From the NCBI GenBank assembly GCA_944321735.1, contig CALUMK010000020.1, forward strand, positions 1-46,960: a stretch of 46,960 nt of DNA, in the 5' to 3' direction. Shown piece by piece: positions 1-46,960 of this stretch. The position numbers and the translations under genes are program-made. How positions within the stretch are numbered: the first letter of the stretch is position 1; every line of letters starts with the position of its first letter. The notes beneath the pieces were generated by a model. That model was given only the letters and a program-made list of their open reading frames with translations, was not told the origin of the DNA and did not search any database. This DNA comes from an uncultured Bacteroidales bacterium. GTDB lineage: Bacteria > Bacteroidota > Bacteroidia > Bacteroidales > P3.

Positions 1-49
1 CATCCCCGTCTCCCGACGGGGCTGCTCGTGTTCTCTGTTTCCCGTTACG

Positions 50-240
50 TCAATGAACTCTCTCGGCCTCCATCGCCCCGCCGCCTCTCAGCGCCAGCGG
101 CGATTCCGCCTGAGAAAGATAAGGAGGAACGCCCCTCCATATCTTCAACAACTAAAAACTTTTTATGGACTTTTCTCCGCCGCGGAAGCCGTGGCTTCCG
201 AAACGGGAGTGCAAAAGTACAACAAAATTTAATATCTCCA
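50..240 (-). promoter_or_regulatory. Stable-RNA-type promoter and leader running off the left edge
   Basis: On the minus strand a Bacteroidota promoter is visible: -7 element TACTTTTG (212-219) with a TTG 19 bases upstream. About 200 bases of GC-rich, hairpin-rich sequence follow with no good ORF, including a GGAAGC/GCTTCC stem and an AGATAAGGAGG-type stem. Near 50-58 there is a boxA-like GTTCATTGA, and at 4-21 a perfect 7-bp CCCCGTC/GACGGGG hairpin. Highly structured leaders with a GTTCNTTGA element are typical of rRNA operons in this phylum. I infer a leader of a 16S or 23S transcription unit whose gene lies beyond position 1. The promoter match is direct; the rRNA assignment is inference. 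Confidence 0.5.
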
Positions 241-314
241 AGTTTCTGCCAAACTTTTTTTTCTTTCTTTGGAGCAAATAAACCATAAAACACTATAAAT
301 CAAAACAAAAAAAA

Positions 315-1790
315 TTAATCCAACACCCTAACCTTACCTGCAACCTCCTTGGCATCCCGCTGCCGAATCAAAAACAATCCTAAAAAAGTAAGCAAACCGT
401 TCAACAATAAAAGCTCGAAGCCAAAAGAGTAGCCCCATACCCATTCGCAAACGCGTGCCAAAAAGAAACTCAGAACAGGAGAAAGAATCACCACCCATGG
501 CACCCAACGGTCTTTCACTCGCCGACTCGTGCAGATTCCAAATGCAAACAAACCCAACAACGGGCCATACGTATAAGATGCGATATCATATACCATATTG
601 ATAACAGAATCGTTTTTTAACCAATTGAACATGACTATCAGCAACAGGAACACAGCAGCCATGGACAAATGCGTCCGATATCGGACTTTTTTCCGGCGTT
701 CTTCAGGAAAACCTCTCCTCTCCACACCCAGTATGTCTATCGTAAAACTTGTCGTAACAGCGGTCAAGGCACCATCGGCACTGGAATAGGCAGCAGAAAG
801 CACCCCGATGATAAAAGTAAGGCCGGCCAAAGGAGACAAATAGTGGATAGCTATCGTTGGAAACAACTGATCCGTATCGGTCACCGAAAAGCCTTTCGCT
901 TGGGCATAAAGCCCCAGCAAAGCCCCTAGTACCAAAAAAAAGAAATTCATAACCAACAAAATACCACTGAATGTAAACATATTCTTTTGCGCATCCTTCA
1001 AGTTTCGGCAACTTAGGTTCTTCTGCATCATATCCTGATCAAGACCGGTCATCGAAACTGTCACGAATAAACCACTCAAAAACTGCTTGACAAAAAAGCG
1101 CGGACTCATCGGATCCGTATCCCAAATCCGGGAAAACGGACTTTCCCGGACGATACAAACCATATCCTTAAAAGTCCAGTCCATGGCATGAGCGATGCAG
1201 CCTATGGAAATAAACACAGATGCCAGCATAAACGTGGTCTGCAAAGTATCCGTCCAGACAATAGTCCGAATCCCGCCCTTAAAAGTATAACCCAATATCA
1301 ACAGAATGAAAATCAAAGCCGCCAACCAGAACGGAATCCCCATATGCCTGAATACAAACTCATGCAGCACACTAACCACCAAAAACATACGCAAAGTAGC
1401 CCCTAGCCCTCGGGACAAAAGGAAATATGTCGCCCCGGATTTATACGATTTCATTCCAAACCTATCATCCAAATACCCGTAGATGGAGGTCAGATTCATC
1501 TTATAATATATAGGAAGAAGAACTTTGGCCACAACCACGTATCCGGCAATGAAGCCGAATACCATTGGGAGATAATAAAAATTCTCCTTCAAGACATTCC
1601 CTGGAACAGACATGAAAGTAACCCCTGACAGAGAAGCTCCAACCATCCCGTACGCTACGACAAACCACGGAGAACGCCTGTTGCCTCGATAATAGGCATC
1701 ATCCGTAGCCTTTCGGCCTGTAATATACGAAACAAGGAAAAGGAGGATTGTATATACGACAAATACAATCGTTATCAAGCTCGATGTCAT
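315..1790 (-). CDS. Sodium:solute symporter (SSS family)
   Basis: A 491-residue integral membrane protein of the sodium:solute symporter family (SLC5-like, LeuT fold), expected in the inner membrane and coupling Na+ entry to uptake of an unknown small solute. It starts MTSSLITIVFVVYTILLF and shows about 13 hydrophobic segments. An early VGASLSGVTFMSVPG segment is characteristic of the Na+ site region of this family. A longer reading frame continues upstream to 1892, but those extra 34 residues are hydrophilic and unlike the family, so I chose the ATG at 1790. It lies 166 bases downstream of the M2-like lipoprotein gene on the same strand and may share its transcript. The substrate cannot be told from sequence. 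Confidence 0.85.
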   Translation of the reverse strand: MTSSLITIVFVVYTILLFLVSYITGRKATDDAYYRGNRRSPWFVVAYGMVGASLSGVTFMSVPGNVLKENFYYLPMVFGFIAGYVVVAKVLLPIYYKMNLTSIYGYLDDRFGMKSYKSGATYFLLSRGLGATLRMFLVVSVLHEFVFRHMGIPFWLAALIFILLILGYTFKGGIRTIVWTDTLQTTFMLASVFISIGCIAHAMDWTFKDMVCIVRESPFSRIWDTDPMSPRFFVKQFLSGLFVTVSMTGLDQDMMQKNLSCRNLKDAQKNMFTFSGILLVMNFFFLVLGALLGLYAQAKGFSVTDTDQLFPTIAIHYLSPLAGLTFIIGVLSAAYSSADGALTAVTTSFTIDILGVERRGFPEERRKKVRYRTHLSMAAVFLLLIVMFNWLKNDSVINMVYDIASYTYGPLLGLFAFGICTSRRVKDRWVPWVVILSPVLSFFLARVCEWVWGYSFGFELLLLNGLLTFLGLFLIRQRDAKEVAGKVRVLD

Positions 1791-1956
1791 AAAACTGTTT
1801 CGGTTTAAGAAAAGCGAAGATACCCTAAGATCTGGACTTAGGCAACTCTTCTTCCCGTTCAAAACAAAATATGCCGTCTGCCGCCAGAACAATCTTCCAA
1901 TATCATCATATTACTCAAACATAAAATAGCCAAAGGAAGGCCTGTTCCAAGAGCCT

Positions 1957-3642
1957 CTATTCAGCAAACTGACCTAAAAACGCCGAGGCTGACAAGCTTG
2001 AGCCCGTACCATCTATCGTCAATTCCTCCCAGGACAAACTCGAACCGGCCTGAAAAACATATCTCTTCAGGAACGTGCCCACGTTACCGTCGCCTACGAT
2101 ATTGGGATTCCCCTCATTACCCAGACGAGAATCATTTTGGCACAAATGGTGCAAGAGCTGCGACGCCCACAACTCGCCCATAAGAAAATTGTGGGCATGG
2201 ACCGCATATTGCGAAAAATAGTTCTCTACGACCCAATCCGAATACCCTATCCGCTCATCTCCCGCCTCAACCTTCAGATATCGGACAAACAAATCGCGCC
2301 ATAAGATATCCAAATCGGCATCCGGATTCTTATACAACTGTTTTTCAAAATGATATATCAGCAGCCACCAACGAGAAGTAAACAACTGATCCTGACGCAT
2401 AGCTTCCAATGTCGTGCTTTGAAGTTCATACGCCTGCCCTGCCGAAAAGACCCCCATCGAGAACACCCAGTTGGGATAAGCTGCCATACGGGCAAAAAAA
2501 TCGCCTATTCCGCATGTTATCACCGCAGAAGACGGCTCTCTCAATAAAAACGGCAAGGTTTGGGATATATACTTGTGATACGCCGCTTCTCCAGCCATGG
2601 CCAGCAACATTTGCATATCGTTTTCCGTTCCCGCCAAATGCCCTATAAGCCGTATGTCCTGCCGCCGATCCACATCCAAGCAAAGCAAACCCGGCAAATA
2701 AACGGATTGCCCGGAAATAAGGCTTCTGCCAAAAACATCGCTCAAATCGAGATTGATGCCGGAAAAGAATCGAAGAACGACACTCTCCATGCTCACATAC
2801 TCATAATAATTATCCCGTGTTGCCGCATAAGCGCGCTGTCCAAAACGGAAGAAACGCCCTCTCAAATGCCATGGCTGCAAGGATTCGCCTCTGCGCATCT
2901 TTTGGGGAAACAAAGCACTATCCAAAGACCGACGCATAAGTACATACGATCGCTCCGTCCCTTGCTCCACAACCCGAAACAGGCTGTCCAGCTGTTCCTC
3001 TTCCTGCTCTTCCAGAAACAACGTCAAATCAAAATAATCCGAGAAACCGAGTTGACGTGCAGCCCGATTCCTGAGTTTGACTAGTTCCACATATTGCCGT
3101 CCCATTTCCCGACCAGGCTGCTTGACATACAACCAAGCACGTTTCAACTCGTCTTCATCCAAAGAATACCGCAATACCCTGTCGGCACTCCGCATTTCAG
3201 GATCCTTCATCCGATCCAATGTCCTCGCCTTCAATTCCAGCTCCATCTTCAAAATACTATCCTGCAACGATAAAGACACCTGGCATGGCAAAAAATCCCG
3301 ATATAATAACTCCAATTGCCTCAACAAAAAAGGATCTCGGATTTTCTCCAAATCTCTTAGTTTCTGCAAATAATCGAAAATCTCGCGATTATGGAGAAAA
3401 CGCTGACGAACTTGCACCAAAGAATCAACTTTCCGCAAATCCTGATCAGACCCGCTGACAGCATAACGCCATCTCGATTCCTGGATGGATTCCTCCAATG
3501 GAGACATCTCCCGTTCATACTTCCCGATGAAATCCACAAATCCGGTCTCTGCTTTCCGGGAAGACGTACCACATGACACTAAAACCATATGACAAAGCAG
3601 TACCCACACTGCCGCCCATAATCCGTATCTGCCAGTTCCCAT
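1957..3642 (-). CDS. Lipoprotein related to M2 (ACE-like) peptidases, active site lost
   Basis: A 561-residue protein with a lipoprotein signal peptide (lipobox LVSC, Cys24). The body resembles the mostly helical M2 peptidyl-dipeptidase fold, for example RNRAARQLGFSDYFDL around 191-206. Where M2 enzymes have HEMGH, this protein has GEAAY (351-355). Downstream, the family pattern RE-x6-HEAIGD aligns without gaps to RE-x6-TCGIGD (369-381), so the third zinc ligand Glu is Cys377. All three zinc ligands are gone although the general-base Glu352 remains. It is therefore probably not a zinc peptidase. It is more likely a binding or structural pseudoenzyme on the outer or inner membrane. Homology is judged by eye; the missing motif is seen directly. 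Confidence 0.65.
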   Translation of the reverse strand: MGTGRYGLWAAVWVLLCHMVLVSCGTSSRKAETGFVDFIGKYEREMSPLEESIQESRWRYAVSGSDQDLRKVDSLVQVRQRFLHNREIFDYLQKLRDLEKIRDPFLLRQLELLYRDFLPCQVSLSLQDSILKMELELKARTLDRMKDPEMRSADRVLRYSLDEDELKRAWLYVKQPGREMGRQYVELVKLRNRAARQLGFSDYFDLTLFLEEQEEEQLDSLFRVVEQGTERSYVLMRRSLDSALFPQKMRRGESLQPWHLRGRFFRFGQRAYAATRDNYYEYVSMESVVLRFFSGINLDLSDVFGRSLISGQSVYLPGLLCLDVDRRQDIRLIGHLAGTENDMQMLLAMAGEAAYHKYISQTLPFLLREPSSAVITCGIGDFFARMAAYPNWVFSMGVFSAGQAYELQSTTLEAMRQDQLFTSRWWLLIYHFEKQLYKNPDADLDILWRDLFVRYLKVEAGDERIGYSDWVVENYFSQYAVHAHNFLMGELWASQLLHHLCQNDSRLGNEGNPNIVGDGNVGTFLKRYVFQAGSSLSWEELTIDGTGSSLSASAFLGQFAE

Positions 3643-3699
3643 AGTACGAAAATAATGGACAAGCGCATTTTCCTCACCTGTCCCAATTCTACACTATTA

Positions 3700-3720
3700 C
3701 AAATTTAAATAGAAAAAAAC
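3700..3720 (-). promoter_or_regulatory. Promoter candidate for the M2-like lipoprotein gene
   Basis: TAAATTTG (minus strand, 3700-3707) matches the Bacteroidota -7 element TAnnTTTG and lies ~58 bases upstream of the gene start. A T-rich stretch precedes it; no clear -33 element is present. Confidence 0.4.
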
Positions 3721-3748
3721 AATTGAAACAGATATGCAGAAATATGCG

Positions 3749-3756
3749 TACATTTG
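3749..3756 (+). promoter_or_regulatory. Promoter candidate for the DHOD-like gene
   Basis: TACATTTG fits TAnnTTTG, 41 bases before the ATG at 3798. A TTG lies 23 bases upstream, slightly longer than the usual 19-21 spacing. Confidence 0.5.
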
Positions 3757-3797
3757 CATCCTGCAAGACATAGACTAACCTTTATAACAATATCATT

Positions 3798-4772
3798 ATG
3801 AGCGAATTAAAAACAACCTTCGCAAGCTTGGAACTCAAAAACCCTTTCATTGTAAGCAGTTCCAGCCTCACAAATAGCGCCGAAAAGAACCTTGCCTGGG
3901 AAAAAGCCGGTGCCGGTGCCATTGTTTTGAAATCGCTTTTCGAAGAACAGATACTTTGGGAAACGTCGCACATCATGAGCGAAGATCATCCGGATGCCGG
4001 TGATTACCTTCAAGGATATCTCCGTGCCCATTATCTGGACGAATACACCAAACTCGTCAAGGACAGCAAGCAGAAATGCAGCATTCCCATCATCGCCAGT
4101 ATCAACTGTTATACGGATCAAGAATGGGAAAGTTTTGCCGCCATGCTTCAAGAAGCAGGTGCTGATGCCATTGAACTCAACATGATGGCCATCCAGACTA
4201 AAATCCATTACGAATACGGTTCTTTCGAACAAGGATTGCTCAATATTCTCAAAAATGTCGCTTCCAAAGTAAACATACCTGTCATTGTCAAACTGGGCAG
4301 TAACCTGACCAATCCGATTTGCCTGATTGACCAATTGTATGCCAACGGAGCAAAAGGCGTCGTGCTTTTCAATCGCTTATACCAAACCGATATCGATATT
4401 GAAAACATGACTTATTGCAGCGGTCAAGTCTTGAGCGATGCCGGCGAACTGGCTCACGCCTTGCGTTGGATCGGTATAGGCTCGGCGGCTGTTCCAAATC
4501 TTGACTTTGCTGCTTCCGGCGGAATCTCAAAAGGAACAGACATGGTAAAATGCCTACTGGCTGGCGCATCGGCTGTAGAAGTATGCAGCGCACTTTACAA
4601 AGAAGGAGAAATCAAAATCAACCAAATGCTGAATGAATTGAAAGAGTGGATGACCCGCCATCAGTTCCAAAGCATCAACAGCTTCAAAGGCCGGATGAAA
4701 GCCAAGGATCTGGAACATGCCACCGTATTTGAACGCACCCAATTCCTCAAATATTTCGGCGGGAAACAATAG
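3798..4772 (+). CDS. Dihydroorotate dehydrogenase-like flavoprotein
   Basis: A 324-residue TIM-barrel protein of the dihydroorotate/dihydropyrimidine dehydrogenase family (PyrD/PreA-like). It opens with the family-like KTTFASLELKNPFIVSSSS and carries FMN-phosphate-binding type segments near the C-terminus (AASGGISKGTDMVKCLLAGA). Length suits the class 1 enzymes. Many Bacteroidota carry this divergent paralogue besides the true PyrD, so electron acceptor and substrate are uncertain; pyrimidine metabolism is the likeliest setting. It stands alone, with its own promoter candidate and a terminator-like hairpin at 4872-4890. Confidence 0.75.
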   Translation: MSELKTTFASLELKNPFIVSSSSLTNSAEKNLAWEKAGAGAIVLKSLFEEQILWETSHIMSEDHPDAGDYLQGYLRAHYLDEYTKLVKDSKQKCSIPIIASINCYTDQEWESFAAMLQEAGADAIELNMMAIQTKIHYEYGSFEQGLLNILKNVASKVNIPVIVKLGSNLTNPICLIDQLYANGAKGVVLFNRLYQTDIDIENMTYCSGQVLSDAGELAHALRWIGIGSAAVPNLDFAASGGISKGTDMVKCLLAGASAVEVCSALYKEGEIKINQMLNELKEWMTRHQFQSINSFKGRMKAKDLEHATVFERTQFLKYFGGKQ

Positions 4773-4871
4773 ACAGGATTCCACTCGCATAGGGCGGTAT
4801 GCCATTGCAGAAGATGTCGGGCATTGCCATGATTAATGCCAAACCATATTCGTAAGAATATCGCTTTTTCT

Positions 4872-4890
4872 GCGGCACGCCGCCTTTTTT
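4872..4890 (+). terminator. Intrinsic terminator candidate after the DHOD-like gene
   Basis: GCGG-CACG-CCGC hairpin (872-883 of this kilobase) followed by C and six T. The stem is short but GC-only, 100 bases past the stop codon. Confidence 0.5.
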
Positions 4891-5042
4891 GTATCCAATG
4901 TCAAGCAAAGCCATCCTTACACGATATAGGAGCCCCTGCCTCTAAATTTTATTTCACAGACAATAAACAACTTACAAACCACAAGTTCGATAAAATAGTT
5001 TTCTGGCGTCTTTCTATTAAACAACCTAAAGCCAAAAGAGCC

Positions 5043-6629
5043 ATGAAAACCGACATCTACACCGAAACTCCTCCTTCCTCGCCCTCCCTTTCTTCCGGGA
5101 CTTCCTTGCTGCAAGCAGTTCCCAATACGAAAAAAACGGAAAGAAAACGGAAAAGACTATCCGATTACCTCCCAATACCGCTAATTTTACCCAGCATCCT
5201 GTTAAGCCTGCTGCTATTAAGCATCTCTCAAGCCCAAACCACGCATGCCACCCCCCTTTTCCAAGAAGATTTCCATTGGGCAAACAATGCTTGGAACAGC
5301 AACAAAACGGCAATAAGCCCTATTGAAAGCCTGCATTTCGAAGGAAAAGCTTACATGTCCCGGCGCTGTGTCAAAATAGCCTCTTCAAGCCAGACGGGCA
5401 GCATTCATACGCGCATCACGGAAATTCCTCCCGGACGCATACAGCTGATTGTCCGAGGTGCAAGGTACGACAAAGCCAAAGAATCCCGCCTGCACTGCCT
5501 TTTCCTCCACGGGAAAGACACACTGCACAGGGATAGCCTGCATTTCAGTTCTTACTACAAAGACGGAGACATGGAACCCTATCGGCAATACGATTCCATG
5601 ACACAAAACGGAAACGGATTCGCCTCAACCGATACTTCTTACTGGGAAAACACGACATCCGAAAAAATAGAAGAACTGGTTATCGTCATTCAAGCAGATG
5701 CCAACGACCAGACTTTCCTCGACCATTACGCCTTATACGTATGCCCGATGGAAAGCCAAGCTCCAATTCATTGGGAACCGGAATCCTTGGTATTGGAAGG
5801 TACTCCAGGCCAATGGGGTTCAGGAACAATCCAACTGCATAGCGACAACCCGCCATCAGACATCCGCCTTCAAGCCTCCGGTCCGGACCAATCCATTGCC
5901 GTCTATCCCATGCAGTTCTCGGCACAGGAACTGGAATCCGGCCAAGCGGTTGCAAGAGTAGAGGCTCGGATTGACAGTACTGAAAAAATTTACCAGATAG
6001 CTTGCTGGCCCGACACAGGGAATCAAGCCTTGGCGCACATTCCCGTCATAGCCCGCTCCTTTGAGGCCAACGACTCCATTCCAAACCAAACACCAGACAG
6101 CATCTCTTTCGAATGCCCACCCCCCACCCTGCTGCAAGTATCCGGCATCAAAAGCAATAGCGTCCAGCTCCAATGGGAAAGCGGCACCGAAGAATCCCTT
6201 GTCCGAATAGGAAACCTGTTTTCCGTTATCTGCCAGGAACGCATCAGGGGTCATCAACTGAATATAGAGAACCTGGATCCGGGAATCTGGTATTGGTGGG
6301 AAGTTGCTTCCCTTTGCGAGAACGGAGACAGCAGCGCTTATGCAAAAGGCCAGAATTTCCAGACCCCAGCACACAACATGACTCGGAATCATGACGGCAA
6401 TCCCTTGGCGTTGGCCATGACATTTCCCAACCCCTCTTCCGGTTCTTTCCGGCTTTTCCTGCCTTATGGCTGCCAAGTAAGAATTTTCACGCTTCAGGGT
6501 CAATGCGTTTATGCCGAACACCTAAGCAAAGGCGTGCATAACCTTCATATAGGAACAAAAGGGACTTTCATTCTCCGATACGGCAATCATCCTGACAGCG
6601 AACAATCCTTAAAAATTCTAATACAGTAA
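5043..6629 (+). CDS. Type IX secretion cargo with FN3 domain and C-terminal sorting domain
   Basis: A 528-residue secreted protein. I chose the ATG at 5043; the frame continues upstream to 4836 without a sensible signal sequence. A long charged N-region precedes a hydrophobic stretch (LPLILPSILLSLLLLSISQAQ-like) ending in a signal-peptidase site. The middle is beta-rich and unrecognised. A fibronectin type III domain follows (about VSGIKSNSVQLQWES through YWWEVASLCENGD). The last ~75 residues form a Por/type IX sorting domain, beginning FPNPSSGSFRL and ending LKILIQ. Such proteins cross the outer membrane through the type IX system and are often anchored to A-LPS. No type IX machinery genes are in this window. 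The function of the N-terminal region is unknown. Confidence 0.75.
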   Translation: MKTDIYTETPPSSPSLSSGTSLLQAVPNTKKTERKRKRLSDYLPIPLILPSILLSLLLLSISQAQTTHATPLFQEDFHWANNAWNSNKTAISPIESLHFEGKAYMSRRCVKIASSSQTGSIHTRITEIPPGRIQLIVRGARYDKAKESRLHCLFLHGKDTLHRDSLHFSSYYKDGDMEPYRQYDSMTQNGNGFASTDTSYWENTTSEKIEELVIVIQADANDQTFLDHYALYVCPMESQAPIHWEPESLVLEGTPGQWGSGTIQLHSDNPPSDIRLQASGPDQSIAVYPMQFSAQELESGQAVARVEARIDSTEKIYQIACWPDTGNQALAHIPVIARSFEANDSIPNQTPDSISFECPPPTLLQVSGIKSNSVQLQWESGTEESLVRIGNLFSVICQERIRGHQLNIENLDPGIWYWWEVASLCENGDSSAYAKGQNFQTPAHNMTRNHDGNPLALAMTFPNPSSGSFRLFLPYGCQVRIFTLQGQCVYAEHLSKGVHNLHIGTKGTFILRYGNHPDSEQSLKILIQ

Positions 6630-6666
6630 AAAAGATGTCAAAACAGCAGACTTCCATCGACTCCAG

Positions 6667-6708
6667 TCCATAGGCCATCCTCCAAAATTCCGAGGCATGG
6701 CCTATGGA
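6667..6708. repeat. 12-bp perfect inverted repeat, 18-base loop
   Basis: TCCATAGGCCAT (6667-6678) is inverted exactly at 6697-6708, 38 bases after the stop of the type IX cargo gene. No T tract follows, so it is not a classic intrinsic terminator; it could be an mRNA 3'-end stabiliser or processing signal. Confidence 0.5.
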
Positions 6709-6803
6709 TCCGAATACGATTCATCAAACAAGCCTGACAGCTATCAAAAGTCAGACAAACGATTAAAACGACCACAGAAAACCACCAGACAAGCAAAGTT
6801 TCT

Positions 6804-6811
6804 TACTTTTG
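6804..6811 (+). promoter_or_regulatory. Promoter -7 element abutting the uvrC start
   Basis: TACTTTTG matches TAnnTTTG exactly and ends 6 bases before the ATG at 6818. If active, the uvrC mRNA would have almost no 5' leader. No clear -33 TTTG is seen at the right distance. Confidence 0.4.
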
Positions 6812-6817
6812 CAGGCC

Positions 6818-8698
6818 ATGATACCTGTAACACCGCCCAAAGTCAAGCCTGTACTTTCCATTTTACCCGAGAAACCGGGAGTTTACCAGTATTTCAACGC
6901 TGAAAATCAAATCATTTATGTCGGAAAGGCCAAGAACCTCAAACGCAGGGTCAATTCTTATTTCAATAAAGACCACGAAGGCAAAGTCCTGGCTCTTGTA
7001 CGGAAAATCGACCACATGGAGTATATCGTGGTCAAAACCGAAGCCGATGCGTTATTACTGGAAAACAATCTGATAAAGCAGTACAAGCCCCGATATAATG
7101 TCTTGCTCAAGGACGACAAGACCTATCCTTGGCTCTGCATCTCCCATGAGGAATACCCTCGGCTGTTCTACACAAGAAGATACATCCAAGACGGGTCGTC
7201 CTATTTCGGTCCATACCCTTCCGTGCGAACCATGCACGCCTTGCTGGAACTGATCCATGACATCTATCCGCTCCGGACATGCAAACACAAACTGGACGAG
7301 AAAACAATAGAATCCGGCAAAATACGGCTCTGCCTTGAATACCAGATGAAACGTTGCGCAGGCCCCTGCCAAGGACTCCAAAGCAAGGAAGAATACAACA
7401 GGCAAATAGCCCAAATCAAAGACTTGATCAAGGGGCATATCCGGCCTGTCCTGCAAAGCCTGCACCAGCAGATGATGGACGCCGCCGACCAATTGCAGTT
7501 CAAGAAGGCGCAGCAACTGAAAGAGAAGTACGAATTGCTACAGAACTACCAAAGCAAATCGACGGTCGTCAATGCCTCATTGGCCGACTTGGATGTGCTG
7601 GGAACCTTCGAAGACATAGACAGCATCTATTTCAACTACCTCCGCGTTGTGGACGGCCGCGTAGTCCAAGCCCATACCATCGAAGTAAAGAAGAAATTGG
7701 ACGAATGCCCTGCGGATTTGCTGGAACAGGCCATCTATGAATTCCGGGAACGCTTCAAGAGCGAAGCCGCGGAAATCATCCTTCCCATAGAACCCGACTT
7801 TGCCTTGGAAGGGCTAAAGTACACGGTTCCGCAAGCAGGCGAAAAGAAAAAACTGCTAGAACTATCCGAGCAGAACATCAAATATTTCATTCTGGAGAAG
7901 TCCAAAAGAATGGATTTGATAGATCCCGACCGACGCAGCAAAGATATGCTGCTGCAATTGCAGAAAGCCTTAGGCATGGACAGGCTTCCCGTCCATATCG
8001 AATGCTTCGACAACTCCAATTTTGAAGGCTCCTACCCCGTAGGCGCCATGACGGTCAGCAAAAACGGGAAGCTTTCCAAAAAGGACTACCGCCATTTCAA
8101 TATCCGGACCGTAGTCGGCCCCAACGATTTCGCCACGATGGAAGAAGTATTCCGGCGGCACTACGGAAGGCTTTTGGACGAAGGCCAATCTCTACCGCAG
8201 CTGGTCATTGTCGATGGAGGCAAGGGACAGCTCTCCTCTGCCTACAAAGTCTTGAAAGAACTTGGGATAGAAAACCGAATTTTCCTGATCGGCCTTGCCG
8301 AACGCCTAGAGGAAATCTACAAAATCGGAGATCCGCATCCCTTGGTATTGGACAAACGCTCGGAAGCGCTCAAACATATTATCCTGCTACGGGACGAAGT
8401 ACACCGGTTTGGCATCACACACTACCGGAAACGTCACCTGAAAGGATTGGTTCGCACGGAACTGACCGATATAAAAGGCATAGGGGAAGAGACTGCGATG
8501 CTGCTGCTCCAGAACTTCAAATCCACCAAACGAATCAAGGAAGCCCCGATAGAAGCCATTGAAAAGGTGACGGGGAAAGCCAAGGCGAAATTGGTATTCA
8601 ACTATTTCCATCCAGCCTTGGAACGCAATACCGATGCCGGTCCGATTCCATCTTGCCTTGCGGACAAAGACATGGAAAACAAGGAGGCGCAAGCATGA
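6818..8698 (+). CDS. uvrC: Excinuclease ABC subunit C
   Basis: A 626-residue UvrC, which makes both incisions around bulky DNA lesions after UvrAB loading. The GIY-YIG nuclease domain is at the N-terminus (PGVYQYF...IIYVGKAKNLKRRV). A UVR helical hairpin lies near residues 205-240 (QLQFKKAQQLKEKYELLQ). The C-terminal RNase H-like endonuclease contains IECFDNSNFEGSYPVGAM and LVIVDGGKGQLSSA. Tandem helix-hairpin-helix motifs close the protein (LTDIKGIGEETAMLLLQNF). The TTG three codons earlier is in frame, but the ATG at 6818 fits family starts better. The stop overlaps the start of the next gene (ATGA). Confidence 0.97.
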   Translation: MIPVTPPKVKPVLSILPEKPGVYQYFNAENQIIYVGKAKNLKRRVNSYFNKDHEGKVLALVRKIDHMEYIVVKTEADALLLENNLIKQYKPRYNVLLKDDKTYPWLCISHEEYPRLFYTRRYIQDGSSYFGPYPSVRTMHALLELIHDIYPLRTCKHKLDEKTIESGKIRLCLEYQMKRCAGPCQGLQSKEEYNRQIAQIKDLIKGHIRPVLQSLHQQMMDAADQLQFKKAQQLKEKYELLQNYQSKSTVVNASLADLDVLGTFEDIDSIYFNYLRVVDGRVVQAHTIEVKKKLDECPADLLEQAIYEFRERFKSEAAEIILPIEPDFALEGLKYTVPQAGEKKKLLELSEQNIKYFILEKSKRMDLIDPDRRSKDMLLQLQKALGMDRLPVHIECFDNSNFEGSYPVGAMTVSKNGKLSKKDYRHFNIRTVVGPNDFATMEEVFRRHYGRLLDEGQSLPQLVIVDGGKGQLSSAYKVLKELGIENRIFLIGLAERLEEIYKIGDPHPLVLDKRSEALKHIILLRDEVHRFGITHYRKRHLKGLVRTELTDIKGIGEETAMLLLQNFKSTKRIKEAPIEAIEKVTGKAKAKLVFNYFHPALERNTDAGPIPSCLADKDMENKEAQA

Positions 8699-9381
8699 TT
8701 CGAATTTTCTGGTACAAGGACTCCCGGCTTCAGGACCGGAACCTTAGAAAAGCCATCCGGCTGCAAGTCACCGAAAAAATCCTGAAAAACCAACTGGGGC
8801 TATCCAATGAACAAACCTTGACAATCAACCGCCACGAAAGAGGCAAACCGTATCTGCCCGCCCACCCCGGATTGCATTTCAACCAAAGCGACTCGGGAGA
8901 ATGGATGGTCATCGGCACAGCCAGCTCGGAAATCGGCATCGACATAGAAAAAATAAGGCCACGCCCCTACGATGCCTTGCTAAACCGATGGTTCCTTCCC
9001 GAAGAAAGACTCGCCGTGGAAGCCGTGCAAAGAAAACAGCCCGAAAAATCCCTGACAGAATTCATCAGGCTGTGGACCTGCAAGGAAAGTATCCTCAAAT
9101 ATATCGGATGCGGCTTGGGCGCAGAACTCCAACAGCATCCTGTCCTTTTCGAAACCGATGCAGAGAGCAGACAGAGAATCCCTTACGGCGAATACCAAGG
9201 CCGCAGACTGGCATTCTACAGCCGGATCCTGTCCGCGCAAGGCCACGGGGGAAAAAGCATAACCTATGCCCCTGCCCATGCCGCTACAGGAGATTTTATC
9301 CTCAGCCTCTGTTTCGAAGCCACGCAGCCCTGTCCGGAAATCCAAGAGACATTCCTCCCTGGCACATTCCTGGAACAATGA
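8695..9381 (+). CDS. 4'-phosphopantetheinyl transferase (Sfp-type)
   Basis: A 228-residue Sfp/AcpT-type enzyme that moves the phosphopantetheine arm of CoA onto a carrier-protein serine. Conserved parts are visible: RGKPYLP (49-55), FNQSDS (62-67, where most relatives have SHS), GIDIEKI with the Mg2+ ligands Asp83 and Glu85, and LWTCKES with Lys130/Glu131. The ATG overlaps the uvrC stop as ATGA, so translation is probably coupled. Its likely client is the acyl carrier protein encoded at 15,382-15,618. It converges on dapD, with only 30 bases between stop codons. Confidence 0.85.
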   Translation: MIRIFWYKDSRLQDRNLRKAIRLQVTEKILKNQLGLSNEQTLTINRHERGKPYLPAHPGLHFNQSDSGEWMVIGTASSEIGIDIEKIRPRPYDALLNRWFLPEERLAVEAVQRKQPEKSLTEFIRLWTCKESILKYIGCGLGAELQQHPVLFETDAESRQRIPYGEYQGRRLAFYSRILSAQGHGGKSITYAPAHAATGDFILSLCFEATQPCPEIQETFLPGTFLEQ

Positions 9382-9386
9382 CCTCC

Positions 9387-9424
9387 TTAACTTCAGACGC
9401 TGACATTAACTTCAGGCGCTGACA
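9387..9424. repeat. Two tandem copies of a 19-bp unit spanning the dapD stop codon
   Basis: TTAACTTCAGACGCTGACA (9387-9405) is followed directly by the same unit with one change (9406-9424). The right copy holds the last codons and stop of dapD (minus strand), so the left copy is a duplicated dapD tail with a spare stop codon. Confidence 0.9.
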
Positions 9425-10263
9425 TTGAAATCCCGCAAAGCTTCATTGAGCGTTGTCTTGCGATCGGTCGATTCCTTGCGCTTTCCTATAATCAAGGCGC
9501 AGGGAACATGATAAGTCCCGGCAGGAAACTTTTTCGGCATACTGCCAGGAATCACCACAGAACGAGGCGGAACCCATCCCCGGTATTCCTTGGCTTCAGT
9601 CCCGCTCACATCCAGGATACGGGTGGAACGAGTCAGGCAGACATTCGCCCCGATGACCGCCTCCCTGCCGATATGCACCCCTTCGACAAGAATACAACGG
9701 GAACCGATAAAACAATGGTCCTCAACAATGACAGGGTTTGCCACGACCGGCTCCAGCACACCGCCTATCCCGACTCCTCCGCTCAGATGCACATGAGCCC
9801 CGATTTGGGCGCAAGACCCTACCGTAGCCCAGGTATCCACCATTGTCCCTTCCCCGACCCTGGCACCTATATTCACATAGGAAGGCATCATGACGACACC
9901 CTTTTCCAGAAAAGCCCCATACCGGGCAATACCATGGGGAACGACCCGGATTCCGGCTTGAGAGAAATTCCTTTTCAACGGAATCTTGTCGTAGAACTCA
10001 AAGGGTCCCGCTTCCACGACTTGCATCTTGGCCAATGAAAAATACAACAGCACGGCCTTTTTGACCCATTGATTCACCTGCCAAGGTGTTTCCTGAACCG
10101 CATCGGAAACCGCTTCCTTTTCCAAAGAAACAGGCTCGGCGACCCTAATCCTTCCACAGTCGAGAAGAGCAATGGCCTGTTCTACCGCCTCAGCATACAA
10201 AGGTTCGGACAACAAGGACCTGTCCTCCCAGGCTTTTTCTATGAATGCTTGCAATTCCTGCAT
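9412..10263 (-). CDS. dapD: Tetrahydrodipicolinate N-succinyltransferase
   Basis: A 283-residue DapD, cytoplasmic, which succinylates 2,3,4,5-tetrahydropyridine-2,6-dicarboxylate in the succinylase branch to meso-diaminopimelate and lysine. An N-terminal helical domain is followed by a left-handed beta-helix of hexapeptide repeats (PSYVNIGARVGEGTMVDTW, GSCAQIGAHVHLSGGVGIG, VIVEDHCFIGSRCILVEG). Length matches E. coli DapD (274) rather than the longer acetyltransferases. The C-terminus ends within the tandem repeat described separately. It lies downstream of tpx on the same strand, but a strong terminator separates them. Confidence 0.95.
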   Translation of the reverse strand: MQELQAFIEKAWEDRSLLSEPLYAEAVEQAIALLDCGRIRVAEPVSLEKEAVSDAVQETPWQVNQWVKKAVLLYFSLAKMQVVEAGPFEFYDKIPLKRNFSQAGIRVVPHGIARYGAFLEKGVVMMPSYVNIGARVGEGTMVDTWATVGSCAQIGAHVHLSGGVGIGGVLEPVVANPVIVEDHCFIGSRCILVEGVHIGREAVIGANVCLTRSTRILDVSGTEAKEYRGWVPPRSVVIPGSMPKKFPAGTYHVPCALIIGKRKESTDRKTTLNEALRDFNVSA

Positions 10264-10284
10264 AACCGGACTTTTTCAGATTCA

Positions 10285-10321
10285 AAAAAATTGCCGCATC
10301 TGTGTTGCCAGAGATGCGGCA
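10285..10321 (-). terminator. Intrinsic terminator after tpx
   Basis: A perfect 10-bp stem TGCCGCATCT/AGATGCGGCA (10,292-10,321) is followed on the minus strand by A and seven T. It separates tpx from dapD. Confidence 0.85.
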
Positions 10322-10338
10322 TTTTGCTTGAAAAACCT

Positions 10339-10851
10339 TTAGCATGCCTTCCTGGCAGCTTCCAAAGCTTTCTCGAAATCAGGCAGATTGGTCACTTCCT
10401 TCACATATTCCACATACACCACCTTGCCCTCCTTGTCAACAACCACGATTCCACGGCTCAGCAGACGCAATTCCTTGATAACAAAACCGTATTTATGGCC
10501 AAAATCCAAATCCCTGTGATCCGAGCAAGTATGCACTTTGTCAATGCCGGCTGCTCCGCAGAAACGGCCCAAGGCAAAAGGAAGGTCGCAGGAAACCGTC
10601 AAAATTTCCACATCGGGCAGACCGGCCGCTTCCTTATTGAACTGGCGGGTCTGGGTATCGCAAACCGGAGTATCGATAGAAGGCACTACCGAGATGATCC
10701 GTACTTTCCCATTGTAATCGCTCAGCTTCACCGGACTCAAATCGGGTGCCAGCACCGTGAAATCCTGGGCCATATCCCCTGCCTTGACCATGTTTCCTTC
10801 CAGTGTGAGCGGATTGCCGCCCATCGTAATGATTCCTTTGTGTTCTTGCAT
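10339..10851 (-). CDS. tpx: Thiol peroxidase
   Basis: A 170-residue atypical 2-Cys peroxiredoxin of the Tpx family, reducing hydroperoxides with thioredoxin as electron donor. The peroxidatic Cys64 sits in PSIDTPVCDTQTRQF, and the resolving Cys98 in GRFCGAAGI, matching the Cys61/Cys95 pair of E. coli Tpx. The length is standard. It is monocistronic, with a terminator downstream and a promoter candidate ~100 bases upstream. Confidence 0.96.
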   Translation of the reverse strand: MQEHKGIITMGGNPLTLEGNMVKAGDMAQDFTVLAPDLSPVKLSDYNGKVRIISVVPSIDTPVCDTQTRQFNKEAAGLPDVEILTVSCDLPFALGRFCGAAGIDKVHTCSDHRDLDFGHKYGFVIKELRLLSRGIVVVDKEGKVVYVEYVKEVTNLPDFEKALEAARKAC

Positions 10852-10948
10852 GATAAAAAAATTTAAGGTTCAACGATAATCAAAAGCCCGTCATGCCCCC
10901 GCCATAGGCCTGACAGAAGCAGGCAGACTTCCGCTTTTGCAAAACAAA

Positions 10949-10956
10949 CAAAGGTA
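10949..10956 (-). promoter_or_regulatory. Promoter -7 element for tpx
   Basis: Minus-strand TACCTTTG fits TAnnTTTG, 98 bases upstream of the tpx ATG. The -33 region has no clean TTTG at standard spacing. Confidence 0.45.
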
Positions 10957-11162
10957 CGTTTTTTCGGCAAACCCCGACGCCGCCCAAACGAAAATCTTCC
11001 AAAATTGATCAAATCTTTTCTCTACAAGGCCTCTCTGGCTCAAAACAAAGCACATCAGGAAAAAACAATATAAAACATTATGGATATATAAATTAACAAA
11101 ATATTAAATAATTGTTAATAAATAAAAATCCCCCTTGCCCCAGCTATTCCAAAAAATGTAGC

Positions 11163-11170
11163 TACCTTTG
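11163..11170 (+). promoter_or_regulatory. Promoter -7 element for the pyrBI leader
   Basis: TACCTTTG matches TAnnTTTG. A start near 11,176 would give a ~198-base leader before pyrB, and would place the leader-ORF ATG (11,180) only a few bases into the transcript. An AT-rich block (11,065-11,130) lies upstream. Confidence 0.55.
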
Positions 11171-11179
11171 CACTCCGAT

Positions 11180-11377
11180 ATGGGGACAGTAAAACGCTAT
11201 CGGATTCTGGAAGGAACATCTTCTTCCCTCTTGCTTGAAAGAGGCTTCGTTCCCGTTTTTTTTGAACTTTTTTACTTTTGGCGGTTCCGTAAGGAATCGC
11301 TTTTTTTTTGCCGAAAGCGTTCTTCCCAAAGAAAACTCATTCCGAATCTCATTAAACCCAATATTTCTGCCTTATGA
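11180..11377 (+). CDS. Putative pyrBI leader peptide (PyrL-like)
   Basis: A 65-codon ORF fills the pyrB leader. It begins [12 protein letters not shown], has a Phe-rich middle ([15 protein letters not shown], then SLFFCRKR) encoded by the U-rich tracts, and ends ...NISAL. Its TGA overlaps the pyrB ATG as ATGA. Both terminator-like hairpins lie inside it. In E. coli a 44-codon pyrL plays this role: at low UTP, RNA polymerase pauses in U-runs, the ribosome catches up and blocks the attenuator. The layout here is the same, but sequence homology to PyrL is not claimed. It could instead be a chance frame; the overlap with pyrB and full spanning of the hairpins argue against that. Confidence 0.5.
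11209..11263 (+). terminator. First attenuator-like hairpin in the pyrBI leader
   Basis: An interrupted stem pairs GGAAC (11,213-217) with GTTCC (249-253), enclosing a CCTCTT/AAGAGG hairpin (227-232/239-244). Eight T follow at 11,256-263. The stem is weaker than the second hairpin; the T-run may serve mainly as a UTP-sensitive pause site. Confidence 0.5.
11281..11309 (+). terminator. Second attenuator (intrinsic terminator) in the pyrBI leader
   Basis: GCGGTTCC (281-288) pairs fully with GGAATCGC (293-300), allowing one G-U, around a GTAA loop, and is followed by nine T (301-309). It ends 64 bases before the pyrB ATG. U-rich sequence (TTTTTTTT, TTTTTT, CTTTTGG) lies directly upstream, as in enteric pyrBI. 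Confidence 0.75.
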
Positions 11378-12285
11378 AGAATAAAAACCTGATCTCGATT
11401 ACCGACTTCAGCAAGGAAGAGCAACTGCACTTGCTGGATGTGGCGGAAGAATTCGCAAAGAATCCCCGCCAGCGGATTCTGGCCGACAAAATCGTTGCCA
11501 CCTTGTTCTTTGAACCCTCCACCAGAACCCGTCTCAGTTTCGAGAGCGCAGCCAACCAGCTCGGAGCTCGGATCATCGGCTTCTCGGATGCATCGAACAG
11601 CAGCGTGACCAAGGGGGAAACCTTGAAAGACACCATTTTGATGGTAAGCAATTACGCCGACCTGATTGTCATGCGCCATCCCCGGGAAGGCAGTGCCCGC
11701 TACGCTTCCGAAGTGGCCAAAGTACCTGTCATCAACGCAGGAGACGGAGCCAACCAGCATCCGACCCAATGCCTCCTCGACCTTTATTCTATCCGCAAGA
11801 CACAAGGCCGTTTGGACAACCTGAACATCGCCTTCGTCGGCGACCTCAAATACGGACGCACCGTACACTCGCTGACACAGGCTCTCTGCAATTTCAACTG
11901 CACCTTCCATTTCGTATCCCCTGTCGAGCTCAAAATGCCCAGCTACGTGAAACAAACGGTCAAAGACAACAAACTGGAATACCACCAATACACCGAACTC
12001 TCGGATGTCATTCCTTTTGCGGACATCATCTATATGACACGGGTTCAGCGGGAACGTTTTGCAGACCCCATGGAATACGAAAGAGTGAAAAACAGCTGCA
12101 TCCTGAACAAAGCCATGCTTGCAGGCTGCAAGGAAAACATGAAAATCCTGCACCCGCTGCCTCGCGTCAATGAAATTGCGACCGATGTGGACAACACGCC
12201 GTATGCATATTACTTCCAACAAGCGCACAACGGTGTATTTGTCCGTCAAGCCCTAATGTCGCTGATACTGGGTGCCAAGGAATAA
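11374..12285 (+). CDS. pyrB: Aspartate carbamoyltransferase, catalytic subunit
   Basis: A 303-residue ATCase catalytic chain, carrying out the first committed step of pyrimidine synthesis (carbamoyl phosphate + aspartate). The carbamoyl-phosphate loop [12 protein letters not shown] is at 46-57, and [11 protein letters not shown] and [14 protein letters not shown] mark the rest of the active site. The start overlaps the leader-ORF stop. The gene for the regulatory chain follows 57 bases later, so the enzyme should be the allosteric c6r6 type. Control by attenuation in the leader is inferred. Confidence 0.97.
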
Positions 12286-12342
12286 TGTCCTTGCTCAGCC
12301 ATATGCAAAAGATTATCCTTCATCGCAAAAATTGAAAAGACA

Positions 12343-12798
12343 ATGGTAAAAAAAGAATTAATCGTTTCCGCCATCGAAAACGGAACCGTCATCGACCATA
12401 TCGTATCCAGCGAGGTTTTCCGGGTAATGCGCCTGCTGAACCTGGAGAAATGCGAAGAAACCGTCTATATGGGATCCAATCTGGAAAGCCAGAAATTAGG
12501 GAAAAAAGGCATCATCAAAGTAGCCAACCGCTTCTTCGCCCCTGAAGAAATCAATAAGATCGCTTTGGTAAGCCCGAATGCCACGATTATCGAAATCCGG
12601 AATTTCGAAGTAACCAAGAAAACGAAAGTGGAACTTCCTCAAACCGTGAAGGGCATTGTAAAATGCATGAATCCGAACTGCATCACCAACCACGAAGTCA
12701 TTGAAACCAACTTTACGGTAGTGCAAAACCCAGACGTGAAATTGAAATGCCACTTTTGCGAGAAATTCACCACCAAAGAGAATATGGAATTCTTATAG
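12343..12798 (+). CDS. pyrI: Aspartate carbamoyltransferase, regulatory subunit
   Basis: A 151-residue PyrI that binds CTP/ATP and joins catalytic trimers. The N-terminal allosteric domain (LIVSAIENGTVIDHI) is followed by a zinc domain with the four expected cysteines: Cys108, Cys113, Cys136 and Cys139 (C-x4-C...C-x2-C). The length equals that of enteric PyrI. It is cotranscribed with pyrB and ends at a strong convergent hairpin. Confidence 0.97.
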   Translation: MVKKELIVSAIENGTVIDHIVSSEVFRVMRLLNLEKCEETVYMGSNLESQKLGKKGIIKVANRFFAPEEINKIALVSPNATIIEIRNFEVTKKTKVELPQTVKGIVKCMNPNCITNHEVIETNFTVVQNPDVKLKCHFCEKFTTKENMEFL

Positions 12799-12817
12799 GC
12801 GTTTTTTCACCTACTTA

Positions 12818-12860
12818 AAGGGAAAGGGCTCGCGGCAGAATGCCACGAGCCCTTTCCCTT
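12818..12860. terminator. Strong hairpin between convergent pyrI and rnc
   Basis: A perfect 15-bp stem, AAGGGAAAGGGCTCG (12,818-832) with its complement (846-860), around a 13-base loop. It has little T tract, but its position between convergent genes suggests a bidirectional terminator. Confidence 0.65.
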
Positions 12861-12886
12861 CAATAGCCAAAGCCACATCCCCGTTT

Positions 12887-13966
12887 TCAGATTTCCCCGT
12901 CCACTTCCGATGACTTCATCGGAGTCGCATCCGTTACTTCCTCAGTCGTCCCCGAAGATTCCACATCAGCACTTCCAGTCTCTCTGAATCCTAAAATCGA
13001 GGAAATCGTATTCGTTGCCGGCAAAGATCCAATCCTTCCCTTTTCTGGCAACAAATCCTGTCCTTCTGCAGGAGCAGGCCTTGCCGCGGCCTGACCCTCC
13101 GTTTGCACAGAATCCGCTTGGGGTTGCAATGGGGTTTTGAGAGGTAAAACATCTGCTTTCCCGACACCGGCACTTTTCGACTCATTTGCCGGTTTCTGCA
13201 CCTTTCTTTCGTCCGCCAAAGGTTCCCGATACCCTTTCTTGGACTGGCTATCTATCCAAGGCAACACTTTATTCTTATAGGCATTCTCCGCCGCAATCTG
13301 TTCAGCAGCCTTGATAGACTGGTCGATTCCTTCCCCCCATACTTCATCGTTCACCTTGGCAGCCACTTTGTACAAGCGCTTTCCCTTTTGGTTCATCGTC
13401 CCTTGCACTTGGAAATTAACCTTATACCGCTCCTTCTGCCCCCAGTCTATCAACTTGCTCTTGTAATTCCAATCCCGTTTCTCGATTTCATCCATATCGA
13501 TATGGACCGCTACGACCCGCTTAAGGATCACTTTCTCTGTAAAACGATACCCCTTGTCGAGGAAAACAGCCCCCATCAAAGCCTCCAAAGCATTCCCGTC
13601 CACCGACTTGAAACCGCCGGCCTTGGCATCGATATTCAAAAGCTCATGCAATCCCATCTTCAATGCCACTTTGTTCAAAGTTGCCCGGCTTACCATCTTG
13701 GAACGCATCTCCGTCAAAAAACCTTCATCCTTATTAGGATAACGCATAAACAGGTAATGAGCCACTGCCGTGCTTATCACCGAATCTCCAAGATACTCCA
13801 AGCGCTCGTTGTTGCTTTTGATACCGCCTGAAATACGGGAGGCTGATTTATGGCGGAAAGCCAATCGATATAAAAAAATATTCCCGGGATAAAACCCGAG
13901 AATATTTTTCACAGCCTTGTACAATTTCTTTTCTTTTGAAAAAGAGGCCGCTATGAATCCAAACAT
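12887..13966 (-). CDS. rnc: Ribonuclease III with long C-terminal extension
   Basis: A 359-residue RNase III, which cleaves double-stranded RNA in rRNA processing and antisense control. The signature NERLEYLGDSV is at 53-63, and the second metal-site helix reads GNALEALMGAVFLD, with Asn where E. coli has Asp114. A double-stranded RNA binding domain follows (about 165-235). The last ~110 residues are Pro/Ser/Glu-rich and low complexity, absent from E. coli RNase III (226 residues). I chose the ATG at 13,966 over the upstream TTG (13,975). The gene starts 16 bases after the fabF stop, so it is in the acpP-fabF-rnc operon. Confidence 0.93.
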   Translation of the reverse strand: MFGFIAASFSKEKKLYKAVKNILGFYPGNIFLYRLAFRHKSASRISGGIKSNNERLEYLGDSVISTAVAHYLFMRYPNKDEGFLTEMRSKMVSRATLNKVALKMGLHELLNIDAKAGGFKSVDGNALEALMGAVFLDKGYRFTEKVILKRVVAVHIDMDEIEKRDWNYKSKLIDWGQKERYKVNFQVQGTMNQKGKRLYKVAAKVNDEVWGEGIDQSIKAAEQIAAENAYKNKVLPWIDSQSKKGYREPLADERKVQKPANESKSAGVGKADVLPLKTPLQPQADSVQTEGQAAARPAPAEGQDLLPEKGRIGSLPATNTISSILGFRETGSADVESSGTTEEVTDATPMKSSEVDGEI

Positions 13967-13982
13967 AGAATACAATTCTGTT

Positions 13983-15239
13983 TTATTCTTCGTATTTCCT
14001 GAAGGCTATCGAGACATTATGCCCGCCAAAACCGAATGTGTTGCTCAAAGCCACACGAATATCCCGTTGCTGCGGTTTCCAGAAAGTGTAATTAATCCGG
14101 TTGTCCAAGTCGGGATCATCCGTAAAATGGTTGATGGTAGGAGGCACAATGCCATTCTTTACTGCCATAGCCGTTGCAATCGCTTCGATAGCTCCGGCAG
14201 CCCCCAGCAAATGCCCTGTACATGACTTGGTGGAACTGATATTGACATCATACACATGTTCTCCCAAGAATTGCTTGATGCCCAAGACTTCCGGAACATC
14301 ACCCGCAGGAGTGGAAGTCCCATGCGTGTTGATATAATCCACTTCTTCCGGTTTGGAATGGCTGTCTTCCAATGCCAGACGCATCGCCCTTGCCACATGC
14401 AAGCCTTCCGGTTGCGGCGCGGTCATATGATAGGCATCGCCTGTCAAACCACAGCCGATCACTTCCGCATAAATCTTGGCTCCACGAGCTTTGGCATGTT
14501 CCAATTCTTCCAGAATCAAGCCTCCGGCACCTTCACCCAATACAAAACCATCCCGGTCTTTGTCGAAAGGACGAGAGGCCGTCTTGGGATCGTCATTGCG
14601 CACGGACAAGGCATGCATGGAATTAAACCCGCCTACGCCTGCCGGAGTCACAGCCGCTTCCGAGCCTCCGCATACGAAAGCATCGGCTTTGCCTGTCTTT
14701 ATATACATATAGGCATCAGCCAACGCATTTGCTGAAGAAGCGCAAGCGGAAACCGTGGCGAAATTCGGGCCATGGAAACCATTCTTGATACTGATGTAAC
14801 CGGCAGCGATATCGGCAATCATCTTAGGGATGAAAAACGGACTGAATCGAGGAGTCCCGTCTCCCTTGGCATAATCGCACACTTCGTAGAAAAGGCTTAT
14901 CAAACCTCCGATACCCGAAGCCCAGATAACACCGACACGGTCTTTATCCAGTTTCGAATATTCCAAAATACCCGAATCGGCTACCGCCTCATCCGAAGCG
15001 ACCATCCCGTATTGGGAATAAAGGTCGTGCTTGCGCACCTCCTTGCGATCCATGTACTGGGAAATGTCAAATCCTTTCAGCTCGCAAGCGAACTGAGTCT
15101 TGAACTTCGATGCATCGAAACGGGTAATCGGAGCGGCACCGCTGGTACCGGCCAAAAGGGCATTCCAATAATCCTGAAGATTGTTTCCGATAGGCGTCAA
15201 AGCCCCCATCCCGGTAATAACGACTCTCTTTTGTTCCAT
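13983..15239 (-). CDS. fabF: Beta-ketoacyl-ACP synthase II
   Basis: A 418-residue condensing enzyme of fatty-acid elongation. It shows the thiolase-fold catalytic triad: Cys166 (TVSACASSANA), His306 (NTHGTSTPAGD) and His343 (CTGHLLGAAGA). I chose MEQKRVVITGMG at 15,239, since the preceding ten residues of the frame are not family-like. It follows acpP by 142 bases with a terminator-like hairpin between them, and precedes rnc closely. Confidence 0.96.
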   Translation of the reverse strand: MEQKRVVITGMGALTPIGNNLQDYWNALLAGTSGAAPITRFDASKFKTQFACELKGFDISQYMDRKEVRKHDLYSQYGMVASDEAVADSGILEYSKLDKDRVGVIWASGIGGLISLFYEVCDYAKGDGTPRFSPFFIPKMIADIAAGYISIKNGFHGPNFATVSACASSANALADAYMYIKTGKADAFVCGGSEAAVTPAGVGGFNSMHALSVRNDDPKTASRPFDKDRDGFVLGEGAGGLILEELEHAKARGAKIYAEVIGCGLTGDAYHMTAPQPEGLHVARAMRLALEDSHSKPEEVDYINTHGTSTPAGDVPEVLGIKQFLGEHVYDVNISSTKSCTGHLLGAAGAIEAIATAMAVKNGIVPPTINHFTDDPDLDNRINYTFWKPQQRDIRVALSNTFGFGGHNVSIAFRKYEE

Positions 15240-15320
15240 AAAAGTCAACAAATAATTAAATAAACCCAAGCTGTCCTAAACAGCTTTTCCCTGCTCGCAA
15301 GAAACAGGCTCAATAAGAGC

Positions 15321-15353
15321 GAAAAGGCGGAAAGCAATATTTTGCTCCCCGCC
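15321..15353 (-). terminator. Terminator-like hairpin between acpP and fabF
   Basis: GGCGG...CCGCC (15,326-330/349-353) encloses AGCAA/TTGCT, and four T follow on the minus strand. Partial termination here would keep acyl carrier protein mRNA above fabF-rnc. Confidence 0.6.
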
Positions 15354-15381
15354 TCCTCCTCCAAAACCAAGAAATCTGGAA

Positions 15382-15618
15382 TTATTTCTTGTTTTCTTCG
15401 ATATATTTGATGGCGTCGCCTACCGTGGCAATCTTTTCAGCTTGATCATCAGGAATGGAAATGCCGAATTTCTTTTCGAATTCCATAATCAACTCAACGG
15501 TATCAAGTGAGTCAGCACCAAGGTCGTTGGTAAAGTTTGCTTCAGGAGTAACTTCTTTTTCGTCAACGCCAAGCTTATCGACGATGATAGCTTTTACTTC
15601 GCTTTCGATTTCTGACAT
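15382..15618 (-). CDS. acpP: Acyl carrier protein
   Basis: A 78-residue acidic carrier protein. The phosphopantetheine serine is Ser37 in GADSLDTVE. It starts [10 protein letters not shown] at 15,618; the frame extends upstream, but that stretch contains the promoter. It holds growing acyl chains for FabF and other fatty-acid enzymes, and the phosphopantetheinyl transferase at 8,695-9,381 may load it. Confidence 0.97.
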
Positions 15619-15650
15619 GATTTTCTTAAATTTTTGGGTTAAACTGGATG

Positions 15651-15681
15651 CAAAGGAACGGCTTTTTTGGAAATCTGCCAA
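15651..15681 (-). promoter_or_regulatory. Promoter of acpP-fabF-rnc
   Basis: On the minus strand TTG (15,679-681) is separated by 20 bases from TTCCTTTG (15,651-658), a one-mismatch -7 element. A transcription start near 15,645 gives a short leader. Confidence 0.6.
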
Positions 15682-15950
15682 CTATTGCCGCCTGTTTTAT
15701 TCACAAAAACATGTTAATTATACTTAAATCAACAATATACGAAATCAAAGAAATTATTGCCAGAACGATACGGCCATTCCACATGAAAGCATTTCGGGTT
15801 CAATCCCGGAATCACATCTCACAGCACACGAAGCCTTTGCAGCACGACAGTCCGGAATCGCCAAGATTTCAGAAGACATGCATTGGATAGTGTGCACAAA
15901 ACCGTGTTAAAATCCCGTATTGCCCGACTTCCTTTTTTTCTTTTTATGCT

Positions 15951-15958
15951 TATCTTTG
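15951..15958 (+). promoter_or_regulatory. Promoter -7 element for purN-rnf
   Basis: TATCTTTG fits TAnnTTTG, 78 bases before the purN ATG. It lies inside an upstream extension of the same frame, which argues against starting purN further upstream. The rest of 15,682-16,035 shows nothing else I can identify. Confidence 0.5.
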
Positions 15959-16035
15959 CAGCCTGTTTTGGGGAAGGCATAGCCGCCCAGACACATAAGA
16001 CATTGAACAACAAACCAAAAACATCTTATTGCGGC

Positions 16036-16704
16036 ATGAAAGAGGCTATTTGCAATGTGGCTCTCTTTGCTTCCGGCAACGGAACCAATGTGCAACGGAT
16101 CTGCGACTACTTCCGAGGCCATTCGTCCATACATCCGGCCGTATTGGTTTGCAACAATCCTAAAGCATATGTGTTGGAAAGGGCCAAACGTTTATCCTTG
16201 CCCGTTGTCATCGCAAGCCCGGCCCAGCTCAAGGATCCGGAATTCATGCTGCCCGTGCTGCGCCAATACAACATCACCCATATTGTCTTAGCCGGATTCC
16301 TGTGCCTGATACCTTCTTATTTAGTCGATGCCTACCCGAACCGTATCGTCAACATCCACCCTGCCCTGCTGCCGAAATTCGGAGGCAAAGGAATGTACGG
16401 GATGCATGTACACGAAGCGGTTGCCAAGGCGGGAGAAAGCCATAGCGGTATCACTATCCATCTGGTAGACCATCATTACGATCACGGAACGACCCTTTTT
16501 CAGGCTCGATTCCCGATAGTCCCAGGAGAAGATGCCAATTCCATTGCCGAAAGAATACACCTCTTGGAACAGACTTACTTCCCTCTGGTACTCGAAAAAT
16601 GGATGACCGGGAATTTGCCGGGATCATTCCCCGAGCCGGATCAAGTGGAAACGCATTGGAATCCCGAATGGACAGAAACGAATCCGAATACACAAACCTT
16701 CTAA
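16036..16704 (+). CDS. purN: Phosphoribosylglycinamide formyltransferase
   Basis: A 222-residue GAR transformylase using 10-formyl-THF in purine synthesis. It begins with the phosphate-binding LFASGNGTNVQRI. The catalytic Asn106/His108 pair is in VNIHPALLPKF, and the acidic loop residue is in HHYDHGTT. The family length (about 190-220) supports the ATG at 16,036. The stop is only 10 bases before rnfB, so purN and the Rnf operon probably share a transcript. Confidence 0.95.
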   Translation: MKEAICNVALFASGNGTNVQRICDYFRGHSSIHPAVLVCNNPKAYVLERAKRLSLPVVIASPAQLKDPEFMLPVLRQYNITHIVLAGFLCLIPSYLVDAYPNRIVNIHPALLPKFGGKGMYGMHVHEAVAKAGESHSGITIHLVDHHYDHGTTLFQARFPIVPGEDANSIAERIHLLEQTYFPLVLEKWMTGNLPGSFPEPDQVETHWNPEWTETNPNTQTF

Positions 16705-16714
16705 AATAAAAACC

Positions 16715-17614
16715 GTGAACGAAACAGTCATTTTTTCCGTTGTGCTTTTGGCCGTTTTAGGATTGGTGCTGGCGCTGATCCTTTATTTGGTGGCCCAAAA
16801 ATTCAAGGTTGAAGAAGATCCCCGTATCGATCTGGTTGCCGAAGCCCTTCCGGGTGCCAACTGCGGTGCTTGCGGAAAAGCAGGATGCCGCGACATGGCC
16901 GAGCAAATCGTCAAGGATCCTTCTTATACCGGATGCCCTGTCTGCAACGCCGACAACATCGCCAAGATTGCAGAAATCCTAGGACGGGTACCCGAAGAAA
17001 AAGAACCCTGCATCGCTGTGGTACGCTGCAAGGGCGGGAAAATCAATTCCCCAGCCAAAGTCCAGTTCGAAGGCCTGCAAAGCTGCAGTTTCGCCAATAG
17101 CCTCTTCACAACCGAAGGCGGCTGCCCGTTCGGATGCCTGGGCTGCGGAGATTGCACCAAAGCTTGTACGTTCGATGCCATCCATATGAATCCGGAAACC
17201 GGTCTTCCGGAAGTGGATCCGGATAAATGTACTGCCTGCGGCGCCTGTGCCAAAGCCTGCCCGAGAGGCATCATCGAAATCCGCAAGAAAAGAGAGGCTA
17301 CCGGCCGTGTATATGTCGGCTGCATGAACAAGCAAAAAGGGGTATATTCGACCAAGGTCTGCAAGATTTCCTGCATCGGCTGCGGCAAATGCGTCAAGGT
17401 CTGCCCGCAAAACGCGATTACCTTGGCCAACAACCTGGCCTACGTCAACGACGACCTCTGCATCGCTTGCCAGAAGTGCGTGGAGGCTTGCCCGACCAAA
17501 GCCATGACCATCATGCCGCTCAGCAAGAAACTGCCCGAAACGCCCAAGGCCGAACCGGCAAGCGCTCCGGCAGCCGCTACCGAACCCATGCAAAAAGCAG
17601 AAGCGCAAGCTTGA
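16715..17614 (+). CDS. rnfB: Rnf complex subunit B (ferredoxin-type)
   Basis: A 299-residue RnfB starting with GTG. One N-terminal membrane helix (VILSVVLLAVLGLVLALILYL-like) is followed by the cluster motif NCGACGKAGC. Four further 4Fe-4S type motifs follow (CLGCGDCTKAC, CTACGACAKACP, CIGCGKCVKVCP, CIACQKCVEACP). The Ala/Pro-rich tail is unstructured. RnfB is the ferredoxin-side electron entry of the Na+/H+-translocating ferredoxin:NAD+ oxidoreductase in the inner membrane. It is the first gene of rnfBCDGEA, the order usual in Bacteroidota. Confidence 0.95.
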   Translation: MNETVIFSVVLLAVLGLVLALILYLVAQKFKVEEDPRIDLVAEALPGANCGACGKAGCRDMAEQIVKDPSYTGCPVCNADNIAKIAEILGRVPEEKEPCIAVVRCKGGKINSPAKVQFEGLQSCSFANSLFTTEGGCPFGCLGCGDCTKACTFDAIHMNPETGLPEVDPDKCTACGACAKACPRGIIEIRKKREATGRVYVGCMNKQKGVYSTKVCKISCIGCGKCVKVCPQNAITLANNLAYVNDDLCIACQKCVEACPTKAMTIMPLSKKLPETPKAEPASAPAAATEPMQKAEAQA

Positions 17615-17641
17615 TTCCATTTCTAACGGTAAAAAGACAAA

Positions 17642-18982
17642 ATGAATATGAAAACATTCAATATAGGCGGGGTTCATCCCAACGACAGCAAGCTCAATGC
17701 CGATGCGCCGATGCAGGAGTTGCCGATTCCCAAGCAAGTCTGCGTCATGGTCAGCCAGCACCTGGGAGCCCCATCCCAGCCTATTGTCAAAAAAGGGGAC
17801 AAAGTAAAAGTAGGTACCGTCCTGACCTCCAACGACGCGTTCTTAAGCGCCGTGGTCCACTCCCCTGTCAGCGGGACCGTCAACAAAATCGCCGATGTCA
17901 TCGACGCTTCCCTCTATCCGAAACCGGCCATCTTCATCGATGTGGAAGGGGACGAATGGGAAGAAAGCATTGACCGGAGCCCGGAAATCAAACGCGAAAT
18001 CAGCTTGGAAGGCCCGGAAATCATCCAAAAGATAAAAGAAATGGGTATTGTCGGCATGGGGGGAGCCTGTTTCCCGACCCATGTAAAACTGATGCCGCCC
18101 AAGGATGCCAAGGCCGAATATCTCTTGCTCAACGGGGTGGAATGCGAGCCCTACCTGACCTGCGACTACCGCCTGATGCTGGATCACGCCGAAGAAATCA
18201 TGATAGGCGCCCAGATTCTGATGAAGGCCCTGAATGTTTCCCAAGCCATCGTAGGCATCGAAGCCAACAAGCCCAAGGCTATCGCCCACATGAGCGAAAT
18301 GGCAAAGAAATTTCCGGGTATCAGCGTGCAAGCCTTGAAGATGAAATACCCGCAAGGAGCCGAAAAGCAACTGATTAAAGCCTTGACCGGACGTGCTGTC
18401 CCCTCCGGCAAATTGCCTATCAACGTAGGTTGCGTGGTAGACAATGTAGCCACTTGCTACGCGGTTTACCAAGCCGTGCAGAAGAACATGCCGCTTGTAC
18501 AGAGAATCGTCACGGTGACCGGTCCCTGTGTCCCCCAGCCGACCAACTTCCTGGCTCGCCTCGGGACTCCGGTGTCCGCTTTCCTCGAAGCCATAGGCGG
18601 CGTACCGGAGGATACCGGCAAAGTGATTTCCGGCGGTCCTATGATGGGCAAGGCCTTGGCCAATACCGAAGTCAGCTCCGTGAAAGGGATGTCGGGCATC
18701 CTGGTATTGCCCGAAAAGCAAGCCCACCGCAACACGGTATATCCCTGCATCCGCTGCGGCAAATGCGTAGATGCCTGCCCGATGGGGCTGGAACCCTATC
18801 TGATTGCCTCCACTAGCCTGGCCAAAGCTTTCGACTTGACGGAAAAAGCCAGAGTGATGGACTGCATCGAATGCGGTTGCTGCCATTTCACCTGCCCGTC
18901 CAATCGTCCGCTATTGGATGCCATCAAGTTAGGCAAGTCCACCGTTGGCAAAATCATCCGTGCAAGAAACGCAAAGAATTAA
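17642..18982 (+). CDS. rnfC: Rnf complex subunit C (NAD(H)-binding)
   Basis: A 446-residue RnfC, the peripheral subunit holding FMN and the NAD(H) site, related to complex I 51-kDa subunit. GMGGACFPTHVKL (near 139-151) belongs to the nucleotide-binding fold. Two 4Fe-4S motifs near the C-terminus read CIRCGKCVDACP and CIECGCCHFTCP. It lies 27 bases after rnfB. Confidence 0.96.
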   Translation: MNMKTFNIGGVHPNDSKLNADAPMQELPIPKQVCVMVSQHLGAPSQPIVKKGDKVKVGTVLTSNDAFLSAVVHSPVSGTVNKIADVIDASLYPKPAIFIDVEGDEWEESIDRSPEIKREISLEGPEIIQKIKEMGIVGMGGACFPTHVKLMPPKDAKAEYLLLNGVECEPYLTCDYRLMLDHAEEIMIGAQILMKALNVSQAIVGIEANKPKAIAHMSEMAKKFPGISVQALKMKYPQGAEKQLIKALTGRAVPSGKLPINVGCVVDNVATCYAVYQAVQKNMPLVQRIVTVTGPCVPQPTNFLARLGTPVSAFLEAIGGVPEDTGKVISGGPMMGKALANTEVSSVKGMSGILVLPEKQAHRNTVYPCIRCGKCVDACPMGLEPYLIASTSLAKAFDLTEKARVMDCIECGCCHFTCPSNRPLLDAIKLGKSTVGKIIRARNAKN

Positions 18983-19004
18983 GAACCTTTAGAATTTAAG
19001 CGAT

Positions 19005-20009
19005 ATGGCTGAAAATACGAAATGGGTAGTATCGGGCGCCCCCCATATACACGGCTCCGATTCCGTTACCAAAATCATGTGGGGCGTGGTCATTGCCTTG
19101 ATTCCCGCATTCCTTGTCAGTGTCTATTTCTTCGGGCTGCAAGCCTTGGTGCTGACGTTGGTCACCGTGGCTTCCTGCCTTTTGTTCGAGTTTCTAATCA
19201 ATAAGTTCTTTTTCAAAAGACCTTGCTGCTTAGGAGACGGTTCAGCGATGATTACCGGTCTGCTGCTGGCTCTGAACCTGCCGTCGAACCTGCCGTTATG
19301 GATGGCTATCGTAGGTTCTTTGGTTGCTATCGGCGTGGCCAAATGGGCATACGGCGGATTGGGATCGAATCCTTTCAATCCGGCCTTGGTAGGACGTGTG
19401 TTCCTGCTGATTTCCTTCCCGGTGGCCATGACTACCTGGCCGCTGCCGCACGCCCTGTTCGGCGGAAGCACGGTTACCGATGCCATTACCGGCCCGACGC
19501 CTCTGGCTATCGCCAAGGAAGCGCTCAAGACCGGACAGACACCGGAGCAAATCATGAGCGAACTGCCCGCCTATTCCGATATGCTGTTCGGGAACATGGC
19601 CGGTTCGATGGGTGAAATTTCCGCGATTGCTATCCTTTTAGGCGGTATCTTCATGCTTTGCCGCCGAATCATCACCTGGCATATTCCGGTCGCTTTCTTG
19701 GGAAGCGCTTTCATCTTTGCCGGAATCCTCTGGTTAGCCGACCCGACCCAGTTCATGGATCCGGTGTTCCACCTGCTGACGGGCGGTATCATGCTCGGCG
19801 CCATCTTCATGGCTACCGATATGGTGACATCGCCTATGACCAACAAAGGAAAACTGATTTTCGGTGTCGGTTGCGGCGTATTGACCATTCTGATCCGTAC
19901 TTTCGGCGCGTACCCGGAAGGAGTTTCGTTCGCCATCCTGATCATGAACGCCTTTGTTCCTCTGATCAACCGTGGCTGCACACCCAAACGCTTTGCCAAC
20001 GCAAAATAA
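19005..20009 (+). CDS. rnfD: Rnf complex subunit D (flavinylated membrane subunit)
   Basis: A 334-residue multi-span membrane protein homologous to NqrB. The segment DAITGPTPLA (159-168) lines up with the family flavinylation motif, making Thr165 the probable covalent FMN site. About eight to ten hydrophobic segments are visible. The FMN transferase ApbE is not encoded in this window. Confidence 0.95.
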   Translation: MAENTKWVVSGAPHIHGSDSVTKIMWGVVIALIPAFLVSVYFFGLQALVLTLVTVASCLLFEFLINKFFFKRPCCLGDGSAMITGLLLALNLPSNLPLWMAIVGSLVAIGVAKWAYGGLGSNPFNPALVGRVFLLISFPVAMTTWPLPHALFGGSTVTDAITGPTPLAIAKEALKTGQTPEQIMSELPAYSDMLFGNMAGSMGEISAIAILLGGIFMLCRRIITWHIPVAFLGSAFIFAGILWLADPTQFMDPVFHLLTGGIMLGAIFMATDMVTSPMTNKGKLIFGVGCGVLTILIRTFGAYPEGVSFAILIMNAFVPLINRGCTPKRFANAK

Positions 20010-20018
20010 CCTGCCGTT

Positions 20019-20591
20019 ATGAAAAAGAAAGAATCGACATTAAAAAACATGATACTCAGCACGGCTCTGATTGCCGGCATCTCCGGGCTTGCCTTGGGAT
20101 TCGTCTATAACATCACCGAACCCAAAATCAGCGCGGCCAAGAAAGCCAAGGAAGAGCTGGCTATCAAAAACGTATTACCCGATTTTGAACGCAAAGAAGA
20201 CGGGAAAATCCTGATGAAAGGCGAAAAAGATTCCATCTCCTACTCTGCGGCTTTCAATGGAGACCAGCTGGTGGGAATCGCGGTCAATACCTATTCGATG
20301 AATGGTTTTTCCGGTGAAATCGGCCTGATGGTCGGAATCCTGCCCGATGGAACCATGAACAAGGTTTCCGTCCTGCTTTGCAATGAAACCCCTGGTCTGG
20401 GTACGAAAATGACCGACCCGGGTTTCTATACCCAATTTGAAGGCAAAAATCCGGCTTCGTTCAACTTCAAAGTGAAGAAAGACGGCGGCGATGTGGATGC
20501 CATCACATCGGCCACGATCAGCTCGCGCGCATACTGCGATGCCTTGGATCGGGCTTTCAGAGTATTTAACCAAATCGTATCCACCAAATAA
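20019..20591 (+). CDS. rnfG: Rnf complex subunit G (flavinylated)
   Basis: A 190-residue protein with one N-terminal membrane helix and a periplasmic FMN-binding domain. The flavinylation motif is DAITSATISSR, giving Thr166 as the likely FMN attachment point. It lies 9 bases after rnfD. It receives electrons within the membrane part of the complex, by analogy with NqrC. Confidence 0.95.
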   Translation: MKKKESTLKNMILSTALIAGISGLALGFVYNITEPKISAAKKAKEELAIKNVLPDFERKEDGKILMKGEKDSISYSAAFNGDQLVGIAVNTYSMNGFSGEIGLMVGILPDGTMNKVSVLLCNETPGLGTKMTDPGFYTQFEGKNPASFNFKVKKDGGDVDAITSATISSRAYCDALDRAFRVFNQIVSTK

Positions 20592-20602
20592 ATCCGATTG
20601 AC

Positions 20603-21202
20603 ATGAGTGCAAAAATTAATCAATGGCAGAATTTCAGTAAGGGATTGCTCAAGGAAAGCCCTACTTTTTCCTTGATTTTGGGGATGTGCCCTACCTTGGC
20701 TGTGACCTCCTCGGCACAGAACGGATTGGGGATGGGTTTGGCTACCACCTTTGTACTGACGCTTTCCAACGCGCTTATCTCGATGCTCAAATCCCAAATT
20801 CCCGATAAGGTCCGTATCCCGTGCTTCATCGTGGTAATCGCGGCTTTCACGACCATCGTGGATTTGCTGATTCAAGGCTATGTTCCCGCTTTGGCTGCCA
20901 GCTTGGGCGTATTCATTCCCCTGATTGTAGTGAACTGCATCGTATTAGGTCGTGCTGAAGCTTTCGCCTCGAAAAACGGAGTCGGTTCTTCTATCGTGGA
21001 CGGGCTCGGCATGGGGCTCGGGTTCACGATTGCGTTGACCATCCTCGGGATGATCCGCGAAGCCTTGGGTGCCGGATCGTTCTTCGGCAACAAGTTCATC
21101 GACGGGGACGGTATCATCGTCTTCATCCTGGCTCCGGGCGCTTTCATGGTCCTTGGTTTCCTGATTGCGCTGATTCACTATGTATCGGGTAAGAAACACT
21201 AA
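20603..21202 (+). CDS. rnfE: Rnf complex subunit E
   Basis: A 199-residue six-helix membrane protein homologous to NqrD. It contains the NPTFSLILGMCPTLAVT-like Cys region (PTFSLILGMCPTLAVTSS) and, after it, PLIVVNCIVLGRAEAFAS, which hold the cysteines for the intramembrane iron centre shared with RnfA. It lies 11 bases after rnfG. Confidence 0.95.
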   Translation: MSAKINQWQNFSKGLLKESPTFSLILGMCPTLAVTSSAQNGLGMGLATTFVLTLSNALISMLKSQIPDKVRIPCFIVVIAAFTTIVDLLIQGYVPALAASLGVFIPLIVVNCIVLGRAEAFASKNGVGSSIVDGLGMGLGFTIALTILGMIREALGAGSFFGNKFIDGDGIIVFILAPGAFMVLGFLIALIHYVSGKKH

Positions 21203-21229
21203 TTTCCCTAAAGCTAAAAAACAAACGTC

Positions 21230-21805
21230 ATGGAATATATTCTTCTTATCATAAGCACGATATTGGTCAACAATATCGTTTTTGCCCAGACCTTGGGGAT
21301 TTGCCCTTTCTTAGGGGTGTCCAGCAAGATTTCCTCGTCGGTCGGGATGGGGGCCGCGGTAGTCTTCGTCATCACGATTGCTACCTTGATTACCTTCTTG
21401 ATCAATCAATACATCCTGGTGCCTCTGCATCTGGATGCTTTCCTGCAGACCTTGGTATTCATCCTGGTTATCGCTGCCTTGGTACAGATGGTGGAAATCA
21501 TCTTGAAGAAAGTGAGCCCTTCGCTGTACTCGGCTTTAGGTATCTTCCTGCCGTTGATTACGACGAACTGCGCCGTGTTAGGTGTGGCTCTGTTGGTCAT
21601 CCAAAAGGAATACAATCTGCTGGAGAGCGTAGTTTATGGATTCGGTACCGCTGTCGGCTTCGGCTTCGCCCTGGTCATCATGGCCGGCATCCGCGAACAG
21701 CTGGAACTGGCTTCTGTGCCTAAAGGAATGAAAGGCAACCCGATTACCTTGGTGACAGCCGGTATCCTGGCGCTGGCTTTCATGGGCTTCGCCAACTTGG
21801 TATAA
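21230..21805 (+). CDS. rnfA: Rnf complex subunit A
   Basis: A 191-residue six-helix membrane protein homologous to NqrE and paralogous to RnfE with inverted topology. FAQTLGICPFLGVS and LITTNCAVLGVALL carry the two iron-ligand cysteines. It is the last gene of the Rnf operon and is followed by a hairpin near 21,905. Confidence 0.96.
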   Translation: MEYILLIISTILVNNIVFAQTLGICPFLGVSSKISSSVGMGAAVVFVITIATLITFLINQYILVPLHLDAFLQTLVFILVIAALVQMVEIILKKVSPSLYSALGIFLPLITTNCAVLGVALLVIQKEYNLLESVVYGFGTAVGFGFALVIMAGIREQLELASVPKGMKGNPITLVTAGILALAFMGFANLV

Positions 21806-21904
21806 AACATACGCGATAGAGGGTCTTGCGCACCTGCGGCATACTACCCTTATCCTCAATTTTCAGATTAGAATAAAAGAAACAAACCTCGCTGAAAAAA
21901 GCGC

Positions 21905-21944
21905 AGGGCGGGTCGAAAAATTTCCGGTCCGCCCTCTAGCTTTT
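21905..21944 (+). terminator. Terminator after rnfA
   Basis: AGGGCGG (21,905-911) pairs with CCGCCCT (929-935) around a 17-base loop, followed by CTAGCTTTT. It separates rnf from the carbamate kinase gene, whose ATG lies 35 bases on. Confidence 0.6.
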
Positions 21945-21978
21945 AATTGACAGGGAATAAACTTTAATCAATACACAA

Positions 21979-22917
21979 ATGAAGACAGCTGTAGTCGCCT
22001 TAGGAGGAAACGCCTTGCTCCGCAGCGGGCAAAAAGGGACTTTCTCCGAACAGATGCAAAACGTGACCACGACCTGCCAAGCTTTGGTAAAACTGATCCA
22101 ACAAGGATATTCCATCTGCATCGGTCATGGGAACGGCCCTCAGGTAGGCAACGTAATGTTGCAGCATGAAGCCGGGAAGAAGGAATTCGGACTGCCTGCC
22201 ATGCCGATGGATTTCTGCGTTGCCGAGACCCAAGGTTCGATCGGATACCTGATCGAGCTCTGCCTGTACAACGAATTGCACAAAGCCGGATTGACCAAGG
22301 ATGTGATTTGCCTCTTGACCCAAGTGAGGGTGGACAAGAACGACCCGGCATTCCAAAAACCGACAAAGCCGGTAGGACCTTACTACACTAAGGAAGAAGC
22401 TGACAAATACGCGGCTGAAACCGGAGCCATCTTCAAGGAAGACCCCAAGGGCAACGGCTGGCGGAAAGTAGTCCCCTCTCCCACCCCGATTGAGATAAAC
22501 CATGTCGGAACGATTCTCCGCGCTTTGGTCAACGACAATATCGTCATCACGGTAGGGGGCGGCGGAATCCCGGTAGTAGAGGAGGAAGGAATGTATCATG
22601 GCGTGGAGGCCGTTATCGACAAGGACTTGGCTTCCGCCTTGCTGGCATCGCGCATCGGGGCTCACTCGTTCTTCATCCTCACCGACGTGCCCAATGTCTG
22701 CATCCGTTTCCGCAAGCCGGACGAAAAGAAGCTGGAGCAAATCACGGTAGCAGAAGCTAAAAAATACCTGGCCGACGGGGAATTCGCCGAAGGCTCGATG
22801 GCTCCCAAAATCCGGGCAGCGCTCTTCTTCCTGGAACATGGCGGCCACGAATGCATCATCACCGAAGCCGGGATGCTGGGACAAGACCATGCCGGTACCC
22901 GAATTGTAAAGGAATAG
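21979..22917 (+). CDS. arcC: Carbamate kinase
   Basis: A 312-residue amino-acid-kinase-fold enzyme. It begins VVALGGNALL and carries GHGNGPQVGNV, VGGGGIPVV and VIDKDLASALLA, all typical of carbamate kinase. It makes ATP from carbamoyl phosphate and ADP when arginine or citrulline is broken down. It lies 21 bases upstream of an ornithine carbamoyltransferase gene, with which it must be cotranscribed. No arginine deiminase gene is nearby, so the source of citrulline is encoded elsewhere or differs. Confidence 0.95.
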   Translation: MKTAVVALGGNALLRSGQKGTFSEQMQNVTTTCQALVKLIQQGYSICIGHGNGPQVGNVMLQHEAGKKEFGLPAMPMDFCVAETQGSIGYLIELCLYNELHKAGLTKDVICLLTQVRVDKNDPAFQKPTKPVGPYYTKEEADKYAAETGAIFKEDPKGNGWRKVVPSPTPIEINHVGTILRALVNDNIVITVGGGGIPVVEEEGMYHGVEAVIDKDLASALLASRIGAHSFFILTDVPNVCIRFRKPDEKKLEQITVAEAKKYLADGEFAEGSMAPKIRAALFFLEHGGHECIITEAGMLGQDHAGTRIVKE

Positions 22918-22938
22918 TTAACATAAAACTCAATAACA

Positions 22939-23937
22939 ATGGCTTTTAACTTGAAAAACCGGAGTTTCTTGAAACTCCTTGATTTCACCCCGAAAGAAAT
23001 CCAGTACATGTTGGACTTGGCTAAACAGCTGAAAGCTGCCAAATACGCCGGCACCGAACAGCCCATGCTGAAAGGCAAGAACATCGTGCTGTTGTTCGAA
23101 AAAGACTCGACCCGTACCCGTTGCTCCTTTGAAACCGCTGCACACGACCAAGGCGCGCATGTAACCTACTTGGGACCTTCCGGTTCGCAGATGGGCAAAA
23201 AAGAATCCATGAAGGACACCGCCCGCGTATTGGGCCGTATCTACGATGGTATCGAATACCGCGGTTTTGACCAAAGCATCGTGGAAAGCCTAGCTGAATA
23301 TGCCGGCGTACCTGTATGGAACGGTCTGACCAACGAATTCCACCCGACCCAGATTCTGGCCGACTTCCTTACCATGATGGAACACAGCGACAAACCGCTG
23401 CACCAGATGAGCTTTGCATACCTCGGAGATGCCCGTTACAATATGGGGAACTCCTTGATGGTAGGTGCTGCCAAGATGGGCATGGACTTCCGCGCCGTGG
23501 CTCCGAAAGAATACTGGCCCAATGAAAAGCTGGTGGAAGAATGCCGCAAGATCGCTGCCGAAACCGGTGCCAAGATTACCTTGACGGAAAATGTGGAAGA
23601 AGGCGTGAAAGGTGTTGACTTCCTCTATACCGACGTATGGGTATCGATGGGCGAACCGATGGAAGCCTGGGGCGAACGTATCAAGGCCTTGAAGCCCTAC
23701 CAGGTGAACATGGACGTTATCAAGAAGACCGGCAACCCGCACGTGAAATTCCTGCACTGCCTGCCGGCTTTCCATAACTTGGAAACGACCATCGGCCGTG
23801 AAGTATATGAAAAATACGGCATGAACGGCTTGGAAGTAACCGAAGACGTATTCGAATCCAAGCACAGCATCGTATTCGATGAAGCCGAAAACCGTCTGCA
23901 TACGATCAAGGCGGTGATGGTTGCCACCTTGGCCTAG
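22939..23937 (+). CDS. arcB: Ornithine carbamoyltransferase (probably catabolic)
   Basis: A 332-residue OTCase. The carbamoyl-phosphate loop [12 protein letters not shown] is at 54-65, with [12 protein letters not shown] and the ornithine-side HCLPAFHN downstream. The [15 protein letters not shown] start and the 332-residue length match ArcB/ArgF rather than the N-acetyl- or N-succinylornithine enzymes of Bacteroides. Pairing with carbamate kinase suggests citrulline phosphorolysis for ATP; an anabolic role cannot be excluded. A strong terminator follows. Confidence 0.93.
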
Positions 23938-23962
23938 TCATCATACGCTATCTGAATACACA

Positions 23963-24005
23963 AAGAGACCCTGCCAGAAAATTTTCCGACAGGGTCTCTT
24001 CGTTT
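23963..24005 (+). terminator. Intrinsic terminator after arcB
   Basis: AAGAGACCCTG (23,963-973) pairs with CAGGGTCTCTT (990-24,000), 11 bp, followed by CGTTT. The minus-strand copy could also stop yggS transcription. Confidence 0.75.
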
Positions 24006-24081
24006 CAATGAAAAACCTCTAAACGGGGCTGCGCGACAAGAACGGCTTACCGCCACCCAACCGCGTTTCAGCAAACCAAAG

Positions 24082-24771
24082 TCATACAAGATCTTCGAGC
24101 TTCAAGGAATAATCCCTCGGACCGAAAATCGAACTGCCAATCCGTACCAGCGTACTGCCCTCCTCCATCGCAATCTGATAGTCTTCCGACATTCCCATCG
24201 AGATTTCCTTGAAATGCTCCGCTCCAGAAAAATATCGGGATTTCAAATAATCGAACTCCTTATGCAGCCCCACGAATTCGGACCGGACTTGGACCCTATC
24301 ATTCGTAAAAGTCGCCATTCCCATTACCCCGTCGATACGGACATTCTTCAAATCGGCAAAAGCCTCTGAATCGAGCATCCGCTCCGCCTCCTCGCGCAAA
24401 AAGCCGAACTTGGTTTCTTCCTGAGCGATATGGAATTGCAACAAGCACGGAATAACCCGCTGGCTCTTAGCCGCCATTTTATCCACTTCCTGCAAAAGCG
24501 CAAAACTGTCGATGCTGTGAATCAACGTAACAAAGGGAGCGATGTATTTGATTTTATTGCTCTGCAGATGCCCGATGAAATGCCATTCTATGTCCGAAGG
24601 CAATTCCGGATGCTTGGCTTTCATTTCCTGAGCTTTGTTCTCCCCGAAAATACGCTGTCCCCAATCGTATACCGACCGAATGTCACTGACCGGCTTGTAC
24701 TTGGAGACCGCCACCAAGCGGACTCCCGGCTTCAAAGCCTGCAAGATCCTTTCATAATTTTCTTTCACCAT
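24082..24771 (-). CDS. yggS: YggS-family pyridoxal phosphate homeostasis protein
   Basis: A 229-residue single-domain PLP-binding TIM-barrel protein (PLPBP/YggS/PROSC). The PLP lysine is Lys24 in LVAVSKYKP. GENKAQEM, EWHFIGHLQSNKIK and LHSIDS-type (LIHSIDS) segments are family hallmarks, and GMSEDYQIAMEEGSTLVRIGSSIFG near the C-terminus binds the phosphate. It buffers free PLP; no enzyme activity is known for the family. It is last in the ruvX-to-yggS minus-strand block, 68 bases after the RibF-like gene. Confidence 0.94.
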   Translation of the reverse strand: MVKENYERILQALKPGVRLVAVSKYKPVSDIRSVYDWGQRIFGENKAQEMKAKHPELPSDIEWHFIGHLQSNKIKYIAPFVTLIHSIDSFALLQEVDKMAAKSQRVIPCLLQFHIAQEETKFGFLREEAERMLDSEAFADLKNVRIDGVMGMATFTNDRVQVRSEFVGLHKEFDYLKSRYFSGAEHFKEISMGMSEDYQIAMEEGSTLVRIGSSIFGPRDYSLKLEDLV

Positions 24772-24839
24772 GACTATTGCTATTTATATCAGGTTGGAAT
24801 CTCCTGTACATTGAAATCTTTCCCTGCATCCAAGCCCCA

Positions 24840-25643
24840 TCATCCAAGTTTTCCGCGTACATCCACCTCTTTAATGAATTCAACTTTCAGGGCATCGCCT
24901 TCTTTTAACACTTTCAGGTCGGGAAAAGAGATGGTATCCACGCATTCGCATACCGTAAAATTGAAATTATCGCCTTTCTTGACCTTGACCAAGCAAGAAG
25001 AACTGGCCGGAATCAATTTATGAGAATCCTCCGGAACAAAAACATTCTCGCGCAAATGTCCTCTGACCCCATAATTGTAGCCCAGCAACTCATTGGCCAT
25101 CGCAATATGCCCCGACATCAAAAGATTCCGAATCCGAGTCGAACTCAAATGCTGATGATGAAACAATTGCTCCGGGAACCTATCCACTTCAAAACCGTAT
25201 TTACGACCATATTCCAGCATCTGGTCGTAACTTCCCTTGCGGTCATGACCGAAATTATGATTATACCCCACAACCATCCTCTTCACGCCCAATGTTCCTA
25301 CCAAAATCTTTTCGATAAAATCCGAATAGGGCATTTGAGAAAAATTTTCGTCAAAACGCAATATCAGAACCCTCCCCAAGCCCGTCTTCGCCAGCAATGC
25401 CACTTTCTCCTCGTCGGTCGACAACAAGCGGAAACGATGGTCGTAGGCATCGTCCGAATGCAGAACCATCCGTGGATGGGGACTGAACGTTATCAGGACG
25501 CTTTCCCCTTCATCCACATCCGCATAATGGTTCAACAGGCTTATAACAGCCCTGTGAGCAACATGGACACCGTCAAACGAACCAACGGTAATGACTGGAT
25601 TATGAACCGGCTTCCAATTCTCAAGCCCCCAGATTACTTCCAT
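24840..25643 (-). CDS. RibF-like FMN adenylyltransferase lacking the flavokinase motif
   Basis: A 267-residue relative of bifunctional RibF. The N-terminal nucleotidyltransferase domain is clear: GSFDGVHVAH (21-30; usual GNFDGVHxGH), TFSPHPR, VGYNHNFGHDRKG and the ISSTRIR-like LSSTRIRNLLMSGHIAMANELLG. After that, a true RibF should show GRxxGFPTAN. Here the segment reads NYGVRGHLRENVFVPEDSHK, and the remaining ~80 residues keep only a weak beta-barrel pattern. It probably cannot phosphorylate riboflavin. It may be an FAD synthetase only, or a paralogue of unknown use. The start ATG at 25,643 lies 11 bases past the barrel-gene stop. Confidence 0.7.
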   Translation of the reverse strand: MEVIWGLENWKPVHNPVITVGSFDGVHVAHRAVISLLNHYADVDEGESVLITFSPHPRMVLHSDDAYDHRFRLLSTDEEKVALLAKTGLGRVLILRFDENFSQMPYSDFIEKILVGTLGVKRMVVGYNHNFGHDRKGSYDQMLEYGRKYGFEVDRFPEQLFHHQHLSSTRIRNLLMSGHIAMANELLGYNYGVRGHLRENVFVPEDSHKLIPASSSCLVKVKKGDNFNFTVCECVDTISFPDLKVLKEGDALKVEFIKEVDVRGKLG

Positions 25644-25654
25644 GTCCAATCAAA

Positions 25655-27463
25655 CTAAAAGTCAACGGTAAGCCCTACCATGAAATTGAAACGGTAGGAC
25701 GGGTAATCATACCACATATAATAGCGCTGCGAAAGCAGGTTGTTCAAGTCCAGAAATACCGTCATCCGCTTGATGAAACGGTATTCCGCCCCGATACTCC
25801 AATCGAAGCAGCCTTTGATTGTCTGCTCATCGCCAACCCGATCCAGGGCTTTCATATTGGTATATGCCCGTATATCCGTATGCACGGACAGACCATCGAT
25901 GATGTTGTATTTGAATGCCAGATTAGCCATGAATTCCGGGCTGTAATACAGGCGTTCGCTATAATGGTTATATGTGGCATCCAAATGTGCCAGGATTTTT
26001 TCTCCGAATCGGAAATTCAAATCTCCTCTTAACTTAAGATTGAATACATTGCCACTATAAATCGGAACAAAATCATTGTATCCATAATATATGGAATGCA
26101 ATCCCCAGGAATAAATATACCTGTAATAATCGAAACTCAGCACATTCTCCATGAAATGCGCGGAAACCTTGATCCTATAGTCTATGCTTTTACTGAAATT
26201 TCCACGCAAACCTGCATAGGCATTGAACTTGTCCCTTGTGAATTCAAAATCCGAAAACAGGGTCGGATGCAAGAAAGGATTAATACGGGAAATCTTGTCC
26301 AATGTATTGCGCTCCACGCCACCACCTGTCCCGATAAAGAACGTCAAAACCTTGTCTATGACATGTAATTTCAAATCAACGACCGGATTGAATTGGAAAT
26401 AGCTTGCCTTGTCAACTTGCCAACCCCATGCCGAATTGCCAAATACATGGAACACCAAAGCGGCATCCAATTCAACGAAATCATACTTATAATACAAAGT
26501 AGGCTGAAAATTCAAATGCCAAGCATTCAACAGTTCATTTCCTTCCACATACACATTCGTAGGCCCTTCCGCGCCTTCTTCCGGTTTCCAATACCCATCC
26601 TTGATACCGTCACGATAAGTATTGTCTTCGAATTTTAATCGTCCGCCAATCTGCAAAACATCCACGGATTTCCTGTCTTTCAGCACCACCTTCGATACCC
26701 CTCCGTCCACAATAACCGTATTTTCCGCAGAACGCCAATTGGTCATATTCAAATTATAATCCAAAGTTGCATCAAACCGCAAATCTTCCGCTTTCCGGGC
26801 ATTATCAGTAAATGAGAGTATTCCCCGCGCATTCTGATACCAACGCTTGGACTGGTTCTTATAATCCCCTAAATCCAAATCAGGCACTGTATCCCAGTTC
26901 CCATACCCGTAGCAATTCACCGTTTGCTGGCTGTAAATCACATTCAACGAAGAGATGAACTTATCGGAAAATATACGACCGATCACATCCGCCTCATTCA
27001 ACGAATGATTGGTCTTGAATCGATCATAACCTTTGACCTTGCCATAAGCGGAATGATGCCGGTAGTAAGCAGCCACTTCATATTTCCGATCACGCCCCAT
27101 TCCAAAATTCAGTTCCGCCAAAGGAGACAAATGGTTGCCAAAACCGACCTTGACACGATTATTCCACAATCGAGGGATAGGTTCGCCAAGGATTTTCGCC
27201 GGTTTTATATTCTCAATCGGATATGTCGTGAAAAACGGCCTGGAAATAATCTCATAATCCATCCGAGACGCGGAAAGAATCGTATCTACCGGTTTGGGCG
27301 AGAAAACGGGCTTTTCCATCAAGACCAAACTAGGCTGGTAGGGAGCCGTGACCACAACATTCTCGTTGTAGGTTCCTGTCGGCAATGCCCCTGTATTTTC
27401 CTGGGCTCCGGCAAACGCCATTCCGCCCGCGACCATTCCTATTATCAACAGTATTTTATGCAT
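25655..27463 (-). CDS. Outer-membrane beta-barrel protein (TonB-receptor-like)
   Basis: A 602-residue exported protein with a signal peptide ending AFAGAQ. It continues with a short TonB-receptor-like segment (NENVVVTAPYQPSLVL) but has no recognisable plug domain. The rest is a run of amphipathic, aromatic-rich strands, and the C-terminus reads FMVGLTVDF, ending in the terminal Phe typical of outer-membrane barrels. I chose ATG 27,463; a TTG five codons earlier is also possible. It starts 29 bases after the stop of a 1039-residue TPR protein, and the two probably function together. The precise role is not known to me. Confidence 0.7.
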   Translation of the reverse strand: MHKILLIIGMVAGGMAFAGAQENTGALPTGTYNENVVVTAPYQPSLVLMEKPVFSPKPVDTILSASRMDYEIISRPFFTTYPIENIKPAKILGEPIPRLWNNRVKVGFGNHLSPLAELNFGMGRDRKYEVAAYYRHHSAYGKVKGYDRFKTNHSLNEADVIGRIFSDKFISSLNVIYSQQTVNCYGYGNWDTVPDLDLGDYKNQSKRWYQNARGILSFTDNARKAEDLRFDATLDYNLNMTNWRSAENTVIVDGGVSKVVLKDRKSVDVLQIGGRLKFEDNTYRDGIKDGYWKPEEGAEGPTNVYVEGNELLNAWHLNFQPTLYYKYDFVELDAALVFHVFGNSAWGWQVDKASYFQFNPVVDLKLHVIDKVLTFFIGTGGGVERNTLDKISRINPFLHPTLFSDFEFTRDKFNAYAGLRGNFSKSIDYRIKVSAHFMENVLSFDYYRYIYSWGLHSIYYGYNDFVPIYSGNVFNLKLRGDLNFRFGEKILAHLDATYNHYSERLYYSPEFMANLAFKYNIIDGLSVHTDIRAYTNMKALDRVGDEQTIKGCFDWSIGAEYRFIKRMTVFLDLNNLLSQRYYMWYDYPSYRFNFMVGLTVDF

Positions 27464-27492
27464 CGTCTTAATTTTCAAGTTTCAAATACGGA

Positions 27493-30400
27493 TTACATCG
27501 GAGGAAGCATGATTTCTTCTTCTGCCGCATAACGCGAAGAACGAAGCACTTGCTCCTGTTCCAGCTCTGAAGCTTCCCTTTGCTTAATCATTTCCAATTT
27601 CTGGCGAGCCAACGCTTTCAAATCCTCTCCCTCATAATTATCCACTATGCTCTGCAAAGTCTGCTTGGCTTGCAACACATTACCTTTCTGGTAATAAATA
27701 TCAGCCCATAACAAATAAGTCTTTGCCAAATAATATTCATTGACAACATCGCTACTGATATAATCCAGAATCATCCGCTCTGCTTCATCGTAGAAACCAG
27801 ACTTGACCCTTTGCTCCAATAACATATAACGAGCTTCCGAGGAATAATCCGGGTTCGCGGATTTCACCAATGCCTCGTATTGCTGCATGGACAACTCGTT
27901 CTCTCCGATAGCAGGTGCTGCATGGGCAATATAATAACGCGCCTCATCCGATTCCTGAATCGTAATCCCATCGGTCCTAAGTACCTCCAAGGCCGATTCA
28001 ACCAATTCTTTGCTTTGCCCCAATGCCCGATACGCCTTCATTTTCCCCAAACGTGCTGCCACCAGATTCTCCGGTTTGGAAGCTAATTTCTCCGCTTGCA
28101 AATAATACCCCAAAGCCGGCTTATACTCTTTATCCCCATAACACAAATCCGCCAGCTTGAGAGAGGCCGCTTCCGATTCCTCAACCTTTAGCTGAGACAA
28201 TCGTCTGTAAGCATTCTTCATATTGGACTTGTCCCCTATCTTCTCTGCACACAAAGCTGCATTCTTCCATGCATCAACCATAAACAATCCTTGCGGATAC
28301 GTATCCAAGTAAGTTTTCAAACCAGCCAAAGCTTCCGCATAGCGATTTTCCAACATCGCGTTTTCTGCCGTCAAATAAAGCAAGGAATCCTGCTCCGCTT
28401 GTTCCAATTTCACCTCCGGCAATGATGCAACGTACGAGAAATACTTGTCAATCTGATTCATTGACATATATATATTCCTGATTGTCGTTAAGGCTTGACG
28501 CCCTTCCGCCGAGGATGGGTTAGCCTTGGCCACCACTTTGAAACATTGCAAAGCTTGATCGTTATTACCTTGATTATAATAAATCAACCCCATCCTTGCC
28601 CACGCAGACAAGGATTTCGACGAATTCGGATAAAAATCCCTCAACTTACGATAATACTGCAATGCTTTTGAATCCTGCCCCATCACTAAGTAGGTTGAAG
28701 CCAATTCCTCATAGACTTGCGGCATATATGCAGATTCCACGTAGAGGTTTTCCACCGACAACAAAATCTTCTCTTTCTGTTCATAACGCCCCATGGCTCC
28801 TTCACAAAGAGATTTCTGCAACAGCACGTAATCTGCAGGTTGATACCCTCTATGGGATGCCTCATCATAAGAACGTACAGCTTCCGCATAAGCCTCAGTC
28901 ATAAACTGGCAATCCCCCAGACGAGCATAGGCATCGGCCTGCAAATGCCGGTCGATAGCCGAATTATCCAATGCGGCGAACTTTTGGAAATAACCTATCG
29001 CCTGCGGATAGTTGACCATTTCCATGCTGGCATAGCCCATGCCCAGCAAAGCATTAGCATACTCCGGTAGAGACTGAGCCCCTGCATACGAAAGAAACTG
29101 TTTATAAAAGCCCAACGCATTCTGGTAGTTGCCCGCTGAAAAATGGCACTCTCCTTGCCAGAAATAAGCCCTGGCTGTCAAATCCGCATCATAACCGGCT
29201 TTGGAACATTTCTCGAAAAAAGACAAAGCCGTCCCATAGGCTCGACGCAAATAAGACTCAACCCCTTTGTTGAAATAAAGGCGTTGTTCTATCAGATTCA
29301 ACTCGGGCGTCCTCTCCTTTATCTTGGATAACGATGCCAAAGCCATATCGTAATTGCGGGTTGTGAGATACATTCGAACCATATAGGTATAAATCCGCTT
29401 GGAATAAACCGAGTTCGGATATTTTTGCAGAAAATCCTCCAGCACTTTCAATGATTCATGATAGGGGTTCAGCCCCAATTCATATGCCAATTGCGCTTGA
29501 TGGTACAAGGCATCCTCCTCCACTACCGCATTTTCTCCCTCTATCTTGGCAGCTTCGGAAAAAGCATCCATGGCAAACTTCTTCTTGTTCTGACGAGCAT
29601 AGCAATAACCAAGATGGTACAGCGTCGACTGCTTGAGTCCCGCAGGAGGATTCAAGGGCATCACACCTTGGAAATAATAAGCTGCCGAATCGAAATAATC
29701 CAATTTGTAATAACAATATCCCAAGATATAAAGACCTTCGGCATCAGGAATTTCCGCAGAATTATGATAGAAATTCGTCATATACGGCAAGGCTTCCTGA
29801 TAACGGTCTTTCTTATAATAGGCTTCTCCCAACAACCGGCCAATTTCTGCCGCTCTTTTATCAGAAGCTGTCTCCATCAAAGAAGGCCCCATTTCTATCA
29901 CTTTGTCACTTTCACCCAAAACATGATATATCTGCATCATATACAAGGGAACGATGTTCGCGAATGCCGGATCGTCTTCTATCCTCTCAAAATAATCCAG
30001 AGCATTTTGATAATAACCTTCCAAATAGAGAATATATGCATAATAATAGGTTGCAACCACTTGATACCGGTTCTCATGATCTGTCAATTCCGAAAAGCAC
30101 AATTTGGCCTCCCCATAATCCTTCGTCATAAAAGCCGAATAACCAAATCTGAACCAATACAATTCCACATCCCCGGACTTAACATCCAAATCATCCGGCT
30201 CAACTTGGACAAAATAGCCCTTCGCTGATCCATACCTCTTGTAATCATACTCGAAATTAGCCAAACGAAAATAAGCGCTATTGACACGGTTACTGTTCGG
30301 ATAAGTCTCCACGAAATCCCGTAAAGCCTTTGCACCGCTCTTGTGATAAAGCATCACATCGCACATCGCCTTGTAATACATTGTTTCCGAACGAAGGTAT

Positions 30401-30612
30401 TCGTTATCATCTCGCAAACTCCTCTGCACAGCAGAAAAAGCCCGCTTGGCTGCAGCAAACTTATCGGATTCGTACAAGCTGACCGCTTGAGAAAAACCAT
30501 ATTCCGGTTCTTCATAATGACGGGTTGTCTGAGCGGGGCATACCCCGCCCCTCATCAATAGGATGACAAACAAAACCAGTCCTAAAAACGAAAATTGACG
30601 CTTCATTTTCAT
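27493..30612 (-). CDS. Large periplasmic tetratricopeptide repeat protein
   Basis: A 1039-residue exported protein. The signal peptide runs KRQFSFLGLVLFVILLMRGG to an Ala-Gln cleavage site near residue 28; it is not a lipoprotein. Almost the whole of the rest is TPR-type helical repeats (for example YYKLDYFDSAAYYFQGVMPL and GNYQNALGFYKQFLSYA), more than 20 by eye, resembling BamD/YbgF-type repeats. It lies between def (3 bases upstream) and the barrel gene (29 bases downstream). It may be a scaffold that delivers or assembles something with the barrel; this is inference. It is too long for, and not clearly similar to, PorW/SprE, and no catalytic domain is visible. Confidence 0.75.
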   Translation of the reverse strand: MKMKRQFSFLGLVLFVILLMRGGVCPAQTTRHYEEPEYGFSQAVSLYESDKFAAAKRAFSAVQRSLRDDNEYLRSETMYYKAMCDVMLYHKSGAKALRDFVETYPNSNRVNSAYFRLANFEYDYKRYGSAKGYFVQVEPDDLDVKSGDVELYWFRFGYSAFMTKDYGEAKLCFSELTDHENRYQVVATYYYAYILYLEGYYQNALDYFERIEDDPAFANIVPLYMMQIYHVLGESDKVIEMGPSLMETASDKRAAEIGRLLGEAYYKKDRYQEALPYMTNFYHNSAEIPDAEGLYILGYCYYKLDYFDSAAYYFQGVMPLNPPAGLKQSTLYHLGYCYARQNKKKFAMDAFSEAAKIEGENAVVEEDALYHQAQLAYELGLNPYHESLKVLEDFLQKYPNSVYSKRIYTYMVRMYLTTRNYDMALASLSKIKERTPELNLIEQRLYFNKGVESYLRRAYGTALSFFEKCSKAGYDADLTARAYFWQGECHFSAGNYQNALGFYKQFLSYAGAQSLPEYANALLGMGYASMEMVNYPQAIGYFQKFAALDNSAIDRHLQADAYARLGDCQFMTEAYAEAVRSYDEASHRGYQPADYVLLQKSLCEGAMGRYEQKEKILLSVENLYVESAYMPQVYEELASTYLVMGQDSKALQYYRKLRDFYPNSSKSLSAWARMGLIYYNQGNNDQALQCFKVVAKANPSSAEGRQALTTIRNIYMSMNQIDKYFSYVASLPEVKLEQAEQDSLLYLTAENAMLENRYAEALAGLKTYLDTYPQGLFMVDAWKNAALCAEKIGDKSNMKNAYRRLSQLKVEESEAASLKLADLCYGDKEYKPALGYYLQAEKLASKPENLVAARLGKMKAYRALGQSKELVESALEVLRTDGITIQESDEARYYIAHAAPAIGENELSMQQYEALVKSANPDYSSEARYMLLEQRVKSGFYDEAERMILDYISSDVVNEYYLAKTYLLWADIYYQKGNVLQAKQTLQSIVDNYEGEDLKALARQKLEMIKQREASELEQEQVLRSSRYAAEEEIMLPPM

Positions 30613-30615
30613 CGC

Positions 30616-31185
30616 TTAGCGGTGTTTGGGTTTCACCGAAAATTTCATTTTATAATCCACTCGGACATCGCCTTTGGCGATGCAGTCCAACTTACGCTTG
30701 AGCATCATCTTCCGCATCGGGCTCAAACGATCCACAAAAACTTTCCCGTTCAAATGATCGCATTCATGCTGCACGACCCGAGCCACATAGCCATCGAAAA
30801 TCTCATCATGTTCCGTTCCATCCAAATCCATATAACGGACATGGATTACTGAAGCTCTCGGCACATCCTCATGCACACCAGGAAAACTCAAACATCCTTC
30901 ATTAAAATACCATACTTCCCCTTCCTCTTTGTATATTTCCGGATTAAGCAATGCCTTACGGAAAGTGGCCGCTTTAGGATCTTCTTTTCCAAAAGGAGTG
31001 GCATCCACCACAATCAGACGAATGGACAAGCCTATCTGTGGGGCAGCCAAACCACAGCCATCGGCATGTTCCATGGTTTCGAACATATCTGCCACCAATT
31101 TTTCCAGATCCGGGTAATCCGAACCTATTTCTTCCGTCGGACGGCGCAGAACAGAGTCTCCATACGCCACAATAGGATATATCAT
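30616..31185 (-). CDS. def: Peptide deformylase
   Basis: A 189-residue iron enzyme that removes formyl from new N-termini. All three motifs are present: GCGLAAPQ (43-50), EGCLS with metal-ligand Cys98, and HECDH (140-144). It lies 24 bases after ruvX and 3 bases before the TPR gene, so it is part of that operon. Confidence 0.97.
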   Translation of the reverse strand: MIYPIVAYGDSVLRRPTEEIGSDYPDLEKLVADMFETMEHADGCGLAAPQIGLSIRLIVVDATPFGKEDPKAATFRKALLNPEIYKEEGEVWYFNEGCLSFPGVHEDVPRASVIHVRYMDLDGTEHDEIFDGYVARVVQHECDHLNGKVFVDRLSPMRKMMLKRKLDCIAKGDVRVDYKMKFSVKPKHR

Positions 31186-31209
31186 AGTTATTTCCGTGAT
31201 TTTAAAATT

Positions 31210-31680
31210 TCAGTTCCTTTCACCTGCCTTCTCCGGCATTTCTCCAACAACTTCCTGGCGTCTCCGCAAAGCGACCCTTTCCATATAGGATTGCAGAATC
31301 AGCGTGGCACTGGTGGAATCCACCAAAGCCTTGTCTTGCCGCTGTTTTTTCTTCAACCCGCCCTCTATCATGGCCTGAAACGCCATCTTTGACGTAAACC
31401 TCTCATCTTCACGTTCCAAAGCAATCTGAGGATAAGCTTTCTTGAAACGCCCCAGAAAAGGCTGGATATAACGTTCGTTCTCCGAAGGAGTATAATCCAT
31501 CTGACGAGGTTCTCCCACCACCAAGCATTCCACATCCTCTTTGCCTATATACTCCTTCAGAAAATCCCACAAGCGGGATGTTTCCACTGTAACAAGCGGG
31601 GTAGCAATCATCTGCAAAGGATCTGTCACGGCTATTCCACAGCGTTTCCTGCCATAATCCACCGCTAAAATACGTCCCAT
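31210..31680 (-). CDS. ruvX: RuvX/YqgF-family nuclease (16S pre-rRNA processing)
   Basis: A 156-residue RNase H-like fold protein. It begins ILAVDYGRKRCGIAVTD, with Asp7 as the first catalytic acid, and continues VVGEPRQMDYTPSENE and DERFTSKMA. E. coli YqgF completes the 16S rRNA 5' end; a Holliday-junction role was proposed earlier. It is first in the ruvX-def-TPR-barrel-ribF-like-yggS block. Confidence 0.93.
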   Translation of the reverse strand: MGRILAVDYGRKRCGIAVTDPLQMIATPLVTVETSRLWDFLKEYIGKEDVECLVVGEPRQMDYTPSENERYIQPFLGRFKKAYPQIALEREDERFTSKMAFQAMIEGGLKKKQRQDKALVDSTSATLILQSYMERVALRRRQEVVGEMPEKAGERN

Positions 31681-31699
31681 GGTCTTACTATTTGAAGCG

Positions 31700-31729
31700 C
31701 GAATTTAGAGAAAAAAAAAGAAGTTCCAA
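31700..31729 (-). promoter_or_regulatory. Promoter candidate for the ruvX block
   Basis: On the minus strand TTG (31,727-729) is 19 bases from TAAATTCG (31,700-707), a one-mismatch -7 element, 20 bases before the ruvX ATG. Confidence 0.45.
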
Positions 31730-31843
31730 CCTCGAATCCGACCGAAATGCAAACGGGACAATGTGAATGAAAAAATTTCACCCATTTTAACTTTTTTTAA
31801 CATAATTTAAGTTTTTTTAACCCAGACGGATTATCATAATCCC

Positions 31844-31851
31844 TACTTTTG
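31844..31851 (+). promoter_or_regulatory. Promoter -7 element for the moxR-bat operon
   Basis: TACTTTTG fits TAnnTTTG exactly, ~60 bases before the moxR start, with a T-rich region upstream. Confidence 0.55.
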
Positions 31852-31910
31852 CACGTCAAAAGAAGACAAGGGGAATCATCTTCTTGATGAACAAAAAAAA
31901 GAAAAATGCC

Positions 31911-32909
31911 ATGAGCGAACAACAAATCGACATCAAGGAACTTAACGAGAAAATCCAAAGGGAAAGCTCTTTCATCGACCTCCTTTCAATGGAGATGAAG
32001 AAGAGCATCGTAGGACAGAAAGACATGGTGGAACGCCTTCTGATCGGGCTTTTGGCCAACGGGCACATCCTGCTGGAAGGCGTTCCAGGATTGGCCAAGA
32101 CATTAGCCATAAAGACATTGGCGACCGCCATCGATGCCAAGTTCAGCCGCATCCAGTTCACCCCTGACTTATTGCCGGCCGATGTAATCGGGACCCAGAT
32201 CTACAGCCAGAAAGACGAAAACTTCGTCACCCGCAAAGGCCCGGTTTTCGCCAACTTCGTACTGGCCGATGAAATCAACCGTGCTCCGGCCAAAGTGCAA
32301 AGCGCCTTGCTGGAAGCCATGCAGGAACGGCAAGTAACCATCGGGGAACAGAGCTACCGGCTTGAAGACCCGTTCCTGGTATTAGCCACCCAGAACCCGA
32401 TCGAACAGGAAGGGACTTACCCCCTGCCGGAAGCCCAAGTGGACCGATTCATGATGAAAGTGGTCATCAGCTATCCGAAAAAGGAAGAAGAAAAGCTGAT
32501 TATCCGGCAAAACATCACCAATACATATCCCCAAATCAATAAAGTTGTCTCGATTGCAGACATCGTCCGCGCACGGGAACTGACCCGTGAAATCTATGTG
32601 GATGAAAAAATCGAGAATTACATCACCGACATCGTATTCGCCACCCGTTATCCCGAACAATACAAGCTTGACAAATTCAAAGGCATGATCGCCTTCGGTG
32701 CTTCGCCCCGTGCCAGCATCAATCTGGCCTTGGCCGCCAAAGCTTACGCTTTCATCAAACATCGCGGCTATGTGATTCCCGAAGACATCCGTGCCATCTG
32801 CTTCGATGTAATGCGCCATCGTATCGGGCTGAGCTACGAAGCCGAAGCGGAAAACGTGACCAGCGAGGACATACTGAACGAAATCCTCAACACCGTTGAA
32901 GTTCCATAG
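31911..32909 (+). CDS. MoxR-family AAA+ ATPase
   Basis: A 332-residue MoxR ATPase. The Walker A motif GVPGLAKT is at 57-64 and Walker B FVLADE at 116-121. It also has ALLEAMQERQVTIG and ATQNPIEQEGTYPLPEAQVDRF, both typical of MoxR. It probably remodels or matures the VWA-domain proteins encoded downstream. An in-frame ATG at 31,887 would add MNKKKKNA; I prefer 31,911 by family comparison. It is the first gene of the Bat operon. Confidence 0.93.
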   Translation: MSEQQIDIKELNEKIQRESSFIDLLSMEMKKSIVGQKDMVERLLIGLLANGHILLEGVPGLAKTLAIKTLATAIDAKFSRIQFTPDLLPADVIGTQIYSQKDENFVTRKGPVFANFVLADEINRAPAKVQSALLEAMQERQVTIGEQSYRLEDPFLVLATQNPIEQEGTYPLPEAQVDRFMMKVVISYPKKEEEKLIIRQNITNTYPQINKVVSIADIVRARELTREIYVDEKIENYITDIVFATRYPEQYKLDKFKGMIAFGASPRASINLALAAKAYAFIKHRGYVIPEDIRAICFDVMRHRIGLSYEAEAENVTSEDILNEILNTVEVP

Positions 32910-32960
32910 CCGATGCGCCGACATCTGGAAACCGAAGACTGCCGTCTCTGAACCGCGACA

Positions 32961-33014
32961 AAAGCGGGCAACAAGGCGGGTAATGAAACGGGTAACAAAA
33001 CGGGTAATAACAAG
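32961..33014 (+). repeat. Four imperfect 12-13-bp tandem repeats before the DUF58 gene
   Basis: The 108-base gap between moxR and the DUF58 gene holds GCGGGCAACAAG, GCGGGTAATGAAA, CGGGTAACAAAA and CGGGTAATAACA in tandem. The frame of the next gene is open through them back to 32,952 but offers no start codon, so they are not counted as coding. Confidence 0.6.
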
Positions 33015-33017
33015 GCC

Positions 33018-33878
33018 ATGGAAACATCCGAATTATTAAAAAAGGTACGGAAAATCGAAATCAAGACCCGGACGCTGTCCAAGCAGATTTTCTCCGGCCA
33101 GTACCACAGCGCCTTCAAAGGCCGAGGGATGACCTTCAGCGAAGTGCGTGAATACCAGACGGGGGATGAAGTACGTTTCATCGATTGGAAAGTCACGGCT
33201 CACTTCAACCGCCCTTACGTGAAAGTTTTCGAGGAAGAGCGGGAGCTGACGGTCATGCTGCTAATCGATGTCAGCGCGTCCGGGGATTTCGGTTCGGGAA
33301 GACCCAAACGGGAGATTCTCACCGAAATCGCCGCCACTTTGGCTTTCTCCGCCATCCAAAACAATGACAAGGTGGGTGCCATATTCTTCAGCACCGAAGT
33401 GGAGAAATACATCCCTCCCAAGAAGGGGAAAACACACTTGCTCCACATCATCCGGGAATTAATTGATTTCCATCCCATAAACAAAGGTACCGACATTGGT
33501 GAAGCTTTGAAATTCCTACGCAATGTGCAAAAACGGAGAAGCACAGCTTTCCTGCTGTCCGATTTCATGTGTCCGAACTATGAAGAAGCCTTGAAAATCG
33601 CCAGCAAAGCACATGAGTTAATCGCTATCCAGATTCATGACCCCATGGAAGAGCAACTGCCTGACTGGGGACTTGTCCGGATTCACGACAATGAAAGCGG
33701 ACGTGAAATGATGATAGACACATCATCCCATGCTAACCGCCAAGCATTCGCCCGCTACCAAAACCGGATAAGACAAGAAAGAGAAACCTTGATGAGCCGC
33801 TACGGCATCACCCATGCCAGCATTTCCACACAGGAAGACTATGTGAAGCCGCTTATCAACATGTTCAACAAGCTATAA
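33018..33878 (+). CDS. DUF58 domain protein of the Bat operon
   Basis: A 286-residue soluble DUF58 protein with a VWA-like core. The DUF58 hallmark REYQTGDEVRFIDWK lies at about 42-56, followed by MLLIDVSASGDFGSG, where MIDAS-like residues sit. It always travels with MoxR in Bacteroidota, where the pair is thought to act on the membrane VWA proteins BatA/BatB. Exact function is unproven. Confidence 0.9.
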   Translation: METSELLKKVRKIEIKTRTLSKQIFSGQYHSAFKGRGMTFSEVREYQTGDEVRFIDWKVTAHFNRPYVKVFEEERELTVMLLIDVSASGDFGSGRPKREILTEIAATLAFSAIQNNDKVGAIFFSTEVEKYIPPKKGKTHLLHIIRELIDFHPINKGTDIGEALKFLRNVQKRRSTAFLLSDFMCPNYEEALKIASKAHELIAIQIHDPMEEQLPDWGLVRIHDNESGREMMIDTSSHANRQAFARYQNRIRQERETLMSRYGITHASISTQEDYVKPLINMFNKL

Positions 33879-33919
33879 GCAGCCACGGCTTGCAAACTGC
33901 GCGCTTAATGTTTTGAAAG

Positions 33920-35074
33920 ATGAAAAAGATTCTCATAGGCCTGCTTGGGGGACTTTTTGTTCTGCCGATAACAGGCTCGGGGCAATCAAGCCCCCGCATA
34001 TGGGTCGAATACGATACCGCCGGCATGATCGGGGACGCGATGAACCTGCGTTTCCACTGTGAAAGCCCGAACCCGGAAAATGTGAACTTCCCGTTCCTTC
34101 AAGGACAGATTTCCGCAGACTTGAGCCTGATTCCAAGCGACAGCCTCCGCATCGATACCGTATCAGATGCCCATAGCGGGCTAAAGACAATGACGGTTTC
34201 CTACCTGTTCTCTTCCTATCGGGAAGGGCTGTACACCATGCCGTCTTTCTGCTTCGAATACCCAGCCGGAGACAGCCTGCGGAGCTACTGCACCGATACG
34301 GGCATCGTACGTTTCTATGCCCCAGAAGTGGATACTACGGCATCCATCAAAGACATTGCTCCGGCTTTCAATGTCGGTAAGAAAGAATTGTTAAAAGAGT
34401 ATTGGGACAAATACGACATCTATCTTTGGATTGCACTGGCAACAGCCTTGCTATGCGTGGCCATCGTTTACATCTGCAAGAAATGGAAGCGCAAGGAAAC
34501 CTTGTTCGTCCCCAAAAAGCCAAGCGTGCCTCCTGTCATCCGAGCCTTGGCATCCCTCAAGCAGCTCAAAGAAAAACAGTTATGGCAGAACAACCTGATT
34601 AAAGAATATTACACCGAACTGACCGATATCCTGAGGCTTTATCTTTCCGAAGCCATGGAAATCCCTGCTGTGGAAATGACCAACGAGGAACTTCGTTCTG
34701 CCTTGAAGAAACGTTTCCCGGCCAAATCATGGGAAGCGCAAAACCTGATGGAAGTGCTCGATACGGCCACGCTGGTCAAATTTGCCAAAGTCCTTCCCGG
34801 AGCTGCGGAACATGAAAACTGCTATGCAGTTGTCCAAGAGTTCCTCGAAACCCAGAAGAAAGCACAGGATGCGGCCAAAGTAGCCGAAAGCCTGCCAAAA
34901 GCGGATACCGAATCCGAGCCAACAGCCGGTTCCATCCCGCAAACTTCGGCTTCCGGAATCCAACCCTCCCACCCGGTTTCCGAGATGACTCAAGAACCAT
35001 CCGATGATAGCTGCTCCCAAGCGGACAACAAAGCGGAAAGCAAAGAGGAGAAGGAGGCTCCTACGGAAAACTGA
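33920..35074 (+). CDS. Membrane protein of the Bat operon (DUF4381-like)
   Basis: A 384-residue protein with a signal peptide (residues 1-21), an exported beta-rich part, one membrane helix at ~167-187 (YLWIALATALLCVAIVYIC), and a cytoplasmic helical region. A Ser/Glu/Pro-rich low-complexity tail of ~80 residues ends it. Its position between the DUF58 gene and batA is where related genomes carry a DUF4381-like protein. Resemblance is judged mainly from context and topology, so the family name is tentative. Confidence 0.6.
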   Translation: MKKILIGLLGGLFVLPITGSGQSSPRIWVEYDTAGMIGDAMNLRFHCESPNPENVNFPFLQGQISADLSLIPSDSLRIDTVSDAHSGLKTMTVSYLFSSYREGLYTMPSFCFEYPAGDSLRSYCTDTGIVRFYAPEVDTTASIKDIAPAFNVGKKELLKEYWDKYDIYLWIALATALLCVAIVYICKKWKRKETLFVPKKPSVPPVIRALASLKQLKEKQLWQNNLIKEYYTELTDILRLYLSEAMEIPAVEMTNEELRSALKKRFPAKSWEAQNLMEVLDTATLVKFAKVLPGAAEHENCYAVVQEFLETQKKAQDAAKVAESLPKADTESEPTAGSIPQTSASGIQPSHPVSEMTQEPSDDSCSQADNKAESKEEKEAPTEN

Positions 35075-35115
35075 AGACGGCATAAGGCTGCCCTCTGTTG
35101 ACGAGAATGCAAATT

Positions 35116-36108
35116 ATGGAAAACATTGTTTTTGCCAATCCGGAATTATTGTGGCTGCTGGTCATCCTGCCATTGGTCGGATACTGGCTTTTCTCCCGAG
35201 ACAAAAAGACCCGTCCCTACCTGTATTATTCCGGAACGGACTTCAACAAAGAACTGAAAAAGACCTGGAGGCAACGCCTCTATCCCCTGCTGAATGTCTT
35301 GCGCCTAATCTGCATCGGCCTGATTATCGTGGCCTTGGCTCGTCCTCAAGCCAAAAGCAAGAACAGCCGGAAAAACATCGAAGGGGTCGATATCGTAATG
35401 GCTATGGATATCTCCGGCAGTATGCTGGCGGAAGATTTCAAGCCCAACCGATTGGAAGCCTCCAAGGATATAGCCCAGGATTTCGTCCGGGCACGGGAAA
35501 ACGACCGGATTGCCGTAGTGGCTTTCAGCGGCGAGGCTTACACCCAATGCCCGCTGACTATCGACCACGGAATCCTGGAAAACCGGATTCATGAATTGCG
35601 CAGCGGGCTGATTCCCGATGGAACTGCCTTAGGCGATGGTCTGGCCGTCAGCATCAACCGCATCCGGAAGAGTGATGCCAAAAGCAAGGTCATCATTCTG
35701 CTCACGGACGGCGTCAACAACGCCGGATCAATCGACCCTTTGACGGCCGCTGACCTAGCTACGACCTACGGAATCAAAGTCTATACCATCGGTGTCGGTA
35801 CGCGAGGACTGGCGCCCTATCCTTTCCGTACTCCCTTCGGCATCCAATACCAGAATACCAAAGTGGAAATAGACGAAGACCTGCTGACCCAGATTGCGGA
35901 GGAAACAGGAGGACGTTATTACCGGGCCACGACCGAGAACAACCTGAAAGAAATCTTCAACGAAATCGACAATCTGGAAAAGACCAAGATTGAGGTCATT
36001 TCCTTTGAACATCGTTCCGAAGAATACAAAACCATACTTTGGCTTGCCTTAGGCCTGCTCCTGTTAGAGCTGGCCGGAAGATTGTCCATATTCAAAACTT
36101 TGCCGTAA
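35116..36108 (+). CDS. batA: BatA, membrane VWA protein
   Basis: A 330-residue protein with two N-terminal membrane helices (LLWLLVILPLVGYWL and LRLICIGLIIVALA), a VWA domain, and a C-terminal helix (TILWLALGLLLLELAGRL). MIDAS residues are visible: DISGS (98-102), the SGEAYTQCPLT loop, and LTDGVNN. In-frame ATGs at 35,107 and 35,116 are both possible. BatA-E were named for aerotolerance in Bacteroides fragilis. The stop is 2 bases before batB. Confidence 0.92.
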   Translation: MENIVFANPELLWLLVILPLVGYWLFSRDKKTRPYLYYSGTDFNKELKKTWRQRLYPLLNVLRLICIGLIIVALARPQAKSKNSRKNIEGVDIVMAMDISGSMLAEDFKPNRLEASKDIAQDFVRARENDRIAVVAFSGEAYTQCPLTIDHGILENRIHELRSGLIPDGTALGDGLAVSINRIRKSDAKSKVIILLTDGVNNAGSIDPLTAADLATTYGIKVYTIGVGTRGLAPYPFRTPFGIQYQNTKVEIDEDLLTQIAEETGGRYYRATTENNLKEIFNEIDNLEKTKIEVISFEHRSEEYKTILWLALGLLLLELAGRLSIFKTLP

Positions 36109-36110
36109 TC

Positions 36111-37991
36111 ATGTTCATCATAGAAAAACCTCAAATCCTGTACCTGCTGCTGTTGATTATCCCATTTACAGGGGCGTTCCTCTGGAACATGGCCCGCAGA
36201 CGGAAAAAGCTGGCCCGCTTTGGCGATTACGAAGGCATGCTAAGCCAGATTCCTGGCTATTCGGGAGGCAAACCCTACCTGAAATTCATCCTTTCCATGT
36301 TCGCCGTTGCCTTGCTTGTCTTTTGCTTAGCCAATCCGCAAATGGGGACGACCGTCAAAAAGGCCGAACGCAAAGGCGTGGATGTCATGATTGCCTTGGA
36401 TATATCCAACAGCATGAATTGCAATGACATACAGCCATCCCGCCTGATGCGTGCCAAGCAAACGGTAATCCGCATTCTGGACAAGATGGAATCGGACCGC
36501 ATCGGACTGGTCGTCTTTGCCGGCGATGCCTACCTCCAACTTCCGCTGACGACCGATTACGGGGCTGCCAAACTGTTTATCAACAACGTACAGACTTCCG
36601 ACTTGAGCCGCCAAGGCACGGCTATCGGATCGGCCATCGACCTCTGCGTCCGGAATTTCGATCCCAAATTCGCCACGGCCCACAACAAGGCCATCATTGT
36701 CATCAGCGATGGGGAAAATCATGAAGACGATGCCATCGGCGCAGCCCAGAATGCGGCCAAACAAGGCATCATGGTCAATACGGTCGGCATGGGTTCCCCG
36801 CAAGGAGCCCCTATCCCTGAAATCCGGAATGGCCAAGTGGTCGCCTACAAAAAAGATGCTAATGGCAATGTGGTGGTCACCAAAATGAACCGGGAAATGC
36901 TGCAGCAGATCGCCAAAGCCGGAAAAGGCTTTTACGTGGAAGACAACAATATCGCTTCGGGAGTGGAAACGGTTTTCGACAAACTCTCCGATTTGGATGA
37001 AGTTTCGTTCGAATCCCGGAACATTTCCGACTACGAAACCCGATTCCAATATTTCCTGGCGGCAGCGCTCTTGCTCCTCTTGCTCGAAATCTTTATCTTT
37101 GAAAAACGGAACAAAGTATTCAACCGAGCCCATCTGTTTGGAAGGAAAAACATGAAAAAAGAAGCACCGGACAAAACAAGAAACCGGACAAACGCAAAAA
37201 ACGTACTGAGCCTCTTTGCCTTTGCGTTGCTGGCCATCGGAGGGATTTCCTCCGCGCAAGCCCAAAAAGCCATACCGACCCACCAAGGCAACAGGCAATA
37301 CCAGGATTCCGTTTTCGACCAAGCGGAAATCTCCTACCTGAAAGCCTTGAGCCAGGACAGCACATACTACAAAGCCCGATACGGCTTAGGCAATGCCAAA
37401 TACAAACAGGGCAACTACGACCAAGCGCTCGAAAACTATTCCAGAATAGCCACGGACCCGACATTGGGAAAAGAAGAAAGAGCGGACCTCTTCCATAATA
37501 TGGGAAACGCATGGATGCAGAAACAGGATTACCAGAAAGCGATAGAATCCTATATCCAGGCTCTGCAAAACCAGCCCGGGAAAACCGATACCCGGTACAA
37601 CTTGGCCTACGCGCAGAAAATGCTGCAAAAACAACAACAGCAACAACAAAACCAACAACAGCAACAACAAAACCAACAACAGCAACAACAAAACCAACAA
37701 CAGCAGCAACATAACCAGCAGAACCAAGACCAACAGCAACAACAAAACCAGCCGCAGAACCAAGACCAACAACAGAACCAACAGAACCAGCAGAATCAGC
37801 AGCAAAACCCAGGCCAGCAACAACAAGAGCAACAACAGCAACAGGCCCAAGCGCAAAAGGCTGACAAAAAGAAGCAGCAAGAAGCCGAACGTATCCTAAG
37901 AGCCATGGAAAACCAAGAGAAAAACACCTTGGACAAGCTCAAGAAAGAAAGGGAACAAGGAGGCGGCGGTTCGCCCGAAAAAGACTGGTAA
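36111..37991 (+). CDS. Fused BatB (VWA) and BatC (TPR) protein
   Basis: A 626-residue single reading frame combining two usually separate proteins. Residues 1-347 are BatB: two N-terminal helices, a VWA domain with MIDAS DISNS (97-101) and ISDGEN, and a membrane helix (FLAAALLLLLLEIFIF). Residues 348-626 are BatC: MKKEAPDK..., a signal-peptide-like hydrophobic segment ending SSAQAQ, TPR repeats, then a Gln/Asn-rich tract and charged tail. No stop separates the parts. The old signal peptide would become a further membrane segment, placing the TPRs outside. ATG 37,152 could also start BatC independently. A sequencing frameshift is unlikely, since both halves share one frame. Confidence 0.85.
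   Translation: MFIIEKPQILYLLLLIIPFTGAFLWNMARRRKKLARFGDYEGMLSQIPGYSGGKPYLKFILSMFAVALLVFCLANPQMGTTVKKAERKGVDVMIALDISNSMNCNDIQPSRLMRAKQTVIRILDKMESDRIGLVVFAGDAYLQLPLTTDYGAAKLFINNVQTSDLSRQGTAIGSAIDLCVRNFDPKFATAHNKAIIVISDGENHEDDAIGAAQNAAKQGIMVNTVGMGSPQGAPIPEIRNGQVVAYKKDANGNVVVTKMNREMLQQIAKAGKGFYVEDNNIASGVETVFDKLSDLDEVSFESRNISDYETRFQYFLAAALLLLLLEIFIFEKRNKVFNRAHLFGRKNMKKEAPDKTRNRTNAKNVLSLFAFALLAIGGISSAQAQKAIPTHQGNRQYQDSVFDQAEISYLKALSQDSTYYKARYGLGNAKYKQGNYDQALENYSRIATDPTLGKEERADLFHNMGNAWMQKQDYQKAIESYIQALQNQPGKTDTRYNLAYAQKMLQKQQQQQQNQQQQQQNQQQQQQNQQQQQHNQQNQDQQQQQNQPQNQDQQQNQQNQQNQQQNPGQQQQEQQQQQAQAQKADKKKQQEAERILRAMENQEKNTLDKLKKEREQGGGGSPEKDW
37629..37854 (+). repeat. CAA/CAG-rich tandem repeat encoding poly-Gln/Asn
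   Basis: Within the BatC part lie near-perfect tandem copies of a ~21-base unit (CAACAGCAACAACAAAACCAA), grading into degenerate QN/QD repeats. The tract encodes about 75 residues, almost all Gln or Asn, and should be unstable by slippage. Confidence 0.9.
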
Positions 37992-38004
37992 ACGAAAGGG
38001 AATC

Positions 38005-39909
38005 ATGCAAAACATTGTAAAATACAAAACAATCGCCGGGAGAAGGATTGCCGCATGCCTCCTTCTCCTTTTGAGTTGGACAGGAATGCTGTCGGCGCAA
38101 GAGCCTCAGCTAAGCGTCCAAGCACCCCGGTCCGTCCCCGCAGGACAAGCTTTCGAAGTTGTCTATACGATTAATGTAAGAGGCGCCAAATCCTTCCAAG
38201 CCCCTTCCTTTGAAGGCTTGGACATCTTGTATGGCCCCTACCAGTCCCAATCGAGCAGCTTCCAATTCGTCAACGGCCGCCAGTCCCAAAGCTTCAACCT
38301 TTCGTTCACCTATGGATTGCAGGCCACCCAAGAAGGCAGTATCACCGTAGAAGCGGCCAGTATCGTAGTTGATGGAAAGACCTACCAATCAGAACCTTTC
38401 ACCTTGACCGTGACCCAAGGCAGTTCGAATAGCGCCCATCAGGCCGGAAGGACGAACTCCTCCGGTATGCAGGCGCGTTCCCAAGCCCAAAGCCGCCAAA
38501 CCAACACGCAAAACCAGCAGAACCTGCCGCCCGAAGTCAGCGACCAGGACCTCTTCGTCACCGTGCAACCCAGCAAGAAAAACCCCTATGTGGGGGAACA
38601 AGTGATTCTGAACTACCGGATCTACACCTCTATCCCGGTAGAACAGTTCATCATCAACAAGACACCTTCCAACAAAGGCTTCTGGGTCGAAGAACTGGAA
38701 GTGAATCCTCAATCCCAGAACCAGGAAGTAATCGATGGACGGAACTATGTCTATGCGGACATACGACGGGTGGCTCTTTTTGCCCAAAACGAGGGCGTGC
38801 ATACAGTGGAACCGATGGAGGTGGAAGCTTTGGCTCAGATTGCCGTGCAACGCCAACGGACCAACAGCATCTGGGATTTCTTCGACGATCCTTTCTTTGC
38901 CCCGATGCAGACGGTAAAGAAAGAATTGAAGACACCCTCTCTCAAAATCAACGCCCGCCCGCTGCCTGAAGAAGGGCGGCCGCTGTCTTTCGATGGCCTG
39001 GTCGGTGATTTCGATATCGACTTCGACTATGATTTGCAAACGCTCAAGACCAACGAAGCCAGCACTTTCCGTTTCAGCGTCAGCGGCCGGGGCAATATCG
39101 AGATGATCCATGCGCCCCAGATTGTATTCCCTCCCGACTTTGAAGTTTACGAACCCAGGATTTCTTACAGCAAAAACAGCAATGCCAACGGTGTAGGAGG
39201 AAAAGCCGTCTTTGAATACATTGTCGTTCCCCGCCATGCCGGCGTATATAAGATCGATGCATTCAGCTATTCTTTCTTCAATCCCGCCACCGGGAAATAC
39301 GAAGAAAAGAACATACCTGAAATCGTCCTGAATGTCGAAGCCGGGAAAAACGCCGCCATGGCAGCCGATGGTGCCCATGGGACACAGGCAGGCAGCGATA
39401 TCGAATACATCAAACCCCGCGTGGAAAAATGGCATCCCATCGGCAAGAATTTCCTGTTCTCGGCGGCATTCTGGATCTGCATGGGCGCGGAAATGCTTCT
39501 TTTCGGGCTTTGCCTGCTCCTGTTCCGCCTGCATGCCAGAAACAAGGCGGATATCGTAGGCTTGAAAAACCGTAAAGCAGCCAAGGAAGCCAAACGATGC
39601 CTCAAAAAAGCGGAACTACTGCTCAAAGAAGGAAAAAAAGATGAATTTTTCATCGAAATTTCCCAAGCCCTGTGGGGATTCTTATCCAACAAGTTCAACA
39701 TCCCGCCAGCCAACCTTTCCATGGATACGGTACGGGACGAACTGGGCAAACGCCAAGTTGCCGATGATTTGAGCACACAATTTATCCAGACCTTGGATCA
39801 TTGCGAATTTGAAAGGTTCTCGCCCCAGGCTTCAAGAGAAGAAGGCATGAAAAAAATGTACGAAGAAGCCTACGCAATCATTTACAAAATAACCGGCGCG
39901 ATCAAGTAA
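38005..39909 (+). CDS. batD: BatD, membrane protein with exported beta-rich domain
   Basis: A 634-residue protein with a signal peptide ending MLSAQ (about residue 32) and repeated immunoglobulin-like beta domains: SVQAPRSVPAGQAFEVVYT, then VTVQPSKKNPYVGEQVILNY. A Gln/Ser-rich linker lies between them. One membrane helix near 485-505 (FWICMGAEMLLFGLCLLLF) precedes a cytoplasmic helical tail. This is the BatD (oxygen tolerance) layout. It follows batB-C by 13 bases. Confidence 0.92.
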   Translation: MQNIVKYKTIAGRRIAACLLLLLSWTGMLSAQEPQLSVQAPRSVPAGQAFEVVYTINVRGAKSFQAPSFEGLDILYGPYQSQSSSFQFVNGRQSQSFNLSFTYGLQATQEGSITVEAASIVVDGKTYQSEPFTLTVTQGSSNSAHQAGRTNSSGMQARSQAQSRQTNTQNQQNLPPEVSDQDLFVTVQPSKKNPYVGEQVILNYRIYTSIPVEQFIINKTPSNKGFWVEELEVNPQSQNQEVIDGRNYVYADIRRVALFAQNEGVHTVEPMEVEALAQIAVQRQRTNSIWDFFDDPFFAPMQTVKKELKTPSLKINARPLPEEGRPLSFDGLVGDFDIDFDYDLQTLKTNEASTFRFSVSGRGNIEMIHAPQIVFPPDFEVYEPRISYSKNSNANGVGGKAVFEYIVVPRHAGVYKIDAFSYSFFNPATGKYEEKNIPEIVLNVEAGKNAAMAADGAHGTQAGSDIEYIKPRVEKWHPIGKNFLFSAAFWICMGAEMLLFGLCLLLFRLHARNKADIVGLKNRKAAKEAKRCLKKAELLLKEGKKDEFFIEISQALWGFLSNKFNIPPANLSMDTVRDELGKRQVADDLSTQFIQTLDHCEFERFSPQASREEGMKKMYEEAYAIIYKITGAIK

Positions 39910-39940
39910 GCGGGAAAAGCGGATAAAAAGCGAATCTGAA

Positions 39941-40723
39941 ATGAAAAAGAAACTTTGCAATACAGTCTTGAAAACCTTGGCCTGCCTGATCCTGCTATCC
40001 GGAAGCCAAGCCGTACTTTCAGCCCAAACCTCTCCCAACCGAGCTTTTGAAAACGGCAACGCTTTCTATGCCAAAGGAATTTACGACAGCGCCTTGATAG
40101 AATACCAAACGGCACATCAAAGCGGGTACGAAGCTTGGGAGCTTTACTTCAACATGGGCAATGCCTATTATAACCAAGGAGAATATCCCGATGCGATACT
40201 CTACTATGAAAAAGCGCTCAAACTCGAACCCAAACAGGAAGACGCGCAAAACAACCTGGCCTTGGCCGAACTGAAAATCGTGGACCGTTTCGAAAGCATG
40301 CCGACATTCGCCTTGACCAAAGCCTGGCAGAACTTCACCCAGCTGTTCCCGATGCAAGCCTGGGCGGCGCTGATACTGGCTTTTATGCTCTGCTGCCTGC
40401 TCTGCGCATTGCTATACCGGACAAGCAAAAGCTACAGCCGAAAGCAAATGGGATTCTATGCCTTATTGCTAAGCATCCTGCTTTTCGTATTCAGCTTCAT
40501 AGCCGGCGGCAGCGCCTACCACCAATCCAAACACAAATATGCGATTGTCATGCAGGAAGCCGTCCCTTTGCAGGACATGCCCGAAGCCTCCAGCCCGTCC
40601 TCCATCACCCTGCATGAAGGAAGCAAAGTCTCGATAGAAGACGAGATACCGCCCTACTACCAAGTCAGAATCAAAGACGGAAGCAAAGGCTGGATTCCTA
40701 TCTCTGCGGTTGAAATCATCTAA
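39941..40723 (+). CDS. batE: BatE, TPR and SH3-domain membrane protein
   Basis: A 260-residue protein with a signal peptide (to LSAQ), TPR repeats (FENGNAFYAKGIYDSALIEY; YFNMGNAYYNQGEYPDAILYY), two membrane helices (about 140-190), and a C-terminal bacterial SH3-like domain (LHEGSKVSIEDEIPPYYQVR...GWIPISAVEII). It is the last gene of the operon; no terminator is obvious before the MITE-like element. Confidence 0.9.
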   Translation: MKKKLCNTVLKTLACLILLSGSQAVLSAQTSPNRAFENGNAFYAKGIYDSALIEYQTAHQSGYEAWELYFNMGNAYYNQGEYPDAILYYEKALKLEPKQEDAQNNLALAELKIVDRFESMPTFALTKAWQNFTQLFPMQAWAALILAFMLCCLLCALLYRTSKSYSRKQMGFYALLLSILLFVFSFIAGGSAYHQSKHKYAIVMQEAVPLQDMPEASSPSSITLHEGSKVSIEDEIPPYYQVRIKDGSKGWIPISAVEII

Positions 40724-40807
40724 AATCGGCAAGGATTCAGCCGGATTGGCTGCTCATTCCTATCGACAAAAAAGCTGGCTTGTCCGAACCAATAGCCCGA
40801 ATGCCCA

Positions 40808-41012
40808 TTTAACCCAAATCGGTCATTAGACTCGCCGAGTGTGTTTCCTGTTTTCGAAGAGGGATGCTTTTGTGCATCTTGTTCGCTTCTGTCCGCATCT
40901 TGCTCCTCGCTACGCCTCGACGTAGCCCGCTACGCCTTCGGCTAGGCGAGAAGCATGCTGCATGACATAAGCGGACAATCTACCCAAAGTCTAATGACCG
41001 ATTTGGGTTTAA
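40808..41012. mobile_element. MITE-like inverted-repeat element
   Basis: A 22-bp perfect inverted repeat, AACCCAAATCGGTCATTAGACT at 40,811-832, has its exact complement at 40,988-41,009. Counting ends as CCC...GGG (40,813-41,007, 195 bp), the element is flanked on both sides by TTTAA (808-812 and 1,008-1,012), a possible 5-bp target duplication. Inside are nested palindromes (TGTCCGC/GCGGACA, CTCGC/GCGAG) and no ORF. It sits between convergent batE and lipB, as miniature transposable elements often do. The remaining parts of 40,724-41,097 show nothing recognisable. Confidence 0.7.
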
Positions 41013-41097
41013 AGCATCCGGATGATGATGATGGAAGCCCGGAACAAGCCAGCGCCATATCTTCCTGCAAAAACAAGTCTTTGCAAGCCTCTTCACA

Positions 41098-41802
41098 CTA
41101 ATATTCGATGATATCCAAATGGAACACCTCCGCCATGACCGAAAGCAGCTTGGCCTGCACTTGGCGAAAGTCCACTTCAGACCCCAATTCCTGCGCCATG
41201 GAGGTCACGCCCTTGTCAGTAAAACCGCAAGGGTTAATCATCTTGAAATAAGAAAGATCGGTATTCACATTCAAGGCGAACCCATGCATGGTGACATAGC
41301 GCGAGCATTTGACACCGATAGCACAGATTTTCCGGGCCCGGCTGGAATGAGGCTCGATCCAAACTCCGGTAGCTCCGGCAAGACGCTCACAGGAAATCCC
41401 GTACATCGCCATCGTCCGGATAATGGATTCCTCGATAGCATCCACATAGGCCTTGACGCCTAAACCCAATTCCTCCAAATTGAACACCGGATAGCCCACA
41501 ATCTGCCCCGGCCCGTGATAGGTCACGTCGCCGCCCCGGTCCACGTGGATGAACTCGGCATGCTTGGCCTGCAACATCGCCGCCCCAGCCAGCATATTGC
41601 TGTCTTTGCCGCTACGACCTACGGTAAATACGGGATCATGTTCCACAAAAAAGAGGCGGTTCATCCCTGTCCGGCCTTCCCTCTTGGCATCCTTGACCAA
41701 CTCCAAGGTCTTTTCCTGCAAATCCCAGACCGAACGGTAATCCCGCCGCCCCAGATTCTCAAAATAACACGGTACCATAACGATATCGGTATTGTTTTTC
41801 AC
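41098..41802 (-). CDS. lipB: Octanoyltransferase
   Basis: A 234-residue LipB that moves octanoyl from ACP to lipoyl domains. Conserved parts include HVDRGGDVTYHGPGQIVGYP, ATGVWIEP, the catalytic Lys in KICAIGVKCSR, and the catalytic Cys in MINPCGF. The frame starts at GTG 41,802, directly after the lipA stop; ATG 41,778 (MVPCYFENLG) is an equally plausible start. It is the last gene of typA-lipA-lipB. Confidence 0.94.
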   Translation of the reverse strand: MKNNTDIVMVPCYFENLGRRDYRSVWDLQEKTLELVKDAKREGRTGMNRLFFVEHDPVFTVGRSGKDSNMLAGAAMLQAKHAEFIHVDRGGDVTYHGPGQIVGYPVFNLEELGLGVKAYVDAIEESIIRTMAMYGISCERLAGATGVWIEPHSSRARKICAIGVKCSRYVTMHGFALNVNTDLSYFKMINPCGFTDKGVTSMAQELGSEVDFRQVQAKLLSVMAEVFHLDIIEY

Positions 41803-42657
41803 TTATTTCCGCTCTACATGCCGCTCGGCGTGGTAACTGGAACGAACCAAAGGCCCGCTCTCCACAAAACGGAAACCTTTTTCCAAGCCGATTTCCTTGT
41901 ATTCAGCAAACGTCTCCGGACGCACATACTCCTGCACTTCCACATTCTGCCGAGTCGGTTGCAGATACTGCCCTATAGTCATTACACTGCAACCCACCGC
42001 CAGCAAATCGTCCATCGCTTGCAGAATCTCATCCCTCGTCTCGCCCAAACCTAACATGATGCCGCTCTTGGCCGTAATGCCACTGGCCGCAATCTGTTTC
42101 AACACCTTGAGAGAACCATCATAAGTGGCCTTGCTCCGAATCGAAGGCGTAAGACGGCGAACCGTTTCCAAGTTATGCGAAATCACCTCAGGCTTTTCCG
42201 CAATCACCAGATCGATGAGTTCAGAGCGGACTTGGAAATCCGGAATCAACACTTCCATCGTCGTGGAGGGATTCAGCTTCTTCACTTCACGGATTACCGA
42301 AGCCCAATGCGAGGCCCCCAAGTCAGGCAAATCGTCCCTGTCCACCGAAGTGATGACAACATGCTTCAACTGCAACAGATGAACCGAATCGGCCACATGC
42401 TGCGGTTCGGTCGGATCCAAAGGCAATGGCTTGCCTGTCTTCACATTGCAGAAACGGCATCCTCGGGTACATATATCGCCTCCAATCATGAACGTAGCCG
42501 TCCCGCAACCCCAGCATTCCCCTTGATTCGGACAACGACCGCTGGTGCAAATCGTATGCAAGTCGTTGTCCTTGATTGTATCCTGCACCTTGCGCGACAA
42601 TTCGCCCATCGGCAGCTTTATCTTAAGCCAGTCCGGCTTCCTCCTGCTGTTCTCCAT
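41803..42657 (-). CDS. lipA: Lipoyl synthase
   Basis: A 284-residue radical SAM enzyme that inserts two sulfurs into octanoyl groups. The auxiliary cluster cysteines are Cys37, Cys42 and Cys48 (CTSGRCPNQGEC); the radical SAM cluster is CTRGCRFC (63-70). I chose MENSRRKPDWLK at 42,657 because the upstream 28 residues are not family-like. It lies 28 bases after typA and abuts lipB. Confidence 0.97.
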   Translation of the reverse strand: MENSRRKPDWLKIKLPMGELSRKVQDTIKDNDLHTICTSGRCPNQGECWGCGTATFMIGGDICTRGCRFCNVKTGKPLPLDPTEPQHVADSVHLLQLKHVVITSVDRDDLPDLGASHWASVIREVKKLNPSTTMEVLIPDFQVRSELIDLVIAEKPEVISHNLETVRRLTPSIRSKATYDGSLKVLKQIAASGITAKSGIMLGLGETRDEILQAMDDLLAVGCSVMTIGQYLQPTRQNVEVQEYVRPETFAEYKEIGLEKGFRFVESGPLVRSSYHAERHVERK

Positions 42658-42685
42658 CGTTCCCGAATTATTGTTATCGGCTTGC

Positions 42686-44509
42686 TTATTGGTTATCGGA
42701 ATTTTCCGCCTTCTTAGCCAAGCGCTTGCGTTCGTTTTCATCCAAGATAATCTTGCGCAAACGCAAATGCTGCGGCGTGATTTCCAGATATTCGTCCGGC
42801 CCGATATACTCCATGTATTCTTCCAACGACATCTTCTTGGCCGGCGCGATATGGGTAGCCTCGTCCGAACCCGATGCCCGCATATTGGTCAGCTTCTTGC
42901 TCTTGCAGACATTAATCACCAAATCGTCCGGACGGATATGCTCGCCAATCACTTCCCCGGCATAGACTTCCTCGTTCGGGTCGATGAAGAAAGTGCCTCT
43001 GTCTTGCAGCTTGTCAATGGCATAAGCGTAAGCTGTCCCGGTTTCCATCACGACCAAAGCTCCGTTGCGACGGATGCCGATTTCTCCTTTCCAAGGACCG
43101 TAACCGTCAAAACGGCTGGCCATGACCGCTTCCCCTTCGGTAGCCGTCAACACATTGTTGCGCAAGCCTATCATGCCGCGAGCTGGAATACTGAAAATGA
43201 TATGGGTACGATCCGATTGGGTTTCAATCGACTTGATTTCCCCCTTGCGCATGGTGGCCATCTCGATAGCCTTGCCCGAGAACTCTTCCGGAACCACAAT
43301 GGTCAGCTCTTCCATCGGCTCGCATTTCTGGCCATCTATTTCCTTGATAATCACCTTAGGCTGCCCAACCTGCAACTCGTAGCCTTCCCGACGCATGGTC
43401 TCAATCAGTACCGACAAGTGCAGAATGCCTCGGCCATAGACCAGCATCGAATCGGGCGAACCGGTATCTTCCACACGCAAGGCAAGGTTCTTTTCCAATT
43501 CCTTCTCCAGACGCTCGCGGATATGGCGGGAAGTCACGTACTTGCCATCCTTTCCAAAGAATGGGGAATTATTAATCGTGAACAGCATGCTCATCGTCGG
43601 CTCGTCCACCGAAATCGGCTTCAAGGCTTCCGGAGCCTCGTAATCGGCAATCGTATCCCCGATTTCGAAGTCTTCCAGCCCCATTACCGCACAGACCTCC
43701 CCGGCTTCGACCGGTGTCTTCACCTTTTCCTTACCCAAGCCTTCGAACACATACAATTCCTTGATTTTCTGCTTTTCAACCGTACCATCCCGCTTCACCA
43801 AGCTCACGTTCTGCCCGGCCTGCAAAGTGCCTCGGGTCAGACGGCCTACCGCAATACGGCCTATATAAGAAGAATAATCCAAAGAGGTAATCATCATCTG
43901 GGTACTGCCCTGCGGATGCTTTGGTGCCGGTATGTATTTCAGTATCAAATCCAAAAGATACGTAATATCGGTAGTCGGTTTCCTCCAGTCCTCGCTCATC
44001 CAGCCTTGCTTGGACGAACCGAAAGCCGTCGGGAAATCCAGCTGATCTTCCGTAGCCCCCAGACTGAACATCAAATCGAAGACCTTCTCCTGGGTCAGTT
44101 CCGGGTCGCAATTGGGCTTATCCACCTTGTTAATTACCACAATTGGCTTCAAGTTCAATTGAATGGCCTTCTGCAACACGAAACGGGTCTGCGGCATCGG
44201 CCCTTCAAAGGCATCCACCACCAGCAGCACCCCGTCGGCCATGTTGAGCACCCGCTCCACTTCACCTCCGAAGTCGGCGTGCCCCGGAGTATCGATAATA
44301 TTGATTTTTACACCTTTATAACGAACCGACACATTCTTCGAAAGAATAGTGATGCCTCGTTCGCGTTCCAAATCATTGTTGTCGAGAATAAGCTCCTTCT
44401 TTTCCTGATTGTCCCTGAACAAATTGGACTGATACAAAATCCTGTCAACCAATGTCGTCTTACCGTGGTCTACGTGCGCGATAATGGCCACGTTCCTGAT
44501 TTCTGTCAT
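42686..44509 (-). CDS. typA: Translational GTPase TypA/BipA
   Basis: A 607-residue ribosome-binding GTPase. G1 is [16 protein letters not shown]3 [14 protein letters not shown] and G4 NKVDKP. The EF-G-like domains and the TypA C-terminal domain ([20 protein letters not shown]) follow. The length is standard. It acts in ribosome assembly and stress adaptation. It is transcribed from a promoter just past tatC with a ~190-base leader. Confidence 0.97.
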
Positions 44510-44707
44510 GAATCAACTCTATTTTAATGTCATCGAATACCTTCAAAAGCAGAGGCTTCCTGCAGTCCGCCCGCAAGGCCCGTGTCCCTATGGCAAACCT
44601 CCTCCGGGCTATGACAGCATCCCTGCCAAATAGAGAACCGCAATGTAAACCCATCGTAAATAAACCGTTATACACTACAGACCTCCAGCCTAGCCGAAAA
44701 AAACCTG

Positions 44708-44738
44708 CAAAGGTAAGAATCTGGCCGAAATTCTACAA
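44708..44738 (-). promoter_or_regulatory. Promoter of typA-lipA-lipB
   Basis: On the minus strand TTG (44,736-738) is followed after 20 bases by TACCTTTG (44,708-715), a full match to the Bacteroidota consensus. It overlaps the region immediately downstream of the tatC stop. Confidence 0.7.
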
Positions 44739-44741
44739 TCA

Positions 44742-45590
44742 CTATCTCTCCTGCCGCTTCAAAATCCAAATCCCGGTCTCGTACAAGCACCAGATTGGAA
44801 AAGCCACCAACAGCATCGTAAAAGCATCGGAGGTGGGCGTGATAACCGCAGCCAATGCCAAGACAATGACAATGGCATATTTCCTGTACTTCTTCAGGAA
44901 AGAAGCCGACAGAATGCCCATCTTGCCCAACAGCCAGCACAGGATAGGTATCTCGAACACGAAGCCCATCATAAGGTTGAGCATCCAGAACGTGCCCATA
45001 TACGATTGCAACGAAATCAGGTTCTCTACCGATTCGTCCACTTGGTAAGTGCCCAAAAACCGGAATGTAAGAGGGAAAATCAGAAAATAGCTCAACAAGA
45101 CCCCAGCCAGGAACATCAGATAGCCTGCACTCACCGCCTTGACAGCGTAGCGACGCTCATTGGCATACAATGCCGGAGACACAAACTTGAATATCAAATA
45201 TAAAACATAGGGAGCCGCGCAAAAGAAACCAAAAGCGAAAGCCGTCTTGACATGAATCATGAACTGTTCGGCCAGCCCGGTATTAATCAGTTCCACATTG
45301 AACGAGGAAGGCATCGGATGCAAGTCACCCAAGCCATTGATCCAATCAAAAAGCCTATAGGTCGCAAAACTGTCCCGGCCCGGTGCCAGCACGATGGAAA
45401 AAAGCACCTTCTTGAAGCAGAAAGCCACTATCCCGAAGCCTAAGCTGACCACGACAATGCGAACCAGGCTCGACCGCAGCACATCCAGATGGTCCCAGAA
45501 AGACATCAACGTCCCGGATTTCTCCGGAACGGGAACAGTTTCTACCAGGCTATCTCCGGATTCTCGCTTTTCTTCTTCCAATCCGCCCAT
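44742..45590 (-). CDS. tatC: Sec-independent translocase TatC
   Basis: A 282-residue polytopic membrane protein, the receptor for twin-arginine signal peptides. The family hallmark near the N-terminus reads MSFWDHLDVLRSSLVRI, and six hydrophobic segments follow, with FVSPALYANERRY in the cytoplasmic/periplasmic loops. A ~28-residue charged N-extension precedes them. It starts 3 bases after the tatA stop. Confidence 0.95.
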   Translation of the reverse strand: MGGLEEEKRESGDSLVETVPVPEKSGTLMSFWDHLDVLRSSLVRIVVVSLGFGIVAFCFKKVLFSIVLAPGRDSFATYRLFDWINGLGDLHPMPSSFNVELINTGLAEQFMIHVKTAFAFGFFCAAPYVLYLIFKFVSPALYANERRYAVKAVSAGYLMFLAGVLLSYFLIFPLTFRFLGTYQVDESVENLISLQSYMGTFWMLNLMMGFVFEIPILCWLLGKMGILSASFLKKYRKYAIVIVLALAAVITPTSDAFTMLLVAFPIWCLYETGIWILKRQER

Positions 45591-45593
45591 AGC

Positions 45594-45872
45594 CTATTTG
45601 TCTTCCGCTTCGGGCTTCACCGAACTGTCCGAAGACGTCTGCTTCTCCGCTGCTGAACGCTCTACATCGTCCCCTCCAGCCCGTTTCTTGGCCGTCGAAG
45701 TTCCAGCGTCATCCTCGTCAATGCCTTTCATGCCATCCTTGAAGCTCCGCACGCCCTTGCCCAGTCCTTTCATCAATTCCGGAATCTTCCGCCCGCCGAA
45801 AATCAGCAGTACAATCAAGACCAGCACGATAATCTCGGGCAAACCGATGCTTCCCAAAAACAAAAGTTCCAT
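45594..45872 (-). CDS. tatA: Twin-arginine translocase subunit TatA/E
   Basis: A 92-residue protein with an N-terminal membrane helix (GLPEIIVLVLIVLLIFGG), the hinge and amphipathic helix (RKIPELMKGLGKGVRSFKDG), and an acidic, disordered tail. Adjacent to tatC, it supplies the pore-forming component; no separate tatB is seen, as is normal for this phylum. Confidence 0.93.
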   Translation of the reverse strand: MELLFLGSIGLPEIIVLVLIVLLIFGGRKIPELMKGLGKGVRSFKDGMKGIDEDDAGTSTAKKRAGGDDVERSAAEKQTSSDSSVKPEAEDK

Positions 45873-46029
45873 ATCCGATTTATTTGTCTCTTAAGGTACG
45901 CTCCTGCATCTTTCTACCGCCTCTCTCTTGCCGTCCCAACTCACAGCAAACAAGAAACATTCCCATGTCAATCCGTCAAGGCTGCCCCATCGCCATCCAT
46001 TACAGCAACGGCATCCCGCCTGTACCGAA

Positions 46030-46458
46030 TCAGGATTTCAAAGTCCGCAAGAAAGCCTCTATCCGCCACAAGCAAGCCTCCGGGCTTTCGGCAAAAAAGC
46101 ATCGTTTTTCCAAGGGACACCAGTCGTTGCCTGCCCGGTTGATAATATGGGGCACAAGGTGTTCTGCTTGATAAGGAATCCCGTACTGCCGTAAAAGCCA
46201 GCTAGCCGGCAAGCTCAATATCCTTGTATGCAATTCGGCTATCCCGCCCAAAATCATCAAGGAGGCAGCCGCCTTACCCACCACTTTGTCGGCCACGAAA
46301 GCGCCGCGAAGCTGAACCGGATCGGACTCCAGCAAATACAGCAAATCCTTGACCCCGCGTTCCCGTCCTACCCAACGATTCTTCCCGTTGCTCAGCACGC
46401 AAGAACATCCCAATTCATGCAACAACCGGACACATTCGACTTTTTCCCTATCATCCAT
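46030..46458 (-). CDS. DUF1893 family protein
   Basis: A 142-residue protein matching DUF1893 by its SCVLSNGKNRWVGRERGVKDLL region, FVADKVVGKAAASLMILGG and PHIINRAGNDWCPLEKR. It has no signal peptide or membrane segment. The family is thought to have a cytidine-deaminase-like fold; its function is not known. It lies between the 16S/tRNA unit and tatA, 157 bases before tatA. Confidence 0.75.
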   Translation of the reverse strand: MDDREKVECVRLLHELGCSCVLSNGKNRWVGRERGVKDLLYLLESDPVQLRGAFVADKVVGKAAASLMILGGIAELHTRILSLPASWLLRQYGIPYQAEHLVPHIINRAGNDWCPLEKRCFFAESPEACLWRIEAFLRTLKS

Positions 46459-46574
46459 ATATTTGCCTTATCTCTTGAGAACACCTTTACCAGAAGGCGA
46501 CACTCCAGTCACAACTTATGAGGAATACCAATCGACAAGTATAAGCAAAATTTTCAATCCCACCAGCATTATAC

Positions 46575-46603
46575 GAAAAAAGGCAGCCTCACAGCTGCCT
46601 TTC
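46575..46603 (-). terminator. Intrinsic terminator ending the 16S-tRNA unit
   Basis: A 9-bp stem (AAAGGCAGC, 46,579-587, with its complement at 594-602) and a 6-base loop are followed on the minus strand by six or more T. It lies 15 bases past the last tRNA. Confidence 0.85.
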
Positions 46604-46617
46604 TCTGATTGATTTTG

Positions 46618-46691
46618 TGGAGTATAGGGGAGTCGAACCCCTGACCTCTTGACTGCCAGTCAAACGCTCTAGCCAACTGAGCTAATACCCC
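46618..46691 (-). tRNA. tRNA-Ala(GGC)
   Basis: A 74-base cloverleaf with a 7-bp acceptor stem GGGGTAT/ATACTCC, including the alanine identity pair G3-U70, D-arm GCTC/GAGC, anticodon loop CTGGCAG (anticodon GGC) and T-loop TTCGACT. CCA is not encoded. It is third in the 16S unit, 4 bases after the CCA of tRNA-Ala(TGC). Confidence 0.93.
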
Positions 46692-46695
46692 AAGA

Positions 46696-46772
46696 TGGTG
46701 GAGAATAAGGGATTCGAACCCTTGACCCCCAGCTTGCAAAGCTGGTGCTCTAGCCAACTGAGCTAATCCCCC
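46696..46772 (-). tRNA. tRNA-Ala(TGC)
   Basis: A 77-base gene including encoded CCA. Anticodon stem CCAGC/GCTGG, loop TTTGCAA (anticodon TGC), and G3-U70 present. It is the usual rRNA-spacer alanine tRNA. Confidence 0.95.
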
Positions 46773-46797
46773 AAAAGGAATGTCCTAACACATTTCG

Positions 46798-46871
46798 TAG
46801 TCTCGAGCGGAGTTGAACCGCTGACCCCCACATTATCAGTGTGGTGCTCTGACCAACTGAGCTACGAGACT
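46798..46871 (-). tRNA. tRNA-Ile(GAT)
   Basis: A 74-base cloverleaf with acceptor AGTCTCG/CGAGACT, anticodon stem CCACA/TGTGG and loop CTGATAA (anticodon GAT). CCA is not encoded. It is the usual first tRNA after 16S. Confidence 0.95.
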
Positions 46872-46938
46872 GTCCAACTGTCTCTCGACCCTGCACGTCC
46901 GCAACAGCAAGAAGCTCTAAGAGTGAACCCCTCTCCAG

Positions 46939-46960
46939 AAAGGAGGTATTCCAGCCACAC
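46939..46960 (-). rRNA. rrs: 16S rRNA, 3' end only
   Basis: The minus strand enters the window as GTGTGGCTGGAATACCTCCTTT, the last bases of bacterial 16S rRNA including the anti-Shine-Dalgarno CCTCC. The rest of the gene lies past the right edge. Most Bacteroidales read GGAACACCTCC here; this one has GGAATACCTCC. Confidence 0.9.

Follow-up and report, generated by a model that had tools for sequence, protein, structure and literature searches.

Control of pyrimidine genes by attenuation is textbook knowledge in enteric bacteria. The pyrE attenuator of Escherichia coli uses rph as its leader ORF and senses UTP by coupling, and pyr operons are also attenuated through the PyrR-binding pyr leader (RF00515). 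As described for E. coli pyrBI in PMC10135430 and PMC5021804, polymerase moves fast when UTP is high and the terminator forms; when UTP is low, polymerase pauses at U residues, the coupled ribosome prevents the hairpin from forming, and pyrBI is made. We found no report of a pyrBI attenuator in Bacteroidota among the open papers searched. Judging from the sequences compared below, the pyrBI leader of an uncultured Bacteroidales bacterium is probably a ribosome-dependent, UTP-sensing transcription attenuator that works like the one of E. coli pyrBI.

The window (the whole stretch of DNA analyzed, 46,960 nt) encodes pyrB, the 303-aa catalytic chain of aspartate carbamoyltransferase (11374-12285, + strand; Pfam OTCace_N and OTCace; TIGR00670 at 382.2 bits, cut-off 236.95), and pyrI, its 151-aa regulatory chain (12343-12798, + strand; Pfam PyrI and PyrI_C; TIGR00240 at 162.5 bits, cut-off 148.55). 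The upstream neighbor of pyrB is tpx (10339-10851), which lies in the opposite orientation on the - strand, and the 522-bp gap between the two genes holds the whole leader arrangement. At the start of this leader, 5' of pyrB-pyrI, is a putative -7 promoter element, TACCTTTG (11163-11170, + strand), that fits the consensus TAnnTTTG given for the Bacteroidota -7 element in PMC9723704. Five or six of the six consensus bases are present in all 10 leaders from the same genus. Transcription is expected to start a few nucleotides 3' of the box, which would leave a very short 5' UTR before the leader ATG. The leader ORF of 65 codons (11180-11377, + strand) has no Pfam match and crosses a terminator-like hairpin, and its stop codon TGA (11375-11377) overlaps the pyrB ATG at 11374 as ATGA. 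The hairpin, GCGGTTCC-GTAA-GGAATCGC (11281-11300, + strand), has eight pairs, one of them G-U, and is flanked by an extra pair, G11280-T11301, and a run of nine T (11301-11309); it is predicted to be an intrinsic terminator between the promoter and pyrB. Before it is a U-rich tract (11256-11279, + strand; 18 T in 24 nt, with runs of 8, 6, and 4), the proposed UTP-dependent pause zone.

Direct reading of the DNA bears out the first-pass annotation on the -7 element, the 65-codon ORF, the U-rich runs, and the ATGA overlap with pyrB. That annotation had also described two hairpins, each followed by 8-9 T. The description holds for the hairpin at 11281-11300, with its T9, and fails for a 6-bp hairpin farther upstream (CCTCTT-GCTTGA-AAGAGG, 11227-11244, + strand), which is separated by 11 nt from a T8 run and is not terminator-like. 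Only one terminator-like hairpin is present, and the second attenuator must be withdrawn. The upstream hairpin could be a pause hairpin; sought in leaders of the window organism's genus (g1) and of genus g9, it was not consistently found and is not clearly conserved.

Within the window alone, the arrangement is only weakly above chance. The site at 11281-11309 tops a list of 11 terminator-like sites between 9000 and 15000, where shuffles give 7.2 sites, and the fold of the leader has a z-score of -1.53. In the whole-leader fold, the terminator hairpin sits within a larger pairing that uses RNA 3' of the U run. When the leader is shuffled, the ORF reaches the hairpin in ~9% of trials and some open frame extends beyond the terminator in 53%; an ORF in this leader could be there by chance. 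The window sequence by itself being unconvincing, we compared the pyrB upstream regions of relatives.

A phylum-wide PyrB search (E 1e-60) covered 79 other genomes, none carrying the label of the same order, and gave a match in only one of them; the survey was therefore confined to Bacteroidales. It covers 185 pyrB upstream stretches, 105 from a genome set and 80 from named records. We refer to the family of the window organism as f1 and to the window leader as L001. Three pairs of rows are identical (L006/L052, L033/L064, and L172/L053), showing that the named set overlaps f1; L052, the duplicate of L006, is one of the 29 rows scored as outside the f1 set, and f1 may include a few other named records. 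The upstream stretches of L013, L169, and L006/L052 measure less than 320 nt. For genus g3, 32 leaders were examined and many further matches were left out; also left out of the survey were G040, which has pyrB, and G047, a partial match. A hairpin and T run ≤160 nt from pyrB was required in a first step (91 of 185 stretches) and a TAnnTTTG-like box upstream of the hairpin in a second (76 of 91), with ORFs ignored at this stage. Among several boxes, we took the one whose distance from the hairpin was closest to 100 nt, blind to the ORF; promoters were picked by consensus. The hairpin of L183 was placed by hand, the automatic one having spanned too much. The ORF score accepts any ATG ≤45 nt from the box with a frame reaching ≤15 nt from the hairpin, and expected values come from leaders shuffled with dinucleotides kept.

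Across relatives, the ORF reaches the hairpin at rates strongly above chance. It does so in 46 of the 47 f1 leaders that have a hairpin and a -7 box, versus 8.3 expected from shuffles, and in 25 of 29 leaders outside the f1 set, versus 5.8 expected (24 of 28 without L052). If only the first ATG is considered, the counts are 40 of 47 (6.1 expected) and 22 of 29 (4.7 expected), and with one leader per f1 genus the count is 8 of 9 (1.75 expected; P ~4e-6, from shuffle rates). The comparison of ORF and hairpin in related leaders that the first-pass annotation had proposed as a check came out in its favor: all 10 same-genus pyrB leaders have the hairpin, the -7 box, and a hairpin-reaching ORF, and so do 36 of the other 37 f1 leaders with hairpin and box. 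The predicted ORF would start near the transcript start and reach or cross the terminator. Pair types in the stem vary with pairing kept; the hairpins were preselected for folding, so this is not counted as proof of covariation. Beyond the hairpin and U tract, leader sequence is widely variable among relatives.

Hairpins with T runs within 160 nt of pyrB occur in 49 of the 87 f1 leaders examined, and the full layout recurs in eight f1 genera: g1 (10 of 10 leaders), g2 (5 of 5), g3 (3 of 32), g4 (3 of 3), g5 (10 of 11), g6 (4 of 4), g9 (3 of 3), and g11 (8 of 9). It was not found among the leaders examined from g7 (0 of 5), g8 (0 of 1), and g12 (0 of 4). In four negatives (L016 and L017 of g3; L028 and L029 of g12), an open frame seems to extend almost to pyrB, which may have joined another operon. 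Two g3 leaders, L182 and L184, count as negatives with a hairpin and T run beyond the 160-nt limit, ~200-230 nt before pyrB, and may have a longer leader. Beyond the f1 set, records with the layout are titled Prolixibacteraceae (L094, L099, and L107; L094 and L107 are from one assembly), Gaoshiqia (L111), and Dysgonomonas (L117 and L120), among others. The pyrB upstream stretches of Bacteroides fragilis (L100), Bacteroides gallinarum (L127), and four Prevotella-titled records (L091, L092, L115, and L121) yielded no hairpin. In other families (L039, L030, L027, and L020), pyrB is closely preceded by a hairpin and T run that themselves follow an upstream gene; the space left for a promoter is small, and pyrB may be reached there by read-through of the hairpin.

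The hairpin might merely end other transcription or set a constant low output, with no regulation involved. Consistent with this, a -7-like box is missing from the range searched in 15 of the 91 hairpin leaders, and some of these box-less hairpins directly adjoin the end of the preceding gene and may do no more than terminate it. In the window, however, tpx is on the opposite strand and the -7 box is upstream of the hairpin, which would therefore lie inside the pyrBI transcript. An unregulated terminator also leaves the conserved ORF and U tract unexplained, and we regard it as quite improbable. What we observed directly is the leader anatomy, the fact that it recurs in eight f1 genera, and its absence before two control genes. 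With upstream stretches measured from the match start rather than from a checked start codon, the pyrE leaders of 30 relatives include one hairpin, no -7 box, and no case of the arrangement (0 of 30), and the tpx leaders of 16 relatives include four hairpins, one with a -7-like box, and no hairpin-reaching ORF (0 of 16).

PyrR controls pyr operons in other phyla, and attenuation here might likewise be controlled by a PyrR-like protein or by a metabolite (including through an undescribed riboswitch), with the ORF incidental. Potentially in support, weak matches to the PyrR model fall below the cut-off in 32 of 37 genomes; these are partial and low-scoring and look like other phosphoribosyltransferases, and PyrR is above cut-off in 0 of 37. 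At the gathering threshold, Rfam detected only tRNAs in the window and 20 leader loci, with no leader family and no RF00515. Thus, neither the pyrR gene nor the PyrR-binding RNA of a PyrR-dependent attenuator was found in these genomes and loci. The variability of the leader beyond hairpin and U tract, and an ORF reach far above chance, also argue against control by protein or metabolite, which we consider very improbable.

The point at which the leader ORF stops bears on how a ribosome-dependent attenuator could work. Measured with the longest-reaching ATG, 27 of the 33 leaders from g2, g3, g4, g5, g6, and g11 have their stop codon between 12 nt upstream of the hairpin and 7 nt within it, and the remaining 6 have it 11-86 nt beyond the hairpin's first base. 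In 13 of 13 leaders from g1 and g9, the ORF crosses the hairpin and stops 69-110 nt beyond its first base. The first-ATG frame is also open beyond the terminator in all 13 leaders of g1 and g9. A further candidate feature, conserved openness of all three frames in these two genera, was dropped, with P ~0.05 or less in 3 of 13 leaders only. As reported in PMC4824070 for E. coli, ribosomes repress a terminator that lies a few base pairs 3' of a stop codon, maximal terminator function is reached only at >27 nt, and a ribosome is not likely to catch up with the polymerase in the first 100 bp if there is no pausing. Here, the hairpin starts 62-151 nt after the -7 box (82-122 nt in most f1 leaders) and the U tract is just before it. 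This spacing, together with the U tract, is the anatomy needed by a pause-dependent, ribosome-dependent switch.

The T fraction in f1 rises from 0.25-0.28 at 50-100 nt before the hairpin to 0.59 at 10 to 3 nt before it. It is 0.42 in the last 45 nt versus 0.25 earlier, and the last 45 nt are the T-richer part in 43 of 47 f1 leaders (exceptions are L023, L024, L147, and L151). Over the 17 nt compared, T makes up 0.54 of the leaders (which are non-independent) versus 0.30 of 55 hairpin-plus-T sites elsewhere in the same loci, controls found by a loose script of which many are probably not real terminators, one is listed twice, and one falls within the L022 leader region. Outside the f1 set there is no clear rise (0.36 versus 0.29 for 24 named-record rows). 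Of two cultured relatives with an ORF and hairpin, Dysgonomonas sp. Marseille-P4361 (L120) has the U-rich tract and Gaoshiqia sediminis (L111) shows no U enrichment. The predicted leader transcript has a U-rich zone between its start and the terminator both in the window and in most f1 leaders.

A leader ORF with many Phe, Ile, and Tyr codons and a terminator-like hairpin after it might also suggest attenuation of the trp/his type, in which ribosome stalling at scarce codons leads to an alternative hairpin; PMC2864571 lists a Bacteroid-trp motif for the phylum. However, the U runs are kept and the peptide is not. L001 and L003, whose PyrB proteins are 99% identical, have almost the same U runs, read in different frames (VFFELFYF versus IFLNFFTF); a frame-shifting indel is compensated by a second indel, and the frame is restored by the end. 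The last residues of the peptide vary by genus (IIFFID, DVFF, FDFLEI, NFSFYN, and CISFFI), and we found no conserved run of codons for an amino acid of the operon's own. To our knowledge, no pathway links pyrB to Phe, Tyr, or Ile synthesis. Further, with the stop codon at the hairpin, a ribosome finishing the peptide would block the hairpin, the opposite of trp logic. Amino-acid attenuation is thus extremely improbable, and the retention of open frame, U runs, and hairpin without the peptide points to nucleotide rather than amino-acid sensing. Just as hard to credit is a leader ORF that mainly feeds ribosomes to pyrB by translational coupling at the ATGA overlap, a role that the first-pass annotation had added to attenuation: the overlap occurs in the window, L003, L013, L132, L044, L061, L071, and L094 (in L013 and L132 at an ATG six bases before the aligned start) but in only 2 of the 10 genus leaders, 27 of the 33 leaders from the six other f1 genera have an ORF that ends at the hairpin and far short of pyrB, and the overlap is partly automatic, since ATGA results whenever a correctly framed ORF crosses the start of pyrB and codon 2 begins with A.

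Carbamoyl-phosphate synthetase seems to be missing from f1. At E 1e-40, carB (TIGR01369) was detected in 0 of 16 f1 genomes and carA (TIGR01368) in 0 of 9 genomes from g1, some of these genomes being incomplete. Carbamate kinase (arcC) is above cut-off in 13 of the same 16. In the window, arcC (21982-22911) adjoins a gene for ornithine carbamoyltransferase (22951-23817), and pyrimidines may draw on carbamoyl phosphate from either the carbamate kinase or the carbamoyltransferase.

For the UTP-sensing attenuator, we infer promoter use, termination, leader translation, pausing, and the response to UTP. Transcription would start just 5' of the leader ATG, and a ribosome would load at once. With ample UTP, polymerase would cross the U tract fast and outrun the ribosome, and the hairpin and U run at 11280-11309 would end the transcript before pyrB. 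With low UTP, polymerase would stall in the U tract and the ribosome would catch up; by translating as far as the hairpin or across it, the ribosome would block pairing of the 5' arm, and polymerase would continue into pyrBI. Counting against the attenuator are the absence of the layout from parts of the family, many g3 leaders included, the lack of clear U enrichment outside f1, and the lack of conservation of ATGA in the genus.

Bacteroidota make little use of Shine-Dalgarno initiation. If the proposed attenuator operates, ribosome and RNA polymerase would be closely coupled in Bacteroidota, and in most of f1 the signal would be read by a ribosome terminating right at the foot of the hairpin. 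We lean toward the view that Bacteroidales reached UTP-sensing, ribosome-dependent pyrBI attenuation independently of enterics. A family-wide Bacteroidota equivalent would allow transcription-translation coupling in the phylum to be tested simply in a natural system, and the leader would serve as a built-in UTP reporter for such bacteria. It would also be a clear case of a U tract, open frame, and hairpin being kept while the peptide sequence drifts.

Like the leader described here, the Bacteroid-trp motif (RF01692), as presented in PMC2864571, is a proposed regulatory leader from this phylum, and so are the leader-peptide candidates of Flavobacterium psychrophilum given in PMC9723704; both concern amino-acid operons. 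The pyrBI leader matches no Rfam leader model at the gathering threshold. The RF00515 system needs PyrR, for which the 37 genomes have no candidate above cut-off, and RF00515 itself has no match here. Unlike in E. coli, pyrE in the 30 relatives has no upstream hairpin accompanied by a -7 box. In comparison with E. coli pyrL, the leader has a Bacteroidota-type -7 box, an ATG expected a few nucleotides from the transcript start, and, in most leaders of six f1 genera, an ORF that stops at the hairpin. The U tract abuts the hairpin here, whereas in E. coli it is 20-30 nt before the hairpin; the same script finds 7 T in 10 nt at -30 to -20 from the hairpin in pyrL of E. coli K-12. That script also has the K-12 pyrL ORF crossing the terminator hairpin and stopping 3 nt before pyrB, and gives the same order of elements, in agreement with the pyrBI-like layout that the first-pass annotation had proposed. 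The leader peptides here and pyrL share Phe runs, as judged by eye. As in E. coli, the leader lies 5' of pyrB-pyrI, the ORF runs through a hairpin with a U-rich stretch before it and a T run after it, and the ORF ends at or next to pyrB.
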